Origin: a virus | Strand: one strand, 5' to 3' | IMG/VR virus record: IMGVR_UViG_3300017755_000046 | Span: 1 to 31,691 of that record | DNA: 31,691 nt | Shown here: positions 1 to 31,691 of the stretch, piece after piece | Numbering within the stretch: the first letter of the stretch is position 1 | Layout: each line of letters opens with the position of its first letter | Translations under genes and position numbers: made by a program | Notes under the pieces: generated by a model | The model's database searches: none | Told to the model about the DNA's origin: nothing | What the model saw: the letters and a program-made list of their open reading frames with translations, nothing else

Positions 1-358
1 GGACCCTACCCCTAGCCGGAGATTTGCGGCCCGCTAAGGAAAGGAACGTAAAACGGGCTTGATCGGTTATAGTATATCAAGTTTAATAAAATCAACGTAA
101 AACGAGATCGGACGGGTATAGTATATCAGGTTTAATAAAATCAACCCATTTAGAAAACTATGCTTGGAGGAACAGACTTTCAGATAAGAGTATAGTTACC
201 CTAAGCCTCTTTATTAATACCCAGTAAGGATATCGAATTTTCATTTTTGTTCGTTTGTGACTCCCAAAATTCCAATTCTATATTAATATAACTAATTTTT
301 CCATCTTTTGTTTTGGTCTGCTTGTGATACACCGACACCAAATATTGGTTATATTAGT
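1..358. other. Gene-free leader upstream of the tail genes
   Basis: No convincing gene was found in these 358 bases. The first 60 bases are visibly richer in G and C than the rest. One frame is open from the window edge to a stop at 60-62 and could be the tail of a gene cut by the edge, but it is too short to judge. A tandem 49-bp repeat (45-142), a 12-bp palindrome TATATTAATATA (279-290) and a start-codon-linked box (347-361) suggest a regulatory region. Confidence 0.6.
45..142. repeat. Tandem 49-bp direct repeat, two copies
   Basis: Copies at 45-93 and 94-142 are each 49 bp, start with AACGTAAAACG, contain TATAGTATATCA and end with GTTTAATAAAATC. They differ at about seven positions, mostly in the middle. 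The units abut exactly and a third begins only as AAC. Repeats of this kind in a phage leader can be binding sites for a regulator, iterons, or tandem promoters. The sequence alone does not decide. Confidence 0.85.
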
Positions 359-361
359 ATG
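347..361 (+). promoter_or_regulatory. Start-codon box GGTTATATTAGTATG
   Basis: The last three bases are the ATG of the gene at 359. Near-identical boxes end on the starts at 7837, 13049 and 31587. It resembles a -7-type element so close to the ATG that a transcript would have almost no leader. It could instead be a translation signal. Confidence 0.5.
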
Positions 362-1063
362 AAGCAGTTAAAGATAGACATCCCCAAGTCGCTAAGAGGA
401 ATAACGCTCAAGGAATACCAAAGGTTCTATAAGTTATCTGAGGATAATAAGGATGCGCAGGACCCAGAGTTTCTTAATCTTAAGATGCTAGAGGTCTTTT
501 GTGGGCTGACTCTCAAGGAAGCCTACAATATGAAGCTTACTGACTTCAACTTTGTAATTACACACCTCAATGAGTTGTTTAAAGGAGATACTCCTATGAT
601 AAGTAGGTTCTCATTAAAGGACCCAAATGGCACGGAAGTAGAGTTTGGGTTTATACCCAAGCTCGACAGCATCTCTTTAGGAGAGTTTGTTGACTTAGAT
701 ACTTATATGGCTGACTGGAGTGATATGCATAAAGCTATGGCTGTATTATACAGACCGGTTACTTTCGAGAAGAAGGGAATGTATCTTATAGAAGACTACG
801 AAAGCTCAGATAAGTACTCAGAGGCAATGAAAGATATGCCTATTGATATAGCATTAGGGGCTGTGGTTTTTTTTTATCGTTTAGGGAAAGAACTGTCGGT
901 TTATTTGATGGGCTATTTACAGAGGGAGGCTCAGAAGGAGGACTCGGAGCTGAAGCAAACTTTGGCAGAAAATGGGGTTGGTATCAATCAATTTATGCAA
1001 TCGCTCAGGGAGACCTCCTCAGGTTTGAAGAAGTTACAAAACTTAAAGTCACGCAAGCCTTAA
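359..1063 (+). CDS. Tail assembly chaperone, unshifted form (gpG-like)
   Basis: A 234-residue soluble protein in the position and with the architecture of a tail assembly chaperone. These proteins coat the tape measure protein during tail building and are not part of the virion. The assignment rests mainly on the frameshift described separately: the last quarter of the gene overlaps a -1 open frame entered through a T9 run. I chose ATG 359, not an upstream TTG at 308, because it lies at the end of the recurrent GGTTATATTAGTATG box. The residues upstream in this frame look like noise. It is followed directly by tail terminator and neck-type genes. Function is inferred from organisation; I see no decisive motif in the N-terminal part. 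Confidence 0.7.
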   Translation: MKQLKIDIPKSLRGITLKEYQRFYKLSEDNKDAQDPEFLNLKMLEVFCGLTLKEAYNMKLTDFNFVITHLNELFKGDTPMISRFSLKDPNGTEVEFGFIPKLDSISLGEFVDLDTYMADWSDMHKAMAVLYRPVTFEKKGMYLIEDYESSDKYSEAMKDMPIDIALGAVVFFYRLGKELSVYLMGYLQREAQKEDSELKQTLAENGVGINQFMQSLRETSSGLKKLQNLKSRKP

Positions 1064-1128
1064 GCTGGCTTGAATTTGAGAAAGAGAAGAACCAATTAGA
1101 AGCTGCGGCTATGAATAAAATAAGATGA
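359..1128 (+). CDS. Tail assembly chaperone, -1 frameshift fusion (gpGT-like)
   Basis: Slippage back one base at 868-874 joins residues 1-172 of the chaperone to 84 residues read from 874 to 1125, giving a product of about 256 residues ending at TGA 1126-1128. The new C-terminus is aromatic and well ordered: it contains FGRKWGWYQSIYAIAQGD, then LRFEEVTKL and a charged helix (WLEFEKEKNQLEAA). The 0-frame C-terminus it replaces looks unremarkable. The frameshifted stop overlaps the next ATG (1125) as ATGA, as expected for translational coupling, which supports this frame being genuinely used. In lambda and many siphophages such a pair, made at a fixed ratio, is needed for tail assembly. Confidence 0.72.
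867..875 (+). promoter_or_regulatory. Slippery T9 run for -1 frameshift
   Basis: Nine T residues lie in the 0-frame codons GTT TTT TTT TAT. The heptamer T TTT TTT at 868-874 allows both tRNAs to slip back one base. The -1 frame is open from just after a stop at 844-846 to 1128, so the run lies inside the window where a shift must occur. Confidence 0.75.
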
Positions 1129-1592
1129 AAGAAGTATACGACTTACTAGACAAGATTAAAGACAGGCTAAGAGCTAACAATATTACCAATACGGTAACCT
1201 TTGGTGATATAATGGAGGTTGACTTAACTAAGACAACTATATTTCCGTTATCACATATAAGTATAGGTAACATAGTCTTTAGTGACTACGTTATGACAGC
1301 AGACATTAGTGTATTGTCTATGGATATTGTCGACAAGAATAAGAACGAGAATACTTACGATTCATTTTATGGCAATGATAACTTGCAAGATATATTAAAC
1401 ACTCAGCTTGCTGTTGTAAACGACTTACAGAGCCATTTAAGAAGAGGTACACTATTAGAGAACAGTGACCTCCAGATAACTGGAGAAGTCACTGCTGAAC
1501 CGTTCCAGGATCGTTTTGAGAATGAATTAGCTGGATGGGGAATAACGCTATCTGTACAAATGCCTAACGATAACTTCAGTACCTGTGAATAG
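1125..1592 (+). CDS. Tail terminator/completion-like protein
   Basis: A 155-residue protein of mixed alpha/beta character. It has a helical start (YDLLDKIKDRL) and ends in a beta-type segment GWGITLSVQMPND, which I associate with minor tail or tail-completion proteins of Bacteroidetes siphophages. The ATG overlaps the stop of the frameshifted chaperone (ATGA), and the next gene overlaps its end. Position between the chaperone and an HK97 gp10-like protein fits the neck or tail-terminator block, where proteins cap the tail tube and join it to the head. No catalytic motif is visible. The specific role (terminator versus head completion) is inferred from context. Confidence 0.45.
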   Translation: MKEVYDLLDKIKDRLRANNITNTVTFGDIMEVDLTKTTIFPLSHISIGNIVFSDYVMTADISVLSMDIVDKNKNENTYDSFYGNDNLQDILNTQLAVVNDLQSHLRRGTLLENSDLQITGEVTAEPFQDRFENELAGWGITLSVQMPNDNFSTCE

Positions 1593-2046
1593 AAATAACC
1601 TCAGAGTGGTAATGCAGAAATATGGCCCAAAAATAAAAGAGGCTATAGCAGAATATATGATAGAAACCGATAGAACGGTTACTGGTAAAACAGCAAGAAG
1701 TGTATCTTTTAGTGTATTCGAGGGTCCGCAATCAATTGGCATTGCCATAGGAGGTAATAAAGTTTTTGCCACTTTACATAGCGGCAGGAAACCTGGATTA
1801 AGGGCTCCAAGTTATATAAGTATAAAAAAATGGATGGATAGTAAAAGTAGTTTTCGTGGGAAGAAAACTATTGAGTCTGCGAAAACAATTGCTAGGGCAA
1901 TAGGAAGAGATGGTTTTGAAGGAGAAAACATATCATACAAAGCCGCCCTTAGGGTGCTGAATGCATTAATTACAGATTCATCAGCGGCATATATAAAAGA
2001 CGTAGAAGAGCATCTTAAAAAATCAATAAGCAAGAATGTCAACTAA
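1585..2046 (+). CDS. HK97 gp10-like neck/tail-completion protein
   Basis: A 153-residue basic protein with an N-terminal helix (KIKEAIAEYMIE), a beta-rich centre (FSVFEGPQSIGIAIGG) and a region with LHSGRKPGLRAPSYISIKKWM, the usual look of the HK97 gp10/neck family, which acts at the head-tail joint. The longest reading starts with GTG 1585, overlapping the previous stop. ATG 1612 (residue 10) is a good alternative, so the start is uncertain. The 3' end overlaps the next ATG at 2036. Family assignment is from overall pattern and neighbours, not from a diagnostic motif. Confidence 0.5.
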   Translation: MNRNNLRVVMQKYGPKIKEAIAEYMIETDRTVTGKTARSVSFSVFEGPQSIGIAIGGNKVFATLHSGRKPGLRAPSYISIKKWMDSKSSFRGKKTIESAKTIARAIGRDGFEGENISYKAALRVLNALITDSSAAYIKDVEEHLKKSISKNVN

Positions 2047-2602
2047 GATAAACGTAAGAAGCCCCTTCTTTAGGAAGTATTCCGGAACAAACGTAGAATT
2101 TGTTGATCTTGCTATATATGTGTACTCAGGAACGAAGACAACAGATAAAGGGACAATAAAGTATAAAATAAGGAGATATCCAGAAAGCGGGAATGATTAT
2201 GTTATAGTTGACTTGGCAGAGATTATTAGGGATTATTTAAAGCCTAATGTTACAACGCCATTAAACAGCAATATAGATTATGTTAAGTGGGTTCAAATAG
2301 AAGACACCATAACGCAAGATTTCATTCCTGACTGTACAGACATAACTGGATTTGCAGTGGCGCAAGATGGTACAATAACATACCCAACATCATCATCGGG
2401 GACTCTAACGATAAGGTCAGTTAATTTCGAAGACCTAGACAACCCTATGACTGGAACATCTTTAGCAAGTTATAATCCGAATACTACTGGTAGTGCTGTT
2501 ACAAGGACTGCTAGAGTAAACATAGCAATTCCTAGTGGTAATTTTAACTCAGGTCAAGAAAACGCATTGTGTGTAGTAACCGCAGATCAACCATCATCAT
2601 AA
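2036..2602 (+). CDS. Virion protein: duplicated N-domain fused to an Ig-like module
   Basis: A 188-residue protein of two parts. Residues 1-93 (NVRSPFF, IYVYSGTKTTDKGT, NDYVIVDLAEIIRDYL, KWVQIEDTIT) closely match the whole of the next gene product. From about residue 98 a different module begins, CTDITGFAVAQDGTITYPT and later VNIAIPSGNFNSGQENALC. This matches the 78-residue repeats of the protein at 9333, although spacing differs in the middle. The junction falls exactly at TIT, where the neighbour ends. Context (neck genes before, baseplate-type gene after) suggests a tail or virion-surface protein. Its precise function is unknown. Confidence 0.65.
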   Translation: MSTKINVRSPFFRKYSGTNVEFVDLAIYVYSGTKTTDKGTIKYKIRRYPESGNDYVIVDLAEIIRDYLKPNVTTPLNSNIDYVKWVQIEDTITQDFIPDCTDITGFAVAQDGTITYPTSSSGTLTIRSVNFEDLDNPMTGTSLASYNPNTTGSAVTRTARVNIAIPSGNFNSGQENALCVVTADQPSS

Positions 2603-2603
2603 T

Positions 2604-2888
2604 ATGCCAGAAGTAAAAGCAAACGTACGAAGTCCTTTTTACCTTAAGTATACTCAATCTAGTATGGTTAAAACTTCGATAGATATATATGTATACTCTG
2701 GAACAAAGAATACAGACAAAGGAACTAAGATAACCACAATAGAGAAAGAGCCTCTTCCTGGAGATGATTATGTAATATTTGAAATATCTGACATAGTAAG
2801 AGAGCATTTAGATAAAACAATAGCAACACCTTTTAGCAGTAACAAAAGTTACATAAAATGGATTCAAGTAGAATCTACAATAACATAA
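2604..2888 (+). CDS. Short paralogue of the upstream virion N-domain
   Basis: A 94-residue protein that aligns over its full length to residues 1-93 of the previous gene: NVRSPFYLKY, IYVYSGTKNTDKGT, PGDDYVIFEISDIVREHL, YIKWIQVESTIT. It ends at TIT, the same point where the upstream copy switches to an Ig-like module. Its stop TAA (2886-2888) is in the same frame as the next ORF, which begins one codon later. The pair therefore looks like one longer gene interrupted by an in-frame stop, or two proteins made by re-initiation. Likely a virion component; the biochemical role is unknown. Confidence 0.65.
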   Translation: MPEVKANVRSPFYLKYTQSSMVKTSIDIYVYSGTKNTDKGTKITTIEKEPLPGDDYVIFEISDIVREHLDKTIATPFSSNKSYIKWIQVESTIT

Positions 2889-2891
2889 AAT

Positions 2892-3650
2892 ATGGCAACA
2901 GAATACTTTTTAGCATTTGATGGGTACGGATATTTTAAAGATGGGGTACAACCTGAACTTAGTAGACACGCGCTTGTATCATCCAACTATGTTTACACTC
3001 CAGAAGGGACATCTATAGATATCCCTTTCTTTACAGAGGATGACATAGAAATTTTATATACTGTAAATGGTACGCCTACTACAGTGGACCTAGCAGCAGA
3101 TTTTGACAATACTGCTGCAAGTGCTGTTAAGTATGTCACTTTTGCTCCAAACACTAACAATTCGCCATATACTATAAACGTATATAATAATGGCCAAACT
3201 ACACTATTGAAAAGCATAAACCTAATACCGGTTTGTGAGCCTAAGTTCACTCCAATTAAGTGCCAATTTATAAATAGATATGGAGTAATACAGACTATGT
3301 ATTTCTTCAAGAAGTCTACAGAAGGTCTAGAAGTGACGGATGCTAGGTTTCAGAAGAACATTATAAGTTCTTCTGCTTCTTATGATACTAAGGAATCTCA
3401 AGTGCAAAGATATGATGTCAAGGGTATGACTAGACTTGTCCTTAACACCGGATTTGTTAATGAAGACTTTAATCAAACGATAGAGGAATTGCTGCTGTCT
3501 GAAGATACTTGGATTACCTACGAAGGTAATGTATTGGCGGCCATTCCCACAACAAAACAATTACAGTATGCTACTAGCGTAAACAACAAAACAATTAATT
3601 ACACCGTTCAATTTGACTTTGCCTCTGAAACGATAAATTCTGTTAGATAA
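2892..3650 (+). CDS. Virion/tail-associated protein, C-part of a split gene
   Basis: A 252-residue beta-rich protein beginning MATEYFLAFDGYGYF and containing CQFINRYGVIQTMYFFKK and a C-terminal stretch in which the last strand (INYTVQFDFAS) runs to the end. It has no signal peptide or membrane segment. It is in frame with the gene before it (only TAA AAT between them), and its final base pair is shared with the ATG of the baseplate-type gene at 3650. The arrangement suggests a tail-tip or tube-associated structural protein working with its neighbours. I do not recognise a named family with certainty. Confidence 0.6.
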   Translation: MATEYFLAFDGYGYFKDGVQPELSRHALVSSNYVYTPEGTSIDIPFFTEDDIEILYTVNGTPTTVDLAADFDNTAASAVKYVTFAPNTNNSPYTINVYNNGQTTLLKSINLIPVCEPKFTPIKCQFINRYGVIQTMYFFKKSTEGLEVTDARFQKNIISSSASYDTKESQVQRYDVKGMTRLVLNTGFVNEDFNQTIEELLLSEDTWITYEGNVLAAIPTTKQLQYATSVNNKTINYTVQFDFASETINSVR

Positions 3651-6004
3651 TGATCTCAGCTCAATTATACATTACTGAAGCCTCTAGCTATGAACAAGTC
3701 GAGTTCTTCGACTTTGAGGGCATAGAGTTGGTTCAGGCTAAGCAGGACATCAGAGATATATCTAAAGTGTTTACGGAGTTCTCTAAGACTTTTACTGTTC
3801 CTGCTAGTAAAAAGAATAACCAGATATTTAAGCACTTTTATAATGCTAATATAGCTGGAGAAGGGTATTTTGACATAAGGAAAAGAGTTAATGCTCAATT
3901 ACACTTAAATTACAATCTATTCAAGAAGGGTCGGATACAACTTATGTCGGCTAATATGAAAGGTAATAAGCCATACTCATATAGCTTAACCTTCTTCGGT
4001 GACACAGTCAAACTTGCTGAAACATTAGGCGATAAAACATTAGATACTTTATCTCCCCTTGAGAACATAAAGATAGCTTACACTTCAAGCAATGTCGTAA
4101 ATCTGATGAATGATGCTGCGGATGTCACTATTGGCTCCACAACTATCGATGATGGATTATTATTTCCTCTTATAACATCAACAGAAAAATTAGTATACGA
4201 TTCTGTAGACAATACAAAAGACTATAATTTATACCCACACGGAAACCAAAAAGGATTAGACTATAGGGATGTAAAGCCTGCCCTAAGGATTCACACTATT
4301 ATTAAGGCTATAGAAGAAGAGTACTCTAATATATCATTCAGTGATGACTTCTTCACTTTAGGTACAGAAACTAAACAATATGGGTTTAACACTTACACAC
4401 TATTCAAAAACCCAGCTTATGCTGAGTTATTTATGTGGCTAAATAGGGAAAAAGGGCAGATAACCGCTGACTTGCCTCAAACGCAAATAACCAGTTTTAG
4501 TACTCCTTCTGGTAGTAATCATTCTGGAATGAAGGAGTCTACGCCTGGTTACATACCCGCCCCAAATTCTACAAAATATCAAGAGATACAAGACGGAGCT
4601 AATGATGATGTTCAATTTTATATTGACGCAAGGATAACAGCACCATCAGCTTCTGTTATATATAATTTTATCCTCAAAAAGGATGGACAGGAATATATAA
4701 GGTATGATGATTTAGAGGGTGATTCTCACCCCTTAAATATGATGGCTTACGATTCCCCTGGGGGGCCTGGAGGAGATTTGCCCAACGGAAGATATACATA
4801 TCATATAGAAACAGCTTCTTCCGGGACCTTTAATTTTGGCTTTAAACTAAAGAAAAATATACCCGCAGACGTTAGTTTGTTTGGTTTTTTTGGAGCAACT
4901 AGAGTTGTTAGCTATACAGGTACGATTACAGTGGATTCGTCTTTTGAATTTAGTACAACAACACTTATGCCTAATAAGACTAAAATAATAGACTTTTTAG
5001 CTGGTTTATTCAAGATGTTTAATTTGACCGTCACTGAGGGTGACTCAGGTCAAATGAAAATAATTCCATTAGACACATTTTATAGGCAAGGAAGTAAAAG
5101 AGAGATAACAAGGTATATAGATACTACAGAGTCTACAGTAGAATCAGCTCTCCCTTTTTCTGAGGTAGAGTTCAAATACGAGGGTTTAGAAACAATAATT
5201 GCAGACCAGCACGAACAAATTGCAGGAAAGTCTTGGGCAACAGAATTGTGGCCAGATAGCACTACTGACGGAAGTAACCTCCTTAATATAGGGAAAAAGT
5301 ATGAAATTGAAGTGCCTTTCGAACATCAGAAATATGAAAGGCTGTGGAATAGGGATGATCACACAAACATAGCAAACAAAACCTCTATTCAGTGGGGGTA
5401 TAGTGTGGATAACAATCAAAACAGCATTGTTGGTAAACCATTATTGTTTTACCCAATTAGACAGTCCGGATTAAATTCTATTGAGGTTGTGACTGGAGCT
5501 ACGTCATCTACTTTAACGAGCTATTATGTTCCTTCAAATAGTGTCGCATTAACTCCTACTTATATTTCGTTACAGTCAGACACAGACCCAACTCCGAATA
5601 TAAACTTTTTTGCAGAGTTAAACGAGTATACTGGATTGACTTTTCCTCAGACATTATTTGAATCTTATTATAAAAACTACATAATAAACGTTTTTGATCC
5701 AAGAAGGCGATTGTATAAAATGAATGCTGTTCTGACAGAGCAAAAAATAAGAGAGATTGCTCTAAATGATACGATAGTAATATTCGGAACAGAATATACA
5801 ATAAATAAAATGACTACTGATCTTCTTAGTGGGAAGACCAGTTTTGAGTTGTTAAACAAAACACAGTTTGAATTACTAGATAAAACTAAAGAAGAGTTAT
5901 TTATAGACAACAAAAAAGACTTGTCTTACAATGTTTCATTTGATGGTTTAACAGTGGACGATACAGTAATAACAGCAGACCTAAGTCAGTCAATAACAGA
6001 GTAA
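3650..6004 (+). CDS. Large baseplate/tail-tip protein
   Basis: A 784-residue protein starting MISAQLYITE, with a conserved-looking segment near residues 37-56 (DISKVFTEFSKTFTVPASKK) that I associate with tail-tip proteins of flavobacterial siphophages. A beta-rich middle (about 280-440) could be an inserted carbohydrate-binding or jelly-roll-like module. From about 445 (FLAGLFKMFNLTVTE, then MKIIPLDTFY) it resembles hub-type domains that close the tail tube. The C-terminus has repeated FELLNKTQFELLDKT. It sits between small virion genes and the tape measure gene, typical for distal tail or hub proteins. The role is inferred from length, composition and position. Confidence 0.6.
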   Translation: MISAQLYITEASSYEQVEFFDFEGIELVQAKQDIRDISKVFTEFSKTFTVPASKKNNQIFKHFYNANIAGEGYFDIRKRVNAQLHLNYNLFKKGRIQLMSANMKGNKPYSYSLTFFGDTVKLAETLGDKTLDTLSPLENIKIAYTSSNVVNLMNDAADVTIGSTTIDDGLLFPLITSTEKLVYDSVDNTKDYNLYPHGNQKGLDYRDVKPALRIHTIIKAIEEEYSNISFSDDFFTLGTETKQYGFNTYTLFKNPAYAELFMWLNREKGQITADLPQTQITSFSTPSGSNHSGMKESTPGYIPAPNSTKYQEIQDGANDDVQFYIDARITAPSASVIYNFILKKDGQEYIRYDDLEGDSHPLNMMAYDSPGGPGGDLPNGRYTYHIETASSGTFNFGFKLKKNIPADVSLFGFFGATRVVSYTGTITVDSSFEFSTTTLMPNKTKIIDFLAGLFKMFNLTVTEGDSGQMKIIPLDTFYRQGSKREITRYIDTTESTVESALPFSEVEFKYEGLETIIADQHEQIAGKSWATELWPDSTTDGSNLLNIGKKYEIEVPFEHQKYERLWNRDDHTNIANKTSIQWGYSVDNNQNSIVGKPLLFYPIRQSGLNSIEVVTGATSSTLTSYYVPSNSVALTPTYISLQSDTDPTPNINFFAELNEYTGLTFPQTLFESYYKNYIINVFDPRRRLYKMNAVLTEQKIREIALNDTIVIFGTEYTINKMTTDLLSGKTSFELLNKTQFELLDKTKEELFIDNKKDLSYNVSFDGLTVDDTVITADLSQSITE

Positions 6005-6007
6005 ATT

Positions 6008-6157
6008 ATGATAAAGCAAGTTATAGAGGGGTTACAGCTTATGGACTATTATGATGCAAACGAATTAATTCAATTTGCAAAGGGAAGTCATAAGGCTCCA
6101 GAAACATTTAAAGAAATGAGAGAAACAGTTAAACGTAGAAAATATGGCCGACAATAG
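6008..6157 (+). CDS. Small protein (49 aa) overlapping the tape measure start
   Basis: An ATG three bases after the previous stop opens a 49-codon frame with a helical, charged product (MIKQVIEGLQLMDYYDANEL at the start, KEMRETVKRRK near the end). Its 3' end overlaps the tape measure ATG (6144) by 14 bases in another frame. Tight spacing on both sides and a sensible amino acid composition argue that it is real. It could be a further small chaperone-type tail protein given its position before the tape measure gene, but this is only a guess. Confidence 0.55.
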   Translation: MIKQVIEGLQLMDYYDANELIQFAKGSHKAPETFKEMRETVKRRKYGRQ

Positions 6158-7802
6158 AATACAATTTACTTTTGAGCTTAATGACCAGGGCAAAGTAAAG
6201 GTAGATGGCGTAACAAAGTCCTTTGTCAAGCTTGAGACTGCAATGAAGAAGGTGACTGCTGAATATAAAAGACAGCAAACTGAATCAGCAAAAGCAAACG
6301 ATGGCCTAGACACAACTATAACCAACGCTGGTTTAGCGGGAGCAACGCTTACTGAATTTGGTCGTACTATATCAGATTTACCTTATGGAATTAGGGGTAT
6401 AGCAAACAACTTGTCTCAGCTTTCAACTCTATTCATCACTTTTGTAGGAAAAGTAGACAAGAGTGTTATTGGAATTAATAGAGTGACTACCGCTTTTAAA
6501 ATGTTAGGAGCGCAATTAAAAGGACCACTAGGGTTTATTTTAGCGTTTCAGGCTGTCATTGCACTATTAGACTTTTTCAGCGCACCAGCTAAGAAAGTAA
6601 AAGAAGAGACTGATGAGATAGAGAAGAGTTTTGATAAACTGACAGACACAATAATTAGATTCAAAGACGACTTTAGGATCGCCAATATTGATGGAATAGA
6701 AGAAGGCAGTGCATCATTAGCCGCTCTTAGGGTGGAGTACAAAGAGTTTGACAAGGCTGTAAAAAAACTAGAAAAGACAAACAACGTCTCGAACAAATCG
6801 TTAAAACAAACTTCTGCTAGATTTGCGGAGTTGTTAGAGGTTAGGAGGAATATAAAAGACCTCAAAGAACAAGAGGAAGATGGTGGGATAACTCCTCAGC
6901 GAAGAAAAGAACTTGCTGAATCAAGAGTGGCCTTGCTGTCTAGACAATACGACCTGCAAAAATTGCTATTTGAAATTGAAGAGAAGTCTAAGGGTAACCG
7001 TGATTTGGTGGAGGGATCTATTGAGTTCTATGAAGAACAAATAAAGGTTCTTAGAGAATCACAAGCTTTAGCTACAGATCCTGCGGCTTTTGCCATTCTA
7101 GAGGATAGAGTAAAAGGAATACAAAAGCTCATTGATGATATAAAAGGAATTAGAGAGGACGTTGAGCCAACTTCGGCCTTAAGCGCACTCGGACTTAAAA
7201 TAGATCCTAAGGATTTTGAGAAAGAGAAAACTCCTGCTCAATTACTAGCTGAAGACCAATTAAAAGCGTTTAAAAAGGTTGAAATAGGAGCGAAGAAGCA
7301 TACGTTAAGTATGGAGGAAATCAATTTTAGATTAGCTTTAATTGATGCTGATAGGCTTGATCATTTTGCTTCTGCTACAGATTCTTTAGCTGGATTGTTT
7401 GGTGAAAGAACTGCCGCTGGCAAGGCTTTTGCTGTTGCCACTGCCACTATAGACGCTTATTCCGCTGGAAATGCAGTTTTAAAAGACCCTTACTTTATAG
7501 CCAGACCTTACGAAAGATTTGCCGCTATGACAGCGATAGTCGCTACTGGTCTTGCTAACGTAAAAAACATACTATCTGTAGACGAGAGTGGGCAAACAAC
7601 CCCATCTGGAGTTAGTGGACAAGGGGCTGCTCAAACTCAAGCCCCAGTATTCAATGTAGTAGGCCAATCCAATGTAGACCAGATAGGCAGAAGTATCGCT
7701 ACTGCTAGACAAGAACCCTTAAGGGCTTATGTTGTGGAGAGTGATATAACAAACGCACAGCAATTAGAAAATGCAAGAATACAACAAGCCTCTATAGGAT
7801 AA
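6144..7802 (+). CDS. Tape measure protein
   Basis: A 552-residue protein that sets tail length by spanning the tube lumen. It has the usual layout: an N-terminal beta segment (IQFTFELNDQGKVKVDGVTK), a helical region, a hydrophobic stretch around residues 115-150 (GPLGFILAFQAVIALLDFF), long charged coiled-coil helices from about 150 to 340 (EETDEIEKSFDKL, KELAESRVALLSRQYDL), then an alanine/glycine-rich C-terminal region (LFGERTAAGKAFAVATATIDAYSAGNAVL), a motif often seen at the end of tape measure proteins. At roughly 0.15 nm per residue this predicts a tail of about 80 nm. It is short for a siphophage. Confidence 0.75.
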   Translation: MADNRIQFTFELNDQGKVKVDGVTKSFVKLETAMKKVTAEYKRQQTESAKANDGLDTTITNAGLAGATLTEFGRTISDLPYGIRGIANNLSQLSTLFITFVGKVDKSVIGINRVTTAFKMLGAQLKGPLGFILAFQAVIALLDFFSAPAKKVKEETDEIEKSFDKLTDTIIRFKDDFRIANIDGIEEGSASLAALRVEYKEFDKAVKKLEKTNNVSNKSLKQTSARFAELLEVRRNIKDLKEQEEDGGITPQRRKELAESRVALLSRQYDLQKLLFEIEEKSKGNRDLVEGSIEFYEEQIKVLRESQALATDPAAFAILEDRVKGIQKLIDDIKGIREDVEPTSALSALGLKIDPKDFEKEKTPAQLLAEDQLKAFKKVEIGAKKHTLSMEEINFRLALIDADRLDHFASATDSLAGLFGERTAAGKAFAVATATIDAYSAGNAVLKDPYFIARPYERFAAMTAIVATGLANVKNILSVDESGQTTPSGVSGQGAAQTQAPVFNVVGQSNVDQIGRSIATARQEPLRAYVVESDITNAQQLENARIQQASIG

Positions 7803-7824
7803 TAAAACAATAGTCAAAATAAAT

Positions 7825-7839
7825 AGTTATAATAGTATG
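7825..7839 (+). promoter_or_regulatory. Start-codon box AGTTATAATAGTATG
   Basis: Differs from the 13037 and 31575 copies at one base and ends on the ATG of the protease gene. It lies in one of the few gaps between genes here (7803-7836), consistent with a new transcription start at the head gene block. Confidence 0.45.
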
Positions 7840-9333
7840 GAGAAAGTAATAGAACTCATTATAGACGAAGAAAACGAATTTAGTGGGATAGAAGCTATCT
7901 CGGTAGTAGAAAACCCAGCTATAGAAGAAGACTTCATTGCGCTCAAGAAAGAGCCAGTTATGCTTGCTGAAGTAGATGGTGAAAAGCGTATACTGATGGG
8001 AGCAGCTTTGGTCCCCAATAAGAAAATATTAAGAAGGGGAGAAGACGGAGATTACTACATTTATTTCTCTGTAGACACTGTAAGAAAAGCTTCAGAGCTT
8101 TTCCTTAAGAGAGGTTATCAATCAAATTCTACATTAGAGCATAATGAAAAGCTTGACGGGATGACTGTCGTGGAAAGCTGGCTAGTGGAGGACGAGAAGA
8201 AAGATAAATCTAGGAAATATGGATTTGATGTACCGGTAGGAACCTGGATGGTTTCTATGAAGGTATATAATGATGATGTCTGGAAAAAGGTTAAAGATGG
8301 AGAGGTCCACGGATTCTCTATTGAAGGCTACTTTGCAGATAACGCTGATGAGGGTCCTCAGGACACTTTACCAGAGTCTTTTTGTGATGAATGCGTTGAG
8401 GAACTAAATGCAGAATACGAATTGCTAGAAGCCCTCTCAGAGCTTTCTGAGGAGGTAGATCTAGAATCTTATGGAGGATATCCAAAGTCTGCTGTCAACA
8501 ATGCTAAAAGAGGTATAGAACTAAATGAGAAAGTTGGAAATCGTTGTGCTACCCAGGTGGGAAAAGTTAGAGGACAACAAATCGCAAAGGGAAGTACTAA
8601 ATTTACATTACCTACTCTCAAGAGGATCTACAGTTATTTATCTAGAGCAGAAACATATTACGACTCTGGCAACTCAGAAGCTTGCGGAACCATTTCTTAT
8701 TTACTATGGGGAGGCAAAAGTATGCTAACTTGGGTTACTTCTAAACTCAAAGGACTAAACGCAATAGAAGCTTCTGCAACAATTATAGACGGAAGAGCTG
8801 CATACTCTACACAAGAAGAGGCAGAAGAAGCAGCTAAAGATATAGGGTGTGAAGGACATCACACCCACGATTACGAAGGCGATACTTGGTATATGCCTTG
8901 CGAGAAACACAATATGGCCGAGGTTGGACCAAAGGGAGGGGTTAGAAAAAGCCCTAAAGCCCCTAAGTCCGATACGCCTAACCCTAGCCCAAAGGGCAAG
9001 GGTACGGCTAAAGGCGATGCTTCGGGCAAAACCGGAGCCAAAGTCTCTGCAAAAGACAGAGCAACACTTCAAAACAAAGCAGATGAATTTAATAAGAAAT
9101 ATAAAGAAAAACTGGGTTATGGTGTCACTGTTGGTATGCTTGCCTCTGTTTTTCAGCGTGGCTTGGGAGCTTTTAATACAAGTCACAGTCCTAATGTTAA
9201 GTCAGCTTCTCAGTGGGCTTTTGCACGCACTAATGCCTTTTTATACTTAATTAAAAACGGTAGACCAGAGAATGCAAAGTACACAACAGATTACGATTTA
9301 TTACCAAAGAAACATCCGAAGTCTAGCAAGTAA
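7837..9333 (+). CDS. XkdF-like head maturation protease with extra C-terminal modules
   Basis: A 498-residue protein. Residues about 1-170 look like the XkdF/prohead serine protease family, which cleaves scaffold and capsid during head maturation: GIEAISVVENPAIEEDF, then STLEHN with candidate catalytic His102 and VHGFSIEGYF with candidate Ser161. Residues about 212-305 form a second module (YGGYPKSAVNNAKRGIEL...IYSYLSRAETYY). Residues 320-360 are a small Cys/His-rich patch (CEGHHTHDYEGDTWYMPCEKH). A Lys/Pro/Ser linker leads to a last module near 405-490 with GLGAFNTSHSP and NAFLYLIKNGRPENAKY. Only the first module is usual for this enzyme. ATG 7837 is on the conserved start box. Confidence 0.7.
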   Translation: MEKVIELIIDEENEFSGIEAISVVENPAIEEDFIALKKEPVMLAEVDGEKRILMGAALVPNKKILRRGEDGDYYIYFSVDTVRKASELFLKRGYQSNSTLEHNEKLDGMTVVESWLVEDEKKDKSRKYGFDVPVGTWMVSMKVYNDDVWKKVKDGEVHGFSIEGYFADNADEGPQDTLPESFCDECVEELNAEYELLEALSELSEEVDLESYGGYPKSAVNNAKRGIELNEKVGNRCATQVGKVRGQQIAKGSTKFTLPTLKRIYSYLSRAETYYDSGNSEACGTISYLLWGGKSMLTWVTSKLKGLNAIEASATIIDGRAAYSTQEEAEEAAKDIGCEGHHTHDYEGDTWYMPCEKHNMAEVGPKGGVRKSPKAPKSDTPNPSPKGKGTAKGDASGKTGAKVSAKDRATLQNKADEFNKKYKEKLGYGVTVGMLASVFQRGLGAFNTSHSPNVKSASQWAFARTNAFLYLIKNGRPENAKYTTDYDLLPKKHPKSSK

Positions 9334-10889
9334 TGAGAAGCAAAAGAGGAAGTTATTCAAGCCCTAGAGGATCAAGAAGAGCGTGTCTATGTAAAGATGG
9401 CAGGACATACTCAAGGAAGTGCTGTGATGGCGAATTGATTAACCAAGGGATTGGAAGCATATATGCTCCTTCTTTGGGTTGTCAAAACTTAACCTTAAGT
9501 GGTTTTAGTGTGGCAACAGATGGTACAGTCACATTACCTACCACAGATGTAGGAACTATAACATCTACAACACCAGCATCTTTTGCTGCTGTTGATACTT
9601 CAACTGAAAGGACTTTAACGGTTTCTATATTGGTTCCTGGTGGATACAGCAATGCAGAAAAAACAATAGAATGTACAACCACAGCCACTCAACCGGCTAC
9701 GCCTACACTTTCTTGTAGCGATATAACTTTATCTGGATTTGCAGTAGCTCAAAACGGAACGGTTACGCTTCCTACTGCGGACATAGGCACAATATCTAGT
9801 ACAAGCCCAGCTTCATTTGCAATAGTAAATGTGAGTACTGTAAGAACTCTAAACGTAGATATTACGGTTCCTTCTGGGTACTTCAACGCAGGAGCCACAC
9901 TTAATTGTACCACAACGGCCACGCAGCCGTTGACTCCTACTTTAGCGTGTTCAGACATAACTATAAGTGGATTTGCTGTAGATGAAAACGGAGCAATAAC
10001 ATTGCCTACTTTAGATATAGGAACTATTTCATCAAGTAGTCCGGCATCTTATGCTACCGTGTCTACAGACACAGTTAGGACACTAAACCTAGATATTACT
10101 GTACCAGCAGGTTATTTTAATGTGGGAAGTACATTAGCTTGTACGACCACAGCAACTCAACCTCCTTATAATGTTCTTGATTGTAGTGAGATTACCATCT
10201 CAGGATTTAGTGTTTATGCAAGTGGTAATTATGTAACACCAACTGTAGATATAGGAACAATAAGTGGCACATCACCTTCTAGCTTTAGTACTGTCACCTC
10301 AGAGACCAATAGGACTCTGACGGTGAATATAACAGTACCTTCTGGATATACTAATGCTGGAGCAACTTTGTCTTGTACGGTTGTAGCAACACAACAACCT
10401 GCATTTTATTTTAGTCAGATAACTCCAGCGGCTGGAAACTACATTTCTGTAGAACCTATAGCAAATACAAGTTCTAACACCTATGCATTTAGTATATATG
10501 GCAATGATCCTGAAACTAGCAGGCTTAATGCTGTAGCGTTGTCTAATCAACTAGGAACAGAAATAAGAGGCCAAACAACTACTCCAGGAAGCACTTTTGC
10601 TTTTAGGGACACAAGAGTTTCATTCTATAGTCCTTCTGACAGTCTAATAGTTAAGTTTGAAACAGACAGCGGAATAAACAATACATTCAGTTATGTTGCT
10701 CCGGATACTTTAGGAACGGTTCCCGCAAGTCCTTATGGAGGTAATGCATCAAGCTGGACAAGCTATAAAATGGTATTCAGCGCAGTTACTAGCGTATCGG
10801 GTAGCGCGGTAAATAACCCTGCTCACGAGGAGATAATAAACAATGGTAGTGACCAAGGTTATTACTGGGTCATAGAGGACTTAAGCTAA
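9333..10889 (+). CDS. Virion protein with four Ig-like repeats (decoration/appendage)
   Basis: A 518-residue protein. The N-terminus is basic and Cys-rich (SRRACLCKDGRTYSRKCCDGE). Residues 50 to about 356 are four 78-residue repeats, each starting C-x-x-[IL]-T-[LI]-SGF-[AS]-V and ending in C-T-x-x-ATQ. The C-terminal 160 residues are a distinct beta-rich domain ending YYWVIEDLS. Two Cys per repeat could form a disulphide in the extracellular virion. ATG overlaps the protease stop (TAATG). Located between protease and scaffold, it could be a head fibre or decoration protein that binds host surfaces. The same module occurs in the gene at 2036. Confidence 0.6.
   Translation: MRSKRGSYSSPRGSRRACLCKDGRTYSRKCCDGELINQGIGSIYAPSLGCQNLTLSGFSVATDGTVTLPTTDVGTITSTTPASFAAVDTSTERTLTVSILVPGGYSNAEKTIECTTTATQPATPTLSCSDITLSGFAVAQNGTVTLPTADIGTISSTSPASFAIVNVSTVRTLNVDITVPSGYFNAGATLNCTTTATQPLTPTLACSDITISGFAVDENGAITLPTLDIGTISSSSPASYATVSTDTVRTLNLDITVPAGYFNVGSTLACTTTATQPPYNVLDCSEITISGFSVYASGNYVTPTVDIGTISGTSPSSFSTVTSETNRTLTVNITVPSGYTNAGATLSCTVVATQQPAFYFSQITPAAGNYISVEPIANTSSNTYAFSIYGNDPETSRLNAVALSNQLGTEIRGQTTTPGSTFAFRDTRVSFYSPSDSLIVKFETDSGINNTFSYVAPDTLGTVPASPYGGNASSWTSYKMVFSAVTSVSGSAVNNPAHEEIINNGSDQGYYWVIEDLS
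9480..10400 (+). repeat. Four 234-bp in-frame repeats encoding Ig-like modules
   Basis: Units begin at 9480, 9714, 9948 and 10182, with a period of exactly 78 codons. Shared features are GF[AS]V, [LT]PT.D[IV]GTI[ST], R T L . V . I . VP . GY . N, and C T . . ATQ. The first three are most alike; the fourth is more diverged. Exact periodicity suggests expansion by unequal recombination. Confidence 0.9.
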
Positions 10890-10911
10890 AAATACAACAA
10901 GAGTATTTAAA

Positions 10912-10930
10912 TTTGGTAATATTAATATAT
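10912..10930 (+). promoter_or_regulatory. Possible promoter ahead of the scaffold/capsid genes
   Basis: The 49-bp gap before 10939 contains TTTGGTAATATTAATATAT. GGTAATATTAATAT differs at only a few bases from the start-codon boxes but lies about 10 bp before the ATG rather than on it. A dedicated promoter would suit the highly expressed capsid gene. Weak evidence. Confidence 0.3.
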
Positions 10931-10938
10931 TTTAAACT

Positions 10939-11409
10939 ATGAAAGCGACAGAAATTGTAGAAAAACTAAAAGAGGTTCTTCTCGGTTCTCAAGAGATTGA
11001 GGATCAAGAAGTGGCCCAAGAGGAGCTTTCCGCTGCTGAAGAGGCGGTAGAGAAAGTAGACGAAACCCCACAAGGGGAGGAAGTTGTATTATCTGAAGGT
11101 GATCAACTAGAAGAAGAACAAGCTGTAGAAGCTGAGGAAGAATCTACAGAAGCTTCTTACGTCTCTAAAGAAGAATTTGCTGAACTTAAAGCTATGGTGG
11201 AAAGCCTAATGGATGAAGTAAAAGCTAGTTCTGAAAAGTATAACAGCGAGGTTCCTAAAGAGGAATTAGCTGCTGTAGAGGCTGAGGTTGAGCCTATGGT
11301 TCACAGCCCAGAAGCAAAGCCAGAAGTAGAAATGAATCTTTTTGCTCAAAGAAGAACTCAGACTACCCTGGATCGAGTATTGAACAATATGAGCAAATTT
11401 AATAAATAA
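10939..11409 (+). CDS. Acidic scaffold-like protein
   Basis: A 156-residue, very acidic, helical protein: long Glu-rich stretches (residues about 18-75), a coiled-coil segment VSKEEFAELKAMVESLMDEV, and a basic C-terminus with RRTQTTLDRVLNNMSKF. An acidic helical body with a basic C-terminal end directly upstream of the major capsid gene is the usual design of HK97-type scaffold proteins, whose C-terminus contacts the capsid protein. It would be degraded by the protease at 7837. No sequence family is recognised directly, so the call rests on position and composition. Confidence 0.65.
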   Translation: MKATEIVEKLKEVLLGSQEIEDQEVAQEELSAAEEAVEKVDETPQGEEVVLSEGDQLEEEQAVEAEEESTEASYVSKEEFAELKAMVESLMDEVKASSEKYNSEVPKEELAAVEAEVEPMVHSPEAKPEVEMNLFAQRRTQTTLDRVLNNMSKFNK

Positions 11410-11417
11410 ACACAAAA

Positions 11418-12341
11418 ATGGCAACAACTACATCAATTACTACTACTTATGCTGGTGAGTTTGCAGGGAAGTATATCTCTGCTGCTTTACTAAGCGGATC
11501 TACTCTTTCAAAAGAGTTGATCACGATCAAGCCTAATGTAAAGTACAAAGAGGTAATGAAGAAAGTGGCTACTGACGATATCGTCAAGAATGGCACTTGC
11601 GACTTTACTGCTACATCTACTTTGACATTGACTGAAAGAGTTCTTCAACCAGAAGAATTTCAAGTTAACCTACAACTTTGTAAGAAGGATTTTGTGTCCG
11701 ATTGGGAAGCAATTTCTATGGGATATTCAGCTTATTCTGATCTTCCTGCTAGCTTCTCTGATTTCTTACTTGCACACGTTTCTTCTAAAGTAGCTCAAAG
11801 AATCGAAACTAACATCTGGGCTGGTGCTAACGCCACAGAAGGTCAGTTTGACGGATTCCAAACTACTCTAGGTGCTGACGGTGACGTTAATGACGTAACT
11901 GCTACAACTGTTACTTCTTCTAATGTAATCGCTCAAATCGGAGCTGTAGTGGATGCTATTCCTTCTACTGTTTACGGTGCTGAAGACTTAACTATCTATG
12001 CTGCTCCTAATGTATACAGAGCCTATGTAAGAGCTTTGGGTGGATTTGCTAGCAACGTAGGTGCTGCTGGTACAGATTCTAAAGGAACTCAGTGGTTCAA
12101 CGGAGGTGCTTTAACTTTTGATGGCATCAACATAGAGCTTGCAAGCGGAATGGGTAGCGACAAAATGGTAGCTGCTGAGAAGTCAAACTTGTTCTTTGGA
12201 ACTGGTTTATTGTCTGACACTAACGAAGTAAAAGTCATTGATATGGCTGACATCGATGGAAGTCAGAATGTGAGAGTCGTTGTCAGATTTACTGCTGGAA
12301 TCCAGCACGCCATTGGCGGAGACATCGTATTGTACGCATAA
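11418..12341 (+). CDS. Major capsid protein (HK97-fold)
   Basis: A 307-residue protein right after the scaffold-like gene and right before a strong terminator. It shows the features of short HK97-fold capsid proteins: an N-terminal arm, a segment KELITIKPNVKYKEVMKKV, a long helix region (FSDFLLAHVSSKVAQRIETNIWAG), the pattern ADLT-like LTIYAAPNVYRAYVRALGG, and a C-terminal RFTAGIQHAIGGDIVLY. The codon choice is smoother (more GCT, ACT, TCT) than in nearby genes, as expected for very high expression. I judge it the most abundant virion protein. ATG lies after ACACAAAA, with no Shine-Dalgarno motif. Confidence 0.8.
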   Translation: MATTTSITTTYAGEFAGKYISAALLSGSTLSKELITIKPNVKYKEVMKKVATDDIVKNGTCDFTATSTLTLTERVLQPEEFQVNLQLCKKDFVSDWEAISMGYSAYSDLPASFSDFLLAHVSSKVAQRIETNIWAGANATEGQFDGFQTTLGADGDVNDVTATTVTSSNVIAQIGAVVDAIPSTVYGAEDLTIYAAPNVYRAYVRALGGFASNVGAAGTDSKGTQWFNGGALTFDGINIELASGMGSDKMVAAEKSNLFFGTGLLSDTNEVKVIDMADIDGSQNVRVVVRFTAGIQHAIGGDIVLYA

Positions 12342-12362
12342 GAACAATTGTTTAATATAAGA

Positions 12363-12397
12363 GGGTAGGTGAGCCTTGAGCCTGCCTACCCTTTTTT
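12363..12397 (+). terminator. Rho-independent terminator after major capsid gene
   Basis: GGGTAGG (12363-12369) pairs with CCTACCC (12385-12391), followed by six T. It would end or weaken transcription past the capsid gene and help give the capsid mRNA a stable 3' end. Confidence 0.85.
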
Positions 12398-12411
12398 AAT
12401 ACTATAAAAAT

Positions 12412-12966
12412 ATGGCTTGTGATTTAACCGGGGGAAGGAAAAAACCGTGTAAAGATGCTGTAGGTGGCGTAGTAAAAGTACATTTTGTTGATTTTGGCGA
12501 TCTAGGGACTGTAACGGTTGGATCAAATGATGAAATCACAGATATGAGTGGTACTTTTAGCTATAGCACTTATGATGTCAAAGGTAATTCTTCTCTGGAA
12601 TCAAATATAAACAGCTCTATTGAGAATGGAACAACATTCTTTGAGCAAGTGACAAACCTTACTCTTCATAAGATGACTAAGGAAGACAACAAAGAGCTTA
12701 AGCTTATGACTTACGGAAGGCCTCACGTTTTCGTACAGACATTCGACAATAAAGTTCTATTGGTTGGAAGAGAACACGGAGCGGAAGTTACTGGAGGTAC
12801 TGCCGTTACCGGGACAGCGATGGGAGATCTAAATGGATATACGTTGACTTTAACAGCCAACGAAACAACTCTACCTAATTTTGTAGACGGAGCAACTGAT
12901 GCAAACCCTTTTGCGGGAATGTCTTCAGCTACTGCTAGTGAAACTACTCAGAGAGATCCAGCATAG
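12412..12966 (+). CDS. Major tail tube protein (probable)
   Basis: A 184-residue beta-rich protein with start MACDLTGGRKKPCKDAVGGV, then VHFVDFGDLGTVTV, a Ser/Thr-rich middle and a likely tube-fold core (FFEQVTNLTLHKMTKEDNKEL, RPHVFVQTFDNKVLLVG). It is isolated between two strong terminators, so it probably has its own transcript level, fitting an abundant structural protein. The pattern CKDAVGGV is one I associate with major tail proteins of Bacteroidetes siphophages. The low-complexity C-terminus (SSATASETTQ) may be flexible. Major tail protein is the best guess. A head decoration protein is the alternative. Confidence 0.6.
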   Translation: MACDLTGGRKKPCKDAVGGVVKVHFVDFGDLGTVTVGSNDEITDMSGTFSYSTYDVKGNSSLESNINSSIENGTTFFEQVTNLTLHKMTKEDNKELKLMTYGRPHVFVQTFDNKVLLVGREHGAEVTGGTAVTGTAMGDLNGYTLTLTANETTLPNFVDGATDANPFAGMSSATASETTQRDPA

Positions 12967-12987
12967 GTTTTTACCTGGTGATAAGGA

Positions 12988-13011
12988 GGGGCCTATATGG
13001 CCCCTTTTTTT
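12988..13011 (+). terminator. Rho-independent terminator after tail tube gene
   Basis: GGGGCC (12988-12993) and GGCCCC (12999-13004) form a perfect 6-bp stem with loop TATAT, followed by seven T (13005-13011). Confidence 0.9.
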
Positions 13012-13036
13012 ATATAAAACACTCAACCCTTTTTTT

Positions 13037-13051
13037 AGTTATATTAGTATG
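13037..13051 (+). promoter_or_regulatory. Start-codon box AGTTATATTAGTATG
   Basis: Identical to the copy at 31575-31589. It lies directly downstream of a terminator and a T-rich stretch and ends on the ATG at 13049. Because the terminator isolates the downstream genes, a promoter is needed here, and this box is the best candidate. Confidence 0.55.
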
Positions 13052-13405
13052 ATAAGACTACTTCCGAATACTAATGCTCAAACAATAAAGGTTCTTCCTA
13101 GGGTTAGCACAGCTCAGACTGGGTTATCTCTTAAGATAACAGAAGACGGGACTAACAAGTCAGAGACTTTGACTAGCTTGTCTTCTACTGTCAATGGAAA
13201 CTTTATTGACCTTGATTGTACCTTCAGTATTTTATCAGATAACAGTATTTACAACTATGAGATTTTCAGCGGGTCAACACTCTTATTTAGAGATAAAGCT
13301 TATTGCACCGACTCTTATTTATCAAACTCAGTATATACTATAAATGGCGGGAAGTACACGGAAAGCGATTCTGGTGACAGTAGTCAACAATATATAATGG
13401 TATGA
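13049..13405 (+). CDS. Small virion/connector-region protein, unknown
   Basis: A 118-residue protein, beta-rich: MIRLLPNTNAQTIKVLPRV, LSLKITEDGTNK, FIDLDCTFSI, YNYEIFSGSTLLFRDKAYC. It looks like a single small beta-sandwich. Start 13049 was chosen over a longer upstream frame because the latter would run through a terminator, and because the ATG ends the conserved box. Its stop overlaps the portal ATG (13402), which indicates translational coupling with the portal gene. No named family is recognised. A structural role near the portal or tail tube is inferred from position only. Confidence 0.6.
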   Translation: MIRLLPNTNAQTIKVLPRVSTAQTGLSLKITEDGTNKSETLTSLSSTVNGNFIDLDCTFSILSDNSIYNYEIFSGSTLLFRDKAYCTDSYLSNSVYTINGGKYTESDSGDSSQQYIMV

Positions 13406-14649
13406 AGAATGTAAAAGTAGTAAATCTAACCGGGTACGAAGTACCTAAAATAGTCGAGAAGAGCAGGAATGCTTATGTCGAGTATGGTGAAGATAATAAC
13501 TATTTTGGTGAGTTAATTGAGAGGTATCTAGGAAGCCCAACCAATAGTAGATGTATCAATGGTATTTCTGATATGATTTATGGTAGAGGTCTTGAGGCTA
13601 CTGATTCTAAGGAAAAGCCTCTTATGTTCGCTCAAATGAAGAGCATTTTAAATGCCACTGATGTAAGAAAAATAGTGACAGACTACAAAATGCTTGGCCA
13701 AGCGGCCATTCAAGTGGTCTATAAGAACAGAAAAAAAGAAATAGCCGGACTGTATCACTTCCCAATGGAAACATTGCGTGCTGAGAAGGCAGAAGACGGC
13801 AAAATTAAAGCGTATTATTACCATAGTGACTGGAAGAACATTAAACCTAGTGACAAACCTAAGAAGATTCCTACTTATCGTAATGGTACGAGGTCTCAGC
13901 GTATTGAATTATACGTTATTAAACCTTACAAGGCTGGTTTTTACTATTATTCACCCGTAGATTACCAAGGATGCCTTCAATATGCTACTTTGGAGGAAGA
14001 AGTGAGCAATTATCACTTATCAAACATACAAAATGGCCTTCAGCCAAGTATGTTGATCAATTTCAATAACGGAATACCTAATGAAGAGGTCCAGGAATTG
14101 ATTGAACGTAAGATTTACGATAAATTTAGTGGTACTAGCAACGCAGGGCGGTTTATTTTGGCCTTTAATGATGGTTCAGAGAACCAATCTAACATAGACC
14201 CAATAAATCTTCCGGATGCACACGCTCAATATGAGTTTTTGGCCAAAGAAAGCCGAGAAAAGATAATGATAGGTCACGGAGTAGTGTCTCCTATCCTTTT
14301 AGGGATAAAAGACAACACTGGGTTCGGAAATAACGCTGAAGAGCTTAGAACAGCATCTATTTTGATGGATAATATGGTAATTAGACCATTTCAGCAGATG
14401 TTACTCGATGCATTCAAAGAATTGTTGCTATATAACGACATTTCATTGGATTTATACTTTGTTACCCTACAACCAATAGAATTTACAGAACTAGACAACA
14501 TAGAGACTAAGATCAAGAGAGAAGAGGAGACGGGAGAAAAACTTTCTGCTGTAGAAGATGTCCAAAAAGAGGAGATCGTTCAGCAGGAGGCTTCTGAGAG
14601 CGTTTCTGAGGCTGTTGTTGAGGAAAAACCTACCGAAGAAGATGAGTAA
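13402..14649 (+). CDS. Portal protein
   Basis: A 415-residue protein forming the ring at the unique capsid vertex through which DNA enters and leaves. Portal-like features are the early YVEYGEDNNYFGELIERYLGSPTNSRCINGISDMIYGRG (wing region), a tyrosine-rich middle, then KESREKIMIGHGVVSPILLGI and a helix with NAEELRTASILMDNMVIRPFQQMLLDAF, matching the stem helices of portal proteins. The last 45 residues are Glu-rich (EEETGEKL to EEKPTEEDE), a flexible acidic tail. It overlaps genes on both sides by a few bases. Confidence 0.78.
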   Translation: MKNVKVVNLTGYEVPKIVEKSRNAYVEYGEDNNYFGELIERYLGSPTNSRCINGISDMIYGRGLEATDSKEKPLMFAQMKSILNATDVRKIVTDYKMLGQAAIQVVYKNRKKEIAGLYHFPMETLRAEKAEDGKIKAYYYHSDWKNIKPSDKPKKIPTYRNGTRSQRIELYVIKPYKAGFYYYSPVDYQGCLQYATLEEEVSNYHLSNIQNGLQPSMLINFNNGIPNEEVQELIERKIYDKFSGTSNAGRFILAFNDGSENQSNIDPINLPDAHAQYEFLAKESREKIMIGHGVVSPILLGIKDNTGFGNNAEELRTASILMDNMVIRPFQQMLLDAFKELLLYNDISLDLYFVTLQPIEFTELDNIETKIKREEETGEKLSAVEDVQKEEIVQQEASESVSEAVVEEKPTEEDE

Positions 14650-15154
14650 GGCATTATTTATAACAATGACGGAGTTAAAGCGGAAGTCTATCATAGACGG
14701 AGCTTTAGACACAGATAAGCTAATTCAATTTGTTGAGGTGGCCCAGGATATACACATACAGAACTTTTTGGGTACTAAGTTATACGAGAAGATACAAAGT
14801 TTGATCACTGGCGGAACTCTTGACGATTCCGCCAATGCTGCATACAAGACGTTACTGAATAGTCATATTAAACCTATGCTTATATGGTATAGTCAATATA
14901 GCTATATTCCTTTTGCTGCTTATCAAATCAGCAACGGAGGTATATTTAAACATACTACTGAATCTAGTGACACTCTTACAAAGAGTGAGCTGGATTCTTT
15001 AACAGCAAGGGCAAAAGACTTTGCTGACTTCTATGTGAATCGGTTTTTTGATTTCATAGACGAGAAGAGTGGAGACTATCCGGAGTATACCGGAGCGCAG
15101 GATACTGGTATGTATCCAGATAAAGACCCAACATATGGCGGATGGGTAATATAA
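14642..15154 (+). CDS. Head-tail adaptor protein (probable)
   Basis: A 170-residue helical protein starting MSKALFITMTELKRKSIIDG, overlapping the portal stop by eight bases. It contains IQFVEVAQDIHIQNFLGTKLYEKI and a tail end GMYPDKDPTYGGWVI. Length, helical content and place straight after the portal fit adaptor (head-completion) proteins of the gp6/gp15 kind. I recall similar proteins in Bacteroidetes phages grouped as a DUF. I chose ATG 14642 because longer upstream readings would lie inside the portal tail in another frame. Confidence 0.6.
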   Translation: MSKALFITMTELKRKSIIDGALDTDKLIQFVEVAQDIHIQNFLGTKLYEKIQSLITGGTLDDSANAAYKTLLNSHIKPMLIWYSQYSYIPFAAYQISNGGIFKHTTESSDTLTKSELDSLTARAKDFADFYVNRFFDFIDEKSGDYPEYTGAQDTGMYPDKDPTYGGWVI

Positions 15155-15225
15155 TTAAAACATATAAGCCTAAAGTGGCTAACATAATAAAATTGACTAA
15201 CTATCTAAAAAGAATAAAGAAGTAA
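15142..15225 (+). CDS. 27-residue basic microprotein
   Basis: ATG 15142 overlaps the stop of the adaptor gene and the frame closes at 15223-15225, just before the next ATG at 15227. The product is MGNIIKTYKPKVANIIKLTN followed by YLKRIKK, with nine Lys/Arg in 27 residues and an amphipathic look. Fitting exactly between two genes argues for a real gene. Its role is unknown; it might bind DNA or an acidic partner. Confidence 0.45.
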   Translation: MGNIIKTYKPKVANIIKLTNYLKRIKK

Positions 15226-15226
15226 T

Positions 15227-15418
15227 ATGGCTAACGGAATAAATTGGGGTAGGATATATTGTTTTTCCTGGTGGGGAGATGTAGATGACACAATAGATGC
15301 TATTTATATACCCTCAGCTCCTACTTGTTGGGTATCAGATATACTTGAGTTATCAGTAGATAGTACATTATATACAGTAGATAGTACGGAAATAACAGCA
15401 GATCAAACATTGATATAA
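15227..15418 (+). CDS. Small acidic protein, unknown (63 aa)
   Basis: A 63-residue product with an aromatic N-terminal half (INWGRIYCFSWWGDVDDTID) and a Ser/Thr/Asp-rich second half (VDSTLYTVDSTEITADQ). It starts two bases after the microprotein stop and lies 12 bases before the next gene. Similar short Trp-rich proteins occur beside fibre genes in Bacteroidetes phages as far as I recall. It may be a virion component. There is no signal peptide or membrane helix. Confidence 0.5.
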   Translation: MANGINWGRIYCFSWWGDVDDTIDAIYIPSAPTCWVSDILELSVDSTLYTVDSTEITADQTLI

Positions 15419-15430
15419 CAAAATAGAATT

Positions 15431-15862
15431 ATGGCACGAGAAACAATAGGAGTTGGGTCAGCTCCCGATGATGGAACTGGGGATACGCTCAGAGCCGCCT
15501 TTATTAAGGTTAACAATATGACTACTGACATTTATGGTCAGAGTGGGACTGGAGACAGCTTAAGAGGATCTTCTGCTGTTTCTCCCGCATCAACATTAAG
15601 TTTAGACTTTGATACCGCAGCGGTGTTTACAATAACATCAGGTATTTCAATTGAATTGAATTTCACAAACGCCTCAATAGGCGATGTGAAAGACATTATC
15701 ATAACAGATTCAGGAGGAACCTCTGGATTGACACTTAACAGTGGAATAACAGTTACTACTATTGCAGGTAGTTATAGTGCTACCGCAGGAGCAGTAAATT
15801 TTATTCAAGTTGCTTGTACTGCCGCTAACACATTTTTCCTATCAATCTCACAAAGTATATAA
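15431..15862 (+). CDS. Short fibre-like protein with a shared N-terminal anchor
   Basis: A 143-residue protein. Its first 36 residues (MARETIGVGSAPDDGTGDTL, RAAFIKVNNMTTDIYG) match the first 36 of the large fibre at 18761 (MARINIDVGTNPNDHTGSNL, RDAFIAVNSNFTELYA), a module seen at the N-terminus of many tail fibres, where it probably attaches to the tail. The remainder is a beta-rich small domain (FTITSGISIELNFTNASIGDV, ending FFLSISQSI), likely a trimeric tip or head/tail decoration. It probably forms a short spike or adaptor for other fibres. Confidence 0.55.
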   Translation: MARETIGVGSAPDDGTGDTLRAAFIKVNNMTTDIYGQSGTGDSLRGSSAVSPASTLSLDFDTAAVFTITSGISIELNFTNASIGDVKDIIITDSGGTSGLTLNSGITVTTIAGSYSATAGAVNFIQVACTAANTFFLSISQSI

Positions 15863-15864
15863 TT

Positions 15865-16422
15865 ATGAAAGCAGCAGTAGAAAACGGTAGAATAGTAACC
15901 ATATACAAGAGTTTACCTAACTCACTAAAGACTCCTACTAAATATATTTTAGGAGGGGCCAACAATCTATCTAAAGAAGAACTTAAAGCTATTGGTATTT
16001 ACGATGTTGTAAAGCCAAGTTTTGACCCACAGACACAAACTAAGGGTGGATTATACTTTGACGAAGATAATTCAATAGTAACCTATGATGTTACTGATAT
16101 AGACTTTAGTCAAGAGGTAGATGTTATCGGAGAAGATGGGGAGCCAACAGGCGAAACAGAAAAGAGATATAAGATAGCCGACATCAAAGCAAGTAAGATT
16201 GCAGAGATTAAGTCTAAGGCAGGTAAGTTACTACAACCTACTGACTGGCAAGTTATAAGAAAATCAGAAAGGGATATTGATATTAGTTCAGATGTTGCAA
16301 CAGAAAGAGCAGGAATACTTACAGAAGCTGATAGATTAGAAGCTGAGGTAAATGCTAAGAAGTCTTACAAGACTGCATTGCAATACAACGTACAATTTTT
16401 CCCATCTGATGAAATAGAATAA
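15865..16422 (+). CDS. Fibre-associated or chaperone-like protein, unknown
   Basis: A 185-residue mainly hydrophilic protein. The N-terminal half is beta (NGRIVTIYKSLP, TPTKYILGGANNLSKEEL, YDVVKPSF) and the second half is helical with KLLQPTDWQVIRKSERDID. The Q-x-x-DW-x-x-x-R-x-x-E pattern near the C-terminal part is typical of tail fibre assembly proteins, which help trimerise fibres. It starts three bases after the previous stop and is directly upstream of two large adhesins, which fits a fibre chaperone or a linker. It could equally be structural. Confidence 0.45.
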   Translation: MKAAVENGRIVTIYKSLPNSLKTPTKYILGGANNLSKEELKAIGIYDVVKPSFDPQTQTKGGLYFDEDNSIVTYDVTDIDFSQEVDVIGEDGEPTGETEKRYKIADIKASKIAEIKSKAGKLLQPTDWQVIRKSERDIDISSDVATERAGILTEADRLEAEVNAKKSYKTALQYNVQFFPSDEIE

Positions 16423-16423
16423 T

Positions 16424-18748
16424 ATGGCTTTAGGCAAAAGACTAATAAATACAGGTGCGGCTGCTGCGGCTTGTACAACTGACTCCACAGACCCATTTGG
16501 CGATTCAAGTGGTGTGGCGTTATATTCTTTGGATTACGATGCTTCCGATGCAAGTGGTAGTTACGATGGCACGCCTACCGATGTAACCTTCGGAGTAGGA
16601 GGACAGATAAACTATGGTGCAAGGTTTAATGGGAGTAGTAGTAGTATACAAATAAATACATTTTCAGGATTTACAAATTACAACTTTACTTTATCTATCT
16701 GGATTAAAACAACTGATACTTCAGCCTATATAACTTCTTTTAGAGACCCTATTTACATTACTTTTGGGTTGGGGATATATAGTGGTGGCACTAATGGAAT
16801 GGGCATATATGATGGGTCAAATTCATATTTTATAAATAATACCGCAATGCAAGGTATTAATGATGGCGATTGGCATCATATTGTAATGACTCACGATGGT
16901 ACAAATTTAAAAGGATATATTGATAAATTGCTTATAGCAACTGTATCAACAGGTACTACAACACAATCTTCGGGAGGGGCAAATGCCAATAACTTAGGTA
17001 AATTAACAGGTGGCTCTTACTATTATGATGGAGATTTAGACCAATTACGATTATTCTCTAAAGCGTTAAACCAAACAGAGGTTGATGCACTTTACGCAGA
17101 AACTGCTTGTGTATATACTGCAACTACAACTGATAATGATTATCCTACTACAAACCTTGCGTATTACAAATTAGACAATTCAGCAGAGGATGAAAAAGGT
17201 AGTTATGATGGTGCTGAAACAGATATAGAATACAGATTTGGTCGGTATGGTCAAGCTGCGGTGTTTAATGGGAGTAGTAGTTATATAAGCACAGGAATAG
17301 GAATAGATAGCTATTCTTCACGCTCTTATTCTTTTTGGTTTCAACAAAATTCAAGCACAGGTAATTCAAGAATATTTGGTGGAGTTAATGGTTCAGCTAC
17401 TAATGGAGGTATGTTAAGGATTAAAGAAGATAATGGTCAAATAAATTACTATTCTATAAACAACACAACTTATACATTTACCACAACTCTAACAAATGAT
17501 GTGTGGACACATATAGCTTTAACTGATGATGGTACAACTGCAAAATTGTATGTAAATGGTTCTGAAATAACAAGTCCTTCAACTTCTTCATTTACAAGCA
17601 CTACAAACACAAATTTACAAATAGGTAGAGGTATGTTAAATAGTGGAAGTGCTGGCAATTACACAAACGGATTAATAGACCAAGTAAGGATATTTTCATC
17701 TGCCCTTACAAGTAGCCAAGTAACCGAACTATACAACGAAAAACCTGAAGTAGATACATCTAACTTTAAGGCGGTGTTGTATGAGGGTAATAGTGGAACT
17801 AATTTTATTTCTAATGTAGGAATGGACTTGGAAACAAGCGGTGGATTAGTTTGGTTAAAAGGTAGAGATAGTGGTAGAAACCATAGATTATTCGATTCTG
17901 TTAGAGGTGCGACAAAGGGTCTTTATAGTGATTTGCCAAATCAGGAATTTACAGAAAGTGGTTTAGATTCATTTGAAAAAAGTGGTTTCTTTTTAGGTTC
18001 TGCCGCAGGAGTAAATGCTAATAATGAATCGTTTGTAGCTTGGAATTGGAAAGGCGGTGGCGATGCAGTCAATATCGGAGTAAATTCAATTACAGGCTCT
18101 ACTCCATCTATTGCATCAGATGTAAGTGCAAATACTGCCGCAGGATTTAGTATTGTTAATTTTACAGGAGTAACGTCAACACCTAGTAGCGTTACAGTAG
18201 GACACGGATTAAGTTCAGCCCCTGAGCTTGTATTTTTAAAAACAACAAGCGTATCTGGAGATTGGGTTGTATATTCTTCCTCTGTAGGAAATAATAAGTA
18301 TTTAAAATTAAATAGTACAGCCAATCAAACAACTACGACAGGTTGGGGTAATACTGATACAGATAATGATACTGTTACTATGAATTGGTCAACTATATCA
18401 AAAGAGTATATAATGTACTGTTGGCATTCAGTTGCAGGATATAGTAAGATAGGGAGTTATGAGGGGTTAGGCACATCTACCGTAACAGTTTCAGATGTTG
18501 GATTTAAGCCATCGTTTATAATGATTAAGAATATTGATGCTTCGGCAAATTGGAATATGTATGACCTTAAAAGAAGTACTGTTGCAGATAGAGCAAACAA
18601 AATATTATATCCAAACTTACCTAATTCAGAGCCAAGTGCTACTAATTATTATTTTGATATGAATGATAGCGGTTTTGTTGTAAGTGCCACTAATCACGAA
18701 CAAATTAATTTTGCAAATAGAACTTACTTATATATGGCATTTAAATAA
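16424..18748 (+). CDS. Tail fibre/adhesin with two LamG-type lectin domains
   Basis: A 774-residue protein. Two concanavalin A/LamG-like domains lie at about residues 28-227 and 242-440, each with the same order of landmarks: a short leading strand (VALYSLDYDAS or LAYYKLDNSAED), GSYDG, G..GQ....FNGSSS, W.HI..T.DGT.....Y.., and D.LD.LRLFSKAL or IDQVRIFSSAL. Residues about 447-774 form a third beta-rich domain with FKAVLYEGNSGTNFISNVG, VWLKGRDSGRNHRLFDSVRG, and VAWNWKGGG, common at the C-terminus of phage fibres. Lectin domains point to binding of host polysaccharide. A single base separates it from the previous stop. Confidence 0.75.
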   Translation: MALGKRLINTGAAAAACTTDSTDPFGDSSGVALYSLDYDASDASGSYDGTPTDVTFGVGGQINYGARFNGSSSSIQINTFSGFTNYNFTLSIWIKTTDTSAYITSFRDPIYITFGLGIYSGGTNGMGIYDGSNSYFINNTAMQGINDGDWHHIVMTHDGTNLKGYIDKLLIATVSTGTTTQSSGGANANNLGKLTGGSYYYDGDLDQLRLFSKALNQTEVDALYAETACVYTATTTDNDYPTTNLAYYKLDNSAEDEKGSYDGAETDIEYRFGRYGQAAVFNGSSSYISTGIGIDSYSSRSYSFWFQQNSSTGNSRIFGGVNGSATNGGMLRIKEDNGQINYYSINNTTYTFTTTLTNDVWTHIALTDDGTTAKLYVNGSEITSPSTSSFTSTTNTNLQIGRGMLNSGSAGNYTNGLIDQVRIFSSALTSSQVTELYNEKPEVDTSNFKAVLYEGNSGTNFISNVGMDLETSGGLVWLKGRDSGRNHRLFDSVRGATKGLYSDLPNQEFTESGLDSFEKSGFFLGSAAGVNANNESFVAWNWKGGGDAVNIGVNSITGSTPSIASDVSANTAAGFSIVNFTGVTSTPSSVTVGHGLSSAPELVFLKTTSVSGDWVVYSSSVGNNKYLKLNSTANQTTTTGWGNTDTDNDTVTMNWSTISKEYIMYCWHSVAGYSKIGSYEGLGTSTVTVSDVGFKPSFIMIKNIDASANWNMYDLKRSTVADRANKILYPNLPNSEPSATNYYFDMNDSGFVVSATNHEQINFANRTYLYMAFK

Positions 18749-18760
18749 GAGAAATACGAT

Positions 18761-21442
18761 ATGGCAAGAATTAATATAGATGTTGGAACAAATCCAAATG
18801 ATCATACAGGGAGTAATCTGAGAGATGCTTTTATTGCGGTAAACAGCAACTTCACAGAGTTGTATGCTGATGATGCTGCAGACACTTTAGATGCAGTAAC
18901 AACACTAGGGAACACTACTACTAACTCTATTACAGTCGGAGGGCTAATAGTGGACACAAACACTCTTTATGTAGATAGCACTAATAACAGGGTAGGAATA
19001 GGGACTACAAGTCCGCAGACAATGCTCGACCTTGCTTCTAATAACAATTTAGGAACGGCACTAAATACTTTAAGGTTTACAGATACAGACCCAACAGCAG
19101 TTACTGATGCTGAAATAGGTAAGATTGAGTTTTTTGCAACAGATACAAATGCTGTTGTAGCTTCAATAGTGGGACATAATGCCGACCCGTCCCCCGATGG
19201 TTATTTAGCTTTTAATACGGCTGAAGGCACTGTATTATCAGAGCGTTTAAGAATTAAAAACAACGGAAACGTAGGAATAGGGACTGATAGTCCTAGTGCT
19301 AAATTGGAAGTAATAGGTGGTACAAATAACAACGCTAACAGTGGTCTTGTTATTAAAAACTCTACTGGAGCAACTCGTTTTGCTGCTTACACAGAAGAAA
19401 ATGTTGGGGTTCATCTACAAGCAAATGAGGGTGGTTCTGCACGAGCATTTATGTTTGACATAGGTGGCTCTGAAGCAATGCGCATAACGAGTGGTGGTAA
19501 CGTAGGAATAGGGACTACGAGTCCTAGCTATAAATTTACAGCTTATGGCTCAAACACTGATAGCGAAATTGTAGCCTCTTTTGGTAGTTCAAACGATACA
19601 AATGAATATACTGCTATTGGTTTATCAGGATTTATAGCCTCAAACGGAGCCACAAAAGCTGGTTTAGCCTTAAAGAGAACTACCTTATATGGGGCAGGGG
19701 AGTTGCACTTTTTAAATAACACCACTACGGATAACTCGGATATGACTTTGAGTGATTCCAAAATGATGATAAACTCCACAGGCAATGTAGGTATAGGGAC
19801 TACTAGTCCTAGTGCTACTCTTGAAGTAAACAAAGGCTCTGAGGGCGAATATTTGCGTGTTGGTGGTGATAATGCTAATAATGCAAGGTCATTGAGGTTT
19901 ACAAGTTCTACTTCAAGTACAAGTAGTGTTGGCGCTCTGCACACTATAAAAGCTAACAGCGTTGGTGGAGAGATTGCATTCGCAAATGGTGATGGTAATA
20001 TAATGTACCTACAAGACGGAGGTAACGTAGGAATAGGCACTACGAGCCCTGCTGCGCCCTTAACTGTAAAAGGAGAAGCTTTTGTTCAAGAAGCGGGTGT
20101 TAATGGTGAGGCTGCTTTAAGAATACAATATGGAACTGATGGAAACACTGCTTTAAGAGATAGGGCAAGGTTGATGAGTGTAGGGTACAGTGGGACATTG
20201 GAATTAATAAATAGTAGCAACTCTTTAACAACCAAAATAAACTCTACTGGAAGCTCCTATTTTAACGGAGGTAACGTAGGCATAGGAACGACGAGTCCGA
20301 GTAGAAATTTAACTATTTCAAGTAGTGGAACTTCTACCCTACAATTAACAAATACAACTTTAGGGGAAACAACAACAGATGGTTTTCAGATTAAATCATA
20401 TACAAGTGGCGCGGTTCAGTTATGGAATTACGAAAATAATTATATAGCAATAGCCACTAACAACTCTGAAAGAATGCGCATTGACTCTAGTGGTCAAGTG
20501 GGTATAGGCTTGACTAATGCTACTGCTAAACTTCACGTTGTAGATACAAGCAATAGCGGTACAAATGACCAAATAGTATCAGGGTTAAATTCAGGCTCAC
20601 CAAGATTCAAGGCTCACATAGTGAGTTATAACGGAGTTATGTCCCTTTATGATTCAGGAACTAATGAAGATGTTAGAATAACCTCTAAAGGTGGTGAAGA
20701 TAGTTGGATTAATAACGGAGGGAAAGTAGGTATAGGGACTTCTAGTCCTAGCTATAAATTATCTGTAGATGATTCTCAAGCAAACAGCACAATTGCAAGA
20801 TTTAGGGATAATTCAGGTACGGCTCAGCAAACCTTAAGCATTTCTTCCATTGCAACAGGTATGCAAATTAGAAGTGCATATAACACAGGTATTTCTAACC
20901 AATTAGATATACAAACAGCAGGGGGTAATTCATTTTTAACATTATCACCAAATTCCACCGAAGCAATGCGCATAGACTCCAGTGGCAACGTAGGAATAGG
21001 TGAGGCAGACCCAGACGGGTACTGGTCTCAAGCTAGACAGTTGGTTTTATCAGGCACAAATAATGGTTTAACTATAAAGTCATCTACCGCAGGAAATGGA
21101 CGTATTGTTTTTACAAATACAAAAAGTACTACTGCTGGGTTATCGGATGGGGGTATGATTAGTTATTCCCACCAGAATAACGCGATGATATTTAATGCTA
21201 ATGGCTCTGAAGCAATGCGTATTGACTCTTCAGGCAACGTAGGCATAGGAACTACGAGCCCTGCGGCATTGCTTGACATATCAAGCACAACAGATGGCGT
21301 GTTATTACCAAGAATGACTACAACGCAAGTGAATGCTATATCGTCTCCAGAAAACGGACTTACAGTATATAACACAACTTTAAACACTTTATGCTTTTAC
21401 AACGGAACAAGTTGGCAAAAAGTTACAAGTGCAAATATGTAA
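18761..21442 (+). CDS. Long tail fibre with ten VGIGTTSP-type repeats
   Basis: An 893-residue protein. Residues 1-36 are the anchor shared with 15431. Then ten copies of a G-x-VGIG-x-x-x-P-like motif recur every 75-95 residues, often followed by (A/S)xL and preceded by EAMRI-DSSG, as in fibres that form a triple beta-helix. The C-terminus (LLPRMTTTQVNAISSPENGL, TVYNTTLNTLCFYNGTSWQK) is the usual short end domain. No intramolecular S74 chaperone domain follows, although many VGIGTTSP fibres carry one. Long repeats imply an extended fibre for host recognition. Confidence 0.72.
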   Translation: MARINIDVGTNPNDHTGSNLRDAFIAVNSNFTELYADDAADTLDAVTTLGNTTTNSITVGGLIVDTNTLYVDSTNNRVGIGTTSPQTMLDLASNNNLGTALNTLRFTDTDPTAVTDAEIGKIEFFATDTNAVVASIVGHNADPSPDGYLAFNTAEGTVLSERLRIKNNGNVGIGTDSPSAKLEVIGGTNNNANSGLVIKNSTGATRFAAYTEENVGVHLQANEGGSARAFMFDIGGSEAMRITSGGNVGIGTTSPSYKFTAYGSNTDSEIVASFGSSNDTNEYTAIGLSGFIASNGATKAGLALKRTTLYGAGELHFLNNTTTDNSDMTLSDSKMMINSTGNVGIGTTSPSATLEVNKGSEGEYLRVGGDNANNARSLRFTSSTSSTSSVGALHTIKANSVGGEIAFANGDGNIMYLQDGGNVGIGTTSPAAPLTVKGEAFVQEAGVNGEAALRIQYGTDGNTALRDRARLMSVGYSGTLELINSSNSLTTKINSTGSSYFNGGNVGIGTTSPSRNLTISSSGTSTLQLTNTTLGETTTDGFQIKSYTSGAVQLWNYENNYIAIATNNSERMRIDSSGQVGIGLTNATAKLHVVDTSNSGTNDQIVSGLNSGSPRFKAHIVSYNGVMSLYDSGTNEDVRITSKGGEDSWINNGGKVGIGTSSPSYKLSVDDSQANSTIARFRDNSGTAQQTLSISSIATGMQIRSAYNTGISNQLDIQTAGGNSFLTLSPNSTEAMRIDSSGNVGIGEADPDGYWSQARQLVLSGTNNGLTIKSSTAGNGRIVFTNTKSTTAGLSDGGMISYSHQNNAMIFNANGSEAMRIDSSGNVGIGTTSPAALLDISSTTDGVLLPRMTTTQVNAISSPENGLTVYNTTLNTLCFYNGTSWQKVTSANM
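18992..21262 (+). repeat. Ten dispersed ~24-bp repeats in the fibre gene
   Basis: Variants of GTAGGAATAGGGACTACGAG followed by TCCT recur with 230-290 bp spacing: near 18992, 19270, 19502, 19787, 20026, 20276, 20499, 20727, 20989 and 21239. They encode VGIGTTSP. Copies are close enough in DNA to allow recombination that lengthens or shortens the fibre. Confidence 0.85.
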
Positions 21443-21470
21443 TAAATACTAATCAATAAATATATAAATA

Positions 21471-21791
21471 ATGACTTACACTTGGAACAACAAAACAGTA
21501 GATACTTACCCCTCACTAGAGGGAGAATCTGACGTAATCTTCAACGTACATTGGAGACTTACAGGAGCAGATGACAGCGACAATACTGGTAGCGTTTACG
21601 GAACACAATCACTAGAAACTTCCGACCTATCAGACTTTACCTCCTTCGCAGATATTACAGAGGAGCAAGTAAATGGTTGGGTAGAAGCTGCAATGGGTGA
21701 AGAAGAAGTACAAGCTAAAAAAGATGCTATTGATGCGCAGATAGCAGAAAAAGTAAATCCTACAGTAGTTACAAAGACTATTGGAGAATAA
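21471..21791 (+). CDS. Conserved-type phage protein, unknown (106 aa)
   Basis: A 106-residue acidic protein: MTYTWNNKTVDTYPSLEGES, then VIFNVHWRLTGADD and a helical end (EEQVNGWVEAAMGEEEVQAK). This resembles a widespread small phage protein found next to tail fibre and lysis genes in marine phages, for which no function is established to my knowledge. It is preceded by a 28-bp gap and a T/A-rich stretch without a Shine-Dalgarno motif. Confidence 0.5.
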   Translation: MTYTWNNKTVDTYPSLEGESDVIFNVHWRLTGADDSDNTGSVYGTQSLETSDLSDFTSFADITEEQVNGWVEAAMGEEEVQAKKDAIDAQIAEKVNPTVVTKTIGE

Positions 21792-21819
21792 ATAATTGTT
21801 TAACATAAATAAAAGTAAG

Positions 21820-22023
21820 ATGGCAAAAAAAGAAAAGACAGCTATTACGATTGACGAAAAAGAGTATTTTTTTGAGGACTTGACAAAAGAACAACAAATA
21901 ATCGTTAATCACATTTCAGACTTACAACGCAAGATACAGTCAAGTGAATTCAACTTGCAACAATTAAGTTTTGGAAAAGATGCTTTTGTAAACGCTCTAA
22001 AAGAAGCGCTTGAGCAAGAGTAA
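21820..22023 (+). CDS. Small coiled-coil protein, unknown (67 aa)
   Basis: A 67-residue product starting MAKKEKTAITIDEKEYFFED and continuing with a coiled-coil-like helix (LTKEQQIIVNHISDLQRKIQ). I place the start at ATG 21820 rather than an upstream TTG (21796), because the leading residues look non-coding and the ATG follows AAGTAAG. Similar short proteins are common before lysis genes in phages of many hosts. Function is unknown. Confidence 0.5.
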   Translation: MAKKEKTAITIDEKEYFFEDLTKEQQIIVNHISDLQRKIQSSEFNLQQLSFGKDAFVNALKEALEQE

Positions 22024-22038
22024 CTAAAAACAGTTACT

Positions 22039-22191
22039 ATGGAAGATTTGAAGATATTTGGACTTTACTTTGGCAATTTAATGGCATTGGCATTTAGTGT
22101 TAGTGAAGTAAACGAGGTGCTTAAAATGCTTGTAATGGGTGCAACTTTAACATTTACTGTAATACAAATTTATAAAGCTTTAAAGAAATGA
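22039..22191 (+). CDS. Small membrane protein, holin-like (50 aa)
   Basis: A 50-codon frame not separated from its neighbours: it starts 15 bases after the previous stop, and its TGA overlaps the next ATG (ATGA at 22188). The product [20 protein letters not shown]..., then a second hydrophobic stretch ([19 protein letters not shown]) and a short basic tail KALKK, suggests two membrane helices, like small holins of Bacteroidetes phages. It could be a holin, an antiholin partner of the next gene or a membrane regulator. Confidence 0.5.
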
Positions 22192-22598
22192 AGATGCCTA
22201 CTAATGGAGTAGCAAAAGACATCAGACACTATGTAGGTAGTCTGATTGTCTTTTTTTTGGTAGTATTAATTCTATACTACCTTACAAAATATACCATCCC
22301 AAGCGACAATGCACAAATAGTGAACACTCTTATTGGTATGATAGCTGCTAGTATTGCTATGGTTATTGCCTCTATCACTGGTAGAAATCCGGATGACCTT
22401 GAGGCTGCTAAGAAGAAGATTAGTAACTTAGAGATGAAAATAGAGATGCTGGTCCAATCCAAGGATATGCTAGAGAATATGCTTATCAAGGTGCAGGATG
22501 ATACTATAGACAGATTATTACTCAACAAGACACTACAGTATGATGACTGCAAGACAGGCAAATGTAAGTGTAAAAACCAATGTAAAAATGAGTCTTAA
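22188..22598 (+). CDS. Holin-type membrane protein with cytoplasmic coiled coil
   Basis: A 136-residue protein with two membrane segments (about residues 15-35, [17 protein letters not shown], and about 46-63, [16 protein letters not shown]), a helical region ([20 protein letters not shown]), and a Cys/Lys-rich end ([16 protein letters not shown]). This matches holin-like proteins of lysis cassettes, which permeabilise the inner membrane so the endolysin can act. It is coupled to the small membrane protein before it and overlaps the endolysin start. The cysteine tail is odd and might bind metal or form disulphides. Confidence 0.6.
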
Positions 22599-22947
22599 AC
22601 ATTTCAAGTATGAAGAATTTGCATCCCCGGATGTTCCTCACTCTGGTGAGTATATGGATACTGAGTTCCTTTCAATGCTCGACCACGCACGTCAAGTGGC
22701 CGGGATCCCGTTTAAAATCAACTCCGGATATCGGACTATCGAACATAACGAAAAAGTTGGAGGAAGACCGAACTCAAGCCATATTGTGGGAAAGGCAGTT
22801 GATATTGCAATCCAGGGTTCGAGAGAAAGATGGATTATACTTGAAGCCCTTATTAACGCAGGCTTCACTAGGTTTGGTATTGCCAACACTTTCATCCACG
22901 TTGACTCGGATGACCACAAAGACCCAAATGTTATCTGGACGTATTAG
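22588..22947 (+). CDS. Endolysin: M15-type D,D/L,D-peptidase
   Basis: A 119-residue zinc peptidase of the M15A type that cuts peptide cross-links of peptidoglycan. The core motif S-x-H-x-x-G-x-A-x-D is intact ([10 protein letters not shown]: His65, Asp72), and the third zinc ligand is His104 in IHVD. NSGYRT at 45-50 is also typical. There is no signal peptide, so release through a holin is expected, consistent with the holin gene it overlaps. I chose ATG 22588 ([11 protein letters not shown]), since the longer frame only adds residues read out of frame from the holin end. A diverged paralogue lies at 24077. Confidence 0.85.
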
Positions 22948-22973
22948 CGCAACCGTAGGCAACACCCTTATAA

Positions 22974-23165
22974 ATGAATGAAATAAAAGTGAAGTCTAAT
23001 GGGCTTCGAAACGAATTAAAGGAGATACGAAAAAGTATCGACAAACTAACTGAAGTATTACTACTTCAACAAACAAACAGACAAAATGAGATTAACAACA
23101 ATATTGCTTGTTGCAACGATGATAAGTTGTGCAAGTGTAAGAGAAAAGAACCTAGTAAGGTTTAA
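22974..23165 (+). CDS. Small helical protein in lysis cassette (63 aa)
   Basis: A 63-residue product: charged coiled-coil helix (NELKEIRKSIDKLTEVLLLQ) followed by a Cys/Lys-rich tail (CCNDDKLCKCKRK). ATG 22974 or 22978 would start it. It overlaps a lipoprotein gene in another frame over about 80 bases. The place after the endolysin and the overlap recall Rz/Rz1 spanin pairs, but no membrane anchor is seen in this protein, so a conventional inner-membrane spanin is not supported. Confidence 0.45.
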   Translation: MNEIKVKSNGLRNELKEIRKSIDKLTEVLLLQQTNRQNEINNNIACCNDDKLCKCKRKEPSKV

Positions 23166-23256
23166 AGAATTAACTAAAGACGTTTGCATAGATAATCCAC
23201 ACGAAGTCAAACTAGCTCAGATATTATATAACGAGATTGTAAATGTCAAAGACTAA
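23086..23256 (+). CDS. Spanin-like lipoprotein (56 aa)
   Basis: A 56-codon frame starting ATG 23086 inside the previous gene. The product begins MRLTTILLVATMISCASVRE: positively charged start, hydrophobic stretch and a lipobox ending I-S-C, so it should be lipidated at Cys15 and moved to an outer membrane. The mature part is short and charged and contains one more Cys. Size, lipobox and position in the lysis cassette match outer-membrane spanin subunits (Rz1-like), which fuse or disrupt the outer membrane. It overlaps the next ATG (23243). Confidence 0.6.
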   Translation: MRLTTILLVATMISCASVREKNLVRFKELTKDVCIDNPHEVKLAQILYNEIVNVKD

Positions 23257-23659
23257 GAAGAAGTTTAAAGATACAGCAGTAGGATCATTCCTACTGCAAA
23301 AGATACCTAAAGTTGTAGGTGCTATAGCACAAGACACTCCGGTGGGGAATGTAATAGAGGCGATTATAGGAGGTTCTGATATGTCTTCTGAAGATAAAGA
23401 GATAGCATTAGAGAAACTGCGCCTAGAGAGAGCTGAGATGGACGGAGTGACCCGTAGATGGGTTGCTGATAGCAGAAGTGGGTGGCTCGCACAAAATGTG
23501 CGGCCACTTACATTAGTATTCTTAACTGTCAGTTATGTAGCTGGGTGGTATATGGGCTATCCATTAGATTCTATTACAGGCTTATTAACTATTGTAATTG
23601 GTGGCTATTTTGGCAGCCGCGGAGTCGAGAAGGTGTTTGGTAACAAGATGCATCAGTAA
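23243..23659 (+). CDS. Second holin-type membrane protein
   Basis: A 138-residue protein with a helical N-terminal domain (LEKLRLERAEMDGVTRRWVA) and hydrophobic segments in the C-terminal half (about 84-102, PLTLVFLTVSYVAGWYMGY, and 107-125, ITGLLTIVIGGYFGSRG). The pattern RRWVADSRSGWLAQNVRPL, followed by two or three membrane helices and GSRGVEK, is that of the three-helix holin family linked with release of gene-transfer agents and phages. Two holin-type proteins in one cassette may act as holin and antiholin. The start overlaps the lipoprotein gene. Confidence 0.7.
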   Translation: MSKTKKKFKDTAVGSFLLQKIPKVVGAIAQDTPVGNVIEAIIGGSDMSSEDKEIALEKLRLERAEMDGVTRRWVADSRSGWLAQNVRPLTLVFLTVSYVAGWYMGYPLDSITGLLTIVIGGYFGSRGVEKVFGNKMHQ

Positions 23660-23793
23660 TGGCCCGTAGAGCAGAACCCACATTCCAGAAGAAGAAAAGA
23701 GTTAAGCGACCTGGTACGCACGCTAAGTCTAAGACTAGCGTGCTAAAAAGCTCTAAGAACTACACTAAGAAGTATCGAGGTCAGGGTAGATAG
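23659..23793 (+). CDS. Very basic small phage protein (44 aa)
   Basis: A 44-residue product, MARRAEPTFQKKKRVKRPGT then HAKSKTSVLKSSKNYTKKYR and GQGR, with about 18 Lys/Arg. The start overlaps the holin stop (TAATG). Short proteins with the signature HAK-x-K-S..LKSSKNY-KKY-RGQGR recur in phages of very different hosts. Their role is not established; nucleic acid binding is plausible. It is the last gene before the main late terminator. Confidence 0.65.
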   Translation: MARRAEPTFQKKKRVKRPGTHAKSKTSVLKSSKNYTKKYRGQGR

Positions 23794-23836
23794 ACTACTT
23801 TGTTAAACACAGTATCATATGTGGACCGTTTCAGCT

Positions 23837-23887
23837 TGTCCCACTGTCCCATACCCTAAGGGTGGGACACTGGGACAGTACTTTTTT
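23837..23887 (+). terminator. Strong terminator closing the late/lysis operon
   Basis: A 15-bp arm (23837-23851) pairs with 23863-23877 with one C-C mismatch; each arm itself contains the repeat TGTCCCA. The loop holds CCC-TAA-GGG, able to extend the stem. Six T follow at 23882-23887. Both arms are nearly perfect, so termination should be efficient, isolating late genes from the early region. Confidence 0.9.
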
Positions 23888-23897
23888 ATGTGTAATT

Positions 23898-23951
23898 AAA
23901 AGAAAACAAAGAAAAAGAAAAGGGTAAAAGAAAAAGAAAGAAAAGAAAAAG
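23898..23951. other. 54-nt polypurine tract
   Basis: Of 54 bases, all but two (C at 23907, T at 23925) are A or G, mostly runs of A with single G. It is followed by GCCCCC. It lies between the late terminator and the first early gene and encodes nothing. Such tracts can bend DNA, form triplex or unwind easily, so a replication or regulatory role is possible. Confidence 0.8.
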
Positions 23952-24020
23952 CCCCCTAGAAAAACAAACTTTCAATGCTATCTGATCCAACAATATCTCT
24001 ATTGAAGTTTGGTAGTTTTT

Positions 24021-24042
24021 AACGTAGATCTACTGCTACGTT
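24021..24042. promoter_or_regulatory. Inverted repeat over promoter: candidate operator
   Basis: AACGTAG (24021-24027) and CTACGTT (24036-24042) are perfect inverted arms with an 8-base spacer; within it, GTAGATCTAC (24024-24033) is a 10-bp palindrome. The right arm touches the -33 TTTG, where a bound dimer would block polymerase. No T run follows, so it is not a terminator. Confidence 0.5.
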
Positions 24043-24073
24043 TTGCAAATGTATAAAAAAAATATTATATTGC
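24042..24073 (+). promoter_or_regulatory. Early promoter P1 (Bacteroidetes -33/-7 type)
   Basis: TTTG (24042-24045), a 20-base spacer, and TATATTGC (24066-24073), followed by AGT and the ATG at 24077. Two more sites in the early region have the same layout. The ATG is so near the -7 box that the transcript would be leaderless or nearly so. Confidence 0.6.
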
Positions 24074-24076
24074 AGT

Positions 24077-24442
24077 ATGGAATTAAGACATTTTCTTATT
24101 ACAGAGTTCGACAGTCCCGATCAACCGGGGTCTGCCGAGAAGTATATGGATAGAGAATTTCTTACTATGATAGATGCAGCTGCACATTTATGCAAGCTGC
24201 AATTCTTAATAGTGTCTGGTTACAGGACTAAGTTCCAAAACAGACGTTGGGAAGACTCTAGTGTAAGCAGCCACCTTATAGGTAAGGCTGCGATAATACG
24301 TTGTGAGAACTCTAAGAAACGATACAAGATGATAGCTTCTTTGATGGAGGTTGGCTTTAGTCGAATAGCTGTGTCTAGGGACCAGAAGACTATCTATGTA
24401 GATAATGATGATCAAAAACCGGATATGTTTTGGTTATATTAA
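24077..24442 (+). CDS. M15 peptidase-like protein with lost zinc ligands
   Basis: A 121-residue protein aligning over its whole length with the endolysin at 22588: HF...EF.SPD, Y.D.EFL.M.D, SGYRT, SSH..GKA, GF.R....., VD.DD. It keeps His66 of the zinc motif, but the Asp is replaced by Ile73 (GKAAIIR instead of GKAVDIA) and the third ligand His by Tyr107 (IYVDN instead of IHVDS). Peptidase activity is therefore unlikely. It has its own host-like promoter and a strong terminator, so it is an isolated, probably early gene rather than part of the lysis cassette. It may bind peptidoglycan without cutting, or regulate the endolysin. Function is unproven. Confidence 0.75.
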   Translation: MELRHFLITEFDSPDQPGSAEKYMDREFLTMIDAAAHLCKLQFLIVSGYRTKFQNRRWEDSSVSSHLIGKAAIIRCENSKKRYKMIASLMEVGFSRIAVSRDQKTIYVDNDDQKPDMFWLY

Positions 24443-24519
24443 TAATATAATATATATTTGTCTGAATTTAAATTATTAATTGTTTTTCATTTTTAAATTG
24501 TTTTAGTTAATTTGGTTGG

Positions 24520-24550
24520 AAGAGCTGTAGAGATACAGCTCTTTTTTTTT
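24520..24550 (+). terminator. Terminator after the M15-like gene
   Basis: AAGAGCTGTA (24520-24529), loop GAGA, TACAGCTCTT (24534-24543): a perfect 10-bp stem followed by an unbroken T run to 24550. Confidence 0.93.
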
Positions 24551-24558
24551 GTTGATTA

Positions 24559-24589
24559 TTTGTTTAGTTAATTATTTTTTATACCTTGC
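24559..24589 (+). promoter_or_regulatory. Early promoter P2 for the replication operon
   Basis: TTTG (24559-24562), 19-base spacer, TACCTTGC (24582-24589), immediately downstream of a terminator and 17 bases before ATG 24606. Same arrangement as P1 and P3. Confidence 0.62.
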
Positions 24590-24605
24590 ATAAAAATTAA
24601 CTAAT

Positions 24606-24797
24606 ATGAAGAACACACTTAGACCATTTTACAATCAGACCGATTACTACAAGGCGAGGATTGAGGCACTAACCAAATACAATGCAGAAAAGCAGGATGA
24701 GATAGATAGATTGATATCTTATGTTGTTGAGCTTTGTGATGAGGAATGCCCTACAGAATACAAGAAAGTTGTATTGAGAGAAATTACTAAATATTAA
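24606..24797 (+). CDS. Small helical protein, unknown (63 aa)
   Basis: A 63-residue product with charged helices: MKNTLRPFYNQTDYYKARIE, then EKQDEIDRLISYVVELCDEE and a basic end (KKVVLREITKY). First gene after promoter P2, only three bases before the ERF gene, so it is expected very early. First genes of phage early operons often encode host-takeover or regulatory proteins, but nothing in the sequence identifies a target. Confidence 0.55.
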   Translation: MKNTLRPFYNQTDYYKARIEALTKYNAEKQDEIDRLISYVVELCDEECPTEYKKVVLREITKY

Positions 24798-24800
24798 TTT

Positions 24801-25355
24801 ATGAATATTACACAGAAACTATTAATGATCCAAACGGAGCTTAAGGCTCCTAAGAACCAAAGGAATGCCTTTGGGAAGTACAATTACAGATCTGCCGAGG
24901 ACATCTTGGAGGCTGTTAAACCATTAGCTATGAAGCACGAAGCCGTGCTTAAGATGACTGATGAGATTAAAGAAGTTGGAGGAGTCTTATATATTGAGTC
25001 TACTGCCAAGCTTATTGATGCTAAAGACCCTAGTATGCAGATTGAGTCTAATGCCCAGGCTATTATAGACTTTGATGCTAAAGGGATGCAACAGCCCCAG
25101 AGAACTGGTGCTGCTTCTAGCTATGCTAAAAAGTATGCCATAGGTAATTTATTGCTTATAGATGATACTAAAGATGCTGATGCTACAAATGATCACAGCA
25201 AGTCTAGTCCGGGCAAACCAGCCCTAGTAAAAGACTCTCCTGAATATAAAAAGGTAGTATCTTACCTTGATGGAGGGGGCAACGTTGCTGCTGTTATGAG
25301 AAAGTATACTATTAATAACGATCTATTGAAAGATCTTAAATCACTAATTAAATAA
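24801..25355 (+). CDS. erf: ERF-family single-strand annealing protein
   Basis: A 184-residue recombination protein that anneals complementary single strands and works with a 5'-3' exonuclease. The ERF core is clear: MIQTELKAPKNQRNAFGKYN, YRSAEDILEAVKPLAMKHEA, then the hallmark QRTGAASSYAKKYAIGNLLL with IDDTKDADATN. The C-terminal 50 residues are a variable tail with a small helical domain (YKKVVSYLDGGGNVAAVMRK). It forms a set with the exonuclease at 29573, the SSB-like protein next to it and RusA at 26917, together able to carry out recombination-dependent replication and end repair. Confidence 0.88.
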   Translation: MNITQKLLMIQTELKAPKNQRNAFGKYNYRSAEDILEAVKPLAMKHEAVLKMTDEIKEVGGVLYIESTAKLIDAKDPSMQIESNAQAIIDFDAKGMQQPQRTGAASSYAKKYAIGNLLLIDDTKDADATNDHSKSSPGKPALVKDSPEYKKVVSYLDGGGNVAAVMRKYTINNDLLKDLKSLIK

Positions 25356-25362
25356 ATAAACT

Positions 25363-25620
25363 ATGAGTGCATTACTATCACTAGGACTAAAAGGTAAAGA
25401 CGGTAAGTATAAAAACGTTACTGTTAAGATTTATGACAACACTGACGAATACGGAAGGAATGTCTCTGTATGGGCAGAACAAACCAAAGAGCAGAGAGAT
25501 GCTAAAGAAGACAGAAATTTTCTAGGTAATGGAAAAGTTGTTTGGACTGATGGTACTATTAACGTAGTCGATAAGCAGGAGAAGGAAGCCGAAATTGAAA
25601 CCGGTGGACTTGATTTTTAA
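25363..25620 (+). CDS. Probable single-stranded DNA-binding protein
   Basis: An 85-residue protein of beta type (NVTVKIYDNTDEYGRNVSVW, then KVVWTDGTINVVDK) with an acidic C-terminal tail ending GGLDF, similar to the acidic aromatic tail by which SSB proteins recruit partners. It directly follows the ERF gene and is closed by a terminator, so the ERF and this gene form one unit. It is shorter than bacterial SSB and I see no standard OB-fold signature beyond beta strands and the tail, so the call is probable only. Confidence 0.5.
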   Translation: MSALLSLGLKGKDGKYKNVTVKIYDNTDEYGRNVSVWAEQTKEQRDAKEDRNFLGNGKVVWTDGTINVVDKQEKEAEIETGGLDF

Positions 25621-25637
25621 TTACTAATGTTAGAAGA

Positions 25638-25668
25638 AAGGGGAAGTCGAAAGTCTTCCCTTTTTTTT
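25638..25668 (+). terminator. Terminator/attenuator after the SSB-like gene
   Basis: AAGGGGAAG (25638-25646) pairs with CTTCCCTTT, loop TCGAAAGT, with T continuing to 25668. The downstream genes have no obvious promoter, so partial read-through (attenuation) may set their level. Confidence 0.82.
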
Positions 25669-25683
25669 GTCAAACCAAATTAT

Positions 25684-26133
25684 ATGAACCAAATTTACAG
25701 AAGCCTAGATCACTTAACGTATAGGTTAAAACAAAACAGCATTAAACCTTCTAATCGAGATAGAGAATCTCTAAACGAGCTTATCAAGGAATTAAATTAT
25801 AATGAGGCTATTGAAGAGTACAGAAGCAGATTTATGTATAGGCTTGCAACTTGGGCCTTTGCTCAGGTGTTCAATCTAAGGATTGGCAATAGCCAAGCCA
25901 CCTCAGATTTCTTTGCGCATAGGGTTATATCTAAAATGGAACAGATAATTAGAACTGATAGGTCAATGTGGGAGCAGACCCTGGCAGTTGATTTGTTTCT
26001 TATGAATCCCGATGGGGATTCTATAGAAGAACACCAAGGCTTCATCAGACAATTAGTAGAAGGTATTATAAAAAACAACACAAGGCCGGATGCCATACCA
26101 GGAATTAGAGCTAGATCACAACAAGAAGTTTGA
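25684..26133 (+). CDS. Helical protein before the ATPase, unknown
   Basis: A 149-residue helical protein: MNQIYRSLDHLTYRLKQNSI, then LIKELNYNEAIEEYRSRFMY and HRVISKMEQIIRTDRSMWEQ. I start at ATG 25684; a longer frame from 25627 would read through the terminator hairpin. Its end overlaps the RecA-fold ATPase by 44 bases, which suggests coupling. Proteins next to replicative ATPases are often helicase loaders or replisome adaptors, but this one is not recognised. Confidence 0.5.
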   Translation: MNQIYRSLDHLTYRLKQNSIKPSNRDRESLNELIKELNYNEAIEEYRSRFMYRLATWAFAQVFNLRIGNSQATSDFFAHRVISKMEQIIRTDRSMWEQTLAVDLFLMNPDGDSIEEHQGFIRQLVEGIIKNNTRPDAIPGIRARSQQEV

Positions 26134-26920
26134 GCAAATTCTTAAGGATGCCTATGTGGATCCTAAGAAGGAGGTTGACTATCCTCCTGTAGCCATTTCT
26201 ATGGGGTCTACAGGCGGTGAAAGGGACTTGCCTATATGTGTGGGTACATATGGCAATTTTAGCTTCATACAGGCTCCCCCAAAGAGTCGCAAGACTTTCT
26301 TAGTTTCTCTTATGGCTAGTGCTTATGTTTCCGGATCTAATCATTATTCTGAAAGAATGATTGGCCATAGTGATGGTAAGATGACTATTCACTATGATAC
26401 TGAGCAGGGAGAGTTTCACGCTCAAAGAGTCTTTGGCCGGATAGACAAAATGGCTGGAGGGCTTGAGACATACAAGCCCTACTCACTAAGAGAATATACT
26501 CCCCAGGAGAGACTTGAATTTATAGACTGGCATATAAACAGAGTAGATAATCTAGGCCTGGTAATTATAGATGGAATAGCCGATCTTATAAATGATGTCA
26601 ATGACATCAATGCTAGCAATGAACTTGTTCAATACCTAATGAAATGGACCAAGGAACTAAAGATACATATCATTACTGTTATTCACTCTAATTACAATTC
26701 AATGAAGCCTACTGGCCATTTAGGCTCTTTCCTAGAGAAAAAGACAGAGACTCAGATATCGGTTAAGGTTGATGAGGAAGACGATGGTATTACTATTGTG
26801 AGTTGTATGCGAAGTAGAGGTCAGCCCTTCGACAAGTTTAGCTTTAGAATAAAAAACGGAATACCTTATATAGACAAACAAATTGATCTTCCGGAAGAGG
26901 GAGGCTACATAAATTTATGA
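26090..26920 (+). CDS. RecA-fold replication ATPase (RepA/DnaB-like), unusual Walker A
   Basis: A 276-residue ATPase of the RecA/DnaB type. Walker A is at residues 62-69, APPKSRKT, where the usual GxxxxGKT glycines are replaced by Ala and Arg. YDTEQ at 102-106 offers the catalytic Glu. Walker B is LVIIDG (157-162). The segment VIHSNYNSMKPTGHLGS (197-213) is the motif-3/sensor region of RepA-like proteins, which unwind DNA or load helicases. It overlaps the RusA gene by four bases (ATGA). Most likely a replicative helicase or loader. The odd Walker A may be a family feature. Confidence 0.68.
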   Translation: MPYQELELDHNKKFEQILKDAYVDPKKEVDYPPVAISMGSTGGERDLPICVGTYGNFSFIQAPPKSRKTFLVSLMASAYVSGSNHYSERMIGHSDGKMTIHYDTEQGEFHAQRVFGRIDKMAGGLETYKPYSLREYTPQERLEFIDWHINRVDNLGLVIIDGIADLINDVNDINASNELVQYLMKWTKELKIHIITVIHSNYNSMKPTGHLGSFLEKKTETQISVKVDEEDDGITIVSCMRSRGQPFDKFSFRIKNGIPYIDKQIDLPEEGGYINL

Positions 26921-27330
26921 ACACCTTAGAATTTAAACTCAATATTAAGGCTCAACCCCACCAATCATTTAGGATTGGTAGGAATGGAATCAAGTACAAA
27001 CCAAAGAAAATTGTTGATTACCAGAAGTACATTGTTACATTAGTTTCGGAACAGTTACCCGATAATTTCGTTATAATAGAAGCGGGAACACCAATTTTTG
27101 TGGAATACATTGAATATAGTTACGCATATCCTAAGGCTACTCCGAAGAAAAGGAGGATAGGTCAGACACCTAAAACAACAAAGCCAGACTTACAGGATAA
27201 CCTTAACAAAGCATTCTTTGATGCTTTGGAGGGACTCATTTATGAACAGGATCAAAACATCGTAGAGATAAAACAAATGAAGAAGTACTACAGCGATTCT
27301 GATTGCATAAAGGTAAAATTTGTTTATTAA
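26917..27330 (+). CDS. rusA: RusA-type Holliday junction resolvase
   Basis: A 137-residue endonuclease that cuts Holliday junctions and branched replication intermediates. The family motif is KPDLQDNLNKAFFDALEGLI with Asp91 and Asp94, then YEQDQNIVEIKQMKKY with Asp112: the metal-binding acids of RusA, with one extra residue between the first two compared with the E. coli pattern. ATGA overlap with the ATPase indicates coupled translation. Fits packaging and replication that yield branched concatemers. Confidence 0.87.
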   Translation: MNTLEFKLNIKAQPHQSFRIGRNGIKYKPKKIVDYQKYIVTLVSEQLPDNFVIIEAGTPIFVEYIEYSYAYPKATPKKRRIGQTPKTTKPDLQDNLNKAFFDALEGLIYEQDQNIVEIKQMKKYYSDSDCIKVKFVY

Positions 27331-27357
27331 ACAACAATATGTTAAATTTATAACAAA

Positions 27358-27474
27358 ATGAAGAGATTCTTAACGAATACGTTAATTAGAATGATTTGTT
27401 TAACAGTATCCGTAATATGGAGTGTAGTATTTTTTACGGTTGCAATAAAAATATTTGATAGATTATGGGAATAG
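27358..27474 (+). CDS. Single-helix membrane microprotein (38 aa)
   Basis: A 38-codon frame: a basic start (MKRFLTNTLIRM), one membrane helix (ICLTVSVIWSVVFFTVAIKI) and a short charged end. Its stop lies within the next gene's first codons. The preceding T/A-rich gap includes AACAAAATG, usual for starts here. Small inner-membrane proteins in early operons may block superinfection or interact with host envelope proteins, but this is unproven. Confidence 0.5.
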   Translation: MKRFLTNTLIRMICLTVSVIWSVVFFTVAIKIFDRLWE

Positions 27475-27617
27475 ATTTTGAATGGATAATGGGCTTCGCT
27501 TTTGGCGTAGATTATCTTACAGACATTGATGTGCAAGGAGGGGAGGATTTAGAGACTATCGATATCATTAGAGTCCAACTTGGTTTCTTTGCTCTTTACG
27601 TTCCAATACAGACTTAG
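27465..27617 (+). CDS. Small acidic protein, unknown (50 aa)
   Basis: ATG 27465 overlaps the previous stop by ten bases; the TAG at 27615-27617 overlaps the GTG of the sigma-like gene (TAGTG). The product is MGIDFEWIMGFAFGVDYLTD followed by a Gln/Gly/Glu-rich middle and a hydrophobic end (VQLGFFALYVPIQT). Perfect fit between two genes supports it being real. It lies in the same translational chain as the sigma-like factor and could modulate it, for example as an anti-sigma partner, but there is no direct evidence. Confidence 0.48.
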   Translation: MGIDFEWIMGFAFGVDYLTDIDVQGGEDLETIDIIRVQLGFFALYVPIQT

Positions 27618-28189
27618 TGCTAGAAGACCTTGGTAGGAAACACGAACTTTGGGTGGCAATGGCGTTGAATATGGGAGTGCCGCCCTCCCTTGCCGAGGAT
27701 CTGATCCAGGAGATGTATCTTCGGCTGCATAAGTATGTGAAAGATGAAAGCAAGGTTTACTACAAAGACACTGGCACAATCAACAGATTTTATATATGGA
27801 CCACCATAAGGAATATGTGGATGAGTGCAAGGACTTACAAGGCTAAGAATGGTACTGTTTATTTAGAAGATCTGTCTGATTACTCGGCAGATTTTTTGCA
27901 TATAAATAACCAAGTAACATACGATGTAAAAGAGGTGGAGGCTATAGAGGCTCACGATAGACTCTTTGACAAAGTAATGAAAGTGGTGGAGGATTGGGAC
28001 TATTGGTATGACCAGAAGCTGTTTGCTCTATATTACAGAAGTGATATGTCTATGAGGGATATCGCGAGTAAAACAAACATATCCTTAACCTCAATATTTA
28101 ATAGTTGTAAGAACTATAAGGTAAAGATTAATAACGAACTCCTGGAGGACTGGGAGGATTTTAAGAACGGAGATTTTGATAAAATTTAA
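27617..28189 (+). CDS. Sigma-70-like (ECF-type) transcription factor
   Basis: A 190-residue protein with the two-domain layout of small sigma factors. Residues about 21-75 fit region 2 (PPSLAEDLIQEMYLRLHKYV, then FYIWTTIRNMWMS, core-binding and -10 recognition). Residues about 130-175 fit region 4 (LYYRSDMSMRDIASKTNISL plus TSIFNSCKNYKVK), a helix-turn-helix for the -35 element. The start is a GTG overlapping the previous TAG; no better ATG exists near the beginning. It could redirect host RNA polymerase to phage promoters, with the start-codon box as candidate target. Confidence 0.68.
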   Translation: MLEDLGRKHELWVAMALNMGVPPSLAEDLIQEMYLRLHKYVKDESKVYYKDTGTINRFYIWTTIRNMWMSARTYKAKNGTVYLEDLSDYSADFLHINNQVTYDVKEVEAIEAHDRLFDKVMKVVEDWDYWYDQKLFALYYRSDMSMRDIASKTNISLTSIFNSCKNYKVKINNELLEDWEDFKNGDFDKI

Positions 28190-28191
28190 TT

Positions 28192-28620
28192 ATGGAACCA
28201 CCTAAGGATAAAAGAACGAAAGCCTATAAAGAATGGGTCAAGAATCACCAAAAGGCCTCAGAAGGCCTTGGTGATACAGTAGAGAAGATTACTAAGGCTA
28301 CCGGAATAAAGAAGGTAGTGGAGATGTTTGCGGATGGTAAGGACTGCGGATGTGATGAGCGCAAGGAAAAGCTGAATAAGATGTTTTCCTACCAGAAGCC
28401 TAATTGTTTAACAGAACCTGAGTTTAATTACCTCAAAGGATTCTTTGCAAAGCCTAATTCTAGTATAAGTCCTACAATACAGAAGGAGCTGCTAGACATT
28501 TACAATAGGGTTTTCAACGATAAAAGAGAAATGTCTGGTTGTAGCAGTTGTTTTATAAACGGAGTCTATAATAAGCTACAGGATTTATACAATGAATATT
28601 TGGGACAACATAATCAATAA
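28192..28620 (+). CDS. Cys-containing protein, unknown (142 aa)
   Basis: A 142-residue charged helical protein. MEPPKDKRTKAYKEWVKNHQ begins it, followed by KITKATGIKKVVEMFADGKD and CGCDERKEKLNKMFSYQKPN, then a second cysteine pair CSSC near residue 118. Four or more cysteines in CxC and CxxC arrangement could hold a metal ion. I recall similar proteins in Bacteroidetes phages without known function. It starts two bases after the sigma-like gene and overlaps the next gene. Confidence 0.5.
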   Translation: MEPPKDKRTKAYKEWVKNHQKASEGLGDTVEKITKATGIKKVVEMFADGKDCGCDERKEKLNKMFSYQKPNCLTEPEFNYLKGFFAKPNSSISPTIQKELLDIYNRVFNDKREMSGCSSCFINGVYNKLQDLYNEYLGQHNQ

Positions 28621-29023
28621 GCCTCTCAAGGAGTATAATGAGGCTGATCTATTCAGCCAAATCAAACTGTCCAATTATGTTGATTTAGTTAAATCAGAAG
28701 ATAAGATGAGCAGGTGGGATTGTTCTTCAGATCACTTCAATCATAGGATAGAACTTAAATGCAGGGGCGCACACTATGACACTTTGCTTATAGAGAAGAG
28801 CAAGTATGACTATATGGTAGATAAGGCCCACGAGAACCTAGAGGTTCCTATGTACATATGCTCAACCCCAAAAGGGATTTACTGCTTCAACCTGCTCAGG
28901 ATTCAGCCTGAGTGGTCCGTGCAGAAACACAACAAGACAACACAATTTAAGAACACAGCAAAGGTAGACAAGATCGTAGGTAATATGTCTATTCACGATA
29001 AGTATTGCTATTCATATTTATAA
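28592..29023 (+). CDS. PD-(D/E)XK nuclease-like protein (probable)
   Basis: A 143-residue protein. DHFNHRIELKCRG provides an acidic residue followed by E-L-K, the core of the PD-(D/E)XK nuclease motif, then a strand-helix pattern (YDTLLIEKSKYDYMVDKAHE), VPMYICSTPKGIYCFNLLRI and PEWSVQKHNKTTQFKNTAKV, a region I associate with small phage endonuclease-like proteins. It could process DNA during replication, recombination or host DNA degradation. The motif is short and common by chance, so confidence is moderate. Confidence 0.5.
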   Translation: MNIWDNIINKPLKEYNEADLFSQIKLSNYVDLVKSEDKMSRWDCSSDHFNHRIELKCRGAHYDTLLIEKSKYDYMVDKAHENLEVPMYICSTPKGIYCFNLLRIQPEWSVQKHNKTTQFKNTAKVDKIVGNMSIHDKYCYSYL

Positions 29024-29026
29024 GTT

Positions 29027-29287
29027 ATGGGAGATTCAATAAGCAAGTATTTTTTAGACAGAGAAGAGTACACCACTAATACAACAGCCAGGAGGGATCC
29101 GGTTAAAACGGATCCCATTGTTGAAGAGGTGAAGGAGATTATGGATAAACGCAGTCAGCGTGGGATAAAGGAGTATGGCACGACCTTACAGGATAATCCG
29201 GATGGATTCTATGTTTGGTTGAAAGAACTCCAGGAAGAGCTGCTCGATGCAGCTCTATACATACAGAAGTTAAAAAAACAAAGATGA
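29027..29287 (+). CDS. MazG-like protein, short (86 aa)
   Basis: An 86-residue protein with RSQRGIKEYGTTLQDNPDGF and WLKELQEELLDAALYIQKLK, resembling short phage MazG-like or dATP/dGTP diphosphohydrolase-type proteins, in which the E-x-x-D helix binds Mg and cleaves NTPs to NMPs. Only one acidic helix is complete here, and the usual second EExxE motif is replaced by ELQEELLD alone, so it may be a minimal or inactive form. Phage MazG proteins can lower ppGpp or unwanted nucleotides. Three bases follow the previous stop, and its stop overlaps the next ATG. Confidence 0.48.
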   Translation: MGDSISKYFLDREEYTTNTTARRDPVKTDPIVEEVKEIMDKRSQRGIKEYGTTLQDNPDGFYVWLKELQEELLDAALYIQKLKKQR

Positions 29288-29532
29288 ATACTAGAGACAG
29301 AATACAAAAGATAGTAGGTTACAGGACCTGGTCTGTTCAGAAGAAAGTAGATGCTTTGCTGGAGATTGATTGCAATCTCTACACAAACCTAGGAACAGAC
29401 TCTACTACTACGGAGCGAAAGGATGTTAAATCTATTAGCAAGTTAATCTATAAATCTATATCCAACATCAGTCCAATAGACGGATATCTACTAAAGGCTT
29501 ATTACGAAGAAAAGCCTAAATCTATTTCGTAG
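29284..29532 (+). CDS. Small protein, unknown (82 aa)
   Basis: An 82-residue basic protein: MNTRDRIQKIVGYRTWSVQK, then KVDALLEIDCNLYTNLGTDS and a helical KSISKLIYKSISNISPIDGY. The ATG overlaps the MazG-like stop (ATGA at 29284). No motif is recognised. Its C-terminal end overlaps the -33 part of promoter P3, so the operon is probably re-promoted right after it. Confidence 0.5.
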   Translation: MNTRDRIQKIVGYRTWSVQKKVDALLEIDCNLYTNLGTDSTTTERKDVKSISKLIYKSISNISPIDGYLLKAYYEEKPKSIS

Positions 29533-29556
29533 TTAACAAAATGTTTATTATCTTGC
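29525..29556 (+). promoter_or_regulatory. Early promoter P3 before the exonuclease
   Basis: TATCTTGC (29549-29556) matches the -7 boxes of P1 and P2; TTTCG (29525-29529), a weaker -33 match, lies 19 bases upstream. It precedes ATG 29573 by 16 bases. Confidence 0.5.
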
Positions 29557-29572
29557 TTGAAAATAAAACTAT

Positions 29573-30370
29573 ATGAGCAACGATACAATAACATTGCTAG
29601 ACGGAATAGATTGGGTAAAAGATGAACTGCTAAGTAATATGGATGATGATTCATTCTATTACGGCTACCTAGGAAAAGCAGCCTTATCTTCATCTTCACT
29701 TAAGCCTCTACTTATTTCTGCTAAAGAATATTACAAAAGCATTACAGAAGAACCGGAATACAAACAACAATTTGTAGAAGGTCAAATATTTCATACTCTA
29801 GCGTTAGAGCCTGAGAAAATGGATGAGCGATATGAAATCGTAGAATATGAGAGACGGGTAGAGTCTGTTAGGCGAATGAATGAAGAGTCTGATAAAGAAG
29901 TTATTCTTAGAAAGGAATATAATTTTATGAATGCTATCTATAAAAAGATGCTGCTTTGTGATGAGGCAAGAGAACTTCTAGAGGGAGGCATTCCTGAGGT
30001 TCCTGCTATTGGAATGATAAATGATATACCTTTTAGAGCTAAGGCAGATTCTCTTCACTTAGATCACATTGTTGATCTTAAGACAACTGCTAAGCTAGAC
30101 ACTTGGCTTTGGACTGGAAAGAATAAGTGGAATTACGATGTTCAGGCATATATCTATATGACGCTATTTAACGTGTCTAGATTTACGTTTCTAGTAGTGG
30201 AGAAGGTAACAGGTCGTGTGGCAATATATGAGCTGTCAGAACGCGCGTATGAGTCTGGCAAGAGTAAATTAGACCTTGCTACTGAGAGATACAAAAAGCA
30301 TTTCTTAGATAAGACCGAAGAAGAGATTCAGGCTAATCTTTACAATGATTGTATAAAAGGTTTTTTTTAA
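29573..30370 (+). CDS. RecE-type PD-(D/E)XK exonuclease
   Basis: A 265-residue nuclease that should resect double-stranded DNA 5' to 3' for the ERF annealing protein. The active-site pattern is readable: EGQIFHTLAL (His74), FRAKAD (Asp159), HIVDLKTT (Asp168, Lys170) and YDVQAYIY (Gln191), the order seen in RecE, lambda exonuclease and YqaJ-type enzymes. The gene ends in GGTTTTTTTTAA (Gly-Phe-Phe-stop), an eight-T run right on the stop, with the next ORF open in the -1 frame. The stop and next ATG overlap (TAATG). It has its own promoter candidate, P3. Confidence 0.82.
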   Translation: MSNDTITLLDGIDWVKDELLSNMDDDSFYYGYLGKAALSSSSLKPLLISAKEYYKSITEEPEYKQQFVEGQIFHTLALEPEKMDERYEIVEYERRVESVRRMNEESDKEVILRKEYNFMNAIYKKMLLCDEARELLEGGIPEVPAIGMINDIPFRAKADSLHLDHIVDLKTTAKLDTWLWTGKNKWNYDVQAYIYMTLFNVSRFTFLVVEKVTGRVAIYELSERAYESGKSKLDLATERYKKHFLDKTEEEIQANLYNDCIKGFF

Positions 30371-30624
30371 TGACCAAGGAAGAATACGACTTTGAGGTTC
30401 TGAATTATTATTACCTTGCTTTGGTTGATTTACTGATGGGTGTTACCTATCAAGAGATATCAATCCAAATGAAGGACTTTGAATCTTTAGAGTTATATGA
30501 AGCTTGTGCTGGTGTAAAGAAAGCATTGGAGCAAGCAGACAAGTGTACTATAAAAGAAATACAATTAGAAGTTAATCGAGTAGAATTAGAACTAGAAAAA
30601 CAAAAAGACATATATGAAAATTAG
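30370..30624 (+). CDS. Helical acidic protein, unknown (84 aa)
   Basis: An 84-residue helical protein: MTKEEYDFEVLNYYYLALVD, then LLMGVTYQEISIQMKDFESL, and a coiled-coil end with IQLEVNRVELELEKQKDIYE. ATG 30370 overlaps the exonuclease stop. Its frame is also open upstream through the eight-T run, so a -1 shift would fuse it to the exonuclease. It may be a small partner of the exonuclease. No family is recognised. Confidence 0.52.
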   Translation: MTKEEYDFEVLNYYYLALVDLLMGVTYQEISIQMKDFESLELYEACAGVKKALEQADKCTIKEIQLEVNRVELELEKQKDIYEN

Positions 30625-31015
30625 AGAAATAAGAGAGCTTGTGGAAAGGGAACTTGATTTAGACTTAAGCCACCCTAGTAGATTAAGAGCTAGAGTATAT
30701 GCTAGAGCAGTATACTTTAAACTATGCAGACAGCATACGTTCTGTTCTCTTAGTGAGATAGGTATGTCTGTAGGTAGAGATCACGCCACAGTACTTCACG
30801 GAATCAAAATATTTGATGACGTGATTGTTGAGTACGAGATAAACTTATACGAGGTGTATGATAAACTCAATAAGCTTATATCTAAATGCACTAAGACTAG
30901 AGAGCGGGACATTAACCCGGAGAAGTATTATCGGAATAAGTATGCCGACCTACTGGTCGAGCATAGAACTCTGCTGAATGAATATAGAACCCTTATAACT
31001 AAAGAATATGTTTGA
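30614..31015 (+). CDS. Stand-alone DnaA domain IV-like DNA-binding protein
   Basis: A 133-residue protein with the DNA-binding domain of the bacterial initiator DnaA but no AAA+ ATPase domain. Residues 25-63 read RARVYARAVYFKLCRQHT, then SLSEIGMSVGRDHATVLHGI; GRDHATVLH is the DnaA signature (GRDHTTVLHA in bacteria). The last half is helical (NLYEVYDKLNKLIS..., KYADLLVEHRTLLNEYRTL). It could bind DnaA boxes to start phage replication, to tether host DnaA, or to interfere with host initiation. Overlaps neighbours on both sides. Confidence 0.8.
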   Translation: MKIREIRELVERELDLDLSHPSRLRARVYARAVYFKLCRQHTFCSLSEIGMSVGRDHATVLHGIKIFDDVIVEYEINLYEVYDKLNKLISKCTKTRERDINPEKYYRNKYADLLVEHRTLLNEYRTLITKEYV

Positions 31016-31079
31016 GACAATAGCTTTAATATTTTTGATAGGTATACTTATTTTATTGGTAATGTTATTTGTAGACTAA
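31008..31079 (+). CDS. 23-residue single-helix membrane microprotein
   Basis: MFETIALIFLIGILILLVML then FVD: almost all one hydrophobic helix. ATG 31008 overlaps the previous stop by eight bases; its TAA overlaps the next ATG at 31079 (TAATG). The coupling on both sides favours a real gene over chance. Its function is unknown; similar tiny membrane peptides can modulate a larger membrane protein or host envelope stress. Confidence 0.45.
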   Translation: MFETIALIFLIGILILLVMLFVD

Positions 31080-31321
31080 TGAATCCGAAAAACAAAATAC
31101 TAAACAAATACCTTCCAGACAATCAACACAGGACAGCCAAATCTGATCGTCATCAGAAAGACATCGTAGACCGATGGGTTAGTAGGAGTGATGCTGGCAT
31201 TAATAAAGACAAACTTATACAGCCAAAATACCTAAAGGAAAATAATCTTTGGGATTCAACTTGGTTGAAAGAAGAGAACCCAAAACTATGGGCAGAAAGA
31301 GAAAAACAAAAGAAGAAATAG
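31079..31321 (+). CDS. Small basic protein, unknown (80 aa)
   Basis: An 80-residue hydrophilic protein: MNPKNKILNKYLPDNQHRTA, then HQKDIVDRWVSRSDAGINKD and an end rich in Lys (AEREKQKKK). It overlaps the next gene by 34 bases in another frame. It contains three Trp near the end (NNLWDSTWLKEENPKLW). No family is recognised. Confidence 0.5.
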   Translation: MNPKNKILNKYLPDNQHRTAKSDRHQKDIVDRWVSRSDAGINKDKLIQPKYLKENNLWDSTWLKEENPKLWAEREKQKKK

Positions 31322-31572
31322 ATTACAGTATCATTAATCATTGGGCAGCCTCTTGGTGCGTTGTTAATGGCTATAAGATATATCCAATCCCTGCTGAGAA
31401 GTGTGTAGGTGAGTGTAAGAACTTCTACCTGGTCATCCAAAGGGGAACGGAAAAGAAAAGATCTAAACATATATACACAAAGATTGGCATCTCTAATAAA
31501 ACCTGGGAAGCTTACAATTGGATATTTAAAAAGCATATGAAAGCTTTTTATAAGAAACACGCTGATAAATAA
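31288..31572 (+). CDS. Small basic protein, unknown (94 aa)
   Basis: A 94-residue, strongly basic protein: MGRKRKTKEEIDYSIINHWA, a central CVVNGYKIYPIPAEKCVGEC with three Cys, then KHIYTKIGISNKTWEAYNWI and a Lys-rich end. I chose ATG 31288; longer readings start inside the previous gene. Basic composition and position ahead of the expected packaging genes suggest a DNA-associated protein. It is not recognised. It is the last complete gene of the early region. Confidence 0.48.
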   Translation: MGRKRKTKEEIDYSIINHWAASWCVVNGYKIYPIPAEKCVGECKNFYLVIQRGTEKKRSKHIYTKIGISNKTWEAYNWIFKKHMKAFYKKHADK

Positions 31573-31574
31573 TC

Positions 31575-31589
31575 AGTTATATTAGTATG
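31575..31589 (+). promoter_or_regulatory. Start-codon box AGTTATATTAGTATG
   Basis: Identical to the box at 13037-13051. It ends on the ATG of the last, truncated ORF, immediately after the early gene block, as would suit the first gene of the packaging/late region. Confidence 0.55.
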
Positions 31590-31691
31590 GGTAGAAAGCC
31601 GAAAGAGTTTAAGTACATTAAGAAGAACGATGGTCGTAGGAACAATGGTAGGAAGAAGGGAGATAAGCATTTCTTAGCCAATAAGGTTAAC
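31587..31691 (+). CDS. Truncated ORF at right edge; possible packaging-region gene
   Basis: An ATG on the conserved box opens a frame of 35 codons that is still open at the window end. MGRKPKEFKYIKKNDGRRNN then GRKKGDKHFLANKVN is highly basic, like the DNA-binding start of some small terminase or other nucleic-acid-binding proteins, but no family can be assigned from 35 residues. If the window ends were joined, the frame would close after four further codons, so a 39-residue peptide is possible. Confidence 0.4.
   Translation, partial: MGRKPKEFKYIKKNDGRRNNGRKKGDKHFLANKVN

Follow-up and report, generated by a model that had tools for sequence, protein, structure and literature searches.

Introduction

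Phage endolysins are usually regarded as single-purpose enzymes. Those of the Peptidase_M15_3 type (PF08291, PHROG 894) are the closest described relatives of the protein studied here, and for an M15 peptidase to be active a His-Asp-His set of zinc ligands is required. The Zn DD-peptidase of Streptomyces albus (PDB 1lbu) is the closest known structure; its His154 and Asp161 are zinc ligands. An M15-like (LAS) fold is also found in the N-terminal domain of Hedgehog, where it has a signalling role (PMC6027127, PMC8052667).

The window, that is, the whole stretch of 31,691 bases of viral DNA analysed here, carries two M15 genes, the only ones retrieved when the complete record was searched with the protein of the second. 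One of them encodes an intact endolysin and the other a degenerate protein (Table 1). From sequence comparison, the latter is probably a conserved pseudo-endolysin that was apparently displaced at lysis and kept for some task other than catalysis. Relatives of the portal and ATPase proteins occur in phages of Nonlabens, Flavobacterium and Olleya, which makes a marine flavobacterium the probable host.

Table 1. Features of the locus, in window coordinates.
Feature	Position	Strand	Basis and remarks
Intact M15_3 endolysin, HDH triad, upstream of holin, separate clade	22588..22947	+	Profiles, alignment, trees
Holin	23243..23659	+	PHROG 3427; homologue in L019 matches Pfam GTA_holin_3TM
44-aa basic protein between holin and early-locus M15 gene	23659..23793	+	Conserved in most relatives; no Pfam match
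Terminator-like hairpin and T run after 44-aa gene	23837..23885	+	Found in some relatives only
Predicted structured RNA, leftward	23898..24041	-	Covariation, covariance model; both ends inferred
Parts of the RNA	pseudoknot near start, 24039 to 24012; GNRA hairpin, 24004 to 23991; U/C-rich tail	-	
Leftward Bacteroidota-type -7 box, TACATTTG	24046..24053	-	TAnnTTTG in 51/52 aligned copies
Degenerate M15_3 protein, 121 aa, triad H66-I73-Y107	24077..24442	+	Pfam and PHROG profiles, alignment, structure model
Terminator after degenerate M15 gene	24518..24545	+	10/10 paired core; stem kept by compensatory changes in orthologues
Erf-like ssDNA-annealing protein	24801..25355	+	Fixed downstream neighbour of early-locus M15 gene

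The Degenerate Protein and Its Metal Site

The degenerate protein is matched by Peptidase_M15_3 with 27 bits, above the curated cut-off of 23.2 (E 5e-6), and also by the PHROG endolysin family. Along its whole length it can be aligned to the endolysin of the same phage (42% identity, E 1e-32), and the alignment bears out the two replacements pointed out in the initial annotation, Ile for the zinc-binding Asp and Tyr for the third His. The ligand motif HxxxxxxD reads H66...I73, residue 73 being the ligand position, and the third-ligand His has become Tyr107 (TIYVD versus FIHVD), which leaves the protein short of the set needed for activity. In the family profile, H66 falls on His154 of 1lbu, the column of residue 73 on Asp161 and Arg50 on Arg138. 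An AlphaFold2 model obtained with 13 relatives in the alignment has a pLDDT of 95.8, and its closest PDB structure is 1lbu with a Z of 13.9, which places the protein within the M15 fold. The fold of the window endolysin, predicted without an alignment, was a poor model and was set aside.

Judging from these residues, catalysis would have been lost. Because R50 is kept in the window copy, peptide binding may still take place there. Metal binding is conceivable for the copies of related phages that have H-E-Y or H-H-H triads.

Conservation and Selection

The search for orthologues with the same replacements, proposed in the initial annotation, was carried out in IMG/VR, and all the close orthologues (contigs at 88-100% identity) retain both I73 and Y107. 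Their dN/dS against the window copy is 0.03-0.12. At the equivalent locus of related phages a profile scan found the triads H-V-Y, H-E-Y and H-K-Y, and copies with an H-H-H triad turned up by scanning for the neighbouring RNA described below. The pattern of the first scan was YVDNDD, so the fixation of Tyr107 in that set is partly a matter of ascertainment. An apparent rule that Y107 is always paired with a lost D73, with no intermediates, was discarded as an artefact of the same scan, since the H-H-H copies keep H107. The median dN/dS of the degenerate groups (HIY 0.078, HVY 0.059, HEY 0.066, HHH 0.126) is within or below the range of the intact copies, with 0.112 for those at the early locus and 0.140 for those at the lysis locus.

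His66 and Asp109 are invariant across all five triad classes and a fixed Tyr107 is seen in four of them, whereas residue 73 varies freely among the degenerate groups, which have their own invariant residues. Residues such as R26, C76, K81, V108 and N110 are common to the degenerate copies and are absent or variable in the active lysis-locus copies; conversely, S47, R50, N55, D73 and H107, among others, are fixed in active copies and lost among degenerate ones. Moreover, the early-locus clade as a whole, intact or degenerate alike, shares R26, I68, R70, K81, V108, N110 and D112. The Arg of the 1lbu-type cleft (R50) is gone from many degenerate copies, and this loss, together with the residues common to the early clade, points in a direction away from the old substrate cleft.

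Essential residues are therefore lost in orthologues that evolve under purifying selection, as in a pseudoenzyme. Random decay is ruled out by the dN/dS values and by the substitutions common to orthologues. The earlier proposal of selection for a non-catalytic role gains support from these substitutions, the low dN/dS and the invariant residues of the degenerate groups. That the protein is functional is well supported by such comparisons; what it may do is taken up further below.

Phylogeny and the Link with a Second Lysin

For the tree of M15 proteins, positions 73 and 107 were masked. Those encoded between the holin and Erf genes form one clade (100/99), apart from those encoded upstream of the holin. 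Since the clades are separate, the degenerate protein was not copied from the window's own endolysin, and the trees rule out a recent duplication of the latter. Intact copies and three degenerate clusters make up the early-locus clade. Three losses are required by the best tree, but a tree with all degenerate copies in one clade is not rejected either (AU p 0.34), which leaves it uncertain how often the loss occurred independently.

The state of the triad goes together with the presence of another lysin. Among representatives at 95% identity, degenerate copies number 37 with a dedicated lysin and 0 without, and intact copies 5 with and 12 without, in a contingency table that ignores relatedness; related genomes not being independent, its Fisher value is not to be taken for a probability. 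One of these 12 (L136) is a MAG contig of doubtful placement that may not belong, which makes the count 11-12. The absence of a dedicated lysin refers here to M15_3 and Amidase_2; for two intact-copy representatives the genes upstream were also compared with Pfam, and no other hydrolase was matched. A single M15 and no Amidase_2 were found in the intact early-copy records L013, L019, L023, L155, L165, L144 and L159, as well as in L193, L164, L173, L150, L139 and L162.

The dedicated lysins beside degenerate copies are of four kinds: M15, YcbK-like M15, Amidase_2 (L069, L070) and DUF5675 (L071). The DUF5675 protein lies at the endolysin position before the holin (L071:1179-1625), from which we assume that it may act on the cell wall. 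The five intact copies with a lysin (L045, L151, L163, L201, L204) all stand beside a YcbK-like one, which means that ligand loss is not automatic; in some of them, a Mom-like gene lies between the RNA and the M15 gene. Orthologues with intact ligands had been named beforehand as a sign of random decay. Such copies do exist, yet mainly in genomes where no other lysis enzyme was found, and this distribution speaks for ordered loss, not for random decay.

Locus Layout and Expression Signals

The view of the degenerate gene as an isolated early gene, with its own promoter and operator and away from the lysis genes, is only partly right. The terminator after the gene is real (Table 1). The isolation is not borne out, since about 0.4 kb lie between the holin stop and the start of the gene, and 1.1 kb between the endolysin and that start. 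In the HVY and HEY lineages the M15 gene lies directly against the 44-aa gene behind the holin or overlaps it, and TAnnTTTG boxes are found downstream of the M15 gene. Sigma-70-like promoters are not above chance level (5 found against 4.1 expected), so that a sigma-70 promoter belonging to the gene is not supported, and the operator-like repeat falls within a conserved minus-strand element that is predicted to be a structured RNA.

The 44-aa protein ends in KKYRGQGR and may resemble cationic lysis peptides such as disruptins. Between its gene and the RNA, some relatives carry a gene resembling PD-(D/E)XK endonucleases (PF11645; L013:5484-5846). Elsewhere in the window, beside structural genes, positions 9333-10889 encode a 518-aa protein with about four 80-residue repeats (LSGFxVxxNGxxTxPTxDIGTISxxSPASF).

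A Predicted Structured RNA Next to the Gene

The noncoding DNA before the M15 gene is 94% identical between the window and L012, against 57% for the third codon positions of M15. The RNA alignment comprised 17 and later 52 distinct copies. In these copies GTAG/CTAC is paired across the GTAR/YTAC pseudoknot, and the hairpin, capped by a GNRA loop in 51 of the 52, shows full compensatory changes (CAATA/TATTG, GTATA/TATAC, CTATG/CATAG). Overall, 99.1% of the cells pair, compared with 19-49% for slid partners, and the covariation score was reached by none of 500 shuffles; the inner letters of stem 1 and the letters of the pseudoknot were set by the scan pattern, and the independent support consists of the outer pair, the R/Y pair and the hairpin. 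The outer pair of stem 1 fails in 4 of the 52 copies.

A plus-strand reading was rejected, since it is the minus strand that accounts for the GNRA loops and the wobble pairs, whereas the loops on the plus strand are of no recognised class. An outer stem derived from folding the window alone is not kept in relatives and was dropped, as was a likeness to the 3' end of 16S rRNA in UUGGAUCA, whose letters vary among relatives. Antisense targets within the window amounted to short, unconvincing matches.

The covariance model matches 84 places, a few contigs being listed twice, and in all the RNA is counted in about 85 IMG/VR contigs. In Rfam there was no gathering-score match in the window, and a relaxed threshold gave nothing credible. 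The RNA was found neither in isolated phages nor in 395 Bacteroidia genomes (a search without positive control), and it was undetected in the HVY and main HEY lineages tested. With its strong covariation, it looks like a new structured RNA family, apparently unreported. Because it occurs without a downstream M15 gene in L182 and L195 and went undetected in HVY and main HEY, its link is with the locus and not with the degenerate protein. Behind the RNA, a Mom-like DNA modification gene or NinG may take the place of M15 or precede it (L045:2588-3256; L182, L195).

Possible Explanations

The degenerate gene, we think, probably descends from an ancestral endolysin gene that sat between the holin and Erf genes. 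In relatives where no other lysis enzyme is found, the intact-triad copy would presumably serve as the endolysin. Once another wall hydrolase is encoded before the holin, the old copy would mostly lose its zinc ligands, keeping the fold and staying under purifying selection, and the outcome would be a pseudo-endolysin that has kept, or newly acquired, a non-proteolytic job. The order of events, replacement and then ligand loss, we infer. What computation shows, and what this reading builds on, are the substitutions and their conservation, the division into clades, the association with a second lysin and the fixed position. As for the job itself, our leading suggestion, a tentative one to which we give less than an even chance, is a small binder of a partner in the lysis cassette (holin or dedicated endolysin) that adjusts the timing or manner of lysis. 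It is also possible, although we are rather doubtful, that in one phage group different hydrolases took over lysis and the ancestral endolysin was then repeatedly turned into a regulator that is conserved but no longer an enzyme, in a slot controlled jointly with an unreported antisense structured RNA at the boundary of the late and the early genes.

Other readings have to be weighed against a pseudo-endolysin of this kind. The loss of two ligands beside a second active enzyme is what a functionless, decaying relic of a displaced endolysin would look like, but dN/dS medians of 0.06-0.13, new invariant residues and a fixed position over divergent phages disfavour it so strongly that we give it hardly any credit. 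The protein might instead bind peptidoglycan stem peptides or precursors and, in the manner of a decoy or shield, work against other phages or the phage's own endolysin. Wall-binding by an inactive hydrolase is easily imagined by analogy with the biology of the family, and the window lineage retains both the M15 fold and the SGYRT loop with its Arg50; however, most other degenerate lineages have replacements at S47, R50, N55 and G60 of the cleft, and there the protein is equally conserved, and inspection by eye noticed no signal peptide or membrane segment, which makes such a binder unlikely in our opinion.

A new or altered metal chemistry, in which H-E-Y and H-H-H could bind metal and Tyr107 could act as ligand or acid, would fit the invariance of His66 and Asp109 in all classes and the fixation of Tyr107 in most. 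We consider it quite improbable, given that sister lineages have I, V or K at residue 73, none of which can act as the same kind of ligand. The gene might also encode a regulator or anti-host protein that is expressed early, under joint control with the structured RNA and the genes for recombination. It lies between the RNA promoter and Erf, with its own terminator in the window lineage, and in L045 and L182 the slot holds the early-type genes Mom or NinG. Yet in HVY and main HEY, where the RNA is undetected, the M15 gene abuts the holin cassette and has the TAnnTTTG boxes downstream, and we hold such an early role to be possible but doubtful.

Comparison with Known Systems

With the terms used, the literature search found no report of such a pseudo-endolysin, and the named phages searched for the degenerate protein gave distant M15 matches only. 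A clade in which the enzyme is intact when alone and dead when replaced suggests that an endolysin can have a second, non-catalytic function, and it offers natural comparisons to find it. Besides, the labels "M15 peptidase" or "endolysin" that profile searches put on several of these proteins are probably wrong as to function.

The S. albus DD-peptidase is alike over 117 residues at the above Z, with the ligand and Arg columns aligned, but it is an active enzyme of 213 residues, matched over 81-209. The N-terminal domain of Hedgehog offers an M15-like fold in a binding role, with a structural Z of about 9 against the window protein, and the HEY protein of L072 has a weak match to HH_signal (E 0.008). 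Hedgehog keeps its zinc site, however, whereas two ligands are replaced in the window protein, and the sequence likeness is marginal. Peptidase_M15_3 phage endolysins are the nearest to our protein, which shares with them fold, length, HMM match, H66, SSH..GKA and VD.DD; it differs in that two of its three zinc ligands are replaced and that it stands beside a second, intact lysin.
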